The notes under the pieces are model-generated. The model searched no databases. It was not told where the DNA came from and worked only from the letters and a program-made list of their open reading frames with translations. From positions 1 to 64,000 of the forward strand of contig JAOEWO010000010.1 in the NCBI GenBank assembly GCA_028383925.1: a stretch of 64,000 bases of DNA, in the 5' to 3' direction. Positions within the stretch are counted from its first letter, which is position 1; each line of letters opens with the position of its first letter. The stretch comes from Winogradskyella sp. (lineage in GTDB: Bacteria; Bacteroidota; Bacteroidia; Flavobacteriales; Flavobacteriaceae). The position numbers and the translations under genes were made by a program. This document shows, one piece after another, positions 1 through 64,000 of the stretch.

Positions 1-305
1 TAATTACCAACTAATGCAATATCTTTTACGTCTAAATATGAAGTCCCAGTAAAACCACCAATAAAAAATTGTTTGTAAACAAAAAACTGAATGCCTAAAT
101 TAAAACTCAGCTTACCATTAGAGGCCTTACCTAATGCGCTACTTTCGGTAATACCTATGTTTTGAAAATTAAAAGTAAAAGCTAATAATCTTTGGTTTGT
201 ATGAGCCACTGTGCTGTCATTATTTTGCTCTAAATAATTCGACTTAAAATCTTGAGATTGTACACTTGCAACAATAAAGAGAAATACGATATAAATACAC
301 CTCAT
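1..305 (-). CDS. Outer-membrane protein, N-terminal part (cut by window edge)
   Basis: The reading frame starts at ATG 305 and runs off the left edge after about 101 codons. It opens with a signal peptide (MRCIYIVFLFIVASVQS, then QDF), so the product is exported. What follows alternates polar and aromatic residues (LAFTFNFQNIGI, LSFNLGIQFFVYKQ, FFIGGFTG), the pattern of beta-barrel strands in small Bacteroidota outer-membrane proteins. The start lies one base after the stop of the upstream gene (307-1023), so the two were probably co-transcribed. No specific family is recognised and the C-terminus is not visible. Confidence 0.6.
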   Translation of the reverse strand, partial: MRCIYIVFLFIVASVQSQDFKSNYLEQNNDSTVAHTNQRLLAFTFNFQNIGITESSALGKASNGKLSFNLGIQFFVYKQFFIGGFTGTSYLDVKDIALVGN

Positions 306-306
306 C

Positions 307-1023
307 TTAATACGTAAAGTTAAATTGAAAATTAGAATCATCAACACTAAAAGTTTCAGTGATTTCTGGTGCACCATTTACTGCATACACAAATTCTAAA
401 GTAGAGCCTACTATTGTAGATAAACTACCTTCTAAGTCTGAAACATTATCGTTTAAAGTACGTTTTAAAAAATTGGTAGAATTACAATTTGATTCTTCTT
501 CATTTAAGACACCATCTATGTAAACTAATCTACAATCTAGATCTCTATAATTTAATGTAAAACTTATAACATTACCCTCACCGCTAGTTCTAGATATGTT
601 ATAATTAACTAAAGCCAATTTATTTAAAGTCACATCTTCTAAATAAAAAATGTTATTTGGTGGTACAAAATCTCTCCCATAACTCGCATAAACGTATCTA
701 GAATAATCTTCACCTGCAATAATCTCTATATCTAAACCATCATCAAAAAGTGATACTACAGAAAAATTTCCGTTAACATTACTGTAATTTCTACCCAACA
801 GAAATTCATTAGATCCTGTTGGACCTGGTGCCAAAAAAGTCCCAGTTGTTCAGCTTGTATACGTGCTTATTTCTGCACCCTCTATGGCATTACCTTCCTT
901 ATCAATTACAACACCTTCAACGGCTACTCTTGTATTACCTGTAAAACGTGTATCGCAATTTAAAACCATTAAAAAGAGACTTAAAACTAATACTAAATGG
1001 CATTTGGTTTTCAAATTTATCAT
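307..1023 (-). pseudogene. Lipoprotein with carboxypeptidase-regulatory-like N-terminus, interrupted by in-frame TGA
   Basis: From ATG 1023 the frame encodes a lipoprotein signal (FLMVLNC, Cys23 as lipidation site) and a short segment typical of carboxypeptidase-regulatory-like beta-sandwiches (VEGVVIDKEGNAIEGAEIST). It then hits TGA at 850-852, codon 58. The same frame continues without another stop to TAA at 307-309. The continuation (APGPTGSNEFLLGRN and onward) reads naturally as the rest of the same domain, so this is one 239-codon gene with a nonsense codon, not a frameshift. A GGA (Gly) or CGA (Arg) to TGA change is the simplest explanation. A TTG at 834 could in principle restart translation. 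The gene sits directly upstream of the outer-membrane protein at 1-305. Function is unknown. Confidence 0.75.
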
Positions 1024-1103
1024 ATTACTAATACTTCCTTTTTTATAAGATACTAAATGTAAGAAAAGGTTGCGTGATATAGTGTTAAATTAAAAAAGTC
1101 GTC

Positions 1104-1145
1104 AAAAAAGTAATCTGCACGTAATGTAAGCGTACAGATTACTTT
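1104..1145 (-). terminator. Rho-independent terminator of the aldehyde dehydrogenase gene
   Basis: An 11-bp perfect stem (1107-1117 with 1135-1145) carries an inner 3-bp extension and a 9-base loop. On the minus strand it is followed by a T-run (A-run at 1104-1109 on the plus strand). It lies 36 bases past the stop of the gene at 1181-2734. Confidence 0.75.
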
Positions 1146-1180
1146 ATTAACGACCTTAAAATGTCTCTAATTAAATCTAA

Positions 1181-2734
1181 TTATAAATCAAACTTAATGC
1201 CTTGCGCTAGTGGCAATTCATCAGAGTAGTTTACAGTATTTGTTTGGCGACGCATGTATACTTTCCAAGCATCAGAGCCAGACTCACGACCACCACCTGT
1301 TTCTTTTTCACCACCAAAAGCACCACCAATTTCAGCACCAGAAGTACCAATATTTACATTAGCGATACCACAATCAGAACCTGCATAAGACAAAAATTTC
1401 TCAGCTTCTTTTAATTCGTTGGTCATTATTGCAGAAGATAAACCTTGTGCAACGCCGTTTTGCTTAGCAATAGCATTTTCTACGTCTCCAGAGTATTTCA
1501 TTAAGTATAAAATCGGTGCAAATGTTTCGTGCTGTACAATTTCAAAATGATTTTCTGCTTCGATGATTGCAGGTTTAACGTAGCAACCACTTTCGTAACC
1601 TTCACCTTCTAAAACTCCACCTTCAACTAATACGTTTCCACCTTCAGCTTTTGCTTTCTCAATAGCCGCTAAATACGTGTTAACAGAATCATGATCAATT
1701 AATGGCCCTATATGATTTTTTTCATCTAAAGGATTACCAATTGTTAATTGGCCGTAAGCCCCAACAATTGCATCTCTTACTTTATCGTAAACCGATTCGT
1801 GAATGATGAGTCGTCTTGTTGATGTACAACGTTGACCACATGTACCAACAGCACCAAATACAGCACCTGGCACCACCACTTTTAAATCTGCAGTTGGTGT
1901 AATAATAATAGCATTGTTACCACCTAATTCTAGCAAAGATTTACCAAAACGCTCAGCAACTTTAGCGCCAACAATACGACCCATACGTGTAGAACCTGTA
2001 GCAGATACTAAAGGCACTCTATGGTCTGTTGTCATCATTTCACCAACTTTGTAATCTCCATTAATAATTGAAGAGATCCCTTCTGGTAAGTTATTTTCTT
2101 TTAAAATTTCGGCAATTATGTTTTGACAAGCAATGGTGCATAAAGGTGCTTTTTCAGACCCTTTCCACACACAAACATCACCACAAATCCAAGCTAAAGC
2201 CGTATTCCAAGCCCAAACTGCTACTGGAAAATTAAATGCAGAAATAATACCAACCACACCAATTGGGTGCCATTGCTCTCTCATAACGTGACCTGGACGT
2301 TCCGATGGAATTGTCTGACCGTTTAATTGTCTAGATAAACCTACTGCAAAATCACAGATATCTATCATCTCTTGTACTTCGCCGTAACCTTCTTGTAAAG
2401 ATTTACCCATTTCGTAAGAGACTAACTTACCTAAAGGCTCTTTTAAATCTCTTAATTTATTACCAAACTGACGTACAATTTCACCACGCTGTGGAGCTGG
2501 CTTATCTCTCCAAGATAAAAATGCAGATGTTGCTGCATCCATTACTTTATCGTAATCTGCTCTTGTTGTTGTTTTTACTTTACCAATTAATTTGCCGTCT
2601 ACTGGAGAATAGCTCTCAATAATTTCTCCACTAGAAAAATTATTTGAACCCGTAGAAGTACCTTCATTTATGTCTTTAACACCTAACTTGCTTAAAGCGT
2701 CTTTTATTCCGAAATCGGTAGCAACTGCTTCCAT
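1181..2734 (-). CDS. amaB: ALDH7-family aldehyde dehydrogenase (alpha-aminoadipic semialdehyde dehydrogenase type)
   Basis: This 517-residue protein has the full aldehyde dehydrogenase fold. Visible motifs are the cofactor-site segment ISAFNFPVAVWAWN (164-177), the general base Glu269 in LLELGGNNA, and the catalytic Cys303 in GTCGQRCTSTRR. The C-terminal GEKETGGGRESGSDAWK is characteristic of the antiquitin (ALDH7A1) branch, whose members oxidise alpha-aminoadipic semialdehyde/piperideine-6-carboxylate to 2-aminoadipate with NAD+ in lysine degradation. No signal peptide is present, so it is cytoplasmic. It is a single-gene unit ending at the terminator at 1104-1145; no other lysine-degradation gene is nearby. 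Family assignment is firm; substrate is inferred from the family. Confidence 0.88.
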   Translation of the reverse strand: MEAVATDFGIKDALSKLGVKDINEGTSTGSNNFSSGEIIESYSPVDGKLIGKVKTTTRADYDKVMDAATSAFLSWRDKPAPQRGEIVRQFGNKLRDLKEPLGKLVSYEMGKSLQEGYGEVQEMIDICDFAVGLSRQLNGQTIPSERPGHVMREQWHPIGVVGIISAFNFPVAVWAWNTALAWICGDVCVWKGSEKAPLCTIACQNIIAEILKENNLPEGISSIINGDYKVGEMMTTDHRVPLVSATGSTRMGRIVGAKVAERFGKSLLELGGNNAIIITPTADLKVVVPGAVFGAVGTCGQRCTSTRRLIIHESVYDKVRDAIVGAYGQLTIGNPLDEKNHIGPLIDHDSVNTYLAAIEKAKAEGGNVLVEGGVLEGEGYESGCYVKPAIIEAENHFEIVQHETFAPILYLMKYSGDVENAIAKQNGVAQGLSSAIMTNELKEAEKFLSYAGSDCGIANVNIGTSGAEIGGAFGGEKETGGGRESGSDAWKVYMRRQTNTVNYSDELPLAQGIKFDL

Positions 2735-2847
2735 ATATGCTTGTTTTTTATGAATTATTAAAATATGACGCGAAGTTACTAATAATTTGTTAGTTAGGCG
2801 AAGTGGTACTTCCTTAAATTATGTAACTTTAAGGCAGTTGAAACTCA

Positions 2848-2890
2848 TGCCGAAAAGCTTTTACCCAACCCTAAAGGGTAACTTTTCTAT
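2848..2890. repeat. Palindromic repeat copy R1, upstream of the DUF559 relic
   Basis: The core is the palindrome ACCCTAAAGGGT (2868-2879). It is flanked by GAAAAG on the left and CTTTTC on the right, which can pair, with TTACCC/GGGTAA between. The same architecture recurs at 3347-3392, on the other side of the DUF559 relic and in the same orientation, and as an inverted relative at 3451-3488. Confidence 0.7.
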
Positions 2891-2912
2891 GATATAGGTA
2901 AAATTAATATTT

Positions 2913-3304
2913 ATGGAAAAAGACGAACTTAAAAATGGTGGTATGCATAATTATGCTCCTCCAACTATTTTCAAAAATGCTGCTCGTTTAAGAGATACCA
3001 TGACGGAAACTGAAAAATTACTTTGGGGAAACTAAGATTAAAACCTTTAGGCTTTAAGTTTAGAAGACAACATCCAATCAATTTATTCATTCTTGATTTC
3101 TATTGTCATAAAATAAAACTTTCTATTGAAATTGATGGAGGTTACCATTTGACGAAAGAACAACAAACTAAAGATAAAGAGCGTACCAAAATTATAAATG
3201 AATTAGGCATTAGAGAAATTCGAACCACTAACAAGGACGTTAAAGATAATATAGAAAAGGTAATGTCTAAAATACATAAAGAACTGAGCAATTGCTCTGT
3301 TTAA
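2913..3304 (+). pseudogene. DUF559-family (Vsr-like) endonuclease, frameshifted
   Basis: The start region (ATG 2913) encodes 40 residues ending in the DUF559 N-terminal motif TETEKLLW, then stops at TAA 3033-3035. The rest of the domain is in the next frame: KLRLKPLGFKFRRQHPI, FILDFYCHKIKLSIEIDGGYH, then REIRTTNKDV. These are the hallmark segments of DUF559, a small PD-(D/E)XK-type fold related to very-short-patch-repair endonucleases. Loss of one base in the GGGGAAA run around 3025-3031 would explain the break; restoring one A gives LLWGKLRLKPLG. The intact protein would be about 130 residues. A TTG at 3023 is available but would make an N-terminally truncated domain. Related palindromic repeats lie on both sides. 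Confidence 0.8.
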
Positions 3305-3346
3305 TTAATAATGGTGTGTGTAAAGGCATTTAATAATTTAGATATG

Positions 3347-3392
3347 ATGCAGAAAAAGTTTTTGCACCAACCCTAAAGGGTGACTTTTTCTA
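3347..3392. repeat. Palindromic repeat copy R2, downstream of the DUF559 relic
   Basis: The core ACCCTAAAGGGT (3370-3381) is identical to copy R1. The flanks are nearly identical: ATGC, then GAAAA-rich left arm, TTTT, CACC, core, GACTTTTTCTA. It is in the same orientation as R1, 43 bases after the relic's stop codon. Confidence 0.7.
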
Positions 3393-3450
3393 ACACATTA
3401 TAACAACAATAAAAATTTGAAAAACCAAAAGCTAAAAACAAACCTAAAAC

Positions 3451-3488
3451 TGCGCGTTGGCTCCCTTTAGGGATTAAGGGTAAGCGCA
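3451..3488. repeat. Palindromic repeat copy R3, inverted and diverged
   Basis: TGCGC (3451-3455) and GCGCA (3484-3488) form outer arms around TCCCTTTAGGGA (3462-3473). Read on the minus strand it contains TTACCC and then CCCTAAAGGG in the same order as R1, so it looks like a diverged member in the opposite orientation. Confidence 0.5.
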
Positions 3489-3532
3489 ATGACCTTAATT
3501 ATGATATACTAATAGCTTTAAATATAAATATT

Positions 3533-4597
3533 ATGACAAAATTAATTACTTTTCTATTATTAATACTACTATGTTTTTCGTGTAAAAATGAAAACAGAAC
3601 AAGTCAAACATCTGAAACTTTCACGGAAACAACTATCAAAAAAACAGAATTTGCAATCGTTATTCATGGTGGTGCGGGAACTATTCTTAAAAAGAATATG
3701 ACACCAGAAAAAGAGGAAGCTTACCAAGCAAAATTAGAGGAAGCGATTAGGGTAGGTTACAAAATTCTGAAAAATGGTGGAAGCAGTCTAGATGCTGTTG
3801 AAAAAACCATTAACGTTATGGAAGATTCTCCGCTTTTTAATGCAGGAAAAGGAGCCGTTTTTACCAATGCTGAAACCAATGAACTAGACGCATCCATAAT
3901 GGATGGAAAAACATTAAATGCAGGAGCTTCGGCAGGTACCACAACGGTTAGAAATCCTATAAATCTGGCTAGAGCAGTGATGGAAAAATCAGAACATGTA
4001 ATGCTATCTGGTGAAGGGGCAGAAACTTTTGCACAGGAACAAGGCTTAACCTTAGTTGAACCAAGTTATTTCTATACCGAAAACAGGTTTAATTCGTTAA
4101 AACGCGCCAAAGACAGCGAAAAAATAGAGCTAGATCACGATGGCAAAACAGCCTTTTACGATCTTTACATTAAAGACTCAAAATACGGAACTGTTGGTTG
4201 CGCTGCTTTAGATAAAAATGGCAATCTAGCTGCAGGCACCTCAACTGGTGGTATGACAAATAAACGCTATGGTAGAATTGGTGATGCGCCAATAATCGGC
4301 TCAGGCACTTATGCTAATAATGCAACATGTGCCGTTTCGAGCACAGGTTGGGGCGAATATTTTATACGAGCGCAGGTAGCACATGATATTTCTGCCCTTA
4401 TGGAATATAAAGGTTTGTCATTGAAAGAAGCTTCAAAAATTGTAATTCAAGATAAGCTTACTGATTTAGGTGGTACAGGTGGTATTATTGCTGTAGATAA
4501 AAACGGCAATATGGTTATGGAATTTAATACTGCTGGCATGTATCGTGCAACCATGAATGATAAGGGTGAATTAACCATTGGAATTTATGAGAAATAA
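3533..4597 (+). CDS. Isoaspartyl peptidase / L-asparaginase (Ntn hydrolase, plant type), lipoprotein
   Basis: This 354-residue protein begins with a short lipoprotein-type signal (LLCFSCKN, Cys17), so it is probably anchored in the envelope. The mature part carries the plant-type asparaginase signatures: HGGAGT (45-50), GSSLDAVEKT (83-92), FNAGKGAVF (102-110) and the autocleavage site YGTVGCAALD, with Thr220 as the N-terminal nucleophile after self-processing. ATSTGG-like GTSTGGMTNK (235-244) forms the substrate loop. The family hydrolyses isoaspartyl dipeptides and asparagine. Length and motifs fit an intact enzyme. It stands alone between repeat-filled spacers. Confidence 0.87.
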   Translation: MTKLITFLLLILLCFSCKNENRTSQTSETFTETTIKKTEFAIVIHGGAGTILKKNMTPEKEEAYQAKLEEAIRVGYKILKNGGSSLDAVEKTINVMEDSPLFNAGKGAVFTNAETNELDASIMDGKTLNAGASAGTTTVRNPINLARAVMEKSEHVMLSGEGAETFAQEQGLTLVEPSYFYTENRFNSLKRAKDSEKIELDHDGKTAFYDLYIKDSKYGTVGCAALDKNGNLAAGTSTGGMTNKRYGRIGDAPIIGSGTYANNATCAVSSTGWGEYFIRAQVAHDISALMEYKGLSLKEASKIVIQDKLTDLGGTGGIIAVDKNGNMVMEFNTAGMYRATMNDKGELTIGIYEK

Positions 4598-4598
4598 G

Positions 4599-4814
4599 CC
4601 CTAACCCTTCTCAGGAAGAGAACTTAAGAAAAAAATATACTTTACAAGAGTTTCCCCTTCTCAAAGGGTATTAAAGAGGTAGATTCTAAAAAAATATAAC
4701 TTATATAAAATACCCATCCCTAACCCTTCCCAAAAAAGGAACTCTTAATAAAAAAATATACTTTACAAAAGTTTCCCCTTCTGGAAGTGGATTAAGGGGT
4801 AGGTTCAAAAAAAC
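4599..4814. repeat. Two tandem copies of a ~97-100-bp intergenic repeat
   Basis: Copy 1 (4599-4698) and copy 2 (4718-4814) align over their whole length. Both begin CCCTAACCCTTC, share AAAAAAATATACTTTACAA and TTTCCCCTTCT, and end in a GGTAG/TTC block before an A-run. Each copy begins and ends with near-complementary C-rich and G-rich segments (CCCTAACCC and TTAAGGGGTAGG in copy 2), so each can fold on itself. This fills most of the 373-base gene-free stretch 4598-4970. The remainder (4815-4970) is AT-rich and holds no supported gene or clear promoter. Confidence 0.7.
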
Positions 4815-4970
4815 CAATATTAAAAAAACATGAGCATAATAAATTTTAACTTTAAGAACAATTTAACAACGACTCAAAGTCTAAATGCTTGAAACTTGGC
4901 GTACTTAATTAACAAGAAAGTACCTACCTTCTTTTTAATCTCAGTTTTACACACTAAATCTAAAAGCATT

Positions 4971-7900
4971 ATGAACATCAAAAAGCACCACATCCTAATC
5001 CTTATTTTAGCTTTAGTATTTTCTTGTAAAAAAAAGCCAGTAGCAACAGATAATATTTTTAAATACAGAGATTACATTAGTTATACCACATCTGGAGTCG
5101 TTTCTGTAACGGCACCAATTAAAATTAATCTTGCTGAAGAAGTAGTAGGTTGGGAAGCAGAACAAGAGTTAGATGCTGGCTTAATTTCTACACAACCTTA
5201 CATTCAAGGCAGACTAAAAGTACTGAATAAACACACGTTATTGTTTACACCAGACGAAGCTTTAGAACCAGCAACAGAATATGGAGTTACAGTAAAATTG
5301 GGAGATATTTACAAAACAATTCCTGCAGAATTTAAAAACTACACCTTTCAGTTTAAAACCATCACGCCAAGTTTTAGTATCAACACAAACAAGCTACAAT
5401 CTTACAGCAAAGAATGGCAATACGTACTGGGTCAATTACGCTCTTCTGATGTCATTTCTTTAGAAGATGCAAAACAATTAGTATCTGCAAAGCAGAATAA
5501 AAAAGACCTGAATTTAGTTTGGTTAGAAATGCCAGAACCGTCTAAATATTTCGAATTCAGAATCGATAGCATCAAACGCCAAATAGAAGATAGTAAAATT
5601 GATGTCGCTTGGGACGGAAAAGCGATTAAAGCCGAAAATAAAGGTGAGAATTTTATCAATATTCCTGGAAAAAATAACTTCACCATTACTGAAACACAAG
5701 TCATTCAAAATCCAGAGCAGCACTTATCTATTAACTTTTCAGATCCTTTAAAAAAGCAACAAAACTTTGCAGGATTAGTCACCATTCAAAATGTAAAAAA
5801 TCCGAAATATATCGTTGATGGCAATGTGCTAAAAGTGTATCCAGACACAAAATTAGTTGGCGCAATTAAAGTCGATGTCTTTACTGGCATCAAAAATACC
5901 GATGGTTTTAAACTTAAAACGGCATTCACACAAACCTTAACTTTTGAAGAACTAAAACCTCAAGTCAGACTGATTAGTAACGGTTCAATCCTTCCGAATT
6001 CATCAGACTTAAAATTCAATTTCGAAGCTGTTAATTTAAGCAAGGTCGATGTGCGTATTATTAAAATATTTGAAGATAACGTGTTGCAGTTTCTACAAGA
6101 GAACAACATGAACAGTAATAACGAGCATAGCATTAAACAAGTGGGTCGTCGTATTGCTAAAGAAACGATTACACTTATTCAAGATAAAAACCAAAGTACA
6201 GGAGAATGGAAAGCTTACAGTATCGATTTATCTAAATATATACAAGCAGATCCTGGTGCTATTTACAGAGCCGAAGTCGGTTTTAAGAAAGATTATTCCT
6301 TATACGATTGTACATCAAATTCAGAAACTACTGAAATCAATGAAAATGAATACTATGACGACTACTACGATGAGTATTACGAAGAAGATTTTAACGTCTC
6401 AGAAAATATTACTGAAGAAGAACAAGAGCTTCGTGAAGAACGTTATTGGGACAATTTAACTTACAGCTATAGAAACACCAATTACAGATATAGAGACAGA
6501 GAGAATCCTTGTACAGACTCTTATTTTAATTACGGAAATCGTACCGTCTCATTAAATTTGGTGAGTTCAGACCTTGGTGTCATTGCTAAGCAAGGCAATG
6601 ATAACACTTATTTCTTTGCGGTGACAAATATCTTATCTACAGATCCTGAAGCGAATTCAAAAGTTACTTTATATAATTATCAGCAACAAGAATTGGCAAG
6701 TGGTAACACCAATAAAGACGGTATTATTGAAATCGACGCTAAAAAACGTGCAGCTTTTGCTATTGTTACCAAAGATAAAAGCGTCAGCTATGTGAAGCTT
6801 TTTGATGGTAATTCTTTATCGCTAAGTAAGTTTGATGTGTCTGGTAACAGATTACAACGCGGACTTAAAGGTTACATCTACGGAGAACGTGGAGTTTGGA
6901 GACCAGGAGATAGTTTATTTTTAACTTTTGTATTGAATGATAAAGCAAATAAACTACCTAAAAATCATCCTGTAAAATTAGAAATCACAGATCCTGTTGG
7001 CAAGTTGGTTTACAGAAAAGTTTCCATAGATAACATCAATAATTTCTTTGATTTTACAGTGCCAACATCACCAGATTATAAAACTGGAAACTATAATGCG
7101 AAAGTTTCGGTTGGTGGAGCGTCCTTTTCAAAAAGTCTAAAAATTGAAACCGTAAAACCTAACCGATTAAAAATTAAAATAGATTTTGAAGATGATGTTT
7201 TAACTAATGGCAAATCGTTGCAAGGAGACTTAAACGTGGCTTGGCTACATGGTGCACCAGCAAAAAATTTAAAAGCTGAAATTAAAGCGAAATTTACAAC
7301 CTCTTACGCAGGATTTAAAGGCTATAAAGGTTACGTTTTTAGTGACCCAACCAAAATCTTCAGTACGGAAGAAACCAATGTTTTTGAAGGTAATTTGGAT
7401 GCAGACGGCAAAGCAAAAGTTAACTCAAAATTAAATATTGGAAAGAACGCTCCAGGCATGTTAACGGCTCAATTCTTAGTAAGAGCCTTTGAAAATGGAG
7501 GTGATTTTTCCCTCGATGCCTTCACCATGCCTTACGCACCTTATGAAAGTTTTGTGGGTTTACAATCACCAAAAGGCAACAACTACGGCTCGTTTTTTAC
7601 AGACGAAAATCAAACCTTTAATATTGCAACAGTCACTGCGGATGGCAAACCAATTCAGCGTAAAAAACTAGAAGTCAAAGTTTATAAAATTGAATGGCGT
7701 TGGTGGTGGAATTCCTCTTACGATAATCTATCGAGCTACGTGTCTAGTAATTACCACAGACCTGTTCAACAATATTTGGTCGATACAGATACCAATGGAA
7801 AAGCAAGTTTTAAACTGAATATTCCTGAAAGTGATCGTGGACGTTATTTAATTAGAGTGGTTGATCCTGTTAGTGGTCATGCGACTGGTCGTACAGCCTA

Positions 7901-10559
7901 TTTCTATAAAAACTGGTGGTCTAATTCGGCTTCAGGAGATAAGGAGGCGGCGAAAATGTTAGTCTTTTCAACAGATAAAGACAAATACAATGTTGGAGAT
8001 ACAGCGAAACTCACCTTCCCTTCTGGAAGCGAAGGCAGAGCTTTAGTCAGTATAGAAAACGGCACTGAAGTATTGCAACACCAATGGGTAAAAACAAAGC
8101 CAGGCGAAACGACTATTGATATTTCGGTGACTGCTGAAATGGCTCCGAATGTGTTCATTAATATTTCATTATTACAACCACATGCCATCACCTCAAATGA
8201 TTTACCGATTCGTTTGTATGGTGTGATTCCGATGCTCGTAGAAAATCCGGAAACAAAGTTAGAACCTGTATTGAAGATGCCTGATGCCATTCAACCAGAA
8301 CAATCCTACGAGATAAAAGTATCTGAAAAGAACAACAAAGCCATGACCTATACCATTGCTGTTGTTGAAGAAGGTTTATTAGATTTAACCCGATTTAAAA
8401 CACCAAATGCTTGGGATAGTTTTTATGCGCGTGAAGCATTAGGAGTAAAAACTTGGGATATTTTTGATGACGTTATTGGAGCGTATTCTGGCAGTATCGA
8501 TCAAGTCTTTGCCATTGGTGGAGATGGAGCTGCAGCCAAAGGCAAAAACAAAAAAGCAAATCGTTTTAAACCAGTCGTGACGTATTTAGGACCGTTTCTT
8601 TTAGATGCTGGACAAACAAAAACGCACCAATTAAAAATGCCAAATTATGTTGGTGCTGTGCGCACAATGGTCGTTGCAGGAAACAGTGCAACTGAAGCTT
8701 ATGGTAGTGCAGAAAAATCAGTTCAAGTTAAAAAACCATTAATGGTTTTAGCCACCTTACCAAGAAAGTTAAGTCCTGGTGAAAAAGTAACATTACCAGT
8801 AACGGTTTTTGCCATGGAAAACAAAGTGAAAGACGTAACGCTTACCGTAAATGTAAGTGATGGTATTACTATAAAAGGTAATACATCACAGTCGCTTAAA
8901 TTCAGTAAACCAGATGAAAAAATGGTGTATTTTGAATTGGATGTTACCAAAGCAAAAGGCATCAACACCATAGAAGTTGTAGCTACAGGAAATGGCGAAA
9001 AGTCAACCTACAAAGTAGAGATTGATGTTGAAAATCCAAATCCTTTTACATCACGTGTTATAGATAGTGAATTACAAGCAAAGGCAAAACAAAGTCTAGA
9101 CATTACAACCTTTGGAGTCACCGGAACTAATTCGGCAACCGTAGAATTTTCAACATTGCCTCCAATGGATTTCACAAAGCGTATGGAATATTTAATTCGT
9201 TATCCACATGGTTGTGTAGAGCAAACTACATCTGGTGTATTTCCACAATTATTCTTAGCAGATATCTTTGACTTAACACCTCAAAAGAAACAGCAAGTAC
9301 AGCGTAATATTGAAAACGGTATTAGACGTTTAGGAGGTTTTCAAAACGCAAGTGGAGGTTTGGGCTATTGGATGGGCGAAAATACAGCCAATGATTGGGG
9401 CACAAGTTATGCTGGTCATTTTATGATTGAAGCTGAGCAAAAAGGGTTCATATTGCCATTAACCTTTAAAAGTAATTGGATTGCCTACCAAAGACAAGCG
9501 GCTCGTAATTGGAGACCAAGCTATAAAAGTTACCACAGTGATTTTGCACAAGCGTATCGTTTATATACTTTGGCTTTGGCTGGCGCACCAGACTTAGCAA
9601 GTATGAATCGCTTAAGAGAATTCAGCGAAATTTCTAACGATGCCAAATGGAGGTTAGCTGCTGCTTATGCTTTAGCAGGACAAAAAGAGGCTAGTGAATC
9701 CATTTCTAAAACGGCAAATATTGATTTTCAAAATGCTGAAGGAGATAATTACACCTACGGTTCGCTCTACAGAAATAGAGCTATGGCTTTAGAAACCATG
9801 TTGATTACCAATCATCCTAAGAAAACAGAATTGGCCAAATCCATTGCAAAATCTTTGACTAGCGATCGTTGGATGAGCACGCAAACCACAGCCTATAACT
9901 TATTAGCTATCGGTAAAATGATAACTCAAAATGGTGGTAAAGAATTAAAACTGACTTACACGATTAATGGAAAAACAGAAACCATTGATACCAAAAACGG
10001 CATTGCACAACGCAACATTCCTATTAACGAAGGAGTAAATAAAATGTCTATTTCGAACGGAAAAGATAATCTGGTTTATGTGCGTGTATTAAATTCGGGT
10101 AAGCTGAAACTTGGAGAAGAACTAGCAGAGCAACGTGGTTTCTCAATTTTAACAGTCTATAAAGATTTACAAGGCAATAAAATTGATGTCACCAAATTAC
10201 AACAAGGTCAGGATTTTGCGGCAACGGTTAGTATTTCTAACCTAACGAGAGATTATGTCAATGATGTGGCATTAACACAAATTTTCCCTTCAGGTTGGGA
10301 TATTGTAAACACACGTTTTACAGATTTTGGAGACACAACCGTAAGCACTGCGAGATATACAGATATTAGAGATGACCATGTTAATTTCTATTTCGATATG
10401 AATAGAAGTGGAAAATACGGCACCAAAACCTTTACTGTAATGCTAAATGCATCTTACTTAGGTACCTATTATTTACCCGGAGCTCAAGCCGAAGCCATGT
10501 ATGATAATGATGATTATTTGGTGCGAAATAAAGGAGAATGGGTTACTGTTGAGAAGTAA
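4971..10559 (+). CDS. Alpha-2-macroglobulin family lipoprotein with intact thioester motif
   Basis: This 1862-residue protein starts at ATG 4971, chosen over an in-frame TTG at 4896 because a lipoprotein signal follows directly (MNIKKHHILILILALVFSC). The order of segments matches bacterial alpha-2-macroglobulins: N-terminal MG domains, an MG2-like GERGVWRPGDSLFLTF, a bait-like middle, then the thioester domain with HGCVEQTTS. Cys1415 and Gln1418 are the thioester partners. Bacterial members sit in the periplasm and are thought to trap proteases that breach the outer membrane, often with PBP1C; here pbpC lies 4.3 kb downstream. An acidic, Tyr-rich insert (NENEYYDDYYDEYYEED, encoded near 6337-6395) is unusual. 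No close promoter motif was recognised. Confidence 0.88.
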   Translation: MNIKKHHILILILALVFSCKKKPVATDNIFKYRDYISYTTSGVVSVTAPIKINLAEEVVGWEAEQELDAGLISTQPYIQGRLKVLNKHTLLFTPDEALEPATEYGVTVKLGDIYKTIPAEFKNYTFQFKTITPSFSINTNKLQSYSKEWQYVLGQLRSSDVISLEDAKQLVSAKQNKKDLNLVWLEMPEPSKYFEFRIDSIKRQIEDSKIDVAWDGKAIKAENKGENFINIPGKNNFTITETQVIQNPEQHLSINFSDPLKKQQNFAGLVTIQNVKNPKYIVDGNVLKVYPDTKLVGAIKVDVFTGIKNTDGFKLKTAFTQTLTFEELKPQVRLISNGSILPNSSDLKFNFEAVNLSKVDVRIIKIFEDNVLQFLQENNMNSNNEHSIKQVGRRIAKETITLIQDKNQSTGEWKAYSIDLSKYIQADPGAIYRAEVGFKKDYSLYDCTSNSETTEINENEYYDDYYDEYYEEDFNVSENITEEEQELREERYWDNLTYSYRNTNYRYRDRENPCTDSYFNYGNRTVSLNLVSSDLGVIAKQGNDNTYFFAVTNILSTDPEANSKVTLYNYQQQELASGNTNKDGIIEIDAKKRAAFAIVTKDKSVSYVKLFDGNSLSLSKFDVSGNRLQRGLKGYIYGERGVWRPGDSLFLTFVLNDKANKLPKNHPVKLEITDPVGKLVYRKVSIDNINNFFDFTVPTSPDYKTGNYNAKVSVGGASFSKSLKIETVKPNRLKIKIDFEDDVLTNGKSLQGDLNVAWLHGAPAKNLKAEIKAKFTTSYAGFKGYKGYVFSDPTKIFSTEETNVFEGNLDADGKAKVNSKLNIGKNAPGMLTAQFLVRAFENGGDFSLDAFTMPYAPYESFVGLQSPKGNNYGSFFTDENQTFNIATVTADGKPIQRKKLEVKVYKIEWRWWWNSSYDNLSSYVSSNYHRPVQQYLVDTDTNGKASFKLNIPESDRGRYLIRVVDPVSGHATGRTAYFYKNWWSNSASGDKEAAKMLVFSTDKDKYNVGDTAKLTFPSGSEGRALVSIENGTEVLQHQWVKTKPGETTIDISVTAEMAPNVFINISLLQPHAITSNDLPIRLYGVIPMLVENPETKLEPVLKMPDAIQPEQSYEIKVSEKNNKAMTYTIAVVEEGLLDLTRFKTPNAWDSFYAREALGVKTWDIFDDVIGAYSGSIDQVFAIGGDGAAAKGKNKKANRFKPVVTYLGPFLLDAGQTKTHQLKMPNYVGAVRTMVVAGNSATEAYGSAEKSVQVKKPLMVLATLPRKLSPGEKVTLPVTVFAMENKVKDVTLTVNVSDGITIKGNTSQSLKFSKPDEKMVYFELDVTKAKGINTIEVVATGNGEKSTYKVEIDVENPNPFTSRVIDSELQAKAKQSLDITTFGVTGTNSATVEFSTLPPMDFTKRMEYLIRYPHGCVEQTTSGVFPQLFLADIFDLTPQKKQQVQRNIENGIRRLGGFQNASGGLGYWMGENTANDWGTSYAGHFMIEAEQKGFILPLTFKSNWIAYQRQAARNWRPSYKSYHSDFAQAYRLYTLALAGAPDLASMNRLREFSEISNDAKWRLAAAYALAGQKEASESISKTANIDFQNAEGDNYTYGSLYRNRAMALETMLITNHPKKTELAKSIAKSLTSDRWMSTQTTAYNLLAIGKMITQNGGKELKLTYTINGKTETIDTKNGIAQRNIPINEGVNKMSISNGKDNLVYVRVLNSGKLKLGEELAEQRGFSILTVYKDLQGNKIDVTKLQQGQDFAATVSISNLTRDYVNDVALTQIFPSGWDIVNTRFTDFGDTTVSTARYTDIRDDHVNFYFDMNRSGKYGTKTFTVMLNASYLGTYYLPGAQAEAMYDNDDYLVRNKGEWVTVEK

Positions 10560-10586
10560 CTTGAAGGAGACCTCATGAATAGAACC

Positions 10587-10677
10587 GTCATTGCGAGCGA
10601 AGCCTGGCAATCTCATCAAGTTTAGTACAAACAACAAACAGATTGCCACAGCTGAAAAAAATCAGCTTCGCAATGAC
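10587..10677. repeat. Imperfect inverted repeat (GTCATTGCGAGCGAAGC type)
   Basis: GTCATTGCGAGCGAAGCCTG followed by GCAATCT (from 10587) is mirrored by GATTGCCACAGC and CAGCTTCGCAATGAC (ending 10677). The termini are exactly complementary, with a mismatched central stretch. This kind of repeat (starting CGTCATTGCGAG) is known from intergenic regions of many bacteria. It lies just after the alpha-2-macroglobulin stop codon. Confidence 0.7.
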
Positions 10678-10701
10678 AATATAAATCAAAAATAACCTAG
10701 A

Positions 10702-10750
10702 TACTGAACCAAGTTCAGTATAAACTAAAACTTGTCGGTCGACAGACAAG
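10702..10750. repeat. Two small palindromes
   Basis: TACTGAAC (10702-10709) pairs with GTTCAGTA (10713-10720) across a 3-base loop. The stretch 10731-10750 is a near-palindrome centred on GTCGAC, with CTTGTC and GACAAG arms. Both lie in the 244-base spacer before the SH3 gene; no promoter could be assigned there. Confidence 0.5.
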
Positions 10751-10803
10751 AACTCTAAGAAAAACTAAACCGCTAAAATGTTTAACTTAAAAACCCAAAA
10801 CAA

Positions 10804-11655
10804 ATGAAAAATTTAAAAAAAATTTTAGCGATTGCATTAGTATTCAATTTAGCACTATTAACTGCACAACAAGAAGCTTATGTCGCCGCAGAAAGTGGCT
10901 TATCACTTAGAGATCAACCCGATATTACTGGAAAAATGCTAAGTAAATTAGCTTACGGAGAAGCCATTGGAGTCTTAGAAGAAACCGATAAAAGCTTGGT
11001 GGTATTAGATGGCGGAGAGAAAATTAGTGGAAGATGGGTAAAGGTGGAAACTAAAAACCATATTGGTTATGTATTTAACGGCTACTTATCTAAAAATAAA
11101 TATGAAAAAGGCATAGAGTTACATCATACAGGTATAGAAATTCGACTTAAAAACCTAAAAAGTAATGATGAGTCTATTATTTATCCGCTTTTTGAAAAAG
11201 ATAGTATTTCTGTGGGTGTAGAATTAGGCGATAGCCCAGAAGGTAAGACGTTGGTTATAAATAATAAAATTTATAAGAGGGTTAGTATATTTCAACGCTA
11301 TGAAAACAGTTTCTCTTTTATGAGTGCAGATGCAAATTGTAGTACTAACGAGTGGAAACAATTTGATACTGAGTGGAAGCCTATAAAACAACTAAAATCT
11401 AATCGTTTTGAAACTTTAACTTATTCTGAAGATGATTGGAAAGATTTTATTGAAAAAGCTACAAAAGATCTAAAAGATGATGTTATTGATAAGTGTGGAG
11501 ACGATTGGTTTACCTATGTTAAAACAATAAAAAACATAAAAGATTTTCCGGTTAGTGTGACTACAAATCGTGTTTTTATTAAATTTATTTTGACAGATTC
11601 TGAAGACAAAATCACTGAAAAAATAATTGAATTTAAGATACCTGAAGGCTCTTAA
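10804..11655 (+). CDS. Secreted SH3-domain protein of unknown function
   Basis: This 283-residue protein has a signal peptide (MKNLKKILAIALVFNLALLTAQ). Residues ~23-98 form a bacterial SH3 (SH3b) domain: SGLSLRDQPDITGKMLSKLAYGE, then GRWVKVETKNHIGYVFNGYL. The SLRDQP and GYVFNGYLS strands are the standard SH3b marks. SH3b domains usually bind peptidoglycan or peptide stems, which would fit a periplasmic role near the envelope genes on either side. The remaining ~180 residues are charged and not recognised. Confidence 0.7.
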   Translation: MKNLKKILAIALVFNLALLTAQQEAYVAAESGLSLRDQPDITGKMLSKLAYGEAIGVLEETDKSLVVLDGGEKISGRWVKVETKNHIGYVFNGYLSKNKYEKGIELHHTGIEIRLKNLKSNDESIIYPLFEKDSISVGVELGDSPEGKTLVINNKIYKRVSIFQRYENSFSFMSADANCSTNEWKQFDTEWKPIKQLKSNRFETLTYSEDDWKDFIEKATKDLKDDVIDKCGDDWFTYVKTIKNIKDFPVSVTTNRVFIKFILTDSEDKITEKIIEFKIPEGS

Positions 11656-11661
11656 CAATTT

Positions 11662-11743
11662 ACACCCCTAAAGTCCCCTCAAGGGGACAATAGCACCTAA
11701 GTTAATTTCTAGGATTGTCCCCTTAAGGGGACTTTAGGGGTGT
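11662..11743. repeat. Long inverted repeat, probably also a transcription terminator
   Basis: The 30-base arms 11662-11691 and 11714-11743 are complementary at 29 of 30 positions, with a 22-base loop. Each arm is itself palindromic around GTCCCC/GGGGAC. The outer part (CCCCTAAAG) resembles the CCCTAAAGGG core at 2868 and 3370. A short T-run follows at 11743-11747, so it could terminate the SH3 gene. Confidence 0.8.
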
Positions 11744-11773
11744 TTTTATAAAAATTAGATTTTAACTAAAAAA

Positions 11774-11791
11774 TTCCCGTTTTCATGGGAA
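11774..11791. repeat. Small hairpin before the ABM-like gene
   Basis: TTCCC (11774-11778) pairs with GGGAA (11787-11791). A similar TTCC/GGAA hairpin occurs at 40786-40803. It lies 6 bases before the start codon and may affect ribosome access; a role is not shown. Confidence 0.3.
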
Positions 11792-11797
11792 ATAAAT

Positions 11798-12157
11798 ATG
11801 AAAAACTTTAAACCCTATTACGTCGTAATTTTTACATCAACACAAACAGAATACACTGCTGGTTATATTGAAATGGCTAACAAAATGGAAACCTTAGCCA
11901 AACAGCAAAAAGGTTACTTAGGTATTGATAGTGCAAGAAACGAGAAGTCATCTAAGCTTAGTCATGCTTTAGGTATTACTGTAAGTTATTGGAAAAGTTT
12001 AGAGGCTATAAAAAATTGGAAAGCAAATACACAACATCTATTTGCACAACAAAAAGGACGAGAACAATGGTACAACTGGTATAACGTAAAAATTTGTAAA
12101 GTAGAGCGCGAATACGAATTTAGTTTAGATGATGCTAAATCTAGTTCTTTAATGTAA
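11798..12157 (+). CDS. Antibiotic biosynthesis monooxygenase (ABM)-like protein
   Basis: This 119-residue soluble protein has the dimeric alpha/beta-barrel pattern. A first strand (YYVVIFTSTQ) is followed by a helix (MANKMETLAKQQKGYLGIDSAR), where the GYLGIDSAR segment is typical of ABM-domain proteins. The strand LGITVSYWKSLEAIKNWKAN and a final helix with HLFAQQKGREQWYNWYNV follow. Members range from quinol monooxygenases to stress proteins of unknown substrate, so function stays open. Its 3' end overlaps the convergent T9SS cargo gene by 17 bases. Confidence 0.72.
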   Translation: MKNFKPYYVVIFTSTQTEYTAGYIEMANKMETLAKQQKGYLGIDSARNEKSSKLSHALGITVSYWKSLEAIKNWKANTQHLFAQQKGREQWYNWYNVKICKVEREYEFSLDDAKSSSLM

Positions 12158-14765
12158 AATGCCCTTTAAATTCTTGCCCTTCAATTTTTATAACGTACCA
12201 ATAATCTGAAGTTGGTAAACGGTTATTATTAAACGTTCCGTCCCAATTGACATTTCTATTAATTGCTGAGAATAGAAGTTTACCGTAACGATCAAAAATA
12301 TAAACCTCGGAAGTCAGGAAAAACTCTAAAATATTTAAAGAGAAAAAATCATTAACACCATCTGCATTTGGTGTTATAAATTTAGGTATAAAAAAATGTA
12401 AATGCTGTTGCGTAATTATAGTATCACAAACCGATGACTTAACATATACAGTATATAACCCACTAATTATATTGCTAAATATATTACTAGTTTGAAAATC
12501 TTCACCATTTAATGAATATAGATAATCAACTGAATTAAGAAGATTGACAATTATAGTGCTTCCGTCTGATACGACACTTTCAATAATTGGGTTTTCAATT
12601 GCTGCTACAACAAACGTTATTATTTCTGTAAAGCAACCGTCGGTAATTTGAACCTCATAACTACCAGCTGCATCAATGGTTACAGATGATGTCATTGCAC
12701 CAGTATTCCAATTGTAAGTTGGGCTAATTATTGACGATGTTGCCTGTAGAAGTAGTGTTTCATTTTCGCAAAGTGATAAAAATTCTTCTCTAGAATCTAA
12801 GGGTTGGGTCCCTGTAATTTCCCAAGTACAATTAGCATTATCAAAAACTGCTACTTGCCAACATAATAAATTAGTAGGCTCTAATGGTTGAGTTCCTGAC
12901 ACTTCCCAAGCACAAGATAAGTCATTGAAAGTAGCCGTCTCCCAACACTCTAAATTTGATGGCACTGTAGGTTGTGTACCTAAAATATCCCAATTACATG
13001 TTGTTGTATTAAACGTTGTTGTTTGCCAGCATTCTAAATTAGTTGGTGCTAAGGGTTGTGTGCCAGAGACATCCCAAGCACAGGTTACATTATTAAATAT
13101 TGGTATTTGCCAGCATTCTAAACCAGTTGGTTGCATCGGTTGTACACCTATAATATCCCATGTACACGTCGTGTTATTAAATGCAGTTGTCTCCCAACAT
13201 GCAATAGCTGGTTGTACTGGTTGCGTACCAGATATTTCCCAAACACATGTGGTATTATTAAAAGTTGTTATTTCCCAACACTCAAGATTGGTTGGTGCTA
13301 TTGGCTGAGTTCCTGTTATATCCCAAGCACATGTTATGGTATTAAATGTTGCGGTCTCCCAACATTCTATAGTTGGCTGCAACGGTTGCGCACCTATAAT
13401 ATCCCAACTACAAGTAGTGGTATTAAATTGTGTGGTTTCCCAACATTCTAAAACAGGTTGTACAGGTTGTGCACCTGTAATGTCCCAAACACAAGTTATA
13501 TTATTAAACGTAGCGGTCTCCCAACATTCTATAGTTGGCTGTAACGGTTGTGTACCTGTAATATCCCAAGTACAAGTAGTGGTATTAAATTGTGTGGTTT
13601 CCCAACATTCTAAAACAGGCTGTACAGGTTGTGTACCAGCAATGTCCCAAACACAAGTTGTATTGTTAAACGTTGCAGTTTCCCAACATTCTAAAACGGG
13701 CTGTATAGGCTGAGTACCTGTTACCGTCCAACTACAAGTTGCATCACTAAATGTAGCAATTTCCCAACACGCTATGACTGGTTGTGCTGGTGCTTGTGCT
13801 ATATTTATCTGGTATATATCGGAGAATGTAATACAATCTTCGTTATTTAAATTAACTGCAATCTCAGCAACTTTAGCTCTGTAAAGTGATGTTGTTGTCA
13901 CCCCTGTTAAAGTAAGAGCAGCATTACTTTCCCCAACCAAGTCTACCCAATTAATACCATCATTGCTAACTTGCCATTGATAAAAATGGCTACTAAACAC
14001 GGCATTATCTGGTATAGCCGTTATAGTCTCAATAAACGGAGTTTGACTACTACATAAAGAAACGGTATTATTAGTTGTAGAATCTTCAACTGTTATAGCG
14101 TCACCACAACTCTTAAATACAATATCGTCTATCGCTAAATCATTACCACAACCACCAACACCATTATTAATAATCTTTAATATTACAGATGTTTGTGCAG
14201 GTAGCGTTTGAAAAACCAAACCATACTGTTGCCAAGCTGGTGCAACCGTACCAAATATACTACCTGTATTACCACTAGCTAATAGATTTGTATCTGTTAT
14301 ATCCCAAATTTCGAATCTAACATTTACCGGAATTCCATTTCCACCACAACCAGAACTTGGTAATATATTCATTAACCAAGACGAAAATTCGTAAGTCGTA
14401 TTTTCACAAAGTCCGTTTATATTTGTCTTATAAAATTCTCCAGTAGTAAAACTTGCATTAACTATTAATGCTTTTCCGTTGGTATCGCCAGGAGTGTGAT
14501 CGCTAGGCATATTCCATCCAAAAGAAAAAGTACTGCTACCAACAGTATAACTACCGTCTTGTGGCCCATTGGTCCCTACAAAATTATAAGTTGTTGTACC
14601 AACCGGTAATTGTGGTCCATAATTCGTTCCTGTACCAAAGTCTTCCGTAAATATAGGATCACCAGAATTACCTTGACAGAATCCTAACTGCGCATGTAAT
14701 CCTTTTGTAAAAAAAGAAATACAAAGAAATATGAGTACCTTATGATCTAATAAAGAGTTTTGCAC
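12141..14765 (-). CDS. T9SS type B cargo protein with twelve CW-type tandem repeats
   Basis: A GTG start at 14765 gives a clean signal peptide (HKVLIFLCISFFTKGLHAQ) and sits just after a promoter-like pair. The longer frame from ATG 14846 would overlap the pbpC start codon. The 874-residue product has an N-terminal jelly-roll-like domain (FTEDFGTGTNYGPQLP to DLAIDDIVFKSCG) and an Ig-like segment. Twelve tandem ~27-residue repeats of the form CWETATFNNTTCVWDITGTQ follow. The C-terminus is the gliding-motility-associated type B sorting domain (FIPKFITPNADGVNDFF, VYIFDRYGKLLF, YWYVIKIEG, FTLKN), which directs type IX secretion. Each repeat carries two cysteines, which suggests disulfide-stabilised units in a surface adhesin-like protein. 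Confidence 0.85.
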   Translation of the reverse strand: MQNSLLDHKVLIFLCISFFTKGLHAQLGFCQGNSGDPIFTEDFGTGTNYGPQLPVGTTTYNFVGTNGPQDGSYTVGSSTFSFGWNMPSDHTPGDTNGKALIVNASFTTGEFYKTNINGLCENTTYEFSSWLMNILPSSGCGGNGIPVNVRFEIWDITDTNLLASGNTGSIFGTVAPAWQQYGLVFQTLPAQTSVILKIINNGVGGCGNDLAIDDIVFKSCGDAITVEDSTTNNTVSLCSSQTPFIETITAIPDNAVFSSHFYQWQVSNDGINWVDLVGESNAALTLTGVTTTSLYRAKVAEIAVNLNNEDCITFSDIYQINIAQAPAQPVIACWEIATFSDATCSWTVTGTQPIQPVLECWETATFNNTTCVWDIAGTQPVQPVLECWETTQFNTTTCTWDITGTQPLQPTIECWETATFNNITCVWDITGAQPVQPVLECWETTQFNTTTCSWDIIGAQPLQPTIECWETATFNTITCAWDITGTQPIAPTNLECWEITTFNNTTCVWEISGTQPVQPAIACWETTAFNNTTCTWDIIGVQPMQPTGLECWQIPIFNNVTCAWDVSGTQPLAPTNLECWQTTTFNTTTCNWDILGTQPTVPSNLECWETATFNDLSCAWEVSGTQPLEPTNLLCWQVAVFDNANCTWEITGTQPLDSREEFLSLCENETLLLQATSSIISPTYNWNTGAMTSSVTIDAAGSYEVQITDGCFTEIITFVVAAIENPIIESVVSDGSTIIVNLLNSVDYLYSLNGEDFQTSNIFSNIISGLYTVYVKSSVCDTIITQQHLHFFIPKFITPNADGVNDFFSLNILEFFLTSEVYIFDRYGKLLFSAINRNVNWDGTFNNNRLPTSDYWYVIKIEGQEFKGHFTLKN
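12797..13772 (-). repeat. Twelve in-frame 81-84-bp tandem repeats
   Basis: These encode the CW repeats of the T9SS cargo protein. Each unit has CW at the start, a second Cys about ten residues on, then W-[DE]-[IV]-x-G-x-QP and a P-rich linker. Units 2, 4 and 6 (ETATF type) alternate with 3 and 5 (ETTQF type), which suggests duplication of two-unit blocks. Confidence 0.85.
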
Positions 14766-14768
14766 GTT

Positions 14769-14798
14769 TAAATATATATATAAATAGGTGTAACCAAA
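14769..14798 (-). promoter_or_regulatory. Promoter of the T9SS cargo gene
   Basis: On the minus strand, TTTG (14798-14795) is followed after 18 bases by TATATTTA (14776-14769), close to the Bacteroidota TTG / TAnnTTTG pattern. The -7 box ends three bases before the GTG at 14765, so the transcript would be leaderless or nearly so. Confidence 0.5.
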
Positions 14799-14828
14799 CA
14801 CAGTTTTCGATGATCGGACACTTAAACT

Positions 14829-14836
14829 TAATTTTG
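14829..14836 (+). promoter_or_regulatory. -7 box of pbpC
   Basis: TAATTTTG matches TAnnTTTG and lies 8 bases before the pbpC ATG. A TTTC at 14805-14808 is a weak -33 candidate. The short distance implies a very short leader. Confidence 0.5.
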
Positions 14837-14844
14837 TATGGCAC

Positions 14845-17196
14845 ATGTATAGGTTAATTAGACATATTAAAGACCATAAGGTAAAATCTATTGTGATTTT
14901 TGCCCTTTGTGTGTTCTACTATTTCTGTTTACCACAACACTTATTTAAAGACCCTACCGCAACTGTAATTACGAGTAACACCGATAAATTATTAGGAGCA
15001 CTAATTGCAGAAGATGGGCAATGGCGATTTCCAGAAAGTGATTCTATACCTTCAAAATTTAAAACGTGTATTCTTCAATTTGAAGATGAATATTTTTATA
15101 AACATCCTGGCTTTAATCCGATCTCTATATTTAAAGCCATAAAGGGTAACTTAAGTTCTGGTTCTATAAAAAGAGGTGGTAGTACCATAACACAACAGGT
15201 TATTCGTTTATCTAGAAAAGGACAATCTAGAACTTACTTTGAAAAACTAAAAGAACTAATTTTAGCCACACGTTTAGAATTGAGAATGTCTAAAGATAAC
15301 ATCTTAAAACTTTACGCCAGCCATGCACCATTTGGTGGTAATGTTGTTGGAGTTGATGCTGCATCTTGGCGCTATTTTAATAGAAACGCTACAGATTTAT
15401 CGTGGGCAGAAAGTGCAACACTTGCTGTTTTACCAAATGCGCCAAGTTTAATCTATCCTGGGAAAAATCAAAAAAAACTGCTAGAAAAACGAAACAGATT
15501 ATTAAAAAAACTTTTAAATAACGGTACTATAGATTTACTAACCTATAACCTATCTATTGCAGAAAGCTTGCCACAAAAACCTTATCCGTTACCACAAATT
15601 GCACCACATTTATTGCAGAAAATAGCTAGAAAAAATCGAGGAAAACGTATAAAAACAACAGTTGATATTGCTTTACAAGAGCAGACTAATACTATTGTAA
15701 AACAGCATTACAGTCTTTTAAAACAAAATGAAATTTACAATATTTCGGTATTAATATTAAATGTAAATACAAGAGAAATATTAACTTACATTGGCAATTC
15801 GCCAACAGATAAAGCACACCAAAAAAGTGTAGATATTATAGATAAACCAAGAAGCACAGGTAGTATATTAAAACCGTTTTTATATGCGTCTATGCTAGAT
15901 GCTGGCGATTTATTACCTCATACCTTAGTCGCTGACGTACCAACGCAATTTGGCAGTTACCAACCCGAAAATTTTAATAAATCTTATGATGGCGCTGTAC
16001 ATGCTAACGAAGCTTTATCGCGTTCACTTAATGTACCTGCAGTACGTATGCTACAAGATTTTGGGTTAGATCGTTTTTACCATTATTTAAAAGCGTTACG
16101 GCTTAAAGATTTAAAATACAATGCCAATCATTACGGTTTATCGTTAATACTTGGTGGTGCAGAAAGTAACCTTTGGGATTTGTGTAAAAGTTATGCAGGT
16201 ATGGCCTCTACTTTAAATCATTTTAATGAAAATTCTAGTCAATATTTTAAAAATGAATTTTGTCAACCTACCTATAAATTTAATGTACCTGTAGATTTTG
16301 GTAAACCATCTCAAGAAAAGCAAATTTTTGATGCCGCTTCAATTTATCTCACTTTTGAAAGTATGAAACAAGTTAACCGACCAGAGAGCGATGAAAGTTG
16401 GGAATTCTATAACTCTTCGCAAGACATAGCTTGGAAAACAGGTACCAGTTTTGGTTTTAGAGATGCTTGGGCAATTGGCACTACAAAAAATTATGTTGTT
16501 GGTGTTTGGGTCGGTAACGCAGATGGAGAAGGGCGGCCAGGATTAGTGGGTGTGCAAACATCAGCACCTATTCTATTTGATGTTTTTGATGTGTTACCAA
16601 AAAGCAATTGGTTTACAAAACCTTATGACGAAATGTTAGAGGTTTCAATTTGTAAAAAAAGTGGTTATAGAGCTTCAGTAATTTGTGATGCTGTAGAAGA
16701 AAGGTATATTCAAATAAGCGGACAAAAAACAGAACCTTGTCCTTATCACACCCTATTACACTTAGATACCTCTGAGCAATTTCAAGTAAATTCTTCTTGT
16801 GAGTCTGTTTCAAATATTACAAATAAACCATGGTTTGTACTACCACCTTTACAGGCTTATTATTATAAAAATAAGAATCCTTTTTATAAAGTAGCACCAC
16901 CTGTTAGAACAGACTGTGGTGAAGCTAATAGTGTTTTTATGGCATTTATTTACCCAAATCAACAAAGCACTATCTTTTTACCAAAAGATTTTAACGGTAA
17001 TACAAACGACTTAATCTTAAAGGTTGCACACTCTAAACCTCAACTTCAACTCTATTGGTATGTAGATAACCTATTTGTTGGCCATACCAAAGACATACAT
17101 GACATGGCTGTTTCGCCATCACCTGGAGACCACGTTATTACTGTTATAGATGAATTAGGAAATGAGATAAAGCATAAAATTACTATTTCAGAATAA
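14845..17196 (+). CDS. pbpC: Penicillin-binding protein 1C (bifunctional peptidoglycan synthase)
   Basis: This 783-residue class A PBP has an N-terminal membrane anchor (residues ~13-30). The GT51 glycosyltransferase shows catalytic Glu80 in FEDEYFYKHPG and RGGSTITQQ (110-118). The transpeptidase domain has SxxK at Ser340-Lys343 (GSILKP), SxN at Ser394-Asn396 (SRSLN) and KTG at 531-533. The C-terminal BiPBP-like region (residues ~690-783, DGxHxIxVID-like GDHVITVIDELG) marks the PBP1C subfamily. It polymerises and crosslinks peptidoglycan at the inner membrane. In Enterobacteria pbpC is adjacent to the alpha-2-macroglobulin gene; here that gene is at 4971-10559 with three genes between. Confidence 0.93.
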   Translation: MYRLIRHIKDHKVKSIVIFALCVFYYFCLPQHLFKDPTATVITSNTDKLLGALIAEDGQWRFPESDSIPSKFKTCILQFEDEYFYKHPGFNPISIFKAIKGNLSSGSIKRGGSTITQQVIRLSRKGQSRTYFEKLKELILATRLELRMSKDNILKLYASHAPFGGNVVGVDAASWRYFNRNATDLSWAESATLAVLPNAPSLIYPGKNQKKLLEKRNRLLKKLLNNGTIDLLTYNLSIAESLPQKPYPLPQIAPHLLQKIARKNRGKRIKTTVDIALQEQTNTIVKQHYSLLKQNEIYNISVLILNVNTREILTYIGNSPTDKAHQKSVDIIDKPRSTGSILKPFLYASMLDAGDLLPHTLVADVPTQFGSYQPENFNKSYDGAVHANEALSRSLNVPAVRMLQDFGLDRFYHYLKALRLKDLKYNANHYGLSLILGGAESNLWDLCKSYAGMASTLNHFNENSSQYFKNEFCQPTYKFNVPVDFGKPSQEKQIFDAASIYLTFESMKQVNRPESDESWEFYNSSQDIAWKTGTSFGFRDAWAIGTTKNYVVGVWVGNADGEGRPGLVGVQTSAPILFDVFDVLPKSNWFTKPYDEMLEVSICKKSGYRASVICDAVEERYIQISGQKTEPCPYHTLLHLDTSEQFQVNSSCESVSNITNKPWFVLPPLQAYYYKNKNPFYKVAPPVRTDCGEANSVFMAFIYPNQQSTIFLPKDFNGNTNDLILKVAHSKPQLQLYWYVDNLFVGHTKDIHDMAVSPSPGDHVITVIDELGNEIKHKITISE

Positions 17197-17217
17197 ACGC
17201 TTTCGTACACAAATCAT

Positions 17218-17225
17218 TACTTTTG
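17218..17225 (+). promoter_or_regulatory. -7 box of the 145-residue membrane protein gene
   Basis: TACTTTTG matches TAnnTTTG, 25 bases before ATG 17251. No good -33 partner is visible. Confidence 0.4.
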
Positions 17226-17250
17226 CATTTATTAACTAACCTAATTAACT

Positions 17251-17688
17251 ATGGAAACTGTTCAATTTATACACTCGTATTGGGCTTATTTGGTGCTTCT
17301 CGTTTTAGTTGCTGCTACTTTTAATGCACTTTTTAAATTTTTTGGAGACAAAGAGTTTGATGCAAAAGATTTTAGAATCTCTCTTTTTGCACTTATAACA
17401 ATGCACATTCAATTACTTATTGGTATCGTATTATTTTTTACTAAAGATTATTTTACAACCATTAAAGAAGTAGGTGGTATGGGCGAAGTAATGAAAAATG
17501 CTGAATTACGAAATCTTATTATTGAGCATCCTACAACAATGATTATAGCTGTTGCTTTAGTAACCGTAGGCTACTCTAAACACAAAAAGAAACTTGTATC
17601 TAAACCAAAATTTAAGATGCTAGCTATATTTTATACACTAGCACTTGTTTTAGTTTTAGCTAAAATACCATGGAAATTGTGGTTCTAA
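17251..17688 (+). CDS. Conserved four-helix membrane protein
   Basis: The 145-residue product has four hydrophobic helices, at about residues 10-30, 45-63, 92-108 and 122-140. Histidines lie in or near the first three (FIHSYWAY, MHIQLLIG, EHPTTMIIA), and a conserved-looking loop reads KDYFTTIKEVGGMGEVMKN. Histidines in such helices could bind heme, and similar Bacteroidota proteins are sometimes labelled cytochrome-b-like, but no heme motif can be proven here. It is monocistronic and ends at a strong terminator. Confidence 0.6.
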   Translation: METVQFIHSYWAYLVLLVLVAATFNALFKFFGDKEFDAKDFRISLFALITMHIQLLIGIVLFFTKDYFTTIKEVGGMGEVMKNAELRNLIIEHPTTMIIAVALVTVGYSKHKKKLVSKPKFKMLAIFYTLALVLVLAKIPWKLWF

Positions 17689-17690
17689 TA

Positions 17691-17731
17691 AAACAAAAAA
17701 GGTGCAAATAATATTTGCACCTTTTTTGTTT
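17691..17731. terminator. Bidirectional rho-independent terminator
   Basis: A perfect palindrome of about 20 bp per arm, centred between GGTGCAAATA and its mirror, has an A-run on one side and a T-run on the other. It serves both the gene ending at 17688 and the convergent gene ending at 17746. Confidence 0.9.
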
Positions 17732-17745
17732 AAGTAATTTAATAA

Positions 17746-18807
17746 TTAATCTTTTACTTCTTTTATTAAATAAACGTAAACAGGAAAATGATCGCTAAAG
17801 CCATCTGTAAAACCACCGTCTGCAAAACTTCTAAATGGGTAACCTTCCCAACGGCCTCTTTTGTTTGTTAAATAGGCTTTATTATATATCCCAGCTTTCC
17901 AAAATCTAAAAGAAGAATAATCATCATCTAACAAAGGTTTTGTTACCATTATCTGGTCAAATAAACTCCAAGCATCTCGATAAGCTGTAGTTCCGTAACC
18001 TTTCTCTGTAAACATTTTTTCGAAAGGATTGTAAATCCCTTTTAAAGGCACTCTACTTTTATCTTTTTGAGCTTTAAGTACTTTCTTAACACTTGCATTT
18101 GTTGGGTCATCATTTAAATCTCCCATTGTAAAGATCTTAGCATACGGATCTATAGACTGTAAAGAATCTATAAGATGTTTATTTAATTTGGCTGCACCAA
18201 CACGCTTAGATCTACTTCTTGCCTCACCACCACTTCGAGATGGCCAGTGGTTAACTAATAAATGTATTAAATCACCTTCAAGTTGTCCACTAACCAATAA
18301 TTGATCTCTTGTGTATACGCGTTTTCGACTTACATCATCATAAATTTTTAACTCATGAGAGCTAGAATCTATTGGTCTAAATAATGCTTTTTGGTATAAT
18401 AAAGCCACATCAATACTACGTCTATCTGGTCCGTCAAAATGAATAATTCCATAATCCTTGCCTAATAAAAGCGGGTCGTTAACTAAATCTTCTAAAACCG
18501 CTCTATTTTCAATTTCGCAAACACCAATAATAGCTGGCGAATTGTTTGATTTATCACTACCAATACTGGCAACAACACGCGCCATGTTTTTAATCTTCTT
18601 CTTATAAACTTCAGATCGGTTAGCTTTTAACTCCATCATTGGGCTAGCCTCATCATACTTTAAAGGATCATTAATGGTATCAAATAAGTTTTCTAAATTA
18701 TAAAATGCAACGGTATGTATTTTAAAACGTTTTTTTTCTTGTTGAGACCAAACATTAGAAATGCAAATAAGTGCAAGTAAAACAAGACATGATTTTAATA
18801 GTTTCAT
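17746..18807 (-). CDS. Secreted endonuclease/exonuclease/phosphatase family enzyme
   Basis: This 353-residue protein has a signal peptide (LLALICISNVWSQ). The EEP-fold catalytic marks are visible: FYNLENLFD (N-ligand), VCEIENR (metal-binding Glu), LLVNHWPSR (His), TMGDLNDDP (Asp/Asn pair) and the terminal SDHFPVYV (Asp-His). The family cleaves phosphodiester bonds in DNA, RNA or phosphorylated small molecules, using Mg2+ or Ca2+. As an exported enzyme it would act in the periplasm or outside. It is transcribed divergently from a TonB receptor and DUF5689 lipoprotein, which points to scavenging of extracellular nucleic acid or phosphate. Confidence 0.85.
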   Translation of the reverse strand: MKLLKSCLVLLALICISNVWSQQEKKRFKIHTVAFYNLENLFDTINDPLKYDEASPMMELKANRSEVYKKKIKNMARVVASIGSDKSNNSPAIIGVCEIENRAVLEDLVNDPLLLGKDYGIIHFDGPDRRSIDVALLYQKALFRPIDSSSHELKIYDDVSRKRVYTRDQLLVSGQLEGDLIHLLVNHWPSRSGGEARSRSKRVGAAKLNKHLIDSLQSIDPYAKIFTMGDLNDDPTNASVKKVLKAQKDKSRVPLKGIYNPFEKMFTEKGYGTTAYRDAWSLFDQIMVTKPLLDDDYSSFRFWKAGIYNKAYLTNKRGRWEGYPFRSFADGGFTDGFSDHFPVYVYLIKEVKD

Positions 18808-18963
18808 TAAATAGTTTTTTTAATTGTTTTAAACAAAGCAGGTTAAGCCGTTTTTTACTTAAATATTGTGTTTTTATTAACGCTACTTTATTATTTAGCA
18901 TTATTAAATCGTTATTTCGAAATCAAAATGCTTGCCAAAAGTATGATATTATTATAAAAAATG

Positions 18964-18971
18964 TACATTTG
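18964..18971 (+). promoter_or_regulatory. -7 box of the TonB receptor operon
   Basis: TACATTTG followed by C matches TAnnTTTGC and would give a leader of about 55 bases before ATG 19028. The 220-base divergent spacer 18808-19027 holds no supported gene. Confidence 0.5.
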
Positions 18972-19027
18972 CACGCCTTAAATAAGTATTATTTAGGGCA
19001 AATTAACAACCAATCTTATAATTAGGC

Positions 19028-21913
19028 ATGAAAAAAAGTTTTTTACTCTTTCTGTTCGGAATCGCCTTTTCTTTACCAAGTTTTGCACAACAAACGGTAA
19101 TTAAAGGAAGTGTTTTAGACGGAATTACAGGGCAACCAATCCCTGATGTAACTATTACTATTGAAGAGACAGGACAAACTGCAAAAACAAATGGTAAAGG
19201 TGAATTTAGTTTTACCACAAACGTACCACTTGGTGAGCAAGTTTTAAAAGTTGAAATTGTAGGGTATGTTACCAAACGTTATCCAATTATTGTAAATGAA
19301 GGTAAGACCGTAGATATTAGCGGTATGACTTTAGATTACGATAGTAGCGATAAAAAAGATTTATTCATTATTTCTATTTCAGATGATAATTTAAATAGTG
19401 AAGACGACGGTTTAACAGATAATATATCTGGTTTATTACAAGCATCTAGAGATGTATTTTTAAATGCTGCTGCTTTTGACTTTAGCGCAACATTCTTTAG
19501 ACCAAGAGGTTTAGATAATGCTAATGGTAAAGTTCTTATTAATGGTATTGAAATGAACAAACAATTTAGTGGACGTCCGCAATGGGCTAACTGGGGAGGT
19601 TTGAATGATATGCAGCGAAACCAAGAATTTTCTATGGGTATGTCTGCAAACGATTACAATTTTGGTGATTTAGCAGGTACAAATAACATTATAATGCGTG
19701 CTTCTAAATACAGAAGAGGTGGTCGTATTTCTTACGCTTCTGCTAATAGAAGTTACCAAGGTAGAGTTATGGCAAGTTACAACTCTGGCTTACTAGAGGG
19801 TGGTTGGTCGTATTCTGTTTTGGGATCGCGTCGTTACGGAGAAAATGGCTATATAGATGGAACATTATATGATGCTAATTCATTTTTTGTAGCTGTAGAA
19901 AAGCAAATTAATAAAGACCATAGCTTAAACTTTACAGGTATTTATGCACAAAATAGACGTGGACGTTCTACGGCTATTACTCAAGAAGTTTACGACCTTA
20001 AAGGAAGACAATACAACCCACTGTGGGGAGAATTAAATGGCGAACAACGTAACTCTAGAATGAGAAACACCGATGAGCCAATTTTAATGTTAAACCATTT
20101 TTGGGATATCTCTTCTAAAGTAAGATTAAATACTAATGTAGCTTACCAATTTGGTGAGATTGCAAATACAAGAATTGATAATGGTGGTACACGTTTATTC
20201 ACTGTTGGCGGTGAAAATGCTTACCTTGGTGGGGCGCGTAACCCAGACCCAACGTATTATCAAAATCTTCCTAGTTTCTTTTTACAAGATGCAAACCCTA
20301 CGGCAAACGATTTTCAGAATGCATACAGTGCACAACAACAATTTTTAAACGATGGGCAAATGCCTTGGGCTAGTTTTTATGAAGGTAATTTAAGACCTGA
20401 TAATGTTGGAGGAAACTCTTTATATGCCATACAAGCAGATGTTATAAAAGACCAACAATTATCTTTTAATTCTATTTTAGATGCTGAATTAGCAGATAAT
20501 ATTAGATTAAATACCTCAGTTAATTATAGAAGACTTAATAGTCAAAACTTTGCGCGTATTGAAGATTTACTAGGTGGCACAGGCTATTTAGATGTAGATT
20601 TTTTCGCTGAAGAAGATGCCAATTCTACTATTAGTGATGAAGTAGCTGCTAACCTTGCACAGAGTGATGTTAATAACCCTAACCGAATTGTAAGAGAAGG
20701 TGACCGTTATAAATATAATTACGAAATGGATGCTGAGGTTGTTAGCACATTTGCTCAGGCACAATTTAAGTACAATAAAATAGACTTTTATGTTGGTGCA
20801 AACATCTCGCAAACGTCTTACCAAAGAACAGGCTTGTATGAAAACGGTTTCTTTCAAGGAGGCGGTAACAATGGTTCTTTTGGAGAAAGTGATAATTTAA
20901 GCTTTACTAATTATGGTATTAAAGGTGGATTTACTTATAAAATAACAGGAAAACATTTATTAGATGTTAACGCAAGTTACTTTACTAAAGCCCCTACACT
21001 AAGAAACTCTTTTAGTAATGCAAGACAGACCAACGCAACAGTTATTGGTTTAGAAAGCGAAAACATTCAATCTGTAGATGCAAGTTATATCTTTAGATCA
21101 CCAAAAGTAAAAGCGAGACTTACTGGTTTTTATTCTGGTTTTAAAAACGGAAGTGATATTGGTTTTTACTTTACTGAAGACCTTGCTGGCTTAGGTGTAG
21201 ATACTGGTGATGCTTTTGTACAAGAAGTTTTAACAAATATAGAACGCAGACATGTTGGTATGGAATTAGGGATAGAGGCACAAGTTACACCTACTATAAA
21301 ACTAAAAGGTGCAGCATCAATAGGCCAATATACCTTCCAAAATAATCCCGACTTATATCTTACAAGTGTAGATTTTCAGAATAGAAGTGACATACCACAA
21401 GAAATTAGATTTGGTGATGGTACTACACAATTAAAAGATGTGCATGTTGCTGGTGGACCAGAGCGCGCATTTCAATTAGGATTTGAATATAGAGACCCTA
21501 ACTTTTGGAATATTGGTGTAACAAGCAACTTCTTTTCTAATGCGTATGTAGATGTAAGTAACTTAGCAAGATCAGCAAACTTTACGTCAGATTTTGATGG
21601 TAACACCTTCAATGATTATGACCCTGTTGTAGCTAGAGAATTATTAAAACAAGAACAGTTTGATGATTATATGTTAGTTAATATCGTTGGTGGAAAATCT
21701 TGGAGAGTTAACGACTACTTTGTTGGTTTCTTTGCAACAATAAACAACGTATTTAATGAAGAATACAGAACAGGTGGTTTTGAACAATCGCGTTTAGCAA
21801 ACTTTCGTCGTATGCAAGAGGATAAGTCTAGAGCTAATGGCCCTGTTTTTGGATCGCGTTATTTCTTTGGTACAGGTACCACATATTACCTTAATGTATA
21901 TGTAAGATTTTAA
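19028..21913 (+). CDS. TonB-dependent outer-membrane receptor with carboxypeptidase-regulatory-like domain
   Basis: The 961-residue product has a signal peptide (MKKSFLLFLFGIAFSLPSFAQ). A carboxypeptidase D regulatory-like domain follows (residues ~23-110; VIKGSVLDGITGQPIPDVTI), as in many Bacteroidota receptors. A plug region contains FRPRGLDNANGKVLINGIEMN, and a long barrel ends in the typical aromatic terminus (YYLNVYVRF). It imports a substrate across the outer membrane using TonB energy. The partner downstream is a DUF5689 lipoprotein (30 bases away), and a secreted nuclease is divergent, so nucleic-acid or phosphate-containing material is a reasonable guess for substrate. Confidence 0.9.
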   Translation: MKKSFLLFLFGIAFSLPSFAQQTVIKGSVLDGITGQPIPDVTITIEETGQTAKTNGKGEFSFTTNVPLGEQVLKVEIVGYVTKRYPIIVNEGKTVDISGMTLDYDSSDKKDLFIISISDDNLNSEDDGLTDNISGLLQASRDVFLNAAAFDFSATFFRPRGLDNANGKVLINGIEMNKQFSGRPQWANWGGLNDMQRNQEFSMGMSANDYNFGDLAGTNNIIMRASKYRRGGRISYASANRSYQGRVMASYNSGLLEGGWSYSVLGSRRYGENGYIDGTLYDANSFFVAVEKQINKDHSLNFTGIYAQNRRGRSTAITQEVYDLKGRQYNPLWGELNGEQRNSRMRNTDEPILMLNHFWDISSKVRLNTNVAYQFGEIANTRIDNGGTRLFTVGGENAYLGGARNPDPTYYQNLPSFFLQDANPTANDFQNAYSAQQQFLNDGQMPWASFYEGNLRPDNVGGNSLYAIQADVIKDQQLSFNSILDAELADNIRLNTSVNYRRLNSQNFARIEDLLGGTGYLDVDFFAEEDANSTISDEVAANLAQSDVNNPNRIVREGDRYKYNYEMDAEVVSTFAQAQFKYNKIDFYVGANISQTSYQRTGLYENGFFQGGGNNGSFGESDNLSFTNYGIKGGFTYKITGKHLLDVNASYFTKAPTLRNSFSNARQTNATVIGLESENIQSVDASYIFRSPKVKARLTGFYSGFKNGSDIGFYFTEDLAGLGVDTGDAFVQEVLTNIERRHVGMELGIEAQVTPTIKLKGAASIGQYTFQNNPDLYLTSVDFQNRSDIPQEIRFGDGTTQLKDVHVAGGPERAFQLGFEYRDPNFWNIGVTSNFFSNAYVDVSNLARSANFTSDFDGNTFNDYDPVVARELLKQEQFDDYMLVNIVGGKSWRVNDYFVGFFATINNVFNEEYRTGGFEQSRLANFRRMQEDKSRANGPVFGSRYFFGTGTTYYLNVYVRF

Positions 21914-21943
21914 GCAATGTTAGAACAAAATAAAAAATACAAC

Positions 21944-23401
21944 ATGAAAACTTTAAAAATTAACAAACTAATACTATTACTCGTTGGCTTAGTAGTATTT
22001 AATAGTTGTGTAGAAGATGATGACTTTAACACACCAAATTTAGCAATTGAAGAACCAATACTTGAGGTAGACGTTATTACAATTGATGATTTAATAGACG
22101 AGTACGAGCAACAATTTTTAGGCTATATTGATGATTTAGGCCTAGATCCTAACAGTACTTTTGATGCTCAAGCTATTGCAACTCTAAGAGAAGATTATGT
22201 TATTTCTTTAGAAAATACCGATAATTACATTAGTGGTTACGTTGTTTCTAATGATGAAGCTGGTAACTTTTTTGAAGAAATGATTATACAAAACAATGCA
22301 AATGTTGGTACAGCTGGTGTACGTGTAATGATAGATGTTAATCCATTATTTATACGCTACAGCTTTGGTCAACTTATATATGTAAAACTTGTTGGTCTTC
22401 ATTTTGGTACTAGTAATGGTGTTTTAACATTAGGTGTTACAGAACAACTAGAAAAAATTGCTAGCTCTAACGAATCTGATGTTATTAAAAGGTCACCACA
22501 AATTGAAGAAATTGTACCAAACGCAGTTAATTTTTCTGATTTTGATGAAAGTTTAGAAAACGTTTTTGTGCAATTAAACAATGTTCAGTTTAATAGAAAT
22601 ATTGCACTTGGTGAAAGCGCATTATCTTATGCAGGTGAACCAACAGATGAATTTGATGGTGAACGTATATTAGAAAGTTGTGACGAATCTGGAAGTAGTA
22701 TTATTGTAAGTACTAGTACATTTTCAGATTTTAAAAACTTAAGCTTACCTAACGGACAAGGAAGCATTAAAGGTATCTTAACTAGAAATTTCTTTGGTGA
22801 TACATTTAACCTTGCTATAAACACACCTGAAGATGTAAACTTTGCGGGTGTTGAGTCGCGTTGCGACCCTGATTTCTTAATGTGTACTGGCCCTTCTGGT
22901 GGTGGTGCTATTATTTTTGAAGAAGATTTTGAAGGTTTTGGTACTTATGATTCTGAAGGTTGGGATAATATTAATATAGATGGTACAAGTACAGACTGGT
23001 TTTTAAACAGTTTTAGTAATAACTTTTACTCTCGTATCTCTGCTTTTAACTCTAACAATGCAGAAGCAAATGTTTGGTTAGTAACACCAGTTATAAATAT
23101 GGATGCTACTACAGGCGAAGAATTATCTTTTGATATACAAGCAAATTTTGATAATGGTACCAATCTATCGGTATGGGTTTCTACAGACTATGCAGGCGAC
23201 CCTACTACAGCAACTTGGTCTATTTTAGATGCAGCTATACCAGCTGGCCCAAGTGGTGGTTTTGGTGATTTTGAAACTGTAGGTCCGGTAAATATATCTT
23301 GTGTAGATGGTAATGCGGTATTTGGTTTCTTCTATGAAGGTTCTGACCCTAGCGCAACAACGAGATACCACTTAGATAATGTTGAAGTTACTGGTAACTA
23401 A
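21944..23401 (+). CDS. DUF5689 surface lipoprotein with choice-of-anchor J domain
   Basis: ATG 21944 is preferred over the in-frame ATG 21917 because a lipoprotein signal follows at once (LLVGLVVFNSC). The 485-residue product has a DUF5689 domain in roughly residues 35-270 (ITIDDLIDEYEQQ, YISGYVVSNDEAGNFFEEMI, RVMIDVNPLFIRYSFGQLIYV). A choice-of-anchor J / MAM-like domain follows (FEEDFEGFGTYDSEGWDNI to YHLDNVEV). Such proteins pair with SusC-like receptors and secreted nucleases in Bacteroidota. It probably sits on the cell surface and hands substrate to the receptor encoded upstream. The gene ends at a terminator. Confidence 0.85.
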   Translation: MKTLKINKLILLLVGLVVFNSCVEDDDFNTPNLAIEEPILEVDVITIDDLIDEYEQQFLGYIDDLGLDPNSTFDAQAIATLREDYVISLENTDNYISGYVVSNDEAGNFFEEMIIQNNANVGTAGVRVMIDVNPLFIRYSFGQLIYVKLVGLHFGTSNGVLTLGVTEQLEKIASSNESDVIKRSPQIEEIVPNAVNFSDFDESLENVFVQLNNVQFNRNIALGESALSYAGEPTDEFDGERILESCDESGSSIIVSTSTFSDFKNLSLPNGQGSIKGILTRNFFGDTFNLAINTPEDVNFAGVESRCDPDFLMCTGPSGGGAIIFEEDFEGFGTYDSEGWDNINIDGTSTDWFLNSFSNNFYSRISAFNSNNAEANVWLVTPVINMDATTGEELSFDIQANFDNGTNLSVWVSTDYAGDPTTATWSILDAAIPAGPSGGFGDFETVGPVNISCVDGNAVFGFFYEGSDPSATTRYHLDNVEVTGN

Positions 23402-23419
23402 TATTTAAATACTATATTT

Positions 23420-23460
23420 AAAAAGCCACATACTTTTTTTAAAGATGTGGCTTTTTATTT
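23420..23460 (+). terminator. Rho-independent terminator after the DUF5689 gene
   Basis: AAAAAGCCACAT (23420-23431) pairs perfectly with ATGTGGCTTTTT (23445-23456), and more T residues follow. Confidence 0.88.
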
Positions 23461-23478
23461 TTTATACAATACAACACT

Positions 23479-23841
23479 ATGTTAGACAATTTTTACATCA
23501 CTATTTTTAATCATTACAAGAAGTCTTTAGGCAAAAGAAGTCTAACCGTTGCTTTACTCTATATAAATCTTTTAGAATCAGCTATTACACTTGCTTTGGG
23601 TGCATTTATACTGGCATTTGCTAGTCAAATGAAGATGACAACTATGTCTTTAACCAAATTTTGGGTGATTTTTATTTTAGTGGCTGTATTTATTAGCTTT
23701 AAAAACTGGATGCGTTTTAATGGCAGAAAACGAAATATTCTAAATGCTAAATTAAAACCTAAGCCAATGGCTATTCATTTATTATGGCTTCTTCCTATTG
23801 CAGGCTTTTTAATAGGTGTTATTTTATTACAAGTACAATAA
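23479..23841 (+). CDS. Small membrane protein, unknown
   Basis: The 120-residue protein has three hydrophobic helices (about residues 28-48, 58-75 and 98-116), with a basic loop between the second and third (KNWMRFNGRKRNILNAKLKPKP). No domain family was recognised. It starts 18 bases after the upstream terminator stem and is followed by its own terminator, so it is a separate unit. A hypothetical but likely real gene, given the clean framing and Bacteroidota-like codon use. Confidence 0.6.
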   Translation: MLDNFYITIFNHYKKSLGKRSLTVALLYINLLESAITLALGAFILAFASQMKMTTMSLTKFWVIFILVAVFISFKNWMRFNGRKRNILNAKLKPKPMAIHLLWLLPIAGFLIGVILLQVQ

Positions 23842-23843
23842 AA

Positions 23844-23869
23844 AAGCGCCACCTATGTAGGTAGCGCTT
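23844..23869. terminator. Bidirectional terminator
   Basis: AAGCGC (23844-23849) pairs with GCGCTT (23864-23869), and ACCT with AGGT inside. It separates two convergent genes. Confidence 0.75.
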
Positions 23870-23897
23870 ATATTATATTTTAGTAAGAGTGCTTTTT

Positions 23898-24413
23898 TTA
23901 CTCTGCTTGCTTTTCTCCTTTACAACATGCTTTTTTACAGTCTGCTGCACAGGCTTCTTTATCTTTTTTTGCTTCACTAGCACAACAAGCCTTCTTACAA
24001 TCTACTTTACAAGTTTTCTTAGCAGTACCAAAGTCTTCAACTTTCTTCATGTCTTTAACTGAATAGGTATCTGCGACACTAACCACCGTTTTTTCTAATG
24101 TTTCTGGTGAAACTTTAGCTTCATCATACTCAACCATAGCTAATCGTTTGTCAAAATCTACTTTTGCAGATTTAACACCTTCCATCTTAGCCATTTTCTT
24201 CTCTATAGTCTTAGCGCAACCCATAGCACATGTCATACCATCTATACCAAATTCTACTTTTGCGTAAGTAGCGTTAGGATCTAAAGTTTCAGAAACATCT
24301 TTTTTTGACACTTCTATATCTACAGTTTTAACTTCTGGCTGACTCTCATCTTTACATGATACTGCTAATGTGCCAACAAAAGCAACTAAACATATTTTCT
24401 TTAAGATTTTCAT
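23898..24413 (-). CDS. HMA-domain lipoprotein with duplicated cysteine-rich tail
   Basis: This 171-residue lipoprotein (GTLAVSC, Cys20) contains a heavy-metal-associated ferredoxin-fold domain in residues ~50-120. The metal loop GMTCAMGCAKTIEKKM carries Cys62 and Cys66, which are three residues apart rather than the usual CxxC. The C-terminal tail has two copies of CxxDCKKACC (Cys135-144 and Cys155-164), giving eight further cysteines, like a small metallothionein. It is likely to bind soft metals such as copper, silver or mercury in the envelope. No transporter for these metals is adjacent. Confidence 0.8.
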   Translation of the reverse strand: MKILKKICLVAFVGTLAVSCKDESQPEVKTVDIEVSKKDVSETLDPNATYAKVEFGIDGMTCAMGCAKTIEKKMAKMEGVKSAKVDFDKRLAMVEYDEAKVSPETLEKTVVSVADTYSVKDMKKVEDFGTAKKTCKVDCKKACCASEAKKDKEACAADCKKACCKGEKQAE

Positions 24414-24511
24414 AATTATAAAACGATTAAAATATTTTTTATAAATCTAATAAACTTAATGTTTCTTGAGAAATAATTAACGATTTTTGTGAAGATTTAG
24501 AATGTTTCTGT

Positions 24512-25390
24512 ATGAAAAACCCTAATATAAAGTGGATTTACCTCTTAATCTTATCTGTAATTTGGGGAAGCTCATTTATTTTAATAAAAAAGTCGCTTTT
24601 AGGACTCACAGCTTATCAACTTGGTGCGCTTAGAACCATAATAACAGGTATAATATTACTGAGTGTTGGCTATAGTAAATTAAAGACAATACCAAAAACT
24701 AAATGGAAATGGCTATTAATATCTGGTCTTTTGGGTTCATTTTTTCCAGCCTTCTTTTTTGCCATTGCCGAAACTGAGATAGACAGTAGTGTCGCCTCTA
24801 TCTTAAACTCGCTTGTGCCTTTAAATACAATTTTACTTGGTTTTGCTGTTTTTAAAATTGCATCTACAAAGCGTCAAATTTTAGGAGTTGTTATTGGTTT
24901 TATAGGTACTGCTATTTTAATATTGAAGGGCTCAGAGCTTAACCCTAATCAAAACTATTTGTATGCTGGTTTTGTTATTGCTTCTACGCTAATGTATGCC
25001 GCAAATGTAAATATTATAAAACGTTATTTACAAGATGTAAAGCCTTTAGCTATTGCCGCAGGTAATTATGTCTTTATTGTTATACCAGCATTTATTATTT
25101 TAATATTTACTGATTTTTTTAGCTCAACTACATTTGAAAATCCTCATTTTACAAATGCTCTTTTATATGTCACTATTTTATCTGTATTTGGCACAGCCAT
25201 AGCAAAGGTGTTATTTAATAAGTTAGTACAAATGTCTACACCTGTCTTTGCATCTTCAGTAACCTATGTAATGCCAATTATTGCATTAATTTGGGGTGTT
25301 TTAGACGGCGAATCTTTTAGTTTTATTCAAGGGTTGGCCGCCCTAATAATATTGGTTGGTGTTTATTTATCGCATAAACGTAAAGCATAA
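24512..25390 (+). CDS. EamA-family (DMT) transporter
   Basis: The 292-residue protein has about ten membrane helices in two EamA repeats. The first begins WIYLLILSVIWGSSFILIKK and the second LYAGFVIASTLMYAANVNII. The WGSSF motif near the N-terminus and the terminal short basic tail (SHKRKA) are typical of drug/metabolite exporters of this superfamily. Substrate cannot be told. The gene is alone and ends at a strong terminator. Confidence 0.85.
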   Translation: MKNPNIKWIYLLILSVIWGSSFILIKKSLLGLTAYQLGALRTIITGIILLSVGYSKLKTIPKTKWKWLLISGLLGSFFPAFFFAIAETEIDSSVASILNSLVPLNTILLGFAVFKIASTKRQILGVVIGFIGTAILILKGSELNPNQNYLYAGFVIASTLMYAANVNIIKRYLQDVKPLAIAAGNYVFIVIPAFIILIFTDFFSSTTFENPHFTNALLYVTILSVFGTAIAKVLFNKLVQMSTPVFASSVTYVMPIIALIWGVLDGESFSFIQGLAALIILVGVYLSHKRKA

Positions 25391-25421
25391 AAAAAACCGA
25401 AGCTTTCGCTTCGGTTTTTTT
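25391..25421 (+). terminator. Rho-independent terminator after the EamA gene
   Basis: AAAAAACCGAAGC pairs with GCTTCGGTTTTTT across a four-base TTTC loop. The A-run also allows termination of the convergent M16 genes. Confidence 0.92.
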
Positions 25422-25437
25422 ATACTCTTAAAAGTAT

Positions 25438-27525
25438 CTAGTTAAAATCTGCATCTGAAACACCTTCATTAACTTTAGCTTCTTTTGTTTCAAAAACTAA
25501 AACCTGTGGTCCAGAGGTTACTTTCATCATGTAAGGCATCAATACACCACCTACTTCTTTATAATCAGAGAAATCTGTAGTTGTTGTCATAGTCTGACCT
25601 TGAGCTTCTGCACTCTCTTCTGTTCTTACTAAATAACCGCTTTTTGCATCATAATATCTAAAAGAAGATGTATCACCTTTAGTTATTTTAATTTTATAAG
25701 CATCTGCACCATTAATAGCAACCATACTTTCAAGTTGCATAGTAGAGGCATCTAAAAATAGCTCTTCAAATAATCCTTTTGAAGATCTTCTGCTAGAAAG
25801 TGTCGCATCATCCATAGGCATTTTTCTACCTTGTTGCTCCATGTATCCATTTTCACCATCAAAATTTTGCTTCATTAAAGTACCCATACCTTCAGCAGTT
25901 AACTCCATTGCAAACTTGTTTGGTGCCATTTGCTTAATTACTGCTTTAGGCTTAAACGGTGCACCCGCAATTGTAACTTCAGCATTAACCAAAGTTGAAG
26001 TTACTTTTCTTAAATTAACTTCGCCACCTATAGCAGTAATGTAACTATTAATTACAGTCTGTGCAGTAAGTCCTTCTGGCAAAACTTTTGTTTCTGGACG
26101 CTTTGTTGGGTTCGCTTCTTTATCAAAAAACTTAACTGGTAATTTTTTACCATTCCATTCAATTTTCTCAACATTTTCTAAAACATCTGATGCTTTACCT
26201 ACTAAAACGATACGTGCTTGAGCATCATTAAAGTATTTATTTGCAACACGCTTTACATCTTCTTTAGTTACAGCATCTATATTTGCAATAAAGTTTTTGT
26301 AAAAATCTACAGGTAAATTATTTGTTTTAATACTTAAAGAACGTCTTGCCGACACTGCTTTATCTTCAGATTCTAAAATAAAGCTACCTAGGTATTTAGC
26401 TTTAGCATTTTCTAAAACTTCCTCGTCAACAAACTCTGTTCTTATTCTTTTAATCTCTTTTAAGGTTTCTACGACAGCACTATCTGTTACTTCGTTTCTT
26501 ACTTTAGTTGTTGCTCTAAACGAAGAATTGTAGTATCTACCTGTACCTAAAGATGAACGCGCACCATAGGTATAACCATTTGCTTCTCTTAAATTCATGT
26601 TTAAGTAAGACCCAAAAGCACCACCTAAAATATAATTTGCTACTAATGATGCATGGTAATCTTCATCATTCATTTTTAAAGGAGATACGCTCATAACCGC
26701 TAACTCAGTTTGTACCGCATTAGGTACATCTACAAAATTAACCTCAGTTGTTGCTACATCTTCAAAAGATGGATAGTTTGGTGTTGGCACTGAACCAGCT
26801 TCCCAAGACTTAAAATATTTTTTCAATAATTTTTTTGCATCTTTCTCTGTTATGTCACCAGTAAATAATAAATAACCGTTAGACGGCTTAAAACGTGAAT
26901 TGTAAAAATTCTGAACATCTTCTAATGTTACTTTCTTTACACTCTCTTCTGTAACAACCTCACCAGCAGCATGGTTTTTACCGTAAAATAAAGCGCCTCT
27001 TACGTCACCTGCAATTGCAGCTGCACTATTAGCGTTATTTTTAATATTTTCAATTAATTGATCTTTTTCAAAATCTAATTCTTTTTGAGTAAACTTTGGC
27101 TGTAAAGCAGCTTCTGCAAAAAGACTAAAAACATCGTCTGTATATTTAGACAAACAAAAACCAAAACCACCATTAAGGCTAACATTGATACTTGCCCCAA
27201 GAAAGTCTACTTTTTCGCTAAAATCATCTTTAGTTGTTAACTGAGTTTCTTTACCCATTAAAGCACCTGTTAAAGACTGCACACCTGCTTTTTCACCTTC
27301 AAAAACAGGAGGCGTATTTAGGTTTAAAGACCATGATACTGATGGTAATTTTGTATCAGTAACAACTAATACCGTTAATCCGTTTTTTAGTTTAAATTCT
27401 TTTGCTTCACCAAGATTTACCTCTGGTGTTGGACCTGAAGCCGGAATTTTAGATCTATCTATTTGAGCAGTAGCAGTAAATGCTGTAAAGACTGCTAAAA
27501 GTGAATATATTATATATTTTTTCAT
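25438..27525 (-). CDS. M16 peptidase-like subunit lacking the HxxEH site
   Basis: This 695-residue protein has a signal peptide (YSLLAVFTAFTATAQ) and a two-half M16 fold: KLKNGLTVLVVTDTKLPSVSW, later SPLKMNDEDYHASLVANYILGG, and GYTYGARSSLGTGRYYNSSF. Where active members carry HxxEH it reads GVQSLTGALMGKET, so zinc ligands are missing and the chain is presumably non-catalytic. Residues ~470-695 form an extra domain (TAQTVINSYITAIGGEVNLRKV onward) resembling LolA-like lipid-binding folds in outline. The catalytic partner is encoded directly upstream (17-base gap), so the two likely form an active/inactive heterodimer in the periplasm. Confidence 0.85.
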   Translation of the reverse strand: MKKYIIYSLLAVFTAFTATAQIDRSKIPASGPTPEVNLGEAKEFKLKNGLTVLVVTDTKLPSVSWSLNLNTPPVFEGEKAGVQSLTGALMGKETQLTTKDDFSEKVDFLGASINVSLNGGFGFCLSKYTDDVFSLFAEAALQPKFTQKELDFEKDQLIENIKNNANSAAAIAGDVRGALFYGKNHAAGEVVTEESVKKVTLEDVQNFYNSRFKPSNGYLLFTGDITEKDAKKLLKKYFKSWEAGSVPTPNYPSFEDVATTEVNFVDVPNAVQTELAVMSVSPLKMNDEDYHASLVANYILGGAFGSYLNMNLREANGYTYGARSSLGTGRYYNSSFRATTKVRNEVTDSAVVETLKEIKRIRTEFVDEEVLENAKAKYLGSFILESEDKAVSARRSLSIKTNNLPVDFYKNFIANIDAVTKEDVKRVANKYFNDAQARIVLVGKASDVLENVEKIEWNGKKLPVKFFDKEANPTKRPETKVLPEGLTAQTVINSYITAIGGEVNLRKVTSTLVNAEVTIAGAPFKPKAVIKQMAPNKFAMELTAEGMGTLMKQNFDGENGYMEQQGRKMPMDDATLSSRRSSKGLFEELFLDASTMQLESMVAINGADAYKIKITKGDTSSFRYYDAKSGYLVRTEESAEAQGQTMTTTTDFSDYKEVGGVLMPYMMKVTSGPQVLVFETKEAKVNEGVSDADFN

Positions 27526-27542
27526 ATCTACTAAGCTTATTT

Positions 27543-28883
27543 TTATTTTTTATCGTTTGTTGGTTCAGTACCTGCTAAGTATTTAATCTCTACACGTTGG
27601 TTAGAATTTAAATATTTATTGGCTACACGCATAATATCTTCGCGCGTTATTGTTCTGTAAATATCTAATTCCTTGTTAATACGACTAGTATCACCTTGTA
27701 ACATTTGGTAGGTAGCAAGAGAAGATGCAATACCTTCTATACTAGAGTTAGCGTTTACAAAACGTGTTTCAAACTGGTTTTGTAATTTCTGGTATTCTTT
27801 CTCAGTAATTAACTCCGTTTGTAATTTTTTAATCTCTTCATCCATCGTTGCTTTTAGGCTATCCCAATCTGGCTCACCTTTAATTAAAGCACCCATAGTG
27901 TAAGTTCCGTAATCTTGGTTGGCTTGGCCAAACGCTAAAACCTGAACAGCAACTTGATCTTGATCTACCATACGCTTATACATTCTAGAACTGTTTCCAC
28001 CTGTTAAAATAGAAGAAATGTAATCTAAAACATAAGCATCTTTTTCTACTGATTTTGGTGTAATGTAAGAAAAGATATATGCTGGTATTTGAATATTAGA
28101 ATCGTATTCAGTAGCATATCTTGTTTCAGTAATTGCTGACTCAACAATTGTTTCTCTAATATTAGTTTCAGCATTATTTTCTATGGTTCCAAAATAATCT
28201 GCAATCATTTTTTTAGTTGCCGCCACATCAATATCTCCTGCAACAACTAACGTTGCGTTATTAGGATTGTAATATTGTTTGTTAAAATCTTGAAATTCTG
28301 AAAGTTCTGCTGCATCTAAATCATCCATAGACCCAATTACAGAACGTCCATAAGGATGCGTTTTAAATAAGTGCTTATCTACACCTGTTCTGTATATAAT
28401 TTTACCGTAAGGAGAATTATCAATACGCTGACGCTTCTCTTCTTTCACAACTTCGTTTTGTGTATCAACACCAATTTTTTCAATTTTTGGGTGTAACATA
28501 CGCTCACTCTCCATCCAAAGTCCAACTTCTAATTTGTTTGAAGGAAATGTTTCGTAATAAAAAGTTCTGTCTTGAGATGTGTTTGCGTTATTTCTACCAC
28601 CATTGGCAGAGACAATGTTAAACCATTCTCCACGCTCTATGTTTTCTGTACCTTCAAATAAAAGGTGTTCAAAAAAGTGAGCAAAACCAGATCTACCAGG
28701 AATTTCATCTTTTGCACCTACTTGGTACATAACCCCAACTGTAACAACTGGCGCACCATTTTCTTGATGTAAGATGACGTGCAAACCATTATCTAGTTTG
28801 TACTCCTCAAATTCTACTTTTTGTGCATTGGCCTGAAAACCAACAAGCAACGAAAGCGCTAGAATAAATAAGCTTTTTTTCAT
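27543..28883 (-). CDS. M16 zinc peptidase, catalytic subunit
   Basis: The 446-residue protein has a signal peptide (LSLLVGFQANAQ). It carries the inverted zinc motif HFFEH (His69, Glu72, His73), with the distal ligand Glu around residue 144 in QNEVVKEEKRQ. GRSGFAHFFEHLLFEGTEN is a textbook M16B site. Such enzymes degrade small unfolded proteins or process peptides in the periplasm. It is the first gene of a two-gene operon with the inactive M16 partner at 25438-27525. No obvious Shine-Dalgarno is present, as usual in this phylum. Confidence 0.9.
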   Translation of the reverse strand: MKKSLFILALSLLVGFQANAQKVEFEEYKLDNGLHVILHQENGAPVVTVGVMYQVGAKDEIPGRSGFAHFFEHLLFEGTENIERGEWFNIVSANGGRNNANTSQDRTFYYETFPSNKLEVGLWMESERMLHPKIEKIGVDTQNEVVKEEKRQRIDNSPYGKIIYRTGVDKHLFKTHPYGRSVIGSMDDLDAAELSEFQDFNKQYYNPNNATLVVAGDIDVAATKKMIADYFGTIENNAETNIRETIVESAITETRYATEYDSNIQIPAYIFSYITPKSVEKDAYVLDYISSILTGGNSSRMYKRMVDQDQVAVQVLAFGQANQDYGTYTMGALIKGEPDWDSLKATMDEEIKKLQTELITEKEYQKLQNQFETRFVNANSSIEGIASSLATYQMLQGDTSRINKELDIYRTITREDIMRVANKYLNSNQRVEIKYLAGTEPTNDKK

Positions 28884-29092
28884 TATTAAGTGTGTTTAAA
28901 ATTTAAAATTGTTTTAGTGTTTGTCTGTACTAAATGCACTTTGTTACATAAAGCCTCACAAAAATAATGGTTTCTTCAGCTTTTTTAACATAATAAAATG
29001 TGAAAACTGTCATAATTATGAGTACAAAGCTAGTTAGTTATAAATATAACGTAAAAAATAGATTTAAAAAGTGCTCTAAAACCTTTAAAACG

Positions 29093-29123
29093 TTTGTGTA
29101 TTACGAATTTAGGAGTATATTTG
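29093..29123 (+). promoter_or_regulatory. Promoter of rplU-rpmA
   Basis: TTTG (29093-29096) and TATATTTG (29116-29123) are separated by 19 bases, an exact match to the Bacteroidota -33/-7 pattern. The ~60-base leader holds a small hairpin (CTTTCT and AAGAAAG) before ATG 29186. The 302-base spacer 28884-29185 holds nothing else that can be supported. Confidence 0.8.
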
Positions 29124-29185
29124 CATCCGCTTTCTGAGAAGAAAGTATATTATTTAACAAACAAATTAATAAAAACGTTTACGCT

Positions 29186-29674
29186 ATGTACGCAATTGTA
29201 GAGATAGCAGGGCATCAATTTAAAGTTGAAAAAGACCAAAGAGTTTTTGTTAACCGTTTAACTACTGAAGAAGGTAAGAAAGTTTCTTTCGATAACGTTC
29301 TTTTAATAGGTGATGGTAACAGTATAACTTTAGGCGCCCCAGCTATAGACGGAGCACAAGTAAGTGCAAAAGTCTTGAAGCACCTTAAAGGTGACAAAGT
29401 AATAGTTTTCAAAAAGAAAAGACGTAAAGGTTACCGTGTTAAAAATGGACACAGACAATCTTTAACTGAAATCGTAATTGAAGGCATTACTGCTTCTGGA
29501 GCTAAAAAAGCTGCTCCTAAAAAAGAAACTGTAAAAACTGAATCTAAAGTAGAAAGTGCTACTCAAGATTTAAGCAAAATGACAGTTGCTGAATTAAAAG
29601 AAATGGCTAAGGCTAAGGGCATTGAAGGAATCTCTTCTATGAAGAAGGCTGATTTAATAGCTGCTTTAAGTTAA
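29186..29674 (+). CDS. rplU: 50S ribosomal protein L21 with C-terminal Rho_N/SAP-like extension
   Basis: Residues 1-103 are a complete L21 (MYAIVEIAGHQFKVEKDQ start, KKKRRKGYRVKNGHRQ). The chain continues to 162 residues, well beyond the usual ~103. A Lys/Ala/Glu-rich linker (104-129) leads to a small helical module at 130-162 (MTVAELKEMAKAKGIEGISS, KKADLIAAL) that matches the Rho N-terminal/SAP-type nucleic-acid-binding motif. L21 binds 23S rRNA in the large subunit; the tail may add RNA contact. rpmA follows after 24 bases. Confidence 0.95.
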   Translation: MYAIVEIAGHQFKVEKDQRVFVNRLTTEEGKKVSFDNVLLIGDGNSITLGAPAIDGAQVSAKVLKHLKGDKVIVFKKKRRKGYRVKNGHRQSLTEIVIEGITASGAKKAAPKKETVKTESKVESATQDLSKMTVAELKEMAKAKGIEGISSMKKADLIAALS

Positions 29675-29698
29675 TTAACCTCATAAAATCGAAATAAA

Positions 29699-29959
29699 AT
29701 GGCACATAAAAAAGGAGTCGGAAGTTCGAAAAATGGTAGAGAATCAGAATCGAAACGTTTAGGCGTTAAGATTTTTGGTGGACAAGCTGCTATTGCTGGA
29801 AACATTATTATAAGACAACGTGGTAATACACATCACCCAGGTGAAAATGTATACCAAGGAAAAGATCATACTTTACATGCTAAAGTGGATGGCCTTGTGA
29901 AATTTACTAAGAAAAAAGACAACAAGTCTTACGTTTCTATTGATGCTTTTGAAGCTTAA
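29699..29959 (+). CDS. rpmA: 50S ribosomal protein L27
   Basis: The 86-residue protein is a full-length L27, with N-terminal [20 protein letters not shown], the core [13 protein letters not shown] and the end [11 protein letters not shown]. It sits near the peptidyl-transferase centre of the ribosome. There is no Firmicutes-type cleavable N-terminal extension. It is co-transcribed with rplU and followed by a terminator. Confidence 0.96.
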
Positions 29960-29979
29960 TAAACGTTTCTTACAAATTA

Positions 29980-30014
29980 TAAAAACCCTTTCTGTAACCA
30001 GAAAGGGGTTTTTA
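29980..30014 (+). terminator. Terminator of rplU-rpmA
   Basis: AAAAACCCTTTCTG pairs with CAGAAAGGGGTTTTT across a TAAC loop, with one bulged G. Confidence 0.88.
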
Positions 30015-30075
30015 TTGATTAGGTTTTAAACAAAATTAAAACTATTTAATAAGATATGCTTCTAATAAAAATCTC

Positions 30076-31848
30076 TTAAACAATTTCCATCTTCTTCAAA
30101 AGAAAACTAGCATTCATGTTTTGGCAAACACCTTGTTTTAGTTTATAGTCAAAATATAACTCGTCGTTTATAATTTCGGCATCAAAATAATAGTTCTCTA
30201 CGGCTTCTAATTCTTTTTCAATTTCAGTAAGGCTTAAATCGTGTGTGGCAATAATACCTGTAGCATTTAACTTTACGAGTTTCTCAACAAATTTACGCGA
30301 GCCAATGGCTTTATCGGTACTATTGGTTCCTTTTAAAATTTCATCTAAAATGATAAAATGGTTGGTATCCTTTGCAACAGTATCTACAACAAATTTTAAA
30401 CGTGTTAACTCACTAAAGAAGTAAGAACTATCATCTGTTAAGGAATCTGTAGTACGCATGCTTGTAATTAACTTAATGGGCTTGTATTTGCTTTGTTTAG
30501 CACATACAGGTAAACCCACATTTGCCATTACAATATGTAAAGCAACAGTTCTTAAAAATGTACTTTTACCAGCCATATTTGCACCTGTTACAATAAGAAA
30601 TTGTTGAGCTTGCAACTCTAAATCGCTATCTACACGCTTTTCTGAATTTAATAACGGATGCCCTAAAGCGGTAGCAGAAATAGTTACAGGTTGGTCTGTA
30701 ATTACAGGATAGTTAAACTCTTGGTGATTAAAAGCAAAGTTACCTAAACTATTGTAGGCATCAAAAAAAGTAACCACATCAAACCAATCCTCAACTTTGT
30801 GTCCGTATTTAGTAATCCATTGCTCTACATGATAAGTTTGTCTTATATCTGAAAGTAAAAGCCCGTTTCCGAATATGGCAGAAATTAAATTATTTCTGTT
30901 ATCTAAGGCATCTAGAGCTTTTGAAAATTTCGAGAAAATCTGTGAAGCTTTTAAACCTTCCGATTTAATTTTATGTTGTTGTTCTTTTAATAATGGAGAA
31001 TTAAATGCTTCATTCTCTATACGTTGTAATAGCAATGCATATTGTCTAAAGGTATCTTTTGCTTTTTCTGTATTATGTGCGACTACATTAATACGTTTAA
31101 GATAAAATGCTGTTAGCCCTAAACCAAGCAATAACCAGTAACCTGTAAATGAAATGGGAATAATTTCTAAAACACCTAGTGTTAAAAGCACCACTGAAGC
31201 TATACTAAACCCAATGGTCGACCAATAATGAATTACACTCAAAAAAGGCTTGTACTGTTTTAACCAGTTAATTATAGATGTTGCAGAATGCTGCGCTTCT
31301 ACTCCTTGTGCTACAGCAGAATAATTTTGTCTCCATAATGGTAAATTTCCTAATTCTTTAATAGCATCTTGCCTACTAGTAATATTAGATATTTGGTTTG
31401 CTAACAAATAGTTTGTAAACTTTTCTGTGCCTTCTTTTATGGTTGTTCTATTTACAAATTGAAAAAAAGATCCTTTTCCAAACAGATCTATGTCTAAACT
31501 AAAAAAATGCTTCGGATTTTGAAACTCAGATCCATCTGGTCTGTTATAAAAATCACCATCTGCTATTTTAATTTCATTAGCATTAATAATTACAAGACGT
31601 TTGTGTAATGCTCTTTTCTGTTTTAACTCTGTATATCTCGTAAGTAAAACAAGAAACATAGCCATACCTACAACACCTATAACTACGGCAAGTTGCCAAT
31701 ACTGAAAGGTAAAGTATATACCAAATACAGTTAATACAAAAACCGAAAGCCGTAACACACTTAGCAAACCCATTTGTTTAAAAATACGCTTTGCCTCTGT
31801 TTTATTTAATTCTAGTTGTGCGTTATAAAACGACTTTTGATTCTTCAT
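30076..31848 (-). CDS. Membrane-anchored MutS-related ATPase
   Basis: The 590-residue protein has two pairs of hydrophobic helices (about residues 29-70 and 209-250). A MutS core and ATPase follow: Walker A GANMAGKST (422-430), then TSMRTTDSLTDDSSYFFSEL, Walker B FIILDEILKGTNS and the switch-like ATHDLSLTEIE. The mismatch-recognition and connector domains of true MutS are absent, and no Smr nuclease domain is seen, so it is neither MutS nor canonical MutS2. Similar proteins are found across Bacteroidota, but their role is unclear. The M28 peptidase gene ends 12 bases upstream, suggesting co-transcription. Confidence 0.85.
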   Translation of the reverse strand: MKNQKSFYNAQLELNKTEAKRIFKQMGLLSVLRLSVFVLTVFGIYFTFQYWQLAVVIGVVGMAMFLVLLTRYTELKQKRALHKRLVIINANEIKIADGDFYNRPDGSEFQNPKHFFSLDIDLFGKGSFFQFVNRTTIKEGTEKFTNYLLANQISNITSRQDAIKELGNLPLWRQNYSAVAQGVEAQHSATSIINWLKQYKPFLSVIHYWSTIGFSIASVVLLTLGVLEIIPISFTGYWLLLGLGLTAFYLKRINVVAHNTEKAKDTFRQYALLLQRIENEAFNSPLLKEQQHKIKSEGLKASQIFSKFSKALDALDNRNNLISAIFGNGLLLSDIRQTYHVEQWITKYGHKVEDWFDVVTFFDAYNSLGNFAFNHQEFNYPVITDQPVTISATALGHPLLNSEKRVDSDLELQAQQFLIVTGANMAGKSTFLRTVALHIVMANVGLPVCAKQSKYKPIKLITSMRTTDSLTDDSSYFFSELTRLKFVVDTVAKDTNHFIILDEILKGTNSTDKAIGSRKFVEKLVKLNATGIIATHDLSLTEIEKELEAVENYYFDAEIINDELYFDYKLKQGVCQNMNASFLLKKMEIV

Positions 31849-31860
31849 AAAACGTAATTA

Positions 31861-32760
31861 TTATAATCCTGAAGTATCAATGGTTTCAAAAATTGATAAA
31901 ATCATTTGAACTGAATTTTTATAAAACTCTGGTGTAATATCTTCAAAAACATCTGTTTCTTTATGGTAAGCGGCATGGTCTTCATTACCAAAGTATAAAA
32001 ACGGAATCTTTGCAACATGAAATGGTCCATGATCTGAAGACATCGTCCAATCTTGTTTCCCATCTGTACCGTCGTGCCCTTGTAACAATTTTGATGTGGT
32101 TGAATTTTCAAAATTATCTACAATAGACTTTAGTGCTTTATTGTAACGTGCACCAACTGCATAAAGCTCATTTTTTGCACTACGACTAATCATATCCATA
32201 TTAAGATTAATTAATATTTTACTAGTATCAAAGTTAGCTAGAAAATGTTTTGCTCCTCTCAAACCTAACTCTTCAGCATCAAAAGCTGCGAGAATTACAG
32301 AATGTTTTGGTGGGTTTTTGGTTAAATATTCAGCAAAACTAAAAAGGGCTGAAATACCCGAAGCATCGTCATCGGCTCCATTAAATATTTTATCACCTGA
32401 GACACCAAGGTGGTCGTGATGCGCACTAATAACTATGTACTTATCAAGATGTTCGGTTCCTTTAATTTCAACTAATATATTATTCGCATTAAAAGCACCA
32501 ATACGTGTGTCAAAAGAAAAAGGATGTTCGTAGTTACCTTGATAGCCTCGTACATTTAAACTTTTAAATTGTTCAATGATGTATGCTCTTGCCAAGTTAT
32601 TTCCTTTTTGGCCCGTTCTACGTCCTTCAAATTTATCTGAACTAAGTATTTTTAAACGGTTTAAAAGTTGATCTTCATTAAACTTTAGGTCTTTATCTTG
32701 TGCATAACTAAAAGAAATAGCAAATAAAAGACATACAAGGGAGGTAATTATATTTTTCAT
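31861..32760 (-). CDS. M28-family zinc peptidase, exported
   Basis: This 299-residue protein has a signal peptide (CLLFAISFSYAQ). Metal-site motifs of M28 aminopeptidases are all present: SAHHDHLG (112-119), NGADDDASG (128-135, bridging Asp), FDAEELGLRG (catalytic and ligand Glu), NLNMDMI (ligand Asp) and a C-terminal SSDHGPF (His). It removes N-terminal residues from peptides in the periplasm or outside. It is the upstream partner of the MutS-like gene and lies after the sdh terminator. Confidence 0.87.
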   Translation of the reverse strand: MKNIITSLVCLLFAISFSYAQDKDLKFNEDQLLNRLKILSSDKFEGRRTGQKGNNLARAYIIEQFKSLNVRGYQGNYEHPFSFDTRIGAFNANNILVEIKGTEHLDKYIVISAHHDHLGVSGDKIFNGADDDASGISALFSFAEYLTKNPPKHSVILAAFDAEELGLRGAKHFLANFDTSKILINLNMDMISRSAKNELYAVGARYNKALKSIVDNFENSTTSKLLQGHDGTDGKQDWTMSSDHGPFHVAKIPFLYFGNEDHAAYHKETDVFEDITPEFYKNSVQMILSIFETIDTSGL

Positions 32761-32782
32761 GTTAGGGATTTGAAATCAAATT

Positions 32783-32817
32783 AAAGAAAAAAAATCCTAA
32801 GTCACGACTTAGGATTT
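32783..32817 (-). terminator. Terminator of the sdhCAB operon
   Basis: AAATCCTAAGT (32792-32802) pairs with ACTTAGGATTT (32807-32817) across a CACG loop. The A-rich left flank is a T-run on the minus strand. Confidence 0.88.
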
Positions 32818-32841
32818 GATTAAATATATGTTATCTTTTTT

Positions 32842-33588
32842 TTAACCTTTAAAGCTGGCAGATAAATACTCACGATTCATACGAGCAATGTTCTCTAAAG
32901 AGATACCTTTTGGGCATTCTACCTCACAAGCACCTGTATTAGTACAGTTACCAAAACCTTCTTCATCCATTTGTTTTACCATGTTTAGTACACGGTCTGT
33001 GGCTTCTACTTGACCTTGTGGCAATAGAGCAAACTGAGATACTTTAGCACCAACAAATAACATAGCTGATGAGTTTTTACAACTTGCTACACAGGCACCA
33101 CAACCAATACAAGTTGCTGCCATAAAGGCGTCATCTGCATCTGCTTTTTCAATAGGAATTGTATTAGCATCAATAGTATTACCAGAAGTATTTACAGAAA
33201 TAAAACCACCTGCATGTTGTATGCGATCAAAAGCAGAACGATCTACTACTAAATCTTTAATTACAGGGAATGCTTTAGCTCTCCATGGTTCTATTACTAT
33301 AGTCTCACCATCTTTAAATGTACGCATGTGTAACTGGCAACTCGTAATTAAACGATCTGGACCATGTGCTTCACCGTTAATATATAATGAACATGAACCA
33401 CAAATTCCTTCACGACAATCATGATCAAAAGAAACAGGAGATTCCCCTTTTTCTATGAGCTCGTTATTTAAAACGTCTAACATTTCAAGAAAAGACATAT
33501 CTGGAGATACATTACTGATTGGGTAATCAACCATCTTTCCTTTATCGTTAGCGTTTTTTTGACGCCATATTTTTAACTTTAAATCCAT
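32842..33588 (-). CDS. sdhB: Succinate dehydrogenase iron-sulfur subunit
   Basis: The 248-residue subunit shows the [2Fe-2S] motif ([15 protein letters not shown]) and two further Cys clusters ([15 protein letters not shown] and [15 protein letters not shown]) for the [4Fe-4S] and [3Fe-4S] centres. It passes electrons from the flavoprotein to quinone through the membrane cytochrome. It is the last gene of sdhC-A-B, with a 9-base gap after sdhA. Subunit make-up matches the type B succinate:quinone oxidoreductases of Bacteroidota, which use menaquinone. Confidence 0.95.
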
Positions 33589-33597
33589 AGCTCTTCT

Positions 33598-35595
33598 TTA
33601 TTTGTAACTTCTTTCTTTCACTTTAATATTCTCGTACTCTAACTCTTCTTTATGAAGTACTGCATCTTTAGGCTCACCTTTATACTCCCAAGCAGACACA
33701 TATTGAAATTCTTTTTTACGTACTGCTTCACCTTCTGGCGTTTGGTACTCTTCTCTAAAGTGACCACCTGCAGACTCTTCGCGTTGTAAAGCATCTTTTG
33801 CAAACAATTCTCCTAACTCAAGGAAATCTGCCACACGACCAGCTTTTGCTAGCTCTTCATTAAACTCTTCGTTAGTTCCTGGCACACGTACATCTTTCCA
33901 GAATTCTGCTCTTAATTCAGAAATTTCAGTAATTGCAGATTTTAAATCTTCTGCGTTTCTTGCCATTCCACACTTATCCCACATGATCTTACCTAGACGT
34001 CTGTGGAAATAATCTACTGAGTGTGTTCCGTTATTATTAATTAAGTGCTCAATATTTTTTCTTACTTCAGCTTCAGCATCTTCAAATTCTTTTGAATCTG
34101 TAGAAATTGGACCGGTACGAATATCATCGGCTAAATAATCACCAATGGTGTAAGGCAATACAAAATAACCATCTGCTAAACCTTGCATTAATGCTGAGGC
34201 ACCAAGTCTATTTGCACCATGATCAGAGAAATTAGCCTCACCAATAGCATATAATCCTGGTACATTGGTCATCAAGTTGTAATCTACCCAAAGACCACCC
34301 ATAGTGTAGTGCACCGCAGGATAAATCATCATTGGAGTTTCGTATGGATTTTCATCAACGATTTTCTCGTACATCTGAAATAAATTACCATACTTATTTT
34401 TAACAATTTCTTGTCCTAATTTCTTAACTAACACATCGTCATTTTCATCTAAACCTTTAACGTGTGCTTGCTCTTTACCGTAACGCATAAAAGCAGAAGC
34501 AAAGTCTAAATAAACAGCTTCACCAGTTGCATTAACCCCAAAGCCAGCATCACTACGCTCTTTTGCTGCACGAGATGCAACATCTCGAGGTACTAAGTTA
34601 CCAAATGCAGGATAACGACGCTCTAAGTAATAATCGCGATCTTCTTCTGCTAGTTGTGTAGGTTTTAATGTTTTATTACGAATAGCCTCAACATCTTTTA
34701 AATGTTTTGGCACCCAAATACGTCCATCATTTCTTAACGACTCGGACATCAACGTTAATTTAGACTGATGGTCTCCAGAAACAGGAATACATGTTGGGTG
34801 AATTTGTGTATAACAAGGGTTTGCAAAGTGTGCACCACGTTTGTGTGCTTTCCATGCTGCAGTTACATTACTTCCCATAGCATTAGTAGATAAAAAGAAT
34901 ACGTTACCGTAACCTCCAGTTCCTAAAACTACAGCATGAGCAGAATGTCTTTCTATCTCGCCAGTAATTAAATTACGTGTTATAATACCTCGTGCTTTTC
35001 CATCAACTTTTACAACGTCTAACATTTCGTGACGGTTGTACATTTTAATTTTACCACGACCAATTTGACGATTCATGGCAGAATAAGCACCTAATAATAA
35101 CTGTTGGCCTGTTTGGCCAGCTGCATAAAACGTTCTTGATACTAAAACACCACCAAACGAACGGTTATCTAACAACCCTCCATACTCGCGGGCAAAAGGA
35201 ACACCTTGTGCCACACATTGGTCAATAATATTAGTTGAAACCTCAGCTAAACGATATACGTTAGCTTCGCGCGAGCGGTAATCTCCACCTTTTACAGTAT
35301 CATAAAATAATCTGTAAGTAGAATCGCCATCACCTTGGTAATTTTTTGCCGCATTTATACCACCTTGTGCTGCAATTGAGTGCGCACGTCTTGGTGAATC
35401 TTGAAAACAAAATGCTTTTACATTATAACCAAGCTCTGCTAAAGTAGCAGCGGCAGACCCACCAGCTAATCCTGTTCCAACAACTATAACATCAATGTTA
35501 CGTTTGTTTGCAGGGTTAACTAAATCGATTTGATTTTTATAATTTGTCCATTTGTCTGCAATTGGACCTTGAGGTATTTTAGAATCTAATGCCAT
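33598..35595 (-). CDS. sdhA: Succinate dehydrogenase flavoprotein subunit
   Basis: The 665-residue subunit has the FAD-binding Rossmann motif [17 protein letters not shown] (40-56) and the FAD-attachment histidine in [11 protein letters not shown] (His72). Active-site segments [23 protein letters not shown] and [17 protein letters not shown] follow. It oxidises succinate to fumarate in the TCA cycle on the cytoplasmic face of the inner membrane. The length (~665, longer than the proteobacterial ~590) is normal for this phylum. It lies between sdhC and sdhB in one operon. Confidence 0.96.
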
Positions 35596-35610
35596 AAAAC
35601 GCTCTGTGTA

Positions 35611-36297
35611 TTAATGATTAAAGAAATGGTAAAGTGCAATAAAAATGAATCCTAAAGGAATACCTATTGCATATACTTTACTAAATCCTACTAATCCTTT
35701 TGTGTATTTATTATTTGCACCGATAGACTGAAATGCTGAATTAAAACCATGTAATAAGTGCAGTGCTAAAAACACAAATGATATTACATAAAGTGCAACA
35801 CGCCAACCGTCTACAAACTTGTGCTGTAAGTGCTCTAAGTATCTGTAACCACTATCTGCATTGTTAGGATCTATTAACCCAGACATATCTCCTTCAATAA
35901 ATTTAATATTTATTTCTGGCACCCAGAAATCATAAAAATGAAGTAACATAAAGCCTAAAATAGCTAATCCGCTCCAAATCATGTTACGACTCATCCAAGA
36001 TGAATTTGCAGCACCATTATTTTTAGCATAACTAATTGTTCTTGCTTTGTTGTTTTTAATTTCTAAAACAAAACCCATTACAAAATGAAAAATTACACCT
36101 AAAATTAAAACAGGTTGCAATAAATATTGGATCACCCAAAAAGTTCCCATAAAGTGCGACACATCGTTAAATGTATCTGGTGCTAATACCGAAAGTATGT
36201 TAATTGAAAAATGTTGAAGTAAAAACACCATTAGAAAGAGTGCCGAAAGTGCCATGGCAAACTTTCTTCCAATCGACGAATTTAGAATTCCGCTCAT
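35611..36297 (-). CDS. sdhC: Succinate dehydrogenase cytochrome b subunit
   Basis: The 228-residue protein has five membrane helices with histidines suited to two b hemes (FLLQHFSINIL, GVIFHFVMGF, MLLHFYDFW, LALHLLHGF). It is the single large membrane anchor typical of type B enzymes, so no separate sdhD is expected. First gene of the operon, preceded by a clear promoter. Confidence 0.92.
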   Translation of the reverse strand: MSGILNSSIGRKFAMALSALFLMVFLLQHFSINILSVLAPDTFNDVSHFMGTFWVIQYLLQPVLILGVIFHFVMGFVLEIKNNKARTISYAKNNGAANSSWMSRNMIWSGLAILGFMLLHFYDFWVPEINIKFIEGDMSGLIDPNNADSGYRYLEHLQHKFVDGWRVALYVISFVFLALHLLHGFNSAFQSIGANNKYTKGLVGFSKVYAIGIPLGFIFIALYHFFNH

Positions 36298-36326
36298 TGT
36301 AGATAAAATCTTTATTGTTAGTCAAA

Positions 36327-36357
36327 CAAAGATACATTGCAATTGGCGTTTTCCCAA
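36327..36357 (-). promoter_or_regulatory. Promoter of sdhCAB
   Basis: On the minus strand TTG (36357-36355), a 20-base spacer and TATCTTTG (36334-36327) match the Bacteroidota pattern. The leader to ATG 36297 is about 28 bases. Confidence 0.7.
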
Positions 36358-36397
36358 CTGTGGTGTACCATAATTACTTATTTAGAATGAATTTAAT

Positions 36398-37633
36398 CTA
36401 AAAATCGAATCTAGGATTTACAATTGTATTGTAAATAGACCCAAAAGAATAGCTAAAGCCCACATTTACAAAATAGTTAAAACCAGATTGCAATTGTTGT
36501 TGTTGTAATAACAGTTCTTCGAGAAATAAATCTCCACCAGGAAGATTAATTTGATTTCTAGTAATTGAGTAACTGCCACTTACATTAAAATTAAAACCTT
36601 TAAACAAGCGTATTCGTGTACCCAAAAAGAAATTTACAGCATACAAATTAGTATCGTTTAAAAACTGATTATAAGAAACCTCAGCGTTAAAATTTCCCCA
36701 TTCTTGGTTAATTCTACCACCAATTAAAAGTCCGTGTTCCCACAAATACTCTTTGTCTTTATTAAAAACAGTTCGCTCTATATAGTCGTTAAACCTTACC
36801 CCATTTCTGTAAGAAATAGTTAGTTGCTTTTTAGCAGAATCTACATAATCAAAAAAGCTATACTCTAGAGCTGGCCTAAAGGTCCATACAAAATCTGTAT
36901 TGTTAAATGTAGACGTACTAACGCTTCCAAAAAAGCCGTAAGACCAATGGTCGCTTACACTAATAACATCATTTACGTTTAAAGACTTTCTATCGTTTAT
37001 CCCAACAATTTCTTCACCTTCAAACTCAAAAACATTTCTACTTTCGCTAAAACGTGCGCGCAGAGAAAATTTGTTTTTTTCAGTAACCCTTCGTGCTGAT
37101 GCGTTAATATTTACATTACTAAACCTACTTTGTTCTTGTCCATCAAAAAAACCACCAGCACCAAGCTGAAACAACCAATAGTCCCATGGGTCATCTTCTG
37201 CAACATCTGCTTTTTCATCATCTGGTATTGGTACACTAACCGTAACATCTGCTGTGGTTCCTTTTGCTATCCAAAACCGTACTAAACCAAGTTTTAAATT
37301 CTCTAATGTTAATTTTCTTACCTCATCTCTAGTCATATTTGCATCTGTAGAGAATGTGAGCTTATAATTTATTGGTTCAAATGCTTTCTTACCAATAAAA
37401 TCTACCTCAAAACTTCTGCCACCACTACCATTTCTTTGTGTTACAAAAAACACATGAACATTTCCTAAAAACTGATCTCTAACAAATTGAACATTTCCTA
37501 AATTTTGCCTGAGATATTCATTATCGCAAACATTACAATCTAAAAAAATACTGAGCTGATCTGTAATGTTTTTTTGAGCGTTAAGCGCTAATGAGACTAC
37601 AAAAAATAAAAACAAAGGGATAGACTTTAACAT
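36398..37633 (-). CDS. Outer-membrane beta-barrel protein, unknown function
   Basis: The 411-residue protein has a signal peptide (LFLFFVVSLALNAQ). The first ~110 residues form a soluble domain (LDCNVCDNEYLRQNLGNVQF, then VHVFFVTQRNGSGGRSFEVDF) with a CxxC pair. From about residue 155 on it is a series of alternating amphipathic strands ending in F (NPRFDF), as in outer-membrane barrels. No named family is recognised. It is a single gene, and its leader contains a tetranucleotide repeat. Confidence 0.65.
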   Translation of the reverse strand: MLKSIPLFLFFVVSLALNAQKNITDQLSIFLDCNVCDNEYLRQNLGNVQFVRDQFLGNVHVFFVTQRNGSGGRSFEVDFIGKKAFEPINYKLTFSTDANMTRDEVRKLTLENLKLGLVRFWIAKGTTADVTVSVPIPDDEKADVAEDDPWDYWLFQLGAGGFFDGQEQSRFSNVNINASARRVTEKNKFSLRARFSESRNVFEFEGEEIVGINDRKSLNVNDVISVSDHWSYGFFGSVSTSTFNNTDFVWTFRPALEYSFFDYVDSAKKQLTISYRNGVRFNDYIERTVFNKDKEYLWEHGLLIGGRINQEWGNFNAEVSYNQFLNDTNLYAVNFFLGTRIRLFKGFNFNVSGSYSITRNQINLPGGDLFLEELLLQQQQLQSGFNYFVNVGFSYSFGSIYNTIVNPRFDF

Positions 37634-37639
37634 ATACTA

Positions 37640-37659
37640 ATTGATTGATTGATTGATTG
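37640..37659. repeat. Five ATTG tetranucleotide units in a 5' leader
   Basis: Five perfect ATTG units lie six bases upstream of the start codon at 37633 (read as CAAT on the coding strand). Position in the leader means a change in copy number would alter spacing, not reading frame. Confidence 0.75.
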
Positions 37660-37797
37660 ATGATTTTTTTTATTAATAGCTAAGTACCTAAAACGCAATA
37701 AAAGTGTTTAGCGTATAAATTTAACTCAACTAATAATGGCGCCAAATTAGTGCAAGCGCAAGTAACATTTGCCAAAAAATTGTAAAAGAAGTGTCAA

Positions 37798-40641
37798 TTA
37801 TTCAATTTTTAAAATTGTTTTAGACTTATCAATTTGTATCGTATATTTTCCTTTTGGCAAGTAGGTCTTTTTATTTTCGGTTTCTTTAAACTCTAAATTA
37901 CTATCCTCTTTCATTAGTGCTTTTTTTCCTTTTTCGGTAAGTTCTAAATTAGAGTTAACATAGTTAAAGCCTTTATCAGCATTAACAGATATAGTACTTA
38001 ATTCTGCACCTTTTTCAGATAGAATTTTAATAGTTTTTTGGCCAGAGGAATTGCTAAAAAATAAAATTGTAATCTCTGGCTCAAAAGTATCAGACCATTG
38101 GCTAAAAGCACTTCCCCAGCGGCTAGAGTATCTTACAGAATTAATATCAAAAAATGTGATCGGAGTAGACATCATATCAGTATTCATTTTTTGTAAAGTT
38201 GAAATATCAGCTTTATAAATACTTCGTCCATGCGTACCTAACAACAAGTGTTTAGCTTCTGGCTGAATCACCATATCGTGTACAGCTACATTTGGTACTC
38301 CGTTTGAAAACACCTCCCAAGAATCACCGTTATTAAACGAGACATAAGCACCATTATCTGTTCCTACGTACAAGATATTTTGTGAGGCAGAATCTTCTCT
38401 AATAACGTTAACTGGTGACGCAGGAATATTACTACCAATTGCTTTCCATGTTTGTCCATAATTATCACTCATATAAACATATACCGTAAAATCATCTGCA
38501 CGGTACCCATTTAAAGTCACATAAACACGCTCTTTTTTGTGTTGCGAAGCGATAATTCTGCTTACCCATAAATCTTTTGGTAAGTTTCCTGAAATATCTG
38601 TCCAACTGCCACCTGCATTTTTAGTAATACTTACCACACCATCATCGCTACCTGTATAAATTAAACCAAATTGAAATGGACTTTCGCTAATAGATGCTAA
38701 AGTACCATACGCAACGTTTCCAGGTTTCCCATCATTGGTTAAGTCACCACTAATTGCCTCCCAATCGTCTCCTTGATTCATAGAACGCATCAACTTATTT
38801 CCTCCTAAATACAAAATATCTTGATTGTGAGATGATAATAAAATTGGTGTTTGCCAATTAAATCGGTACGGATTTTCACCTAAGGTATGCTTTGGTTGAA
38901 TATATTTTTGCGCACCAGTTTCAGTATTTAATCTAAAATAGTTACCAAACTGGTAACCTGTATATACGATGTTAGAATTACGATTATCGATTTGTATTTG
39001 CATACCATCGCCACCCATAATGCCTTTCCAAGGATATTGGCCACGCTGGTGCCAACTTTTATTTTCTCTAGCCGTATGCGCACCTTTCCAAACACCATTG
39101 TCTTGCAAACCACCATAGACATTATAAGGTTTCTCATTATCTACATTTATAGCATAAAACTGACCAACTGATGGTGAGTTATTTTTAATCCAGTTTTCAC
39201 CATCATCGTAAGTAATATTAACACCACCATCATTTCCGTTTATTAAATGATTTGGATTTTTAGGATTTATCCAAAGTGCATGGTGATCTGCATGTACATT
39301 TTCTGCACTTATAGATGTCCATGTTTTTCCGCTGTCTTTAGACTTTACTATTGGCACACCATAAATATAAATATCATTAGCATCTGCTGGAGACACATGT
39401 ATATGTCCAAAATAATAGCCATAGCTGTAATATATGCCGTCTAAGTAATCCTTATGAGTTTTGTTCCATGTTATTCCACCATCTGTACTTTTGTAAACTT
39501 CAGTACCTACTACAGGAGTATCAAACAGCATAGAATTAGCATCTTCTAAATATTTAGCTAAATCTATTGGCTTTACATTGCCAGAACGTACCATTTGCTT
39601 CACATTTTCGGCTCTATATTTTTCTTGAAAGCCATTATTTTTTAAAAAGCCATTTAGCTTTTTATCGTCTAAGGCTAAAAAATCTGCATTAGACATGGTC
39701 TTAAAATCATCTTTTACCAAAGCAGAATTAGAATTACTTTTTTTATTGTCTTCTCGTCTAAACTGACTGTCGTGAACAGCATAAACAATATCGTCATTAA
39801 ATACAGCAATCCCAATACGACCGACTCCTTCACCTGTAGGAAAACCACTTTTTTCTGTAGAAACCTTTATCCATGTTTCGCCAGCATCTGTACTTTTATA
39901 AATGCCAGAGTTATTACCGTTACCTGTAAAATTCCATGCTTTACGGTCTTTAGTCCAAGAGGTTGCAAACATGACATTATAATTTTTTGGACTGTGTTGT
40001 AAATCTATAATACCACTCATATTATCTACAAAGAGGGTTTGTTTCCACGTTTTGCCACCATCTATGGTTTTATAAACACCGCGCTCGTCATTAGAAGAAT
40101 ACAGGTGCCCTGTTGCACCAACCACAACCACATCTGGATTATCTGGGTGAATTAAAATTGGTGCAAAATGATGTGCATCTATCAGTCCCAAATTGGTCCA
40201 TGACTTACCATTATCTGTAGACTTTAAAATACCAATACCAGCGTAAGACGATCGTGATGCGTTATTTTCGCCTGTACCAACATAGATTGTTCGCGTTGGC
40301 CAGTGTACTGCAATATCACCAACATTTTGAGTATTTGAAGTATCTAAAATTGGCGTAAATGTAGTACCGTTATTTGTAGTATGCCATACACCGCCCGAAG
40401 CATAACCAACATAAAACTCTGAAGGCATATCTGGATTTACATCCAAATCTACCACACGACCACTCATTATAGTTGGACCAATATTTTGAAAGGGTACATT
40501 TTTAACCATTGACGATTGCGCCATAGCTTGTTTTTGCTGCAATGCATTTTTAATAGTCTCTGCTGTTGTTGCAGGTTGTTGTGCAACTGCAAAAAAAGAA
40601 CTTACTATAAATAAAAGTGATAAAAATTTAGAGTGTAACAT
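37798..40641 (-). CDS. Secreted BNR/Asp-box (VPS10-type) beta-propeller protein
   Basis: The 947-residue protein has a signal peptide (SLLFIVSSFFAVAQQ). At least ten Asp-box motifs of the S-x-D-x-G-x-x-W type are visible, e.g. STDNGKSWTNL, TIDGGKTWKQT, STDAGETWIKV, STDGGITWNKT, SKDSGKTWTSI, TKNAGGSWTDI and SDNYGQTWKAI. They are spread over residues ~85-790, giving a large sortilin-like propeller or two propellers. The C-terminal ~130 residues form a different beta-rich domain. Such proteins are often annotated as glycosyl hydrolases in this phylum, but no catalytic residues of a sialidase are evident, so a binding role is equally possible. Confidence 0.8.
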   Translation of the reverse strand: MLHSKFLSLLFIVSSFFAVAQQPATTAETIKNALQQKQAMAQSSMVKNVPFQNIGPTIMSGRVVDLDVNPDMPSEFYVGYASGGVWHTTNNGTTFTPILDTSNTQNVGDIAVHWPTRTIYVGTGENNASRSSYAGIGILKSTDNGKSWTNLGLIDAHHFAPILIHPDNPDVVVVGATGHLYSSNDERGVYKTIDGGKTWKQTLFVDNMSGIIDLQHSPKNYNVMFATSWTKDRKAWNFTGNGNNSGIYKSTDAGETWIKVSTEKSGFPTGEGVGRIGIAVFNDDIVYAVHDSQFRREDNKKSNSNSALVKDDFKTMSNADFLALDDKKLNGFLKNNGFQEKYRAENVKQMVRSGNVKPIDLAKYLEDANSMLFDTPVVGTEVYKSTDGGITWNKTHKDYLDGIYYSYGYYFGHIHVSPADANDIYIYGVPIVKSKDSGKTWTSISAENVHADHHALWINPKNPNHLINGNDGGVNITYDDGENWIKNNSPSVGQFYAINVDNEKPYNVYGGLQDNGVWKGAHTARENKSWHQRGQYPWKGIMGGDGMQIQIDNRNSNIVYTGYQFGNYFRLNTETGAQKYIQPKHTLGENPYRFNWQTPILLSSHNQDILYLGGNKLMRSMNQGDDWEAISGDLTNDGKPGNVAYGTLASISESPFQFGLIYTGSDDGVVSITKNAGGSWTDISGNLPKDLWVSRIIASQHKKERVYVTLNGYRADDFTVYVYMSDNYGQTWKAIGSNIPASPVNVIREDSASQNILYVGTDNGAYVSFNNGDSWEVFSNGVPNVAVHDMVIQPEAKHLLLGTHGRSIYKADISTLQKMNTDMMSTPITFFDINSVRYSSRWGSAFSQWSDTFEPEITILFFSNSSGQKTIKILSEKGAELSTISVNADKGFNYVNSNLELTEKGKKALMKEDSNLEFKETENKKTYLPKGKYTIQIDKSKTILKIE

Positions 40642-40915
40642 GGTTGGTTGGTTTTAAGTGAACGAAAATTAACTATTCTTAAGGCTACTTCAAAATTTGC
40701 TAACAAAGTTTAACAGATTGTATGGTTTCCTTTTTGCTCGCGCTTTTAGATTGTTTATTTTTGAATAATACTACGTTTACAAAGATTCCTGATTTCTCGG
40801 GAACCAAAAAATAAATTTTTCTGATGAAATGCTGTAAAATAAGAGTTTTATGCTGATTACAATTCACAATTAAAGCCTACCATTTTACCTAATTAAAACA
40901 ATAAATAAATTCAAA
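40642..40915. other. Divergent intergenic spacer
   Basis: This stretch starts with three GGTT units (40642-40653) directly upstream of the propeller gene's start. It contains a TTCC/GGAA hairpin (40786-40803) similar to that at 11774. No gene, promoter pair or terminator could be assigned with confidence. Confidence 0.4.
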
Positions 40916-42208
40916 ATGAAATACGATTTAATAGATAAGCAGCTTTTTATAAAAAACCGTAAAAACTTTATGGCGCAAATGAAGTCAAGCAGTTTAGCCG
41001 TTTTTAACTCTAACGATATTTATCCTGTAAGTGCTGATAGTACTTTACCATTTGCACAACATAGAGATATATTTTATTTAAGTGGTGTAGACCAAGAAGA
41101 AAGTATTTTAGTGCTCTTTCCTGATTGCCCTAAAGCAAAACATCGTGAAATTTTATTCTTAAAAGAAACAAACGAACATATTGCTGTTTGGGAAGGTGAA
41201 AAACTAACTAAAGAAAAAGCGTTTGAAACTGCTGGTATCAAAACCGTGTATTGGTTAAAAGATATGGAGAAAGTGATATTTGAGTTAATGACCCAATCTG
41301 ATACTATATATATAAACACAAACGAGCACTATAGAGCTAACGTAGAAACGGAGACACGCGAAGATCGTTTCACCAAATGGTTAACCAATAAATACCCTGC
41401 ACATAGTGTTGCAAAAAGTAATCCTATTTTACAACGTTTACGCTCTGTAAAAGACCCAATAGAGTTGGCTTTAATGCAACAAGCTTGTAATATTACAGAA
41501 AAAGCATTTAGACGTATTCTAAAATTCACTAAACCTGATGTTTGGGAATATAATTTAGAAGCCGAATTCATGCACGAGTTCCTCAATAACCGCTCTAAAG
41601 GCTTTGCTTACACACCGATTATTGGTTCTGGAAACAATGCCAACGTATTACACTATATAGAGAACAACCAACAATGTAAAGCTGGCGATTTAATTTTGAT
41701 TGATGCAGGTGCTGAGTATGCCAATTATGCTAGTGATATGACGCGTACCATACCAGTTTCTGGCAGATTTAATGACAGACAGAAAGCCGTTTATAACGCG
41801 GTGAATCGTGTAAAGAATGATGCCACAAAAATGTTGGTACCTGGCACACTTTGGGAACAGTACCATATTGAAGTTGGCAAACTTATGACTTCAGAATTAT
41901 TAGGTTTAGGACTTCTTGACAAGGCCGATGTACAAAACGAAAACAAAGATTGGCCAGCTTATAAAAAGTATTTTATGCATGGCACGTCTCACCATATTGG
42001 TTTAGACACACATGATTATGGTTTATTACACGATCCTATGCAAGCTAACCAAGTTTTTACTGTAGAACCTGGTATTTATATTCCAGATGAAGGCTTTGGT
42101 ATTCGTTTAGAAGATGATATAGTGATACAAGCTTCTGGAGATCCTTTTAATTTAATGCGCAATATTCCTATTGAAGTAGAAGAAATTGAAGACATTATGA
42201 ATTCTTAG
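40916..42208 (+). CDS. pepP: Xaa-Pro aminopeptidase (aminopeptidase P, M24B)
   Basis: The 430-residue enzyme has the N-terminal AMP_N domain (residues ~5-150) and a creatinase-fold domain. The five metal ligands are readable: Asp263 and Asp274 in LIDAGAEYANYASDMTR, His359 in HGTSHHIGLDTHD, Glu384 in VEPGIYIP and Glu399 in IRLEDD. It removes the first residue from peptides with proline in second position, using two Mn2+ ions, in the cytoplasm (no signal peptide). Single gene. Confidence 0.92.
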   Translation: MKYDLIDKQLFIKNRKNFMAQMKSSSLAVFNSNDIYPVSADSTLPFAQHRDIFYLSGVDQEESILVLFPDCPKAKHREILFLKETNEHIAVWEGEKLTKEKAFETAGIKTVYWLKDMEKVIFELMTQSDTIYINTNEHYRANVETETREDRFTKWLTNKYPAHSVAKSNPILQRLRSVKDPIELALMQQACNITEKAFRRILKFTKPDVWEYNLEAEFMHEFLNNRSKGFAYTPIIGSGNNANVLHYIENNQQCKAGDLILIDAGAEYANYASDMTRTIPVSGRFNDRQKAVYNAVNRVKNDATKMLVPGTLWEQYHIEVGKLMTSELLGLGLLDKADVQNENKDWPAYKKYFMHGTSHHIGLDTHDYGLLHDPMQANQVFTVEPGIYIPDEGFGIRLEDDIVIQASGDPFNLMRNIPIEVEEIEDIMNS

Positions 42209-42264
42209 AATAATTACACATAAACTTTAGACCTTTTAGATTTTAAAAATTTGAAAGGTCTTTT

Positions 42265-42969
42265 TTATGAATCAAAAACAAACAACCGTTCAACACTAAC
42301 CTTAGCATCAGAATGTTCAGCATGCCAAGAAAAAGTAGTTTTCGCATCCTTCTCCCAAATACATGCAAAGTCCTCTGATGCATTGTATTCACTTATAAAA
42401 ACCTGATGACCAGCTTTACTTTGTTGGCGACACCAATCCCAAAATTGGGCATGGTCAAAACTATCACGATATTTGGTAGTAGATTCATAAGGCGGATCGC
42501 AATAGATAATACTGTTTTTAGGAATCTCTAAATCGAGATACGATTTACAAGACAACTGTACACCTTCAAGCTTTGGTACTTGTTTAGTGATATTACGATA
42601 ATGTTCGCCCCAATAATCGCGCTTGCCTTCTTTATCACGTCTGTAACCTGCAAACCATTTGCCACCAAATGAATTAAACCCAACATAACCGACTAGGTGT
42701 TTTGGATATTCCGATTGGTTGTATTTTATGTGCTTGTATTTTTCTTCACTTACGGTTTTTGGCGGATCCCAATTGTCATAAATCAAGGCTTGCCAGATGG
42801 CCATGAGTTCTTGGTGCTGGTCATTGGCAATGCGAATGCCATCAACTTTGTCTATCATATTCATGCCACCAGCAAAAGGTTCCAGATAGGCTTGTTTTAG
42901 CTTTCGGTCCTTTAAAATAATTGGTAATAACTCTTTGGCAAAGCGTGCCTTGCTTCCCATGTACTTCAT
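42265..42969 (-). CDS. D12-class DNA adenine-N6 methyltransferase (orphan)
   Basis: The 234-residue protein has the D12/Dam layout: start MKYMGSKARFAKEL, SAM-binding EPFAGGMN (30-37) and catalytic DPPY (158-161). The target-recognition region lies between (YNQSEYPKHLVGYVGFNSF, GYRRDKEGKRDYWGEHYRN). It transfers methyl groups to adenine N6. No restriction endonuclease gene is adjacent, so it is an orphan; similar short Dam-like enzymes are common in phages. The next gene (brnQ) ends two bases upstream. The recognition sequence cannot be predicted. Confidence 0.87.
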   Translation of the reverse strand: MKYMGSKARFAKELLPIILKDRKLKQAYLEPFAGGMNMIDKVDGIRIANDQHQELMAIWQALIYDNWDPPKTVSEEKYKHIKYNQSEYPKHLVGYVGFNSFGGKWFAGYRRDKEGKRDYWGEHYRNITKQVPKLEGVQLSCKSYLDLEIPKNSIIYCDPPYESTTKYRDSFDHAQFWDWCRQQSKAGHQVFISEYNASEDFACIWEKDAKTTFSWHAEHSDAKVSVERLFVFDS

Positions 42970-42971
42970 GC

Positions 42972-44273
42972 CTAATCTATAGTTTTAGGTTGAATAAGTG
43001 AGGTAATCACAAAAGCTACTAAAGCTGGTAAAACCCAACCTAAACTGTATTGTGAAAATGGAATAAACTCAGTTATAGATTTTAAACCTTCCGAAGGCGA
43101 AATAAACCCAACCACATCTGGAATACTACATATAAAAGTGACCATCACAACGGCTCTAAACACCAATGGTGTTGCCAATTTTTCTGGTAACACATTTAAT
43201 AGAATTAACACAATCGTAATTGGATACACACATAACAATGCCGGAATCGCAACGACGACAATAGAATTAAAATCGAGTTGCCCAACACCAACGCCTGCAA
43301 TACAAGCAATGATGGCGGTAACCACATAAGCTGAATTCGATTTATGAAACACTCCTCTAAAATAATCTGCTGTGCCAGCTACAATACCAATGGCTGTAGT
43401 AAAACAAGCTAAAGAAATAAGAATACTTAAAACCGTATTCCCAAATTCGCCTAAGGATGCAATACTAATCCCTCGTAATAAATTAGCACGTTGCATATCG
43501 CTACTTAATTGCGAGTTCACTTCAATTTCAGAACCATAATACGCTCCGACCGAAATTAAACCTGCATAAATAATAAAGAGACCTGTACCTGCTATAAATC
43601 CTGATTGTCTTATGAGTTTGCGTTTCGATTCAAACTGACTCACTTTCATGTTTTTAAAATTCAAGGAGATAATAATTACAGCGCCAACAACAACGGCTCC
43701 AATAGCATCGAAGGTTTGGTAACCTTCTAAAATTCCTGTGGCAATTGGAGTTTCAAACTGAGAAATTCCTGTTGTAAATGAGGAGGAGGATAAGCCAATA
43801 CCAATAACTGCCAAAAGCATAATGACAATGAAAGGCGTTAAAAATTTTCCGATGAGATTCAGAATTTTTGAACGATTCAACACAAACACTAAAACGAGTG
43901 CAAAGTAAATGGCACTGGTTAATAAGGGAGACGTTCCAAAGGCAGGATGAATAGCAATTTCGTGCGTTGCAGCAGCTGTTCTGGGAGACGGAATTGCCAC
44001 AGCAATCACATAAATAATAATGCAATAAATTAAACTAAACGTTGGTGATACCTTTTTACCAAAATCGTATAAAGTGCCTTGCAATCTGGCATGTGCCAAA
44101 ATACCAAAAATAGGAATCACAACCGCAGTGATCATAAAACCTACGGTAACCCAAAACCAATTTTCTCCTGCATTATAACCTAATAATGGTGGCAGCAATA
44201 AGTTTCCTGCTCCAAAAAACAATGAAAATAAAGCAAAACTTGTGACTAAAAGTTCTTTACGTTGAATATTCAA
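42972..44273 (-). CDS. brnQ: Branched-chain amino acid:cation symporter (LIVCS family)
   Basis: The 433-residue protein has about twelve membrane helices. It shows the family N-terminus FALFSLFFGAGNLLLPPLLG and a later GTADYFRG. It takes up Leu, Ile and Val with Na+ or H+. The start is TTG at 44273, directly after the stop of the upstream serine hydrolase (no gap). An ATG start would lose the first helix, so TTG with translational coupling is most likely. Confidence 0.88.
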   Translation of the reverse strand: MNIQRKELLVTSFALFSLFFGAGNLLLPPLLGYNAGENWFWVTVGFMITAVVIPIFGILAHARLQGTLYDFGKKVSPTFSLIYCIIIYVIAVAIPSPRTAAATHEIAIHPAFGTSPLLTSAIYFALVLVFVLNRSKILNLIGKFLTPFIVIMLLAVIGIGLSSSSFTTGISQFETPIATGILEGYQTFDAIGAVVVGAVIIISLNFKNMKVSQFESKRKLIRQSGFIAGTGLFIIYAGLISVGAYYGSEIEVNSQLSSDMQRANLLRGISIASLGEFGNTVLSILISLACFTTAIGIVAGTADYFRGVFHKSNSAYVVTAIIACIAGVGVGQLDFNSIVVVAIPALLCVYPITIVLILLNVLPEKLATPLVFRAVVMVTFICSIPDVVGFISPSEGLKSITEFIPFSQYSLGWVLPALVAFVITSLIQPKTID

Positions 44274-45833
44274 TTAGTTGGTTTTTTTAAGTTCTAAATC
44301 ATGAAAATCGAAACTGAAATCTGTAATTGGTGCAATATATTTCATGCTTGCAGAAACAGCTTCTTCGTTTTCATTAAAAGTGAATTGCATAAACACATCG
44401 GCATCGTAACTTCTATCATTCCATTTCACCACAAAAGTAGTGGCATTGTAGGGCAGTAATTCGCCAAATAATCTTGGTGAACGTTTACATTTGATGTTAT
44501 ATGTTTTACCATCGTGCGATATGATAATATCACCAAACCAATCGTCTGTGTACGTCCCAACGATTTGCGCTGGTTTTGGTACATTCGGATTTAATTTAGC
44601 TTTAGTAACCTTAGTAAAGACAGCAGCCTTTATACTGTCATTATATTTAAGATAATCTGCATTTCGGTCTCCATAAGATTTTATCCAATTTATATCTTCA
44701 TAACCTAAATACGCATCTTTAATCGTATTGGTAATGGTATTAAATGCATTGCCATTCATTTGGTTGGTTAACACTACAATTGCTAAATCTAAATCGGGAA
44801 TCATAGTGAACTGAGTCACCGTTCCTATTAAACCACCTGTATGATAGACTTGTTTGTATCCACCTTTTACATCTGTTAAAAACCAACCTAAACCATAGCC
44901 TTTAAAATTAGAATCATAAGAGTCGTTAGCACGCACTTTTAATGGAGTTTGTAATTGCCATAATTCATGAAACAAATTTTTATCTAACAAACGCTCACCT
45001 TTTTCCGTAACAGCGTCGTTCATTAAGAATTGTGCCCAAGTCATCATATCATGCACATTGCTCATAATACCACCAGCTGGATTTGCCGTTTCACTCCAGT
45101 CGTGTGGAATCTGAATCACCTTACCATCAGCTCTCGTATGTGCCTCTATAATATTCGATCTATCTGTAACTCTATTATATGAGGCTTTGCTGTTCTTCAT
45201 TCCAACGGGTTGCATAATTTTAGTTTCAATAAAATCTTCCCAAGACAATCCGCTGACGCGTTTTAAAACTTCACCTGCAATAATGTACATATTATTGTTG
45301 TAGGCGAATTTGCTTCTAAAAGACGATTCTGGCTCTAAATATTTTACACCATTTATAATAGCATCCACATCAAAATCATTGCCTTCGGGAAAAAACATTA
45401 AATCCCCAGCACCTAATCCCATACCACTGCGATGTGTTACCAAATCTCTAACTGTAAAATGCTCGGTTACCCAAGGGTCTTGTAGTTGAAATTCTGGAAT
45501 GTACTTTCTAACCGGATCGTCCCAATTTAGTTTTCCATCTTCTACCATCATCGCTAAGGCAAAACAGGTGAAGCCTTTACTATTAGAAGCGACACCAACT
45601 AAGGTATTATCGTTCATCTCTTTTTTAGAGGTTAATGAACGTACACCATGTCCTTTAGCATACATAACTTTACCATCTTTAAAAATACCGACCGAAATGC
45701 CAGGAACATCAAAGGTGGTTAAGGTTTCTTTTATCAATTTATCGAGGTCTTTTTCTTCAATTTGTGCGTTTAAAGCAATAGAACCAAATGTGAATAGAAA
45801 AATTAGAAGTCGTTTTAAATACATCTTAAACAT
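44274..45833 (-). CDS. Exported serine hydrolase (beta-lactamase / class C-like) with C-terminal DUF3471-type domain
   Basis: ATG 45833 is chosen because the upstream TTG at 45854 lies inside the -7 promoter box. A signal peptide follows (LLIFLFTFGSIALNAQ). The catalytic domain shows SxxK (Ser83-Asn-Ser-Lys86), YxN (Tyr178-Asn180) and a late HTGG (YHTGGLIGTV) in place of KTG, the set of class C beta-lactamase/esterase-like hydrolases. A C-terminal lipocalin-like domain (QIVGTYTDDWFGDIIISHDG) follows. Length is about 519 residues. Substrate is unknown (D-peptides or esters). It is coupled to brnQ. Confidence 0.87.
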   Translation of the reverse strand: MFKMYLKRLLIFLFTFGSIALNAQIEEKDLDKLIKETLTTFDVPGISVGIFKDGKVMYAKGHGVRSLTSKKEMNDNTLVGVASNSKGFTCFALAMMVEDGKLNWDDPVRKYIPEFQLQDPWVTEHFTVRDLVTHRSGMGLGAGDLMFFPEGNDFDVDAIINGVKYLEPESSFRSKFAYNNNMYIIAGEVLKRVSGLSWEDFIETKIMQPVGMKNSKASYNRVTDRSNIIEAHTRADGKVIQIPHDWSETANPAGGIMSNVHDMMTWAQFLMNDAVTEKGERLLDKNLFHELWQLQTPLKVRANDSYDSNFKGYGLGWFLTDVKGGYKQVYHTGGLIGTVTQFTMIPDLDLAIVVLTNQMNGNAFNTITNTIKDAYLGYEDINWIKSYGDRNADYLKYNDSIKAAVFTKVTKAKLNPNVPKPAQIVGTYTDDWFGDIIISHDGKTYNIKCKRSPRLFGELLPYNATTFVVKWNDRSYDADVFMQFTFNENEEAVSASMKYIAPITDFSFDFHDLELKKTN

Positions 45834-45851
45834 AGTTAGTTTGAATAAATT

Positions 45852-45859
45852 CAAATATA
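45852..45859 (-). promoter_or_regulatory. -7 box of the serine hydrolase-brnQ operon
   Basis: TATATTTG on the minus strand, 18 bases before ATG 45833. No convincing -33 partner is present. Confidence 0.5.
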
Positions 45860-45904
45860 CTAAAATGTTAATGATGATATGACCGTCAATTTGCTTTCAA
45901 AATT

Positions 45905-45912
45905 TATCTTTG
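45905..45912 (+). promoter_or_regulatory. -7 box of the alpha/beta hydrolase gene
   Basis: TATCTTTG is followed by CAACT and then ATG 45918, implying a leaderless or nearly leaderless transcript. Confidence 0.55.
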
Positions 45913-45917
45913 CAACT

Positions 45918-46694
45918 ATGCTTTTAAATTACAAAAACATAAAAATTAATTATACAGTATCAGGCAAAGGAGATGCTGTTGTGCTTTTACATGGATTTTT
46001 AGGATCTATAAAAATGTGGACGGATTTTATTCCGACATTTTCAAAAAACCATAAAATTATCTGTATTGATTTACTCGGTCATGGACAAACGGAATGTTTG
46101 GGTTATGTGCATACTATGGAAGACATGGCTGATGCCGTTTTAGCTGTCTTACAAGATTTGACTATTAAAGAGGCTAAGTTTATTGGCCATTCTATGGGTG
46201 GTTATGTTGCCTTAGCCCTTGCCGAAAACCGACCTCAGCTTTTTAATGGTTTGTGTCTAATGAATTCTGCTTATGAAGCTGATGATGACGCACGAAACAA
46301 ATTAAGGTTGCGTGCCAATGAAATGGCAAAAACGCACTTTGAAAGCTTGGTACAAATGTCTTTTACAAACTTGTTTGCTCCAGAAAGTAAAGCAAAGTTT
46401 CAGCAGCAATTTGATGAAGCATTGGAAATGGCGCTTCAAACACCACTGCAAGGTTATATAGCTGGCCAAGAAGGTATGCGCCTTAGGCCAAATCGTTTTG
46501 ATGTTTTCAAAAACATAAAAGGGGAAAAATTAATTATAATCGGAAAAAAGGATAGTGTATTTGATGGAAATGCACTCATAAAAGAAATCGACAATACAGC
46601 TATTAACTATGCAGAATTGTCTGAAGGCCATATGAGCCATATCGAGAATAAATCAGAATTAACTTACATATTAAATCGTTTCATCGAAAAATAA
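45918..46694 (+). CDS. Alpha/beta hydrolase
   Basis: The start is set at ATG 45918 because a -7 box sits just before it, making the upstream in-frame ATG 45879 unlikely. The 258-residue protein has the alpha/beta hydrolase landmarks: oxyanion loop VVLLHGFLGSIKMW, nucleophile elbow GHSMGGYVAL (Ser), acid in IIIGKKDSVFDG (Asp), and catalytic His in SEGHMSHIE. It resembles MenH/BioH-type small esterases in size, but no menaquinone or biotin gene adjoins it. Cytoplasmic. Confidence 0.85.
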   Translation: MLLNYKNIKINYTVSGKGDAVVLLHGFLGSIKMWTDFIPTFSKNHKIICIDLLGHGQTECLGYVHTMEDMADAVLAVLQDLTIKEAKFIGHSMGGYVALALAENRPQLFNGLCLMNSAYEADDDARNKLRLRANEMAKTHFESLVQMSFTNLFAPESKAKFQQQFDEALEMALQTPLQGYIAGQEGMRLRPNRFDVFKNIKGEKLIIIGKKDSVFDGNALIKEIDNTAINYAELSEGHMSHIENKSELTYILNRFIEK

Positions 46695-46773
46695 TACTTT
46701 TAAGCGTTTTATTTATTGTTTTATTTTAAGTTTATATTATCAAAAAAGTATAAACGAATAAAACAAATCACCC

Positions 46774-47016
46774 ATGGCACCTACTATACTATATTGCGAC
46801 TTCTTTGGCCATAAATACGAAATTTCAAAAAAAGTCACCAACCACGTTAAAGAATATACGTGTACCTGCTGCAAAAAGCAATTAACAACAAACAGCAACG
46901 GAAAATTAATTGAGTTAACACCTAAGTATCAAGAAATAAATGAAGCTTTATCTCGTATTTACAACAACAGAATGATGCGTTTAAAGCAAAAAACTCTCAG
47001 TTCATCGGTTTATTAA
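46774..47016 (+). CDS. Small zinc-ribbon-like protein, paralogue 1
   Basis: The 80-residue protein has the pattern C-x3-GH-x-Y (YCDFFGHKYEISKK), then EYTCTCCKK (CxxC) and TNSNGKLIELTPKYQEINEAL. One Cys and one His in the first knuckle plus CxxC in the second would make a single CHCC zinc site. The C-terminus is a basic amphipathic helix. It closely matches the next gene (47100-47330) and more distantly 53020-53274. Function unknown. Confidence 0.65.
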   Translation: MAPTILYCDFFGHKYEISKKVTNHVKEYTCTCCKKQLTTNSNGKLIELTPKYQEINEALSRIYNNRMMRLKQKTLSSSVY

Positions 47017-47099
47017 TTGTTAATAATATGTAAGTAACTTGTTTTACTATATTTAAAGTCACTAACAACTATTTTAATCCCTTAACACAAACAAGTTAG

Positions 47100-47330
47100 A
47101 TGAAAAATGTCTATTGCTCTTTATTTGGTCACGACTACAAAGTATCCAAAAATGTGACATATCACGTTAAAGAATACAAATGCAAACAATGCGCGTCTGA
47201 GATGACCATTGATGGTAATGGAGATTTTATTCCACTTACACCAAAACACAGAGAAATAAACTCTGTTTTAAACCGGGTACATAATAAACGTTTAGAAAAA
47301 AGTCAAAGTCTTATTATGTCTAATCTTTAA
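47100..47330 (+). CDS. Small zinc-ribbon-like protein, paralogue 2
   Basis: The 76-residue protein shares YC-x2-FGHDYKVSKNVTYHVKEYK with paralogue 1, then CKQC and GNGDFIPLTPKHREINSVLNR. The tandem arrangement suggests a local duplication. The last 11 bases overlap the convergent thiL gene. Function unknown; the fold is probably a minimal zinc ribbon. Confidence 0.65.
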   Translation: MKNVYCSLFGHDYKVSKNVTYHVKEYKCKQCASEMTIDGNGDFIPLTPKHREINSVLNRVHNKRLEKSQSLIMSNL

Positions 47331-48366
47331 GTGCATTCCATCCTTTTGCAATAATAGGAATTTTCTCATCTGATCTGGTTACTAAATGCATACCTCTATC
47401 TTCATCTGTCATATAACCAATAACTGTTAAATTAGGATTTCCTTTAATTTTAGGAAAATCTTCTTGAGATACTGTCATTAATAACTCATAATCTTCACCA
47501 CCATTTAAGGCTATTGTTGTACTATCTATATTAAATTCCTCGCACGTAAAAATAACCTGAGGATCTAAAGGTATTTTATTTTCAAAAATATCTACACCCA
47601 CTTTACTTTGCTTACATAAGTGAATAACCTCTGAAGAAAGACCATCGCTAATATCTATCATACTTGTTGGCTTTACATCTATTTGCTGTAATAGCTCAAT
47701 GATATCTTTACGGGCCTCGGGCTTAAGCTGACGCTCAATAATATAAGTATACATTGACAAGTCTGGCTGACTTTGAGGGTTAACTTTAAAAACTTCTTTT
47801 TCGCGTTCTAAAATTTGTAATCCCATGTAAGCACCACCAATATCACCTGTAACAACTAGCAAATCGTTTGGTTTCGCACCAGATCTTAGTACGGCTTCAC
47901 CTTCATTTACTTCACCAATTGCAGTCACCGAAATAACCAAACCAGATGTAGAAGACGTTGTATCTCCACCAATAACATCAACATTGTATAACTGAGCAGC
48001 TGTAGCAATACCTGCATATAATTCTTCTAAAGCTTCTAAAGGAAAACGATTAGAGACTGCAATAGAAATTGTAACCTGAGTAGCTTTAGCATTCATTGCA
48101 TAAATATCAGACAGGTTTACAACCATAGCTTTGTAACCTAAATGTTTTAAGGGTACGTAACTTAAATCAAAATGCACACCTTCAATCAATAAATCTGTTG
48201 AAACAACAATCTGTTTTTTTCCAAAGCTTAGCACTGCTGCATCATCACCAATACCTTTTATTGTTGATTTTTGAGTTACTTTAAAGTTTTCAGTTAAGTG
48301 CTCAATCAGTTTAAATTCACCTAATTCACTTAACGGAGTACGTTGCGGATTTTTATCTTCTATCAT
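47320..48366 (-). CDS. thiL: Thiamine-monophosphate kinase
   Basis: The 348-residue protein has the PurM/ThiL fold: GIGDDAAVL (Mg2+/ATP site), VVSTDLLIEGVHFDL, YKAMVVNLSDIYAMNA, NVDVIGGDTTSS, VVTGDIGGAYMG and ISDGLSSEVIHLCKQS. It phosphorylates thiamine monophosphate to the active cofactor. Cytoplasmic and monocistronic. A -7 box lies four bases before the start, so there is no room for a TPP riboswitch. Confidence 0.93.
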   Translation of the reverse strand: MIEDKNPQRTPLSELGEFKLIEHLTENFKVTQKSTIKGIGDDAAVLSFGKKQIVVSTDLLIEGVHFDLSYVPLKHLGYKAMVVNLSDIYAMNAKATQVTISIAVSNRFPLEALEELYAGIATAAQLYNVDVIGGDTTSSTSGLVISVTAIGEVNEGEAVLRSGAKPNDLLVVTGDIGGAYMGLQILEREKEVFKVNPQSQPDLSMYTYIIERQLKPEARKDIIELLQQIDVKPTSMIDISDGLSSEVIHLCKQSKVGVDIFENKIPLDPQVIFTCEEFNIDSTTIALNGGEDYELLMTVSQEDFPKIKGNPNLTVIGYMTDEDRGMHLVTRSDEKIPIIAKGWNALKD

Positions 48367-48370
48367 ACTG

Positions 48371-48378
48371 CAAAAATA
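48371..48378 (-). promoter_or_regulatory. -7 box of thiL
   Basis: On the minus strand TATTTTTG is followed by CAGT and then the thiL ATG at 48366, implying a leaderless or nearly leaderless transcript. Confidence 0.55.
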
Positions 48379-48473
48379 TTATGCTTTTATTAAATATTAA
48401 TGCTTTATGTCCGTTATTTAAATTAACTGCCTTTTGATATCTAAAATTTAACGTAAATTGCTGTAAAAAAGTT

Positions 48474-49730
48474 ATGAAATTAAACCCCTTTAAGAAATTT
48501 GCTATAGCTTCTATTTACTGTATTGCCATAGTTTTTGGTTGCTCAGATGATGATATTAATACAAACCTACCAACTGTATTTATACCTAATTTTCCTTGCG
48601 AAAACGGTATGGCAGGCCCTTTTCCATGTAATGGTATAGACATTTTATCTATTGTAAGTAATGAGACACTTGGTGGTACACAAATTGCAAGAGCTAGTGA
48701 TGCTTGGGGATGGACAGACCCAACAACTAACAATGAGTATGCAATTTTAGCCATGTCTAACAGCACTGCTTTTATTGATATTACAGACCCTACAAATCCG
48801 TTATTTCTAGGCAGACTAAACACTAGTGCTGGCACAAACATATGGCGAGACGTAAAAGTGTATAACAACTACGCTTTTATTGTTGCAGATGGTGCCGGTG
48901 ACCATGGTATGCAAGTTTTTGACCTCACAAAATTAAGAGATATTGAAACTACAGAAGAGCCACAAACCTTTGAAGCTGAAGCAATTTACACAGGCGTTGG
49001 TAGTTGCCATAACATTATAATTAACGAAAGTGAAGCCGTTGCTTATTTGGTTGGGTGCACCTCAACTAATGGAGGCGGACCAATTTTTATAGATATCTCT
49101 AACCCAATTGCCCCTTCATTTTTAGGAGAATATGCCGCAGGTGGTTACTCGCACGATGCACAAGTGATTACTTATAACGGTCCTGATACCGATTATAGTG
49201 GTAAAGAAATTTATGTGGGCAGTAATGGTAATACTGATAAAGTTGTGATTTTAGATGTTACTGACAAAACAAATGTAATACCTATAAGTGAATTTACTTA
49301 CCCAGAAACAGCCTATGCACATCAGGGCTGGTTTACAGAAGACCATGCCTATTTTATTTTAGGAGACGAATTAGATGAACAAACCTTTGGTTTTAATACC
49401 AAAACTTTAATTTTCGACTTTAATGATTTAGACAACCCAACCCTATCTTCTACTTACTTTGGGCCAACTGAAGCTATAGATCACAATGGCTATGTATTAG
49501 GTAACGAATATTATTTAGCAAACTATAGGGCTGGCATGCGTATACTAGATATTGGCAATATAGCAGCACCTAATAATGCAATGACAGAAACTCATTTTAT
49601 TGATACTTACCCCATAAGTGATAGTGCAAATTTTAATGGTGTTTGGAGTGTTTACCCCTATTTTGCTAGTGGAAACATTGTAATAAGCGATATAGAAGGA
49701 GGACTCTTTATTGTTAGAAAAAGTAACTAA
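48474..49730 (+). CDS. Choice-of-anchor B / LVIVD-repeat beta-propeller lipoprotein
   Basis: The 418-residue lipoprotein (AIVFGC, Cys23) has repeats of the LVIVD type: NSTAFIDITDPTNPLFLGRL, GGPIFIDISNPIAPSFLGEY and KVVILDVTDKTNVIPISEF. The start region ASDAWGWTDPTTNNEYAILA is typical of choice-of-anchor B proteins. SHDAQVI, HQGWFTED and DHNGYV place histidines and acidic residues at loop positions that could bind a metal. First gene of a four-gene operon; the next start codon follows the stop codon with no gap. The operon context suggests a surface or periplasmic role with the MbnP/MbnH pair. Confidence 0.8.
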   Translation: MKLNPFKKFAIASIYCIAIVFGCSDDDINTNLPTVFIPNFPCENGMAGPFPCNGIDILSIVSNETLGGTQIARASDAWGWTDPTTNNEYAILAMSNSTAFIDITDPTNPLFLGRLNTSAGTNIWRDVKVYNNYAFIVADGAGDHGMQVFDLTKLRDIETTEEPQTFEAEAIYTGVGSCHNIIINESEAVAYLVGCTSTNGGGPIFIDISNPIAPSFLGEYAAGGYSHDAQVITYNGPDTDYSGKEIYVGSNGNTDKVVILDVTDKTNVIPISEFTYPETAYAHQGWFTEDHAYFILGDELDEQTFGFNTKTLIFDFNDLDNPTLSSTYFGPTEAIDHNGYVLGNEYYLANYRAGMRILDIGNIAAPNNAMTETHFIDTYPISDSANFNGVWSVYPYFASGNIVISDIEGGLFIVRKSN

Positions 49731-51068
49731 ATGCCTATTAAACTTACATATCTTTTTGTATTTATAATTAGCCTACTACTATTATCTTGTAATGATGATG
49801 ATACATCTGTAACTAACCCAAATGTAACCACTAGTCTTATAAAAACTTACGGTGGTTCTAATAATGATAGTGGACAATCTGTAATTAGTACTAGCGACAA
49901 TGGTTATGCCGTTTTAGGCTTTACCCAAAGTACAGATTTTGATATTACCGATGCTATAGACGAAAGTTTTGATTATTGGGTATTAAAATTTAATGCAGAC
50001 GACACCATAGAATGGCATAAAACTTACGGAGGATCGGGATATGACAAAGGCAGAACTATTATTGAAACTCAAGACAACGGTTATGCCATTTTAGGCACCA
50101 GTACTAGTAATGATGGTGATGTATCTGGCAGCTCTGGCATGCAAGATTATTGGTTAGCTAAACTCAACTCTACAGGTAATATATTATGGCAAAAATCTTT
50201 TGGCTATGAAGGCGCAGACTCAGGTATTTCTGTAATTCAAACTCATGATTTAGGGTATTTAGTTTCTGGAATTTTAGATGTAACAGCATCTGGTGGTGAA
50301 GGCAATACCTCAAGAACAGCAAGCAGACATGCAGGCGGAGACTATTGGGTTGTAAAACTAAATGCAAACGGCGATATAGAATGGAGTAAAATTTTTGGTG
50401 GCAACCTAACAGACACACCAGAGGGCATTATTCAAACTAATGATAATGGCTTTATTATAGTAGGTGGCTCTGATAGTACAGACACAAACATCTCGAGTAA
50501 TATTGGGTCTTATGATTTTTGGGTTATACGTATTTCACAAACTGGAGAATTGATTTGGGAAAAATCTTATGGTGGAGATGAAATTGATGAAGCCAGAGCC
50601 ATTACAGCTTCTGGCGACGGAAACTATATAATTGCAGGTGATACAAGAAGCAATACCAATGACGTAAGTAATAATAATGGGGCTGCAGATTTGTGGGTTA
50701 TAAAAATAACACCTCAAGGAGATTTAATTTGGGAAAAGACCATTGGAGGTACAAGTTTTGATGTTGCTAGAGCTATAACCAAAACTCAAGACAACTCTTT
50801 TTTATTAGCCGGAAGTTCTCGCAGCAGTAATCTAGACGTATCAGAAAATAAAGGGCAAAACGATGCTTGGGCACTTAAAATAAGTAGTGAAGGAAATTTA
50901 CTTTGGGAAACAACTATTGGTGGCTCAAATATAGATTTTGCATATGGTATAGCAGAACTAAATGACATGTCTATAATTGTTGTTGGTGATACAAGTAGTA
51001 ATGACGGAGATATCACAGAAAATAAAGGATTTACCGATTTACTACTCATAAAATTGAATGAAATATAA
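49731..51068 (+). CDS. Seven-repeat beta-propeller lipoprotein
   Basis: The 445-residue lipoprotein (SLLLLSC, Cys20) consists almost entirely of seven ~50-residue repeats. The consensus is K-T-x-GG-S-x-x-D-x-G-x-x-I-x-T-x-D-N-G-Y-x-I-x-G-x-T-x-S, each followed by D-x-W-V-x-K-[IL]-[NT]-x-x-G-x-[IL]-x-W. Seven copies suit a seven-bladed propeller. It begins directly after the previous stop codon, so translation is probably coupled. No catalytic residues are seen; a scaffold or binding function is likely. Confidence 0.78.
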   Translation: MPIKLTYLFVFIISLLLLSCNDDDTSVTNPNVTTSLIKTYGGSNNDSGQSVISTSDNGYAVLGFTQSTDFDITDAIDESFDYWVLKFNADDTIEWHKTYGGSGYDKGRTIIETQDNGYAILGTSTSNDGDVSGSSGMQDYWLAKLNSTGNILWQKSFGYEGADSGISVIQTHDLGYLVSGILDVTASGGEGNTSRTASRHAGGDYWVVKLNANGDIEWSKIFGGNLTDTPEGIIQTNDNGFIIVGGSDSTDTNISSNIGSYDFWVIRISQTGELIWEKSYGGDEIDEARAITASGDGNYIIAGDTRSNTNDVSNNNGAADLWVIKITPQGDLIWEKTIGGTSFDVARAITKTQDNSFLLAGSSRSSNLDVSENKGQNDAWALKISSEGNLLWETTIGGSNIDFAYGIAELNDMSIIVVGDTSSNDGDITENKGFTDLLLIKLNEI

Positions 51069-51073
51069 TTAAA

Positions 51074-51844
51074 ATGAAACAGACTTTTATACTCTTCTTA
51101 ATATCGTTGTGCGTTTTGTCTTGTAGCGATAATAGCGATCCGAGTCAAAACATCTCAGCAACACCAACATTTAAGTTTTCGCACTATTGGAATAATGAAG
51201 CTGTAACAAGTAGCGACTTCAGCACCATACAATACACAAACCAAAATGGAGACCTTTTAAGTATTGAACGCTTGCGCTATGTAATTTCTGATATTACGTT
51301 TACAACCGCTACTGGCGAAAACCTTAGATTAGGAGATTACAATCTTGTAGATGTTACAAATAACAATGGCTTAAATTATATACCAACAACGCAAATACCA
51401 ATTGGGACGTATGCCAATGTTTCATTCACCTTTGGATTTGACAATGAAGACAACGCAAAAAACTATTTAGACTTAAATTCTGAATCATTTAACGTACCAG
51501 ATATGTTAGGAGGTGGCTATCACTACATGCAATTTGATGGTAAATACTTAGACACCAACGCTACTGAACAAGGATTTAATTACCACGCTATAAGAGCAGT
51601 AGACAATCCTGGTGCAAACCCAACATTTCCTCAAGATACATTCTTTACTGTAAACTTAGGGCAAATAACAATTACAAATACAGTCGAAATTGAAATTAGA
51701 GCCAATCTTGCAGAATGGTTTAGAAACCCTAATGTTTGGGATTTAAATGAACTAAACCAAACACTAATGCCTAATTCTGCCGCACAAATAATGATGTTTG
51801 AAAATGGGCAAACCGTCTTTTCTTTAGGTGAAGTAATTCCATAA
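51074..51844 (+). CDS. MbnP-family copper-binding lipoprotein (putative)
   Basis: The 256-residue lipoprotein (CVLSC, Cys17) matches the MbnP family in layout: FKFSHYWN, YTNQNGDLLSIERLRYVIS, an internal GTYANVSFTFGFD, DMLGGGYHYMQFDGKYL, NYHAI and a C-terminal NLAEWFRNPNVWDLNE. In studied members a partner di-heme enzyme (MbnH) converts a tryptophan to kynurenine, which makes a copper site. Only three tryptophans are present here (39, 215, 222), so the target can be tested. MbnH is encoded five bases downstream. Family call is good; copper binding is inferred. Confidence 0.82.
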   Translation: MKQTFILFLISLCVLSCSDNSDPSQNISATPTFKFSHYWNNEAVTSSDFSTIQYTNQNGDLLSIERLRYVISDITFTTATGENLRLGDYNLVDVTNNNGLNYIPTTQIPIGTYANVSFTFGFDNEDNAKNYLDLNSESFNVPDMLGGGYHYMQFDGKYLDTNATEQGFNYHAIRAVDNPGANPTFPQDTFFTVNLGQITITNTVEIEIRANLAEWFRNPNVWDLNELNQTLMPNSAAQIMMFENGQTVFSLGEVIP

Positions 51845-51849
51845 TTTAA

Positions 51850-52908
51850 ATGAAGTTAAAACTACATCATACTATTATTATAATGCTCTTTTTTTTGAAT
51901 TGTTCAAATGAAGATATGGGTTACGAGCCTACACCACTAGTTTTAAACATCCCTCAAGTATTTGCCGAAAATATAATTGCACCTGTAATACCTGCTAACA
52001 ACCCAATGACTGTTGAAGGAGTCGCACTAGGCAAACGTTTGTTTTTTGACACCATCTTGTCCTCAGATAACTCAAAAGCTTGCGTAAGTTGCCATAGTCC
52101 GCAAAACGCTTTTACAGACAGTTCACCAACAAGTGCTGGTGTAGATGGAGTTTTTGGAAGTCGCAACTCAATGCCATTATTTAATTTAGCATGGAACTAC
52201 AACGAACGTTTTGCCTGGGATGGTAAAGAATTAAGTTTAGAAAGACAAGCAGAAGAGCCCGTACAAAACCCCATTGAATTACATAGTAATTGGGATGATG
52301 CAATTGTAAGGCTACAATCGCACCCAGAATATCCAGAGTTATTTAGACTTGCATTTAACACCAATGCAATAACAAAGGAGTTAACCACAAAAGCCATAGC
52401 GCAATTTGAACGAACGTTAATTTCTGCAAACTCAAAATTCGATAGATACACCCTTGGACAAAGTTCATTAACGGCTCAAGAATTAAATGGACTAGATCTC
52501 TTTTTAAGAGAAGATAAAGGAGATTGTTTTCACTGCCATGGCAATCCTAATAATCCTTTGTGGACCACTAATGATTTTCATAATAACGGATTAGATACTA
52601 CTTTTTCAGATTTAGGATTAGGTGCCATAACAGGAGACCCTAATGATAACGGAAAATTTAAAACACCATCCTTAAGAAATCTAAGCTTTACAGCACCATA
52701 TATGCACGATGGTCGTTTTAATACTTTAGATGAAGTTATAAATCATTACAGCGAAGGCCTTCAAAATTCACCAACCATAGATCCGTTAATGAAAAAAATT
52801 AACGAAGGTGGTGTACAATTATCTAATCAAGAAAAACAAGATCTTAAAGCCTTTTTATTAACATTATCTGATCCTTCATTTATTTCTAATCTAGAGTTTC
52901 AAAATTAG
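51850..52908 (+). CDS. Di-heme cytochrome c peroxidase / MauG-type enzyme (MbnH-like)
   Basis: The 352-residue lipoprotein (FFLNC, Cys18) has two c-type heme motifs, CVSCH (78-82) and CFHCH (226-230). Typical MauG/CCP segments are also present: ALGKRLFFDTILSSDN, FNLAWNYNERFAWDGK, KFKTPSLRNLSFTAPYMHDG and LKAFLLTLSDP. Next to an MbnP gene it is best read as MbnH, which oxidises tryptophan in MbnP with peroxide; a plain peroxidase detoxification role is the alternative. It ends the four-gene operon and is presumably periplasmic. Confidence 0.88.
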   Translation: MKLKLHHTIIIMLFFLNCSNEDMGYEPTPLVLNIPQVFAENIIAPVIPANNPMTVEGVALGKRLFFDTILSSDNSKACVSCHSPQNAFTDSSPTSAGVDGVFGSRNSMPLFNLAWNYNERFAWDGKELSLERQAEEPVQNPIELHSNWDDAIVRLQSHPEYPELFRLAFNTNAITKELTTKAIAQFERTLISANSKFDRYTLGQSSLTAQELNGLDLFLREDKGDCFHCHGNPNNPLWTTNDFHNNGLDTTFSDLGLGAITGDPNDNGKFKTPSLRNLSFTAPYMHDGRFNTLDEVINHYSEGLQNSPTIDPLMKKINEGGVQLSNQEKQDLKAFLLTLSDPSFISNLEFQN

Positions 52909-53019
52909 TAAATTGAAACATTAACCGACAAAACGACTGTATTTCATCGAAAAAATGAGTAAAATCAACTTGTTTTTATATAAATTTAGGTAAATTGAAT
53001 TACCCAAATTACCCTAATT

Positions 53020-53274
53020 ATGAAACCTACGCAAAACATGACTTTGCCGTGTGCTGTATTTGGCCACAATTACATAAAGTCTAAAACAAATAGTAATCGT
53101 ACATCTGAGCTAACGTGTTGTAATTGCAAAACTATTGTAACTACAGATTTAAGAGGAAATTTTGAAGCATCAACAATTTCAAATAAAAGGATACAATCTA
53201 TTTTAATAAAATTATTTCGGTTAAATCTCAACCTCACAAAAGTTACATTTAGCTCTCAAGTAAACTATAATTAA
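53020..53274 (+). CDS. Small zinc-ribbon-like protein, paralogue 3
   Basis: The 84-residue protein repeats the pattern of the pair at 46774-47330: LPCAVFGHNYIKSK, then ELTCCNCKT (CxxC) and TTDLRGNFEAST. The C-terminal half has diverged to a hydrophobic/basic helix (RIQSILIKLFRLNLNL). It follows the MbnH gene after 111 bases. Function unknown. Confidence 0.6.
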   Translation: MKPTQNMTLPCAVFGHNYIKSKTNSNRTSELTCCNCKTIVTTDLRGNFEASTISNKRIQSILIKLFRLNLNLTKVTFSSQVNYN

Positions 53275-53320
53275 TCTAATTTATTAAGTTTATTTCCTAT
53301 AACCAAAGTCTATTAAACAA

Positions 53321-53343
53321 TATGCTAATATAATGTTAGCATA
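53321..53343. promoter_or_regulatory. Inverted repeat upstream of the suf operon
   Basis: TATGCTAA (53321-53328) and TTAGCATA (53336-53343) are perfect 8-bp arms around seven bases. No T-run follows closely, so an operator is as likely as a terminator for the gene ending at 53274. It ends 25 bases before the -7 box. A second small palindrome, AACTA-atc-TAGTT (53388-53400), sits in the leader. Confidence 0.45.
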
Positions 53344-53367
53344 TATGGTTTAACATTTCTTATACCG

Positions 53368-53375
53368 TATATTTG
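53368..53375 (+). promoter_or_regulatory. -7 box of the suf operon
   Basis: TATATTTG matches TAnnTTTG, with a leader of about 33 bases to sufA. No clear -33 partner. Confidence 0.5.
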
Positions 53376-53408
53376 TCTATTATTTAGAACTAATCTAGTT
53401 AAACTATT

Positions 53409-53738
53409 ATGATTAAAGTCTCTGAAAAGGCAAAAAAAAAGGTAATCGAACTCATGACAGAAGATGGCTTTAACGCAACTAAAGATTTCGTTAGAGTTGG
53501 TGTTAAAAGTGGCGGTTGCTCTGGCTTGTCTTACGATTTAAAATTTGATAACAAACAACTAGAAGACGACAAAGTCTTTGAAGATAATGCTATTAAAATA
53601 ATCGTAGACAAAAAAAGCTTTCTTTACCTTATAGGTACAACCTTAGAATATTCTGGAGGATTAAACGGAGCAGGTTTCGTATTTAATAATCCTAATGCTA
53701 ACCGTACTTGCGGTTGTGGTGAATCATTTTCACTTTAA
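53409..53738 (+). CDS. sufA: Iron-sulfur cluster assembly carrier, A-type
   Basis: The 109-residue HesB/IscA-family protein has the three conserved cysteines: Cys37 in SGGCSGLSY, and Cys101 and Cys103 in RTCGCGESF. It receives or carries Fe-S clusters to targets. First gene of the suf operon; sufB starts 16 bases later. Confidence 0.92.
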
Positions 53739-53754
53739 AAACAAAAAAACAAAC

Positions 53755-55203
53755 ATGTCAAAATATACAGAAGACGATTTAAGAGAAGAATTAAAAACCA
53801 AAGAATACGAATATGGTTTTTTTACAGATATAGAATCTGAAACTTTTCCTATTGGGTTAAACGAAGATATCGTTCTTGCTATTTCTAAGAAAAAAGAAGA
53901 GCCAGAATGGATGACGCAATGGAGACTAGACGCATTTAAAGTCTGGAAAGAAATGACCGAACCAGATTGGGCAAATGTCAATTACGAAAAACCAGATTTT
54001 CAAGCTATTGCTTACTACTCTGCTCCAGTCGCTATAGATCCTAATAAAACATTAGATGATGTAGATCCGGATTTATTAGCCATGTACAAAAAATTAGGCA
54101 TCTCTGTAGATGAGCAGAAAAAGATGAATAATGTGGCCATGGATATTGTGGTAGATTCTGTTTCTGTAGCTACAACATTCAAAAAAACACTTTCTGAAAA
54201 AGGCATCATTTTTATGAGTATTTCTGAAGCTATAAAAGAGCACCCAGAACTTGTAAAAAAATATATGGGTACCATTGTACCAACAACTGATAACTATTAT
54301 GCAGCTTTAAATTCAGCTGTATTTAGTGATGGCTCTTTTTGTTACATTCCTAAAGGAGTAAAATGCCCAATGGAACTGTCTACATACTTTAGAATAAACC
54401 AAGGTGGTACAGGCCAATTTGAACGTACACTTCTTATTGCCGACGAAGGCAGTTATGTAAGTTACTTAGAGGGTTGTACGGCACCAAGCCGTGACGAAAA
54501 CCAACTACACGCAGCCGTTGTAGAGTTAATAGCAATGGATGATGCAGAAATTAAATACTCTACAGTACAAAACTGGTATCCTGGTAATGCTGAAGGAAAA
54601 GGTGGTGTTTACAACTTTGTAACCAAAAGAGGACTTTGTGAGAAAAACGCAAAAATATCTTGGACACAAGTTGAAACTGGCTCTGCAGTAACCTGGAAAT
54701 ATCCATCTTGTATACTAAAAGGAGACAATGCAGTTGGCGAATTTTATTCTATAGCCGTTACCAACAATTACCAGCAAGCAGATACAGGTACCAAAATGAT
54801 TCATTTAGGTAAAAACACAAAGTCAACTATCATCTCTAAAGGTATTTCTGCAGGTAAATCGCAGAACTCATATAGAGGTTTAGTGCAAATTGGCTCTAGA
54901 GCAACTAATGCGCGTAATTTTTCGCAATGCGATAGTTTGCTTATGGGTAACGAATGTGGTGCGCACACGTTTCCTTACATTGAAGCAAAAAACAAAACAG
55001 CTAAAGTAGAACACGAAGCCACAACTAGTAAAATTGGTGAAGACCAAATATTTTACTGTAACCAACGTGGTATAGATACAGAAAAAGCTATTGCTTTAAT
55101 CGTTAACGGATTTAGTAAAGATGTACTAAATAAATTACCAATGGAATTTGCTGTTGAAGCGCAAAAACTATTAGAAATTAGCTTAGAAGGTTCAGTAGGA
55201 TAA
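53755..55203 (+). CDS. sufB: SUF scaffold subunit SufB
   Basis: ATG 53755 is preferred to an in-frame start at 53695, which would overlap sufA. The 482-residue protein is a full-length SufB with the beta-helix core: YCPIPKGV-type [32 protein letters not shown] and [18 protein letters not shown]. It forms the SufBC2D scaffold on which Fe-S clusters are built. An unusual lipoprotein gene follows before sufC. Confidence 0.96.
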
Positions 55204-55214
55204 ATTATTTTAAA

Positions 55215-55622
55215 ATGAAAAAATTAAATTTAATAATCATTTTATGTTTGGCTTTAGTGGCTTGCAAAAGTGAAAATAACCAAAGTGATACCAATAAAGA
55301 AGATACTTCAAAATCTTACAATCAAAACGATGGCTTTATAACCATGCGTGGAGATTTTGTGTATTATGCAGATGCCGCAGTTTTACAAACATCTAATGAA
55401 ATTTACGGTGTTGTAATAGACGAAAACTTAAAAGCTCTAAACAAACAAACAGAAGCCTTTAAAAAAGAACCAACAGATATGGTACCCGTAACTGTACGCG
55501 TAAGAAAATTTAAAAAAAAAGAAGGCGAAGACGGTTGGCAGTACCGCGTAGAAATTAAAGAAATTATAAAGGTGGAAGCACCAGACCCTAATAAAAAAGA
55601 CGTTATAAAACTAGCAAATTAG
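55215..55622 (+). CDS. Small lipoprotein inside the suf operon
   Basis: The 135-residue protein has an SP-II signal (LCLALVACKS, Cys17) and a polar linker. A compact domain follows (FITMRGDFVYYADAAVLQTS, YGVVIDENLKAL, DMVPVTVRVRKFKKK, WQYRVEIKEIIKVEAP) that looks like a small OB-like or beta-barrel fold of envelope-stress lipoproteins. It is 11 bases after sufB and 3 bases before sufC, so it must be co-transcribed with a cytoplasmic Fe-S system. Function unknown. Confidence 0.7.
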   Translation: MKKLNLIIILCLALVACKSENNQSDTNKEDTSKSYNQNDGFITMRGDFVYYADAAVLQTSNEIYGVVIDENLKALNKQTEAFKKEPTDMVPVTVRVRKFKKKEGEDGWQYRVEIKEIIKVEAPDPNKKDVIKLAN

Positions 55623-55625
55623 ATT

Positions 55626-56384
55626 ATGTTAAAAATAAACAACTTACACGCAAGTGTAGAAGATAAAGGTATTTTAAAAGGTATTAATCTAGAGGTAAAA
55701 CCTGGAGAAGTCCATGCTATAATGGGACCAAACGGTTCTGGTAAAAGCACTTTAGCATCTGTAATTGCAGGTAAAGAAGAATACGAAGTTACCGAAGGTA
55801 ATATATTACTAGAAGGCGAAGATATAGAAGAATTAGGAGCTGAAGAACGTGCACACAAAGGAGTGTTTTTATCGTTTCAATATCCTGTAGAAATCCCTGG
55901 AGTTAGTGTTACTAACTTTATGAAAACTGCGATTAACGAAACACGTAAAGCAAAAGGATTAGAAGATATGCCAGCAAAAGATATGCTGAAAATGATTCGT
56001 GAAAAATCTGAGCTTTTAGAAATAGATCGTAAATTTTTATCAAGATCGTTAAACGAAGGTTTTTCTGGTGGTGAGAAAAAACGTAATGAGATTTTTCAAA
56101 TGGCCATGTTAGAACCTAAACTAGCTATTTTAGATGAAACAGATTCTGGTTTAGATATTGACGCACTTCGTATTGTATCTAACGGTGTTAATAAATTAAA
56201 ATCTAAAGACAATGCTGTTATTGTTATTACGCATTACCAACGTTTGTTAGATTATATCGTACCCGATTTTGTACATGTTTTACTCGACGGTAAAATTGTA
56301 AAATCTGGTGGTGCAGAATTAGCGCACGAGTTAGAAGCAAAAGGTTACGATTGGATTAAAGAAGAAGTTAGCGCGGAGCACTAA
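55626..56384 (+). CDS. sufC: SUF ATPase SufC
   Basis: The 252-residue ABC-type ATPase shows Walker [10 protein letters not shown], the signature [10 protein letters not shown], Walker [13 protein letters not shown] and switch His in VITHY. It is soluble and powers the SufBCD scaffold. The full motif set is intact. Confidence 0.97.
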
Positions 56385-56533
56385 CACCGGTTATCAGTTA
56401 CAGTTTGCAGTTGCTCACTTAATACTGATACCCATATTCAATTCAACCCTTTTAATATTAAAATAGTAAACAGATTTTTATCGCTAATTCTGAATAATTG
56501 AAAACTGCGACTGAAAACTGAAAACTGAAAAAC
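56385..56533. repeat. Spacer with CAGTT and CTGAAAA repeat arrays
   Basis: Three CAGTT-led units (56395-56414) lie near the left end. Three perfect CTGAAAA units (56511-56531) end three bases before the sufD ATG. The two arrays are roughly inverted copies, so they may pair in the sufC-sufD mRNA. No gene is seen. Confidence 0.5.
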
Positions 56534-57847
56534 ATGAGTTTAAAAGAAAAATTAGTAACATCATTTATGGCGTTTGAAGACACTATAGATGTGCATTCGC
56601 CAATACACGATATTCGTACTGAAGCTATAAAAACATTTGAAAATGAAGGTTTTCCTAGTAAAAAGGAAGAAGCTTGGAAATACACGTCTTTAAATTCTAT
56701 TTTAAAGCACGATTATAGCGTATTCCCTAAGCATGAAAACGCACTAGAATTTAAAGATGTAAAGAAATACTTTATCCATGAAATTGATTCTTATAAAATC
56801 ATTTTCATAGATGGTAAATACTCTTCACATTTATCGCAAACCACACATGATGGTATAGATATTTGTTTAATGTCTTCTGCCTTAAATAAGCCTAAATATA
56901 GACTTATTATTGAGAATTATTTCAATAAAATTACTACTAAAGATGGACTTTCTTCTCTAAACACTGCATTTTCAGCAGAGGGTGCTTACATACATATACC
57001 TAAAAATAAATTGGTTGATAAACCAATTCAAATTATACATTTCTCAACAGGTAATGAGGCTGCACTAATGTTACAACCTCGTAATTTGGTAGTTGTAGAC
57101 GAGAATTCTCATGTTCAGATAATTGAGCGCCACCAAAGTTTAACAAACAATCCTGTTTTAACAAATAGCGTTACAGAAATTTTTGCAAATAAACGTGCTA
57201 TTGTAGATTACTACAAAATACAGAACGATAAAGAAAATGCGTCTCTAATTGATAGTACTTTTATAAATCAAAAAGATGGTAGTTTAGCAAAAGTTCATAC
57301 ATTTTCTTTTGGTGGAAAACTGATTAGAAATAATCTAAATTTCTATCAAAATGGTGAGCGCATGGACTCTGTAATGAAAGGGATTACTATTATTGGTAAG
57401 AAACAGCATGTAGACCATAACACACTAGTGCACCACATAGAGCCAAATTGTGAAAGTCACCAAGATTACAAAGGTATTTTTGACGATAGTTCAACTGGTG
57501 TTTTTAACGGAAAAGTCGTGGTAAACAAAGAGGCTCAAAAAACTAATGCTTTTCAATCTAATAATAATATTCTTATTAGTGATAAAGCGAGTATTAACAC
57601 AAAACCTCAGCTAGAGATTTATGCAGATGATGTAAAATGTTCTCATGGTTGTACAATTGGCCAGTTAGATGATAGCGCTATGTTTTACTTACGCTCTCGA
57701 GGTATTCCTGAAAAAGAAGCAAGAGCATTATTAATGTTTGCCTTCAGTAATAATGTTTTAGATTCTGTAAAAATTCCTGAAATTAAAAATAGGATTACTA
57801 AAATTATTGCAAATAAACTAGGCGTAAATATTGGGTTTGATTTGTAA
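56534..57847 (+). CDS. sufD: SUF scaffold subunit SufD
   Basis: The 437-residue SufD shows KKEEAWKYTSL near the N-terminus, a central beta-helix and the C-terminal DVKCSHGCTIGQLD followed by YLRSRGIPEKEARALLMFAF. It pairs with SufB in the SufBC2D complex. A strong terminator follows, so sufS and sufE belong to a second transcript. Confidence 0.95.
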   Translation: MSLKEKLVTSFMAFEDTIDVHSPIHDIRTEAIKTFENEGFPSKKEEAWKYTSLNSILKHDYSVFPKHENALEFKDVKKYFIHEIDSYKIIFIDGKYSSHLSQTTHDGIDICLMSSALNKPKYRLIIENYFNKITTKDGLSSLNTAFSAEGAYIHIPKNKLVDKPIQIIHFSTGNEAALMLQPRNLVVVDENSHVQIIERHQSLTNNPVLTNSVTEIFANKRAIVDYYKIQNDKENASLIDSTFINQKDGSLAKVHTFSFGGKLIRNNLNFYQNGERMDSVMKGITIIGKKQHVDHNTLVHHIEPNCESHQDYKGIFDDSSTGVFNGKVVVNKEAQKTNAFQSNNNILISDKASINTKPQLEIYADDVKCSHGCTIGQLDDSAMFYLRSRGIPEKEARALLMFAFSNNVLDSVKIPEIKNRITKIIANKLGVNIGFDL

Positions 57848-57866
57848 GCCGTATTTACTTTACATA

Positions 57867-57906
57867 AAAAAGAAAAGGATTGCTAATTAGCAATCCTTTT
57901 CTTTTT
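57867..57906. terminator. Terminator after sufD
   Basis: A perfect 20-bp-per-arm palindrome centred on TGCTAATTAGCA has an A-run before and a T-run after. It can stop transcription from both strands. Confidence 0.93.
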
Positions 57907-57974
57907 ATTAGTAGTATCAACTAAAACACTTTTAAAAGACCACAATACAAAATGGTAATTTTTAAAGCTTAAGA

Positions 57975-58139
57975 TTAACATTGCTTATATTTTTGATAAA
58001 AATAAGTCGGAATTAACCCAAAATTTAAAAACATAAAAACAATAATACCTCTATAAGGCCAAGTAAGAAACTCAAACATAGCACCAATACCAAGAGTAAA
58101 AAATGTTATAAAGCCGAGAATGTAAAATGATTTTTTCAT
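57975..58139 (-). CDS. 54-residue membrane protein, PadR-module partner
   Basis: From ATG 58139 the frame gives MKKSFYILGFITFFTLGIGA, then MFEFLTWPYRG, a second hydrophobic helix and YFYQKYKQC before TAA at 57975-57977. Two membrane helices are joined by a loop with a WPY motif. The larger neighbour (58257-58685) shows F-x4-WPF in the equivalent position, followed by a similar helix and aromatic/basic tail, so they may be related. It is probably transcribed with the PadR gene. Function unknown. Confidence 0.6.
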   Translation of the reverse strand: MKKSFYILGFITFFTLGIGAMFEFLTWPYRGIIVFMFLNFGLIPTYFYQKYKQC

Positions 58140-58256
58140 GAGTTTGTTTTTTTTCGTTTTTTAATAATCATACAGTAAACTATAAAGACTATTTAGTGTT
58201 AATAATTGCATTTATTGACACTGCTTTTAGCATGCTTGTGTAACACCTAATTATAG

Positions 58257-58685
58257 TTAAGAATATTTATGAATCGCTTTTTTATATCTCACATAAAAGT
58301 GAACAGGGAGGATCACTAAAACTGACATTAATATGGCCCCAAGCAGCCACGCATTAGCAAAAGGCCAATGCATTATTCTAAATACCAAACTCATTACCAA
58401 AAGAAAAAAAACTAAAAAGCCAACAGAAAATTTTAACTTATTAATAGCAATTAAGTGTTTGGCGTATTTTTGATAATTGGTTTCGAGTTGAAGATTTTTA
58501 AAATTAGCATAACCACCAAATTTATGTAATGCTTGTTGGTATAACGTATTAAAATCATCACCATCCTGGTTTTCAATATACGTGCAAATATGATCTACTA
58601 AATCTTCTCTTAAATCTTTAGATGCTACACCATATAAGGTTAAACTGTTTTCTATAAACGTAATATGTTTTTCTAATAGTTCCAT
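58257..58685 (-). CDS. HAAS-like signalling-domain membrane protein, PadR partner
   Basis: The 142-residue protein starts with an all-helical domain (SLTLYGVASKDLREDLVDHI, then CTYIE) that matches the HAAS/DUF1700-like domains typically encoded next to PadR repressors. Two membrane helices follow (residues ~85-103 and ~112-130). Such proteins are thought to act with the regulator in sensing envelope state. The start follows the PadR stop after two bases. Confidence 0.72.
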   Translation of the reverse strand: MELLEKHITFIENSLTLYGVASKDLREDLVDHICTYIENQDGDDFNTLYQQALHKFGGYANFKNLQLETNYQKYAKHLIAINKLKFSVGFLVFFLLVMSLVFRIMHWPFANAWLLGAILMSVLVILPVHFYVRYKKAIHKYS

Positions 58686-58687
58686 TA

Positions 58688-59020
58688 TTATGCTGTTTTG
58701 GAATTAAAAATTAAAGTGAGTGTTTCAATAAAATCATTAATTTCTTCAGTAACCGTTTCTACCATTTTCTTGCCTTCTTTGGTTACTCTATAATATTTTC
58801 TAACACGCTTCCCGATAAACACCTTTTCGGTTTCTAACACATTTTTAGCTTCAAGCTTATGTAAAATGGGATATAATGCGCCTTCTGAAATATCAATTTT
58901 ACCTGAAGTCATTTTTTTTACCTCTTGTGTTATCTCGTAACCATACATTCTTTCCTTACTATTTATAAGGCTTAAAATAATAGGTTGCAACGTTCCCTTT
59001 GTTAATTCTTTACTATACAT
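58688..59020 (-). CDS. PadR-family transcriptional regulator
   Basis: The start is ATG 59020; the in-frame ATG 59035 lies upstream of it, beyond the -7 box. The 110-residue protein has the PadR winged helix: GTLQPIILSLINSKERMYGY, EITQEVKKMTSGKIDISEGA, LYPILHKLEAKNVLE and a wing with RVRKYYRVTKEGKK. A C-terminal helix mediates dimerisation in the family. It likely represses its own operon through the palindrome at 59030-59050. Confidence 0.9.
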   Translation of the reverse strand: MYSKELTKGTLQPIILSLINSKERMYGYEITQEVKKMTSGKIDISEGALYPILHKLEAKNVLETEKVFIGKRVRKYYRVTKEGKKMVETVTEEINDFIETLTLIFNSKTA

Positions 59021-59024
59021 AATA

Positions 59025-59050
59025 CAAATATACATTTTATATAAATGTAT
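59025..59050 (-). promoter_or_regulatory. PadR operon promoter with overlapping palindromic operator
   Basis: The -7 box TATATTTG (59032-59025 on the minus strand) lies four bases before ATG 59020. A perfect inverted repeat, ATACATTT (59030-59037) and AAATGTAT (59043-59050), overlaps its upstream end. The ACAT/ATGT content is like PadR sites, so auto-repression is likely. Confidence 0.6.
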
Positions 59051-59127
59051 CTTAATTAAATGTAATTATATTTATTTTATTATTCTTAAACTGGTGTTAT
59101 AAGTTTTTCTTTAATCGTAATGCTTTG

Positions 59128-59135
59128 TATCTTTG
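59128..59135 (+). promoter_or_regulatory. -7 box of the sufS operon
   Basis: TATCTTTG is followed by TAACT and then ATG 59141, the same arrangement as at 45905. A nearly leaderless transcript is implied. Confidence 0.55.
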
Positions 59136-59140
59136 TAACT

Positions 59141-60370
59141 ATGGAATTAGAACTTATGTTTGATGTACAGAAAATAAGAAAAGACTTCCCTATACTTAAC
59201 AGAAAAGTAAACGGAAAACCACTCATATATTTTGATAATGCAGCAACCTCGCAAACACCTCAGCAGGTTATAGATGTTATTGTAGATTATTACAGTAATT
59301 ACAATGCTAACATACACAGAGGTGTGCATAGCTTAAGCCAAGAAGCAACAGATGCTTATGAGCAAGCACGCATTAAAATTCAGAAGCATTTTAATGCCAA
59401 ACACGCACACGAAATTATATATACAGCAGGTACCACAGATAGTATTAATCTTGTTGCCAGTGGTTTTTCTTCACTCTTAAAAAAGGGAGACGAAATTTTA
59501 GTCTCTGCCTTAGAGCACCATAGCAATATTGTACCATGGCAAATGCTATGCGAACGCACAGGCGCAGTACTTAAAGTTATTCCTATGAATGACGAAGGAG
59601 ACCTTGTAATGTCAGCTTTTGATGCGCTTTTAAATGACAAAACAAAGCTAGTTTTTGTAAATCATATTTCTAATGCTTTAGGTACCATAAACCCTATTGA
59701 ATATATTATAACCGAAGCACATAAAGTAGGAGCTGCAGTTTTGGTAGATGGCGCGCAATCTTGTCCGCATTTAAAACCAGATGTACAAGCTCTAGATGTA
59801 GATTTCTACGTATGCTCTGCACATAAAATTTGTGGACCAACAGGAGTTGGCATGCTTTACGGAAAAGAAAAATGGCTTAATAAATTACCACCTTACCAAG
59901 GAGGTGGCGAAATGATTGCCGAAGTGTCTTTTGAAAAAACAACCTATGCAGATTTACCTCATAAGTTTGAAGCAGGAACCCCAAATATATGTGGTGGTAT
60001 TGCTTTTGGTGCTGCATTAGATTATATGAATGCTATTGGTTTTGAGAACATTGCCAAATACGAGCAAGAACTTTTAGAGTATGCTACCAAAGCACTTCTA
60101 CAAATAGAAGGTTTAAAAATCTACGGCACAGCTAAAGAAAAAACATCTGTAATTTCATTTAATGTAAGCGCAATTCATCCTTATGACATTGGCACCATTT
60201 TAGACAAAATGGGTATTGCTGTGCGTACAGGTCACCATTGTGCACAACCTATAATGGACTATTTTAAAATTCCTGGTACCATTAGAGCATCATTTATGTT
60301 TTATAACACAAAAGAAGAAATAGATACATTTATTACCGCATTAAAAAAAGCCATTATGATGCTGTCTTAA
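59141..60370 (+). CDS. sufS: Cysteine desulfurase SufS
   Basis: ATG 59141 is used because the -7 box precedes it; an alternative ATG is at 59156. The ~409-residue class V aminotransferase-fold enzyme has the PLP lysine Lys229 in SAHKICGPTG, the SCPH/DGAQ phosphate site and the persulfide cysteine Cys367 in RTGHHCAQP. It removes sulfur from cysteine and passes it to SufE. It starts the second suf transcript: sufS, a lipoprotein, sufE, sufT, mvaS and DUF2480. Confidence 0.95.
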   Translation: MELELMFDVQKIRKDFPILNRKVNGKPLIYFDNAATSQTPQQVIDVIVDYYSNYNANIHRGVHSLSQEATDAYEQARIKIQKHFNAKHAHEIIYTAGTTDSINLVASGFSSLLKKGDEILVSALEHHSNIVPWQMLCERTGAVLKVIPMNDEGDLVMSAFDALLNDKTKLVFVNHISNALGTINPIEYIITEAHKVGAAVLVDGAQSCPHLKPDVQALDVDFYVCSAHKICGPTGVGMLYGKEKWLNKLPPYQGGGEMIAEVSFEKTTYADLPHKFEAGTPNICGGIAFGAALDYMNAIGFENIAKYEQELLEYATKALLQIEGLKIYGTAKEKTSVISFNVSAIHPYDIGTILDKMGIAVRTGHHCAQPIMDYFKIPGTIRASFMFYNTKEEIDTFITALKKAIMMLS

Positions 60371-60415
60371 GTTTTGATATTAAAAATGAAACTTACTATC
60401 TAAATCGTAAAAAAG

Positions 60416-60931
60416 ATGAAGTTTATATTTAGCCTATTTACAGTTGCATTTTTAGCTATGTCTTGTAACACCTCTAAGGAAAACATGAATGCTAATAATG
60501 TTAAAGCACCAAATACAAAACCAACTGATCAAATAAAAGGAACTAAAGAAATTTCGAATTATTACACTACAAAAAGTATAACATACACCACACGATCGAG
60601 ATTAACCTTTTGGTATATAGACATTTCAGAAGCATACATAACCTACTCTACAGATCCTTATTTAAAGGAAACAAAAACAGTAGTCTGTAATAAAGACGAT
60701 TGGCAAGCTATAAAACGTTTATTAAGAGAAATAGACACAAAATTACTCGCTACTTTAAAAGCACCAACAGAAAAACGACTTTATGATGGTGCTGCACACA
60801 CCACATTTAGTGTTAGAGAAGGAGATATTGTATTTGTAACACCAACATTTGATGAAGGCGAACCACCAGCTCAGATTAAAAAACTAGTTAATAAAGTGTT
60901 ATCCATTAAAGAAAATAGACTAAAACTCTAG
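60416..60931 (+). CDS. Second lipoprotein in the suf locus, unknown
   Basis: The 171-residue protein has an SP-II signal (FLAMSCNTS, Cys17), then a polar linker (~20-60). A small alpha/beta domain follows (YIDISEAYITYSTDPYLKET, WQAIKRLLREID, VREGDIVFVTPTFDEGEPPA, LVNKVLSIKENRL). It lies between sufS and sufE. No named family is recognised. Like the lipoprotein between sufB and sufC, its place in a cytoplasmic pathway operon is unexplained. Confidence 0.7.
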   Translation: MKFIFSLFTVAFLAMSCNTSKENMNANNVKAPNTKPTDQIKGTKEISNYYTTKSITYTTRSRLTFWYIDISEAYITYSTDPYLKETKTVVCNKDDWQAIKRLLREIDTKLLATLKAPTEKRLYDGAAHTTFSVREGDIVFVTPTFDEGEPPAQIKKLVNKVLSIKENRLKL

Positions 60932-60964
60932 CTATTTTGTAATTTTGCATAAAAGAAATTGAAT

Positions 60965-61387
60965 ATGACTATTGAAGACGTACAAAACGAGATTATAGAA
61001 GAATTTGCTATGTTTGAAGATTGGGAAGAGCGCTACCAATACATGATTGACCTCGGAAAAGATTTACCTTTAATAGATTCAGAATTTAAAACCGAAGACA
61101 ACATTATAAAAGGTTGCCAGAGTAAAGTTTGGGTACACGCTAGTATGCAAAATGAAAAAATAAACTTTACAGCAGATAGTGATGCTATTATAACTAAAGG
61201 TATTATTGCCATATTAATTCGGGCTTTCTCTAACCAACATCCTACTGCAATACTAGAAGCAAATACAGATTTTATTGATAAAATAGGTCTAAAAGAACAT
61301 TTATCACCAACTAGAGCAAATGGCTTAGTAAGTATGATAAAACAATTAAAACTGTATGCAATTGCATACCAAACACAAGTAAATTAA
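60965..61387 (+). CDS. sufE: Sulfur acceptor SufE
   Basis: The start is ATG 60965; a TTG six bases earlier is also in frame but less likely. The 140-residue protein has the SufE fold and the acceptor cysteine Cys51 in IKGCQSKVWV. It takes persulfide from SufS and delivers it to SufB. sufT begins one base after its stop. Confidence 0.94.
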   Translation: MTIEDVQNEIIEEFAMFEDWEERYQYMIDLGKDLPLIDSEFKTEDNIIKGCQSKVWVHASMQNEKINFTADSDAIITKGIIAILIRAFSNQHPTAILEANTDFIDKIGLKEHLSPTRANGLVSMIKQLKLYAIAYQTQVN

Positions 61388-61388
61388 G

Positions 61389-61715
61389 ATGAGCGAAACA
61401 ACGATAGACACCAACGTATTAGGAGATAAAATAGTAAGAGTTTTAAAAACGATTTTCGACCCAGAGATTCCAGTAGATATCTACGAACTAGGACTTATTT
61501 ATGATGTTTTTGTTAATGAAGACTACGAGGTTAAAATCCTTATGACGTTAACAACACCAAACTGCCCTGTTGCCGAAACGTTACCACTAGAAGTAGAAGA
61601 AAAAGTAAAATCTATTAACGAGGTTAAAACTGCCGAAGTAGAAATCACTTTTGATCCGCCTTGGACACAAGACTTAATGAGCGAAGAAGCAAAATTAGAA
61701 TTAGGAATGCTATAA
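61389..61715 (+). CDS. sufT: SUF-associated DUF59/MIP18 protein SufT
   Basis: The 108-residue protein is a stand-alone DUF59 domain: DPEIPVDIYELGLIYDV, then LTTPNCPVAETLP (conserved Cys) and VEITFDPPWTQDLMS. SufT-type proteins help mature Fe-S proteins under high demand. It ends 11 bases before the HMG-CoA synthase start. Confidence 0.9.
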   Translation: MSETTIDTNVLGDKIVRVLKTIFDPEIPVDIYELGLIYDVFVNEDYEVKILMTLTTPNCPVAETLPLEVEEKVKSINEVKTAEVEITFDPPWTQDLMSEEAKLELGML

Positions 61716-61726
61716 AAATTAATTTT

Positions 61727-63166
61727 ATGAATAATACAGGAATAGACGCCATAGCTTTTTACGTACCAGAATTATTTGTATCTATGGATAATTTAGCACT
61801 AGCTAGAGGTATACCTGCAGAAAAATTAAAACGTGGTTTAGGTCTTCAAAAAATGGCCATTCCAAATGTAGGTGAAGACGCTTCTACTTTTGCAGCCAAT
61901 GCTTTACTCAACCTTATTAACCAAAATAACCTTAATCCAAACGATATAGGTAGGGTATACTTAGGTACTGAAAGTGCTGTGGATGGATCTAAACCAACAG
62001 CCACTTATGCTGTTGAAATTGTAGAAAACGAACTTGCTAAAACGTATGGTAAGCGCAGTTTTAAACACTGTGATATCTTAGACATGACATTTGCTTGCGT
62101 TGGCGCTATAGACGCTTTACACAATAGTTTAGATTGGGTAAAACAAGATAAAAATAGAAAAGCAGTTGTTATAGCATCAGATTTATCTAAATATAGTCTT
62201 AATTCAACAGGTGAATATACACAAGGTGCGGGTGCAGTAGCAGTATTAGTTAGTCATAATCCAAATATTTTAGCTATTAACGACGTTTGGGGCGTGGCTT
62301 CTAAAAGTGAAGGAGATTTTTTTAAACCAAGACGTACTTATAAAAAAACCGAATTATTAAAAACGGTGTTTACGGAATTAAATCTTAAAATTTCAGATAA
62401 AAATATCGCTGATTTTATAGCGTCTACCAATTCAAAATTTTGGTCAGATACTAACGAAATTGTAGAGGTTTTTAAAGAAGAACCTGTTTTTGACGGTCAG
62501 TTTTCAAATGCTTGTTATAGTGATCGAATTACAGAAGCTTTAGAGCATTACAACAAACAAAAAACAACAGATTTTAGTACCCATTGGAATCAAATTATAT
62601 TTCATTTACCTTACGCTTATCATGGACGTCGTATCATTTTAGACAATTGGCTTACCTGGATAAAAGGAACAAATTTACACAGTCAATTAGAAAATGAAAT
62701 TGGTAAACAAGACGTTTCCAACCCAAAAGAATGGTCTAAAAAAGCCTATAAATCTTCATTCTATACCGATTTTGTGGCTTCTAAAATAGCTGGAGGAGAA
62801 TTAGCCTCTTCGGAAATTGGAAATATGTACACCGCTTCAATATTTATGTCCCTTTTAAGTTTACTATCTAATAGTTATAATAAAAATGAAACAATTACAG
62901 ATAATACTATTGGTTTTATTGCTTATGGTAGTGGGTCTAAATCAAAAGTTTTTGAAGGTGTCATTCAGAAGAATTGGGCTAGTAAAATAGCACCAATACA
63001 ACTATTTCAAAACTTAGAAAACAGAACTTCAATTGAAGTAAATACTTATGAAAATTTACACCAAACAAAGTTAGATGCCCCAATACTTAATGGTAGTAAA
63101 ATATCAATGGATTACGTAGAAAGTGATGAAACTAATTATGGTCTTAGACGTTACAGTATGAAATAA
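61727..63166 (+). CDS. mvaS: Hydroxymethylglutaryl-CoA synthase
   Basis: ATG 61727 is preferred; the longer frame would overlap sufT. The 479-residue thiolase-fold protein has the HMG-CoA synthase triad Glu82 (GTESAVD), Cys124 (MTFACVGAI) and His293 (IIFHLPYAYHG). It condenses acetyl-CoA and acetoacetyl-CoA in the mevalonate route to isoprenoids, which Flavobacteriia use. No other mevalonate gene is near; instead it lies in the suf transcript with DUF2480. A related polyketide beta-branching synthase is a less likely alternative, as no such cluster is present. Confidence 0.85.
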   Translation: MNNTGIDAIAFYVPELFVSMDNLALARGIPAEKLKRGLGLQKMAIPNVGEDASTFAANALLNLINQNNLNPNDIGRVYLGTESAVDGSKPTATYAVEIVENELAKTYGKRSFKHCDILDMTFACVGAIDALHNSLDWVKQDKNRKAVVIASDLSKYSLNSTGEYTQGAGAVAVLVSHNPNILAINDVWGVASKSEGDFFKPRRTYKKTELLKTVFTELNLKISDKNIADFIASTNSKFWSDTNEIVEVFKEEPVFDGQFSNACYSDRITEALEHYNKQKTTDFSTHWNQIIFHLPYAYHGRRIILDNWLTWIKGTNLHSQLENEIGKQDVSNPKEWSKKAYKSSFYTDFVASKIAGGELASSEIGNMYTASIFMSLLSLLSNSYNKNETITDNTIGFIAYGSGSKSKVFEGVIQKNWASKIAPIQLFQNLENRTSIEVNTYENLHQTKLDAPILNGSKISMDYVESDETNYGLRRYSMK

Positions 63167-63169
63167 ATT

Positions 63170-63676
63170 ATGGCAGAAGAAATAATTAATAGAGTTACAA
63201 ATAGTAAACTAAAGGTTATAGACCTAGAGGATTACTACCCAAAAGGAAATCGTGTTCTTTTTGATATTAAAGATTGGTTACTAGAAGGCCTTGTACTGCG
63301 AGAAAAAGAATTTAGAGCTTATGTTGCAGCGCATAATTGGGAGCAATACCAAGATTGCTATGTTGCGCTATACTGCTCTACCGACGCTATTGTACCAGAC
63401 TGGGCTTATATGCTTATTGCTATTGAATTAGAAACATTTTCTAAACTAACCGTTATGGGGCATTTAGACCAGTTAGAATCTATTCTTTACACATCTATTC
63501 TTTCAGAATTAGACCTGTCTATATATAAAGACACGCCTGTAATTATTAAAGGATGCTCGCATAAACCTGTACCAGCAAACGCTTTAATTTTACTATCTCA
63601 ACGTTTAAAGCCAATTGCTAAATCTATAATGTTTGGTGAAGCGTGCTCATCGGTCCCTCTTTACAAGAAAAAATAA
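63170..63676 (+). CDS. DUF2480 family protein
   Basis: The 168-residue soluble protein matches DUF2480: N-terminal MAEEIINRVTNSKLKVIDLE, DLEDYYPKGNRVLFDIKDWL, the central YVALYCSTDAIVPDWAYM, and C-terminal IIKGCSHKPVPANALILL. Several cysteines (about 5) are present. It starts three bases after mvaS. It is often found beside suf genes in Flavobacteriia, but its biochemical role is not known. Confidence 0.85.
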   Translation: MAEEIINRVTNSKLKVIDLEDYYPKGNRVLFDIKDWLLEGLVLREKEFRAYVAAHNWEQYQDCYVALYCSTDAIVPDWAYMLIAIELETFSKLTVMGHLDQLESILYTSILSELDLSIYKDTPVIIKGCSHKPVPANALILLSQRLKPIAKSIMFGEACSSVPLYKKK

Positions 63677-63806
63677 TTGTGACTTTTACCTGGTTTAAGT
63701 ATCTTACTACTAGCTATTACCAATTAAAAAGTAATTAGTTTTAGATAAATAAAAACTTATATTTACCAATTATTAACGCTATTATTTTATTAAACCTTAA
63801 TCCATT

Positions 63807-64000
63807 ATGAACAGAAAATTACTATTATCACTAGTCTTATTATTTGCTATAACTTTTAGTTTTTCGCAAACAAAAGAAGAATTAGAAGCTCAAAAAGCAG
63901 AAAAACAAGCAGAAGCAGATAAGTTTCAAGGAGAAGCTAACGCTTTACAAGCACAAATAAATGCTTTACCAGGATGGCGCGTTGGTGCTTTTGGTACAAT
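63807..64000 (+). CDS. DUF3078-family exported protein, N-terminal part (cut by window edge)
   Basis: From ATG 63807 the frame runs to the right edge (64 codons). A signal peptide (LLLSLVLLFAITFSFSQ) is followed by a Lys/Glu/Ala-rich coiled-coil-like stretch and ALPGWRVGAFGT. This layout is typical of DUF3078 proteins, which are outer-membrane-associated and of unknown function. The C-terminus is outside the window. Confidence 0.7.
   Translation, partial: MNRKLLLSLVLLFAITFSFSQTKEELEAQKAEKQAEADKFQGEANALQAQINALPGWRVGAFGT

Follow-up and report, generated by a model that had tools for sequence, protein, structure and literature searches.

Pairs composed of an MbnP protein and the di-haem enzyme MbnH occur in many bacteria. 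Copper-binding MbnP holds one Cu(I), and MbnH oxidises a Trp of MbnP. The first Trp of the WxW motif of MbnP reportedly becomes kynurenine (Manesis et al. 2021), and we know of no established role for such pairs outside methanotrophs. The closest described counterpart of the locus considered here is the MbnP/MbnH pair of Methylosinus trichosporium OB3b (PDB 7l6g and 6e1c), in which a protein of the MbnP fold is accompanied by an adjacent di-haem enzyme. A second parallel is provided by the MopE/SACCP and CorA/CorB systems of methanotrophs, where a surface copper protein is co-transcribed with a di-haem peroxidase (PMC3912023).

The locus lies in a stretch of 64,000 nucleotides of Winogradskyella DNA (‘the window’, meaning the whole stretch that was analysed) and consists of four lipoprotein open reading frames, termed A, B, C and D, that are separated by 0, 5 and 5 bases. 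This arrangement had been described in the original prediction, and was reproduced from the reading frames of the window. The genes, and the residues discussed below, are as follows.

48474..49730, + strand: A, choice-of-anchor B / LVIVD seven-bladed propeller lipoprotein (TIGR04312, choice-of-anchor B, 514 bits against an NCBIfam cut-off of 100; AlphaFold model, propeller matches)
49008..49010, + strand: His179 of A, one of four family-wide His
49152..49154, + strand: His227 of A, one of four family-wide His
49320..49322, + strand: His283 of A, one of four family-wide His
49482..49484, + strand: His337 of A, one of four family-wide His
49731..51068, + strand: B, seven-repeat propeller-like lipoprotein (seven repeats; NF047494, SBBP propeller lipoprotein of the LipL53 family, 53.8 bits, below the cut-off of 400)
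50214..50222, + strand: Ala162-Asp-Ser164 of B (His-Asp-His in loci without C-D)
50646..50648, + strand: Arg306 of B (48 of 48 loci with C-D, 0 of 23 without)
51074..51844, + strand: C, MbnP of the GGGYH subtype, with FxV instead of WxW (PF20243, MbnP, 98.3 bits against a Pfam gathering score of 27)
51182..51190, + strand: His37-x-Trp39 of C (FxV group: His37 40/40, Trp39 39/40)
51488..51496, + strand: Phe139-Asn-Val141 of C (W-x-W or W-x-V in related MbnPs)
51521..51523, + strand: His150 of C, in GGGYH (invariant in the GGGYH subtype, absent in canonical MbnP)
51584..51586, + strand: His171 of C (invariant in both subtypes)
51850..52908, + strand: D, MbnH-like di-haem enzyme (TIGR04039, MbnH, 262.1 bits, below the cut-off of 362.85; best PDB match 6e1c; haem residues)
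52081..52095, + strand: first CxxCH haem motif of D (84/84)
52216..52218, + strand: Trp123 of D (matches a Trp of 6e1c in the alignment)
52525..52539, + strand: second CxxCH haem motif of D (84/84)
52747..52749, + strand: Tyr300 of D (matches a Tyr of 6e1c in the alignment)

A belongs clearly to the choice-of-anchor B family and carries its four His. Such propellers are widespread and, to our knowledge, unstudied; the literature searched, which covers the field in part, contained no mention of them by that name, and neither a link between MbnP and propellers nor a ‘metallo-mystery pair’ was found there. The locus differs from the family at large in that, across the phylum sample and among the matches listed, A adjoins MbnP only in the window's own family, the Flavobacteriaceae.

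The likeness to OB3b extends to the fold of C and its conserved MbnP His, and to the two haem motifs, the Trp and the Tyr of D, for which TIGR04039 is still the best-scoring model; Tyr300 is presumably a haem ligand, by analogy with MauG. In contrast, the motif that reads WNW in OB3b is FNV in the window, where His150 is extra, all four products are lipoproteins and the operon includes two propellers. A search of C against TIGR04052, which NCBIfam names MbnP_like_WxW for the copper-binding family, gave no match at E values up to 1; relatives in three loci (L071, L073 and L077) do match that model, all under its cut-off of 140. MopE/SACCP and CorA/CorB share with the window the pairing of a surface copper protein and a di-haem peroxidase (PMC3912023), but their sites are formed by kynurenine and two His.

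Within the genus itself, the solo canonical pairs (five loci viewed, L243-L247) belong to the same two families as C and D, but display an MxWxW motif, and neither A nor B was found beside them. The two neighbours that could be named by profile were a TonB receptor (L246) and a Fur-family gene (L245), and the pairs of L243, L244 and L247 adjoin a small Cys-containing membrane protein and a Cys-rich protein of 332 residues, both of which lack a Pfam match in L247.

The original prediction had also placed the operon outside any methanobactin-like neighbourhood; MbnA, MbnB and MbnC were indeed not recognised near it by eye in the list of window reading frames, and its surroundings showed neither a copper transporter nor a copper regulator. 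Three small, related Cys-containing proteins with weak DUF1660 matches (window positions 46774-47016, 47100-47330 and 53020-53274) lie on both flanks of the locus, and similar proteins recur in most of the genus loci. Further away are a lipoprotein that combines a heavy-metal-associated domain with a Cys-rich tail, a candidate copper chaperone (23898-24413, minus strand), and a large protein with many near-identical Cys/Trp repeats (CWETATFNNTTC) and, as judged by eye, a gliding-type C-terminal region (12141-14846, minus strand).

Conservation of the operon and its two MbnP-MbnH lineages

The conservation of the propellers with MbnP and MbnH, on which the original prediction principally hinged, was borne out in 38 loci of the genus and in 47 other genera. 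A search for PF20243 covered 99 relatives, including 60 from Winogradskyella, and the 38 genus loci with an MbnP of the window's kind were taken (the other 21 genus genomes have a canonical MbnP elsewhere, or none). The order A-B-C-D is found in all 38, with contig ends that cut A in L040 and remove D in L048. A second scan, which overlaps the other samples, retained 80 of 432 relatives of C, and 79 of these display A-B-C-D with at least one A, the remaining one (L166) being without A at a contig end. In a sample of the family comprising 149 genomes, one per genus, A was found above the cut-off in 76 including the window, and one place was viewed in each: MbnP lies directly behind A-B in 47 other genera (L071-L117, of which 46 carry the complete set of four and L117 is cut), and 28 genomes have no C-D beside A (L118-L130 and L228-L242). 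Those 28 include one locus cut by a contig end (L235), two located off the thiL-suf locus (L232 and L242) and two with A but without B (L236 and L239). C and D are present or missing together at the A-B locus, and one further genome (G331), found in a separate search, also carries all four genes. PF20243 has no match at all in 26 of the 28 genomes without C-D, which indicates that A-B does not need MbnP. The presence of C-D is not associated with NosZ (25 of 47 genomes with C-D and 12 of 28 without, in a hand tally that counts fragments).

The surrounding region is itself stable, since thiL and sufA both lie within the fetched stretch of 57 of 60 family loci, and the remaining three have one of them; gene order alone is therefore only moderate evidence of a functional link. 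Alternatively, C-D might have inserted downstream of a propeller pair that is well expressed and been co-inherited simply because the region rarely rearranges, as the constancy of thiL and sufA, the existence of A-B without C-D and the occurrence of propeller-free GGGYH-type pairs in a different family of the same order (L248 and L250) would all allow. Three further observations render this explanation unlikely: the short spacers (medians of 5, 3 and 6 bases across the operons), the arrival of two different MbnP-MbnH lineages at one place, and a set of residues in B that track the presence of C-D.

The second of these observations concerns four loci (L071, L072, L073 and L075), all between thiL and sufA, where the pair behind A-B carries the canonical MxWxW motif. 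In quick trees without bootstraps, these pairs cluster with the solo canonical pairs of the genus (L003-L008; 88 in the C tree, 91 in the D tree), and the GGGYH-type pairs are set apart from the canonical ones (99 and 98, respectively). Thus, two different MbnP-MbnH lineages have joined the propeller pair at the same locus, and the agreement of the C and D trees on this point argues that the link between A-B and C-D is probably functional. Four genus loci (L039, L044, L049 and L068) present a different case: their C is of the WxW type and nests among other genera. Of these four, L049 alone is represented in the D tree, where its D falls with that of the window, so that C seems to have been exchanged alone. 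The MbnH proteins of the four canonical operon loci also display four His, around positions 90-96, which the window type lacks.

The third observation concerns the second propeller. His162 and His164 of B are found in 23 of 23 aligned loci without C-D and in none of the 48 with it (window included), as part of a GHDH motif that is present in all 23 (L118-L130 and L228-L241) and likewise missing from the 38 B proteins of the genus. His138 follows the same pattern less strictly (23/23 without C-D, 10/48 with it), and Arg306, which shows the opposite distribution, extends to all 85 rows with C-D in a larger alignment. The presence of C-D changes only once on the B tree (98), so that these shifts amount to one event and might be a coincidence; the tree, rooted at its midpoint, does not set the direction as gain or loss of C-D, and when an outgroup B was sought outside the family, only remote repeats were recovered.

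Conserved histidines and the substrate tryptophan

The four His of A are found in every row of the three main sets (66 with C-D, 13 without and 42 from the genus) and in 13, 12, 14 and 14 of 16 more distant rows for His179, His227, His283 and His337, respectively, where the misses are gaps except for one. They begin the inner strands of successive blades, which makes a shared metal site likely, and A probably holds a metal ion through them. The His patterns of A and B together lend some support to possible roles for the propellers as scaffold and as metal ligand. Extra copies of A precede the operon in tandem in six loci (L041, L052, L057, L059, L066 and L083, with up to five in L083), and the duplicated copies scanned in three of them (L041, L052 and L059) carry a type IX secretion sorting tail. 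Another A protein (L034, 5288-7075) displays a long, Asp-rich, calcium-type repeat stalk between its lipid anchor and its propeller.

The WxW motif of the copper-binding MbnP corresponds to FxV at residues 139-141 of the window protein, where the published kynurenine site is consequently unable to form at the known residue. The kynurenine copper site envisaged in the original prediction is therefore weakened for the window's genome, and is still plausible for most other genera, where the first Trp is retained in 41 of 46 readable operons. Across the 85 readable operon C proteins (window, genus and family) the motif is FxV in 40, WxV in 29, WxW in 12 and canonical in 4; the 38 genus loci divide into 34 FxV and 4 WxW, and the 46 readable loci of other genera into 5 FxV, 29 WxV, 8 WxW and 4 canonical. 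WxW is basal in the C tree, followed by WxV and then by FxV, with four changes in all.

One alternative is that kynurenine or other Trp chemistry has moved within MbnP, such that MbnH would oxidise Trp39, Trp215 or Trp222 near His ligands and the copper site would have been relocated. Each of these Trp is found in 39 of 40 proteins of the FxV group, His37 in 40 of 40 (and in 23/29 and 8/12 of the groups that keep the canonical Trp), and MbnH is intact. However, the same three Trp are equally or nearly as conserved in the WxV group, which possesses the canonical Trp; they are not replacements that arose upon its loss, and a relocated site is on balance quite unlikely.

The persistence of MbnH raises a further possibility, namely that it acts as a surface peroxidase or radical sink, with MbnP and the propellers as structural elements and with no role for copper. 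Both CxxCH motifs, Trp123 and Tyr300 are conserved in 84 of 84 D proteins, including the partners of FxV proteins that have lost the substrate Trp, which speaks for such a device. His150 and His171 of MbnP, by contrast, are each invariant (40/40) in the FxV group and suggest metal binding, and we regard a peroxide device devoid of copper as improbable to much the same degree. The proposal that the propellers are themselves further Trp substrates of MbnH, in favour of which the window's B is rich in Trp (12 residues), fares far worse and is very improbable, as neither A nor B has a Trp that marks loci with C-D, those present are equally conserved where MbnH is missing and look structural, and B even has one, near residue 36, that is typical of loci without C-D.

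A possible cell-surface complex for metal handling

The reading that we tentatively prefer, at somewhat less than even chances, is that the four lipoproteins form a complex that handles metal at the cell surface and in which MbnP-MbnH took over a metal role from B. There is good support for a conserved surface complex that includes an MbnP-MbnH module, with surface exposure as a prediction from the lipoprotein sequences: at least two acidic residues occupy positions +2 to +6 after the lipobox Cys in 76 of 86 C, 71 of 97 B and 50 of 85 D proteins (raw counts, without a background control), and such stretches resemble the surface export signals described in PMC5080379. The corresponding count for A (51 of 120 rows) is unreliable, a crude finder of the Cys having been misled by extra Cys. 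Metal handling, docking and the take-over of function are what we infer from the MbnP family, from the His patterns of A, B and C and from the exchange in B; the metal would probably be copper, by analogy with the family.

According to this preferred reading, the wider-spread core would be A-B, the propeller pair of the thiL-suf locus, which in lineages without MbnP and MbnH carries the extra His cluster on B (H138, H162 and H164). In the part of the tree that holds the window, B lacks HxH and possesses Arg306, with an MbnP-MbnH pair directly downstream, and MbnP, docked on B, may have assumed its metal-holding role, while a peroxide-driven MbnH would mature or guard the metal site. In most genera the first Trp is retained, and MbnH might still form kynurenine from it. 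In the window's clade, where that Trp has become Phe, the site would have to be His-based (H37, H150 and H171) or to employ another Trp, for which W39 would be the best candidate, or else MbnH would act elsewhere. A more detailed version, in which B lost its His cluster as MbnP-MbnH joined, Arg306 represents a docking change, and the window's clade dropped kynurenine chemistry and kept the di-haem enzyme for another residue or protein, is doubtful as a whole.

The locus provides a natural series (WxW, WxV, FxV and no pair) within one cultivable marine family, in which the MbnH enzyme is kept throughout. Two questions are thereby made testable: how MbnH acts without its known substrate Trp, and which proteins are the partners of an MbnP-MbnH pair. 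The locus also offers a first lead on the choice-of-anchor B propellers.
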